DNA of 8,156 nucleotides, from positions 1-8,156 of the forward strand of contig CAMLSB010000073.1 in NCBI GenBank assembly GCA_946482565.1. Direction: 5' to 3'. A model generated the notes under the pieces. That model worked only from the letters and a program-made list of their open reading frames with translations, did no database searches and was not told where the DNA came from. Source of the stretch: an uncultured Lysobacteraceae bacterium. Lineage in GTDB: Bacteria; Pseudomonadota; Gammaproteobacteria; Xanthomonadales; Xanthomonadaceae. Below, one piece after another: positions 1 to 8,156 of the stretch; position 1 is the stretch's first letter; every line of letters begins with the position of its first letter. The position numbers and the translations under genes were made by a program.

Positions 1-97
1 CGGCTTCGGCGCGTTCGGCTTCGGCACGCTCGGCTTCGGCACGCTCGGCTTCGGCACGCTCGGCTTCGGCACGTTCGGCGGCGGCGCGTTCGGCTTC
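1..97 (-). repeat. 15-bp tandem repeat coding for (EAERA)n in chpA
   Basis: On the plus strand this is a run of 15-base units, cggcttcggcacgct and close variants. Units at 16-30, 31-45 and 46-60 are identical. Units at 1-15, 61-75 and 76-90 differ by a few bases, and a partial unit ends near 97. Read in the chpA frame, each unit gives five residues of the pattern Glu-Ala-Glu-Arg-Ala, with one Ala-Ala variant, from about residue 1044 to the window edge. The 15-base period keeps the reading frame, so copy number can change without a frameshift. The array continues past the left edge, so its full length is unknown. The alternating acidic and basic residues on an alanine background predict a long charged helix. 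Confidence 0.93.
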
Positions 98-3000
98 GAG
101 TACCTGTGCGTCGATGGCGTCCTGGGCGTGCTGCGGATCCTGCGGCGCGAGGGGCGCTGCGGATTCGAGGCTGGCCGCGAGGTCGCCGAAGGGGCTGGCG
201 TCGAATGCGGCAAGTTCGCGCGCAAGCGCGTCGGCGTCGAGCGCCTGCGTCACGCGATGGTCCAGCGGCTCGGCTTCGGCCGGCACGGCGGATTCTTCGT
301 CGTCGAAGTCGACGCCGAACGCCGCATATTCGTCCGCCGGCGCGACATCCGGCAGGCTGTCGCGCAGCGCCACCAGGCGCGCGGCGAGCGCGCTGCAATC
401 GGGGACGTGCGACACCGGCGCGTGCAGGCCGGCGACCGTGCCACGCACCGCGTCGGCGAGCTCGGCAAGCGCGGCCACGCCCTCGGGCGACGCGATGCCA
501 TGCGAGGCGACGAGGCGCTTGAGCCAGGCCTCCGCCGGCGTCATCGCCTCGGTGATCGACGGCACTTCGGTCATCGCGAAGGCGCCGTTCATCGTGTGGA
601 TGGCGCGCAGCAGCGTGTCGTCGGCCATCGCCGGCGACGTGCCGGCGGACTGCAGCCAGCGGTCGACCGTGACGAGGTGCCCACCGACCTCGGCATCGAG
701 GATTTCCAGCAGCACCTGGTCGACGCTTGCCGGGATGCCGGCTCGCGCCGGCGTCTCCGCGGGCGCTTCCACCGGGGCGTCCACCACCGGTTCCAGCGCC
801 ATCGTCCCGGCGTCGGGCGCGATGTCGGCGACCGCTTCGATTTCCGCTGGCTGGTCGCCCGCCTGCGTTTCCACGGCGGGCTGGTAGAACACTTCCTCGC
901 CGGCGGCGACGCGGTCGGCCACCGCCTGGATGGCAGGGAGGTCGGCCGCGAGGCCCGCATCGCCGCGCAATGCCGCGAGCAAGCCCGGCAGCGCGCCATG
1001 GCTGTGGTCCACCAGCGCGATCACGGCGGCGCTCGGCGGGCGCGAGCCATCGAGCACGCGGTTGAGCATGTTCTCGGTCTTCCACGCGAACTCGCCGAGG
1101 ACGCGCGCGCCGACAAGGCGACCGCTGCCCTTCAGCGTGTGGAAGACGCGCCGGATCGGACGCAGGCGGTCGAGTTCTTCCGGCGCCTGCCGCCATTCCG
1201 GCAGCAGCGTGCGCAGGTTGCCGATTTCCTCCTCGAACTCCTCGAGGAAGATCTCGCGGATCTCGTCGTCGATCTCGTCACCGGTGACTTCGAAGCCGCC
1301 GGTGTTGCCGGCGCCGACAGGCGCCGAGGCATGCACCGCGGGGACGGGGACGACCGGAGCGACCTGGACGACAGGCGTCGACTGCGCGGCAACCGGCGCA
1401 GGCGCCTCGAAGGCCGGCGCGGAGGCGGCGGATTCATGCGTGGCCGTGGCGGGCGCTTCATCGCCCGCCTTGTCGCCAGGCGCCGCATCCGCGAAGGAAG
1501 CCGGCTTGGCCTGCACGGGCTCGGCCTGCATGGGCCCGGCTTGCGCGGGCGCCGGTTCCGCTTCGGGGATCGGCCAGTAGCCGAGGGCCTCGAGGCTGTT
1601 GCGGGCGATGTCGAGGATGTCCTCGCGGTTGCCGCGCTGTTCGCGCAGCGCTTCGAGGTAGTACTCCAGGCTCGCGAGCGCATCCGCGAGCGTGTCGAGC
1701 TGGCGGCCGCTGGGCACCCGGCGCTTGCCGAGCAGTTCGCGATCGGTATACGCACGCACGCCGGCGAGGTACTGCGCGGGCTGCGGCAGGTCGAGCATCT
1801 GCAGCGCGCCGGCGACTTCGCCCAGCAGGCGCGGCACTTCGACCAGTTCGCCGTGTTCCCAGCCGGTTTCCACGAAGGCGACGAACGCCTGGCGGGCATC
1901 GGCGAAGTTGGCGATCGCCTCGCGCGCGAGGACTTCGGTGACCTTGCGCGACTCGCTGGCGAGCAACGCGTCGGCGTCGGCGTCGTGGCCGCCGAGGCGT
2001 TCCACCTGCTCGTCGAGCGAAGCGTCCACGTAAAGCAGGGCCGACGCGATATCGAGCAGTGCGGCTTCGTCCACGCCACGGTCGCCGGCCACGATGGTGC
2101 CGAGCGCATCGCGCTGCTGCTGCACCAGGGTGCGCGCGGCATCGAGGCCGAGCATGCCCAGCGTGTCCGCGATGGTGCCGAGCGCCGCAGCCTGCGGCGC
2201 CAGGCCGGTGGCCTGCGCCTGGCCGCTGCGCACGTGCAGGTCGAGCGCGTCCTTCACCCGCAGCAGGTCTTCCTTGATCGCCGCCGACACGGTGTCGAGC
2301 AGCGCGCGGTTGTGGCCCGCGAGGCTACCCTGCGCGTGCGCGAGTTCGGTTTCGGTCGCCTGCAGGTCGAGGTCGAAGGTGTCGCGGAGGCTGCGCAGCG
2401 ACGGATGGTCGCCACCGGCCTGCGCGACCTGGTAAAGGAGCTTGCGCGCCGGTTCCAGCGCGGCTTCGGCGCGAACGGGCACGCCGGCCTGCGGCGCGGA
2501 CTGGCGCCGCGCCTCGGCGGCGACTTCGGCGAAGGCATCGCGCAGCTCGGGCGTCGGCGCCATCGCGCCGTCGCGCACGGCCGCCGCGATGGCGGACGCC
2601 ACCCAGTACATGCGGCGCGCGCCTTCGTCGGCGGCGCCCGCGAACAGGGATTCGAGGGCCGATGCGAGCCGCACCGTGCCTTCCGGCCAGGCCGAGAGGG
2701 CCTGGTCGACATGTGCGAGCAGTTCGTCCGCGCCCGCCGCGTCGTGCACCGGCGCACCGCTGCCGAACGCCTCGGGCAGCGGTCGCTGCAGGCCCGGCGA
2801 GAACAGCGCGCTCTCGTCCAGCCCCGGTTCGCCGCGTATCGCGCGCACTTCGTTGAGCAACGGCAGCAGCACGACCGGGATGTCCTTGTGGCCGCCCTGC
2901 AGGCGCTCGAGGTAATCGGGCAGCAGGACCACGCCGCGCATCAGCGTGGCGCAGGCGTCGTCGCGCGCGGCGACGCGCCCGGCGCGCAGCGCCTCGGCGA

Positions 3001-3226
3001 GCAGCTCCATCTCCTCGGCGACGCGCGCCGGCGCATACAGCTCGACCATGCGCAGCGTGCCCTGCACTTCGTGCAGGCGCGCGGCGGTGGTCGCCATGTG
3101 CGCGGCTTCCGGGTTCTCGGCGAACGCCTCGATCTCGATCCGCGCCAGGCGCAGGGTCTCGTCCAGCTCCGGCTTGACCCAGCCCAGCGTGGTGTAGTCG
3201 ATCGCGTCGCGCAGCGCTGTCGTCAT
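1..3226 (-). CDS. chpA: ChpA-type Pil-Chp histidine kinase with multiple Hpt domains (partial, N-terminal 1075 residues)
   Basis: This is the N-terminal part of the large cytoplasmic kinase of the Pil-Chp type IV pilus chemosensory system (ChpA, also called PilL). ChpA passes phosphate to PilG and PilH in response to PilJ. The ATG at 3226 lies 15 bases after the pilJ stop, and the frame stays open to the left edge. An N-terminal Hpt-like helix holds His52 in HEVQGTLRMVEL. A long helical region without phosphorylatable histidines follows, probably the FimL-like scaffold part. After a Pro/Ala linker (about 553-643) comes an acidic stretch (DDEIREIFLEEFEEEI) and a canonical Hpt motif, HTLKGSGRLVG, at His696. 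A second Hpt has His877 in HTMNGAFAMTEV, with Asn replacing the usual Lys. A pentapeptide repeat begins near residue 1044. The kinase ATPase core, CheW-like and receiver domains expected in the family must lie beyond the edge. No strong Shine-Dalgarno is visible, so translation may be coupled to pilJ. Confidence 0.93.
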   Translation of the reverse strand, partial: MTTALRDAIDYTTLGWVKPELDETLRLARIEIEAFAENPEAAHMATTAARLHEVQGTLRMVELYAPARVAEEMELLAEALRAGRVAARDDACATLMRGVVLLPDYLERLQGGHKDIPVVLLPLLNEVRAIRGEPGLDESALFSPGLQRPLPEAFGSGAPVHDAAGADELLAHVDQALSAWPEGTVRLASALESLFAGAADEGARRMYWVASAIAAAVRDGAMAPTPELRDAFAEVAAEARRQSAPQAGVPVRAEAALEPARKLLYQVAQAGGDHPSLRSLRDTFDLDLQATETELAHAQGSLAGHNRALLDTVSAAIKEDLLRVKDALDLHVRSGQAQATGLAPQAAALGTIADTLGMLGLDAARTLVQQQRDALGTIVAGDRGVDEAALLDIASALLYVDASLDEQVERLGGHDADADALLASESRKVTEVLAREAIANFADARQAFVAFVETGWEHGELVEVPRLLGEVAGALQMLDLPQPAQYLAGVRAYTDRELLGKRRVPSGRQLDTLADALASLEYYLEALREQRGNREDILDIARNSLEALGYWPIPEAEPAPAQAGPMQAEPVQAKPASFADAAPGDKAGDEAPATATHESAASAPAFEAPAPVAAQSTPVVQVAPVVPVPAVHASAPVGAGNTGGFEVTGDEIDDEIREIFLEEFEEEIGNLRTLLPEWRQAPEELDRLRPIRRVFHTLKGSGRLVGARVLGEFAWKTENMLNRVLDGSRPPSAAVIALVDHSHGALPGLLAALRGDAGLAADLPAIQAVADRVAAGEEVFYQPAVETQAGDQPAEIEAVADIAPDAGTMALEPVVDAPVEAPAETPARAGIPASVDQVLLEILDAEVGGHLVTVDRWLQSAGTSPAMADDTLLRAIHTMNGAFAMTEVPSITEAMTPAEAWLKRLVASHGIASPEGVAALAELADAVRGTVAGLHAPVSHVPDCSALAARLVALRDSLPDVAPADEYAAFGVDFDDEESAVPAEAEPLDHRVTQALDADALARELAAFDASPFGDLAASLESAAPLAPQDPQHAQDAIDAQVLEAERAAAERAEAERAEAERAEAERAEAERAEA

Positions 3227-3241
3227 CGTCCGACTCTAGGT

Positions 3242-5260
3242 TCAGGCCGGCAGCTTGAAGTCGGCCACCGAGCGGCGCAGGTCGGCCGCGAGCTGGGCGA
3301 GGTTTCCGATCGACTGCGCCGTCTGGCTCGCGCCTTGCGAGGTCTGCGCGGTGATCGACTGGATGGTGTTCATCGCCTGGGTGATGTTGGTGGCCGCCGC
3401 GGACTGCTGCTGCGCTGCGCTCGAAATGCCTTGAATCAGGTCGGCGAGGTTGGTCGACACGTTTTCGATCTCGCCCAGCGCGGTACCCGCGTCCTCGGCC
3501 AGTCGCGCACCGGCGACCACTTCCGAGGTCGTCTGCTCCATCGAGCTGACGGCCTCGTTCGTATCGGCCTGGATGGTCTGGACCAGCGATTCGATTCGCT
3601 TCGTCGCGTTCGACGAGCGCTCGGCGAGGCGCTGCACTTCGTCGGCCACGACCGCGAACCCGCGGCCCGCCTCGCCGGCCGAGGCCGCCTGGATGGCCGC
3701 GTTCAGCGCGAGGATGTTCGTCTGCTCGGAGATGTCGTTGATGAGTTCGACGATCGAGCCGATTTCCTGCGAGGACTCGCCGAGGCGCTTGATGCGCTTC
3801 GAGGTTTCCTGGATCTGGTCGCGGATGTTGTCCATGCCCTGGATCGTCTGGCGCACGACGCCGGCGCCGTTGGTCGCGATCTGCACCGAGCGCTGCGCCA
3901 CTTCCGCGGACTCGGCGGAGTTCTTCGAGACCTGGTTGATGCTCGCCGCGATTTCGCTGATGCGGTCGGAGGCGGAGTTGATTTCCGAGGCCTGGTGCTC
4001 GGCGGCCTCGGCGAGGTGCATGGCGGTCGCCTGCGTTTCCTGCGCGCTCGATGCGACCTGCACCGACGTGTCGGTGATCGTCTGCACGAGGCTGCGGAGC
4101 TGTTCGACCGCGAAGTTGATCGAGTCCGCGATCGCGCCGGTCATGTCCTCCGTGACCGTCGCCTTCACCGTCAGGTCGCCTTCGGCGAGCGAACCCATTT
4201 CGTCCAGCAGGCGCATGATCGCCTCCTGGTTGCGGTTGTTCAGTTCGAGCGTGCCTTCATAGCGCTTGCGCTCCGCGCGGCGCGTACTGAAGTACAAGCC
4301 GATCAGCGACAACAGCGTCAGCGCGCCGGCGATGATCGAGACCCAGACGCCGCCGATGATGCTGGTGTCCTTCAGGGAGCCGAAGGCGGTGAGCGAGGCG
4401 AACAGCCCTTCGCTGTCCGCCAGCAGCTTGTCGGAACCCGTGGCGATGGTCGCCGCCGCGCTCTGCGCGCGGAACAGGTTCTGCGACGTGCTCAGGATCG
4501 CGTCGAGGTCGGTCTTCATCGCGGTCCACAGCGTGTTCGCCTGGTTCAGCGACGCGACCGCGGCCGCAGTATTGACCTTCTGCGCCTCGCCGGCGCCGCC
4601 CTCGCGGAAGCCCTGCAACACCTGCGCGAACACGCCGGCGTCGCGCGCGAGCGCGTCGCCGGCGATCTGCGCGCCGGTGCCGCCCGCCTGGATTTCCGCG
4701 ACGCGGCGGGCCATGGTCGCCGCCAGGATGCCTTCGCGCACCGCCAGGTAGACCTGCGAGGAAGCCGAACCGCCGGCCAGCATCGCGCGCACCACCTCGT
4801 CCATCTGCGCCTGCAGCTGCGGCACGCGCTGCACGAAGCTGTTGGCGTTGCCGGCCAGGCCGAGCACCGCGCGCTCGGAATCGATCACCTGCTGCGCGCT
4901 CTTGTCCAGCGGCAGCCAGGTCTGGGTGACGGAGTTGATCGGCCCGCTGACGCCCGGCGCCTGGCCGTAGTTCGTGTTGAGCGTGCCGATGTCGTCGTTG
5001 ATCGACTGCTTCGTCGCCTTGAACGCCGCGAACGAATCGGCGTTGCCGCCCACCGCCTCGCGGCCCTGGTTGGCGAGCCTCTGCGAGTTCACCTGCAGGT
5101 TCGAGGCCGCGGTCGATGCGCCGCCGAGCAGGCGTGCCTTGTAGATCGAGTAGCCGGTGTTCGCGCCGAACACGATCAGCGACACGACCAGCAGGAAGGA
5201 CCAGAAGCTGGTGCCGATGCTGCGGCTGCCCTTGGCGGTGCTATCCATCACGGTGCTCAT
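3242..5260 (-). CDS. pilJ: PilJ, methyl-accepting chemoreceptor of the Pil-Chp system
   Basis: Inner-membrane receptor that feeds signals (in P. aeruginosa, pilin and surface contact) into ChpA through the CheW-like PilI. The protein has 672 residues, close to the roughly 680 of P. aeruginosa PilJ. A first membrane segment lies at about 19-38 ([20 protein letters not shown]). The periplasmic part at about 45-300 is the PilJ/NarX-like helical sensor region. A second membrane segment (about 303-324) is followed by a basic RRAERKR stretch and a HAMP-like region to about 390. The signalling hairpin at about 511-550 includes [20 protein letters not shown] and [19 protein letters not shown]. Its tip has Gln and Ser where classical receptors have Glu and Arg (IEAARAGE); PilJ proteins commonly deviate here. 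Gln/Glu pairs near 406-412 and 617-620 are possible methylation sites. The ATG at 5260 is preferred because AGGGGT lies six bases upstream; the next ATG (residue 5) has no such site. No CheR-type C-terminal pentapeptide is present. Confidence 0.96.
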
Positions 5261-5266
5261 GGTTCT

Positions 5267-5272
5267 ACCCCT
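5267..5272 (-). promoter_or_regulatory. Ribosome binding site of pilJ
   Basis: The minus strand reads AGGGGT six bases before the ATG at 5260, within the 42-base gap after pilI. It is the only purine-rich match near the start and decides in favour of this ATG over the in-frame ATG four codons later. Confidence 0.55.
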
Positions 5273-5302
5273 GGTCTTCCGGTTGCGTTGCGGTGCGCGG
5301 CG

Positions 5303-5851
5303 TCAGGCCGCGGCTTGCCTGAATTCGGGTGTGCGGGCCAGCTTCTGCAGGCTGAAGATGGCCCAGGTGTCGTCGCCGAGGTGGTAGGCACGCTCGACGA
5401 AATGGGTGTAGCGGCCTTCGGCCAGCGCCTGTTCGTGGACGGCGTCGTCGCCCAGGCGCTGTTCGTCGACGAAGCTGCGCTGCCCGAACAGTTCGTCGAT
5501 GGTCACGGCGACGTCGCCGCCGGGCTGGCGCACGATCAGCACGCGCTGGCCTTCGTGCAGCACGGTGCGCTCGCCCTCGAGGAACTGCTTGAGGTCGACG
5601 ATCGGCAGCAGGTTGCCGCGCACGTTGGCCACGCCCAGCATCCACGGCTGCGCGCCGGGCACCGGCGTCACCTGCGGCATCGGCAGGATCTCGACCACTT
5701 CCTCGAAGCCCGCCGCGAGGCGGCGGCGGCCGACGCGGAAACCGACGCCGCGCCAGAGGCCGGGCGCGTCGAGCTGCTCGGGCAGGCCGGCGACGTGCGC
5801 CAGGCTGCGCTGCTCGTAATCGGCCAGGATGTCGAAGGGACCGCCGGACAT
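5303..5851 (-). CDS. pilI: PilI, CheW-like adaptor protein
   Basis: Cytoplasmic scaffold of 182 residues that links the receptor PilJ to the kinase ChpA, as CheW does in flagellar chemotaxis. P. aeruginosa PilI has about the same length. The single CheW-like domain is clear from about residue 34 to 172, with the family signature GVANVRGNLLPIVDLKQFL at 73-91 (N-x-R-G, then P-I-V-D-L). The chosen start is the ATG at 5851, which sits one base after the pilH stop (TGA-G-ATG), so translation is probably coupled to pilH. The longer reading from 5863 would begin with TTG, overlap pilH by 11 bases and add only four residues (M-A-P-E), so it is less likely. No enzymatic residues are expected. The final residues are alanine-rich and unremarkable. 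Confidence 0.95.
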   Translation of the reverse strand: MSGGPFDILADYEQRSLAHVAGLPEQLDAPGLWRGVGFRVGRRRLAAGFEEVVEILPMPQVTPVPGAQPWMLGVANVRGNLLPIVDLKQFLEGERTVLHEGQRVLIVRQPGGDVAVTIDELFGQRSFVDEQRLGDDAVHEQALAEGRYTHFVERAYHLGDDTWAIFSLQKLARTPEFRQAAA

Positions 5852-5852
5852 C

Positions 5853-6218
5853 TCAGGCGCCAACCAGCTCGTTGATGCGCGCGACCAGCGCTTCCGCGTT
5901 CGGCGGCTTGACGATGTAATCCTTCGCGCCCTGGCGCAGGCCCCAGGCGCGATCGGTGTCCATGCTCTTGGTGCTCACGATGACCACCGGGATGCCTCCG
6001 GTGGCGGAATCGCGCGACAGCGCACGCGTGGCCTGGAAGCCGTTCATGCCCGGAAGGATGACGTCCATCAGCACGAGGTCCGGAAGCTCGCGCTTGCAGA
6101 CTTCGATGCCTTCCTCGGCGCTGCCCGAAGACAGGACCTGGTGGCCGCTCTTCTCGAGCATCTGGGTGAGGACCGCGACGTCCGTCGGCGAGTCCTCGAT
6201 CAACAGGATGCGTGCCAT
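5853..6218 (-). CDS. pilH: PilH, CheY-like response regulator
   Basis: Single-domain receiver of 121 residues with no output domain. The acidic pair is Glu8-Asp9, the phosphoacceptor is Asp52 (LVLMDVILPGMNG), the switch residue is Ser82 (VVIVSTKS) and the conserved lysine is Lys104 (YIVKPP). The motif LILPGMNGFQATR-like stretch at 54-65 and VSTKSMDTDRAWGLRQGAKDY at 81-101 resemble PilH rather than PilG. In P. aeruginosa PilH dampens the system, possibly as a phosphate sink, and is linked to pilus retraction. The gene starts 20 bases after the pilG stop behind a G-rich ribosome binding site, and ends one base before the pilI ATG. The PilH rather than PilG assignment also rests on gene order (pilG first, pilH second), which matches known clusters. 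Confidence 0.94.
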   Translation of the reverse strand: MARILLIEDSPTDVAVLTQMLEKSGHQVLSSGSAEEGIEVCKRELPDLVLMDVILPGMNGFQATRALSRDSATGGIPVVIVSTKSMDTDRAWGLRQGAKDYIVKPPNAEALVARINELVGA

Positions 6219-6225
6219 GTGTTTG

Positions 6226-6236
6226 CCCTACCCCCC
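6226..6236 (-). promoter_or_regulatory. Ribosome binding site of pilH
   Basis: The 20-base gap between pilG and pilH carries GGGGGGTAGGG on the minus strand, ending seven bases before the pilH ATG. It is G-rich rather than a textbook AGGAGG, but it is the only candidate and well placed. Confidence 0.5.
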
Positions 6237-6238
6237 GG

Positions 6239-6640
6239 TCAGGCGTTGACGTGCTTGCGGATCGCGTCGAGGAGTTCCTCGCGCGTGAATGGCTTGGTGA
6301 CGTATTGCTCGGAACCCACGATGCGGCCGCGCGCCTTGTCGAACAGGCCGTCCTTGGACGACAGCATGATGACCGGCGTGGACTTGAACAGCTGGTTGTT
6401 CTTGATCAGCGCGCAGGTCTGGTACCCGTCCAGGCGCGGCATCATGATGTCGACGAAGATGATCTGCGGCTGCTGGTCGGCGATCTTGGCCAGGGCCTCG
6501 AACCCGTCCGTGGCCGTGACCACGTCCGCGCCCTCGCGCTTGAGCAGCGTCTCGGCGGTACGCCGGATCGTCTTGGAATCGTCGATCACCATCACTCGGA
6601 GGCCATCGAGGCTTCCGGCGCGGCTGTCGTCTGGCGTCAT
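6239..6640 (-). CDS. pilG: PilG, CheY-like response regulator (first gene of the pil-chp operon)
   Basis: Single-domain receiver of 133 residues. After a short polar N-terminal extension (about 1-13) the fold starts at GLRVMVIDDSKTIRRTAETLL, a stretch that matches PilG proteins closely. The acidic pair is Asp20-Asp21, the phosphoacceptor Asp64 (IIFVDIMMPRLDGYQTCALI), the switch residue Ser94 (VIMLSSKDGLF) and the conserved lysine Lys116 (YVTKPF). In P. aeruginosa PilG promotes pilus extension and polar signalling and activates adenylate cyclase CyaB through FimV/FimL; whether a cAMP branch exists here cannot be judged. The ATG at 6640 is supported by a GGGGAG ribosome binding site six bases upstream and by the promoter further up. 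It is the first gene of the pilGHIJ-chpA operon and is divergent from gshB. Confidence 0.96.
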   Translation of the reverse strand: MTPDDSRAGSLDGLRVMVIDDSKTIRRTAETLLKREGADVVTATDGFEALAKIADQQPQIIFVDIMMPRLDGYQTCALIKNNQLFKSTPVIMLSSKDGLFDKARGRIVGSEQYVTKPFTREELLDAIRKHVNA

Positions 6641-6646
6641 TTACTG

Positions 6647-6652
6647 CTCCCC
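6647..6652 (-). promoter_or_regulatory. Ribosome binding site of pilG
   Basis: GGGGAG on the minus strand, separated by CAGTAA from the pilG ATG. Spacing of six bases is near ideal and confirms the start at 6640. Confidence 0.7.
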
Positions 6653-6690
6653 TGCGCGGTGCTCGTGAGTGCCGGCTCCGCTGCGAAACA

Positions 6691-6721
6691 CCTATATCCC
6701 AGCCCACGGCAGGCGTGTCAA
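6691..6721 (-). promoter_or_regulatory. Predicted sigma-70 type promoter of the pilGHIJ-chpA operon
   Basis: The minus strand has a perfect TTGACA -35 box (6716-6721). The -10 can be read as TATAGG (6691-6696) with a 19-base spacer or as GATATA (6693-6698) with a 17-base spacer. This is the only AT-rich patch in the divergent intergenic region. Transcription would start about 45 bases before the pilG ATG. No operator or sigma-54 type box was recognised. Since the downstream genes are separated by at most 42 bases, this promoter probably drives the whole operon. Confidence 0.6.
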
Positions 6722-6784
6722 GTTTCCGTTGGCCGGACCGTGCGCCCGAACACGTTGCATCGCCGCCCGGCCGTTGCGGGCGCT

Positions 6785-6792
6785 GCTACCAT
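6785..6792 (+). promoter_or_regulatory. Weak candidate -10 element for gshB-tonB
   Basis: GCTACCAT (6785-6792) gives TACCAT, four of six matches to TATAAT, and is preceded by T-G in the extended -10 position. It lies about 27 bases before the gshB ATG, implying a short leader. There is no -35 match at 17 bases; the nearest TTGCAT (6755-6760) is too far away. The assignment is tentative. Confidence 0.3.
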
Positions 6793-6818
6793 GCCGGTCT
6801 CCCGCCGCGGACGCCCGC

Positions 6819-7817
6819 ATGGTGCTCGACATCGTCGTCGTGATGGACCCCATCGGGTCGATCCGGATCGCCAAGGACTCCACCTTCGCGATGCTGCTGG
6901 AAGCCCGGCGGCGCGGCCACAGGCTGCATTACGTGGTCCCGGGCGGGCTGGGCGTGCGCGATGGCGCGGCCACCGCCCTGCTGGCGCCGCTCGAGGTCCG
7001 GGACGACCCGGCCGGCTGGTTCGAGCTGGGGACCGCCGAACGCCGCGACCTGGGCGCCGGCGACGTCGTCCTGATGCGCACCGACCCGCCGGTGGACAGC
7101 GAGTACATCCACGACACCCAGGTCCTGGGGCTGGCCCAGGCCGCCGGGGCGCTGGTGGTCAACGACCCGCAGGGCCTGCGCGACTACAACGAGAAGCTGG
7201 CGGCGCTGCGCTTCCCCGAATGCTGCCCCCCGACCCTCGTGTCGCGTGACGCCGCGGCGCTCAAGGCGTTCGTGGGCGAACACGGCCAGGCGGTGCTGAA
7301 GCCCCTGGACGGCATGGGTGGGCGCTCGATTTTCCGGGCTGCCGCCGGCGAGCCGAACCTGAACGTGATCCTGGAAACCCTGACCGATGGCGGGCGCAGC
7401 CTGGCGATGGCCCAGCGCTACCTCCCGGAGATCGCGACGGGCGACAAGCGCATCCTGCTGGTGGACGGCGAGCCGGTGGACTACTGCCTGGCGCGGATCC
7501 CGCAGGGCGACGAATTCCGCGGCAACCTGGCGGCCGGCGGCCGCGGCGAGGCCCGCCCGCTGACCGAGCGGGACCGCTGGATCGCCGCCCGCGTCGGGCC
7601 GGAGATGAAGCGCCGCGGGATGCTGTTCGTGGGCCTGGACGTGATCGGCGACTGGCTGACCGAGGTGAACGTCACCAGCCCGACCTGCATCCGGGAAATC
7701 GACAAGGCCTACGGGCTGAACATCGCCGGGCTGCTGTTCGATGCCATCGAGGAGCGGGGAACGGGGAACGGGGAACGGGGAACAGGACAACGCCGCGGTC
7801 GCGGTCCCGGCGCGTGA
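6819..7817 (+). CDS. gshB: Glutathione synthetase (ATP-grasp ligase)
   Basis: Joins gamma-glutamylcysteine and glycine with ATP to form glutathione, the second step of glutathione synthesis, in the cytoplasm. The 332 residues start at ATG 6819 with MVLDIVVVMDPIGSIRIAKDST, the conserved GshB N-terminus. The frame is open upstream to 6669, but those 50 residues are not GshB-like. The N-terminal domain includes VLMRTDPPVDSEYIHDTQVL (84-103) and NDPQGLRDYNEKL (115-127). The ATP-grasp part has VLKPLDGMGGRSIF (159-172), EFRGNLAAGGRG (232-243) and DVIGDWLTEVNVTSPTCIREI (274-294) with Glu282 and Asn284 as likely metal ligands. The natural end is expected near residue 312. A further 20 Gly/Arg-rich residues come from a heptamer array and look like an acquired tail (E. 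coli GshB has 315 residues). No clear Shine-Dalgarno is seen. Its stop overlaps the tonB start by four bases. Confidence 0.96.
   Translation: MVLDIVVVMDPIGSIRIAKDSTFAMLLEARRRGHRLHYVVPGGLGVRDGAATALLAPLEVRDDPAGWFELGTAERRDLGAGDVVLMRTDPPVDSEYIHDTQVLGLAQAAGALVVNDPQGLRDYNEKLAALRFPECCPPTLVSRDAAALKAFVGEHGQAVLKPLDGMGGRSIFRAAAGEPNLNVILETLTDGGRSLAMAQRYLPEIATGDKRILLVDGEPVDYCLARIPQGDEFRGNLAAGGRGEARPLTERDRWIAARVGPEMKRRGMLFVGLDVIGDWLTEVNVTSPTCIREIDKAYGLNIAGLLFDAIEERGTGNGERGTGQRRGRGPGA
7752..7786 (+). repeat. Heptamer tandem repeat (GAACGGG) within the 3' end of gshB
   Basis: Five 7-base units in a row: GAGCGGG, three perfect copies of GAACGGG (7759-7779) and GAACAGG. They encode the odd GshB tail R-G-T-G-N-G-E-R-G-T-G. 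Since seven is not a multiple of three, each gain or loss of a unit shifts the frame. Similar short G-rich heptamer arrays are, from memory, common between genes in Xanthomonadaceae; here the array sits inside the coding frame. Confidence 0.88.
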
Positions 7818-8111
7818 GCGTGGCGGCGTCGAGGCCACGGATCGGGGAGCGCGAGCGGCTCCACGCCACGATGGTGCTGTCGCTGCTGCTGCACGGGCTG
7901 GTGATCCTGGGCGTGGGCTTCGCGCTCGAATCGGCGGCGCCGGTGATGCCGACCCTCGATGTGGTCCTGACCCAGGCGCGCAACGCGCTGACGCCGGCGC
8001 AGGCCGATTTCCTTGCCGAGGCCAACAACCGCGGCGGCGGCACCGACGACAAGGCCCTGCGCCCGCGCGACAGCCAGGCGGGCCTGGCGCCCAAGCCGCA
8101 GGCCGGCGTGG
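7814..8111 (+). CDS. tonB: TonB-like energy transducer, N-terminal part (truncated by contig end)
   Basis: N-terminal 99 residues of a TonB-family protein, which in complex with ExbB/ExbD uses the proton motive force to drive outer-membrane receptors. A basic N-terminus (RPRIGERERLHAT) is followed by one membrane segment at about 21-38 (VLSLLLHGLVILGVGFAL). It contains Ser23-x-x-x-His27, the same spacing as the Ser16/His20 motif of E. coli TonB needed for ExbB/ExbD coupling. After it comes VMPTLDVVLTQARN, typical of xanthomonad TonB proteins, and the start of a Gly/Asp/Pro-rich periplasmic linker. The C-terminal receptor-binding domain is missing because the insert ends at 8110 or 8111 and adapter follows. 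The GTG at 7814 overlaps the gshB stop (GTGA), suggesting coupled translation. An ATG at 7871 (residue 20) is possible but would remove the basic N-terminus. The family assignment is good; the specific paralogue is uncertain. Confidence 0.8.
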
Positions 8112-8156
8112 AGATCGGAAGAGCGTCGTGTAGGGAAAGAGTGTAGATCTCGGTGG
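8112..8156. other. Illumina TruSeq adapter sequence (artefact)
   Basis: The final 45 bases begin with AGATCGGAAGAGC and continue with GTCGTGTAGGGAAAGAGTGT and the following bases of the Illumina universal adapter in reverse complement. The match is continuous to the window end as far as I recall the adapter sequence. It is less GC-rich than everything before it. Reading the tonB frame into it gives the peptide IGRASCRERV, a known adapter-derived translation. Nothing after 8111 should be annotated as genome. Confidence 0.97.

Follow-up and report, generated by a model that had tools for sequence, protein, structure and literature searches.

The last 45 bases (positions 8112-8156) of the window, the whole stretch of 8,156 nucleotides that was analyzed, are almost certainly an artifact of library preparation, in which untrimmed TruSeq read-through was retained at the end of a contig. 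The tail is not a biological feature; it is an ordinary and common laboratory artifact. Several points were observed directly: the identity of the tail with the adapter, its terminal placement in the window, its outward direction, the break in homology where it begins, a tonB gene that continues in relatives, and the recurrence of the same sequence in other contigs. Nothing among the results speaks against adapter identity. The features that bear on this reading are as follows.

6819..7817, plus strand: gshB, glutathione synthase (TIGR01380, 443.9 bits, cut-off 299)
7814..8111, plus strand: 5′ part of a tonB-like gene, cut off by the sequence end (99 whole codons and one base; tblastn, 80/80)
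8111..8146, plus strand: spurious C-terminus EIGRASCRERV and TAG stop (one chimeric codon followed by adapter sequence; open reading frame 7814-8146)
8112..8156, plus strand: untrimmed TruSeq universal adapter, reverse complement (45/45 match, homology stop at 8111, IMG/VR counterparts)
8113..8133, plus strand: DRKSVV plus stop codon, where a second open reading frame, 7741-8133, terminates (from the open reading frame list)

Identity of the Terminal 45 Bases

The tail is identical at 45/45 positions to the reverse complement of the TruSeq universal adapter, corresponding to the first 45 of its 58 bases. The comparison used a 58-base reference sequence for the adapter. The adapter stands in its reverse-complement form on the plus strand at the right end of the window and points outward. 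It stops 13 bases short of its full 58-base length, nothing follows it in the 8156-base window, and the window end at 8156, which falls inside the adapter, is assumed to be the contig end. AGATCGGAAGAGC, the start of the adapter at the ligation point, occurs in a single copy in the window (8112-8124, one mismatch tolerated), as against an expectation of 0.01 on average in the shuffled window. Given the base composition of the window, the exact 45-mer would arise by chance with a probability of roughly 4 x 10^-29 at each position. On the single copy and the 45-mer probability together, a chance match was rejected. A Nextera end and a TruSeq index adapter were also considered as sources of the tail and rejected, the former having no match in the window and the latter no match, each with up to three mismatches.

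A natural origin of the tail, by a small insertion or a genuine truncation of tonB that coincidentally equals the adapter, is so improbable as to be negligible. In its favor stands solely the presence of these bases in the sequence. Against it stand the chance of the exact 45-mer given above and the base composition of the tail, which differs from that of the body (G+C of 0.533 vs. 0.705). The 32-base core of the adapter likewise has no exact match in 395 genomes, drawn from a larger group, of the family of G003 (the genome holding relative locus L129), and none of 20,395 E. coli genome records matches the tail.

Untrimmed read-through, the preferred reading, can be laid out as a sequence of steps. 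There are no extra bases between GAAAGAGTGT and AGATCTCGG, which, in the design of these adapters, indicates the single-index TruSeq form without an i5 index, and the A at 8112 is consistent with an A-tail added before ligation. A genomic fragment ending at 8111 would have been A-tailed and then ligated to the single-index adapter. If the insert was shorter than the read, the read would have continued into the adapter and, left untrimmed, would have allowed the assembler to extend the contig into the adapter at a point where no further read continued, probably under low coverage.

The Junction and tonB in Related Genomes

The natural neighbor of the tonB-like gene is gshB, which anchors the comparison with relatives. 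A longer gshB open reading frame (6669-7817) contains PF02955 and PF02951, and the tonB frame starts at a GTG that overlaps the stop codon of gshB. The comparison set consisted of gshB genome loci, the best 80 of 564 confirmed, and the closest of these are titled Lysobacter, Luteimonas, and Xanthomonas, among others; the window accordingly reads as part of a Xanthomonadaceae/Lysobacteraceae genome. In all 80 (tblastn, best 80 of 564), gshB is followed by a tonB-like frame, and the N-terminal part encoded in the window is homologous to this adjoining TonB in 80/80 loci. Beyond the match to the 99 natural residues of the window, the open reading frame of the relatives continues for a further 187-198 residues before reaching a stop codon, again in 80/80 cases. 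Three of these relatives (L153, L170, and L195) have record titles reading complete genome, and the continuation of tonB in a closed relative, as expected in the original prediction, is therefore seen in them as in the rest of the set. Scans of L129, L153, and L195 found the C-terminal domain TonB_C (PF03544) in all three. Some database relatives of the tonB product carry the name "energy transducer TonB, partial."

Homology between the window and its relatives ends exactly where the adapter begins. When positions 5801-8156 were compared with the 80 relative loci by blastn, no match extended past 8111. At the level of single bases, 70 of the 80 relatives have a best match reaching residue 99, the 10 with matches ending earlier having been set aside; the G of the window at 8111 is common to 62 of these 70, and the GA at 8111-8112 is found in none of them. 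This break locates the junction at 8111/8112 without recourse to the adapter sequence. True truncation of tonB was rejected on the continuing gene in 80/80 relatives together with the homology stop at 8111. The adapter 13-mer is absent from all 80 relative loci, and a plasmid megablast with the natural sequence 7700-8111 returned no match.

False Protein Ends

Translation through the junction gives false ends to two open reading frames. The frame at 7814-8146 encodes a product of 110 residues that terminates in EIGRASCRERV, with a TAG stop at 8144-8146. Its first 99 residues are natural, the next comes from a chimeric codon, and the last ten derive from the adapter. The original prediction had recognized the tail as the reverse complement of the TruSeq universal adapter and had described a spurious 110-residue protein with this ending; both claims are borne out, and its coordinates for the tail and the TAG are correct. 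One refinement concerns codon 100 (GAG, 8111-8113), which is chimeric, with one natural base and two adapter bases. Since the gene is cut off, TonB_C is absent from the 110-residue product, as expected, and the product matches no Pfam and no NCBIfam family (0 of each). The second open reading frame, 7741-8133, ends in DRKSVV with its stop at 8131-8133; it overlaps both gshB and tonB in a different frame and is regarded as spurious. On the minus strand, the frames at the window end read HRDLHSFPTRRSSDL, TEIYTLSLHDALPIS, and PPRSTLFPYTTLFRS.

Positions 8112-8156 should be masked before annotation; otherwise, a cut-off TonB would be recorded as a complete protein of 110 residues with a false C-terminus.

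Neighboring Genes and Repeats

The minus strand of the window carries a chemotaxis-like cluster, comprising a large Hpt-domain protein that runs off the left end, a CheW protein, two response regulators, and a transducer with an MCP signaling domain and a PilJ match below the cut-off. This cluster resembles the type IV pilus (Pil-Chp) cluster. The window starts within a 15-base tandem repeat (1-98, 6.5 copies, unit CGGCTTCGGCACGCT), which is translated on the minus strand as an AERAE-type repeat of the large Hpt-domain protein and may have broken the assembly at that point. A second tandem repeat, of the 7-base unit GGAACGG (7751-7783, 4.7 copies), is located in the 3′-terminal part of the gshB frame, which thereby acquires a GERGTGNGERGTG-like tail. 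Pairs of neighboring GGGAACG units are missing from the plus strand of all 80 relative loci, whereas GGGAATC units occur there in two of the 80. One database protein, P0009, has a similar NGERGTGNG stretch ahead of its TonB start.

Recurrence of the Adapter in IMG/VR

A scan of IMG/VR for the 45-mer of the tail found it in at least 120 stretches, with 123 matches among those listed. All but one of these (122/123) lie nearer the end toward which the adapter points, and 106/123 lie within 30 bases of that outward end, with 17/123 farther away, where distances were measured to the boundaries of the stored stretches, which for some long contigs are perhaps not contig ends. Among the 106 terminal matches, the rest of the adapter follows, as far as the stretch reaches, in 103. 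Sequence extends past adapter base 58 in 38 of the 106, and all 38 extensions start with A; in 36 of them the extension is A only, four of these being a single A. Runs of A after an adapter are the output of a sequencer once the read has passed the end of the molecule. The A-only extensions (36/106) are thus as expected where a read ran through a short insert.

When the longest frame open into the adapter was taken for each of the 106 terminal matches, 30 ended in RASCRERV, 24 ended in RKSVV, 40 ran through the third frame with EERRVGKEC, and 12 stopped at the junction or otherwise.

The 17 matches lying beyond this 30-base limit at the outward end suggest that adapters are also built into longer joins. 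The tail of the window could accordingly be part of a chimeric join, with the adapter lying between two pieces of a longer record and the window or contig cut inside it. Such a join would still be an adapter artifact, and a phage GenBank record has an adapter between two annotated genes; moreover, that the window's end is the contig's end is itself an assumption. Nevertheless, the window contains nothing beyond the adapter, stopping at base 45 of 58, and the great majority of comparable listed cases (the 106 above) are terminal, so that a chimeric join is very unlikely here and simple read-through at a contig end is the preferred explanation.

Adapter Tails in Annotated Records

A protein database search with the 110-residue product as query returned 61 proteins, in which adapter tails were sought by eight short strings and found in four (P0053, P0058, P0060, and P0061). 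P0053 is a TonB-like protein that is itself cut off by an adapter and contains RSEERRVGKEC. P0058, a distant TonB-like protein also cut off by an adapter, has the terminus IGRASCRERV and shows a 37% match to the 99 natural residues across a span of 94 residues. P0060 and P0061 both contain EIGRASCRERV and score weakly against the TonB query (E of 2.2 and 9, respectively). Neither is TonB-like by Pfam, P0060 having no Pfam family and P0061 belonging to the Mom family. Given these weak scores and Pfam results, the adapter tail is the likely reason that the two matched the TonB query, though a weak pairwise match of 36 residues also connects P0060 with the natural part of the product.

In nucleotide collections, at least 32 bases of the tail are matched by 7/50,697 phage records, and 29 bases by 1/72,556 plasmid records. 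In the GenBank record of a phage (L202, PQ462667.1), a CDS named endonuclease ends HQDRKSVV within the adapter. The DRKSVV tail was examined in IMG/VR DNA and in this one phage record, six residues being too few for protein-database scoring. The claim that both tails recur in public data therefore holds, GRASCRERV being found in P0058, P0060, and P0061 and DRKSVV in an annotated phage CDS.

Two records show further details of annotation around an adapter. In Escherichia phage HMD-P3 (PQ462667.1, 317-1154), an adapter, apparently indexed, lies between the end of one "endonuclease" CDS and another, and KGSKELAYRIEHQ is present in both. This position and the repeated KGSKELAYRIEHQ suggest that the annotation there is affected by an artifact join. 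In MW202825.1 (L201, 693-956), whose record title reads UNVERIFIED_CONTAM, the hypothetical protein UOF82384.1 (87 residues) on the opposite strand enters an adapter and ends in DTLSLHDALPISF.

Adapter-derived tails (GRASCRERV, DRKSVV, RSEERRVGKEC, and the reverse-frame forms) very probably make up a systematic class of false protein ends in metagenome and virus collections that have not been screened, large enough to create false similarity between unrelated proteins. False matches are possible between other tail-bearing proteins, as exemplified by P0060 and P0061 with the TonB query, and a short peptide screen for adapter tails would help to clean metagenomic protein sets. Recognition of this class is useful for database cleaning.

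Comparison with Known Systems

No catalog of adapter-derived protein tails was found in the literature at the level of titles and the opening parts of abstracts. A literature search by adapter-derived peptide strings led to DoMY-Seq, a two-hybrid method for which the available text describes the 5′ TruSeq adaptor as translated into the linker peptide HSFPTRRSSDL (PMC7949039). The minus-strand frame HRDLHSFPTRRSSDL of the window contains this same peptide. In DoMY-Seq, however, the peptide belonged to a planned two-hybrid library, whereas in the window it is an accident.

According to the portion of the Conterminator article available, NCBI detects adapters, among other synthetic sequences, by VecScreen (PMC7218494), and the absence of the adapter 32-mer from the 395 genomes above fits screening of this kind at deposit. 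The available text of PMC10978663 mentions VecScreen and UniVec and contains no word starting with adapter or adaptor. The spurious proteins described for Conterminator likewise arose from short contaminating DNA translated by automatic annotation, but its example proteins are encoded on short contigs that align with the genome of sheep, whereas the contaminant of the window is an adapter (PMC7218494, in the part available).

The closest counterpart is Illumina TruSeq read-through in assemblies, as represented by the IMG/VR stretches (at least 120). There is no difference of substance between these and the window, whose tail falls 13 bases short of the full 58, and the two are alike both in sequence and in outward orientation.
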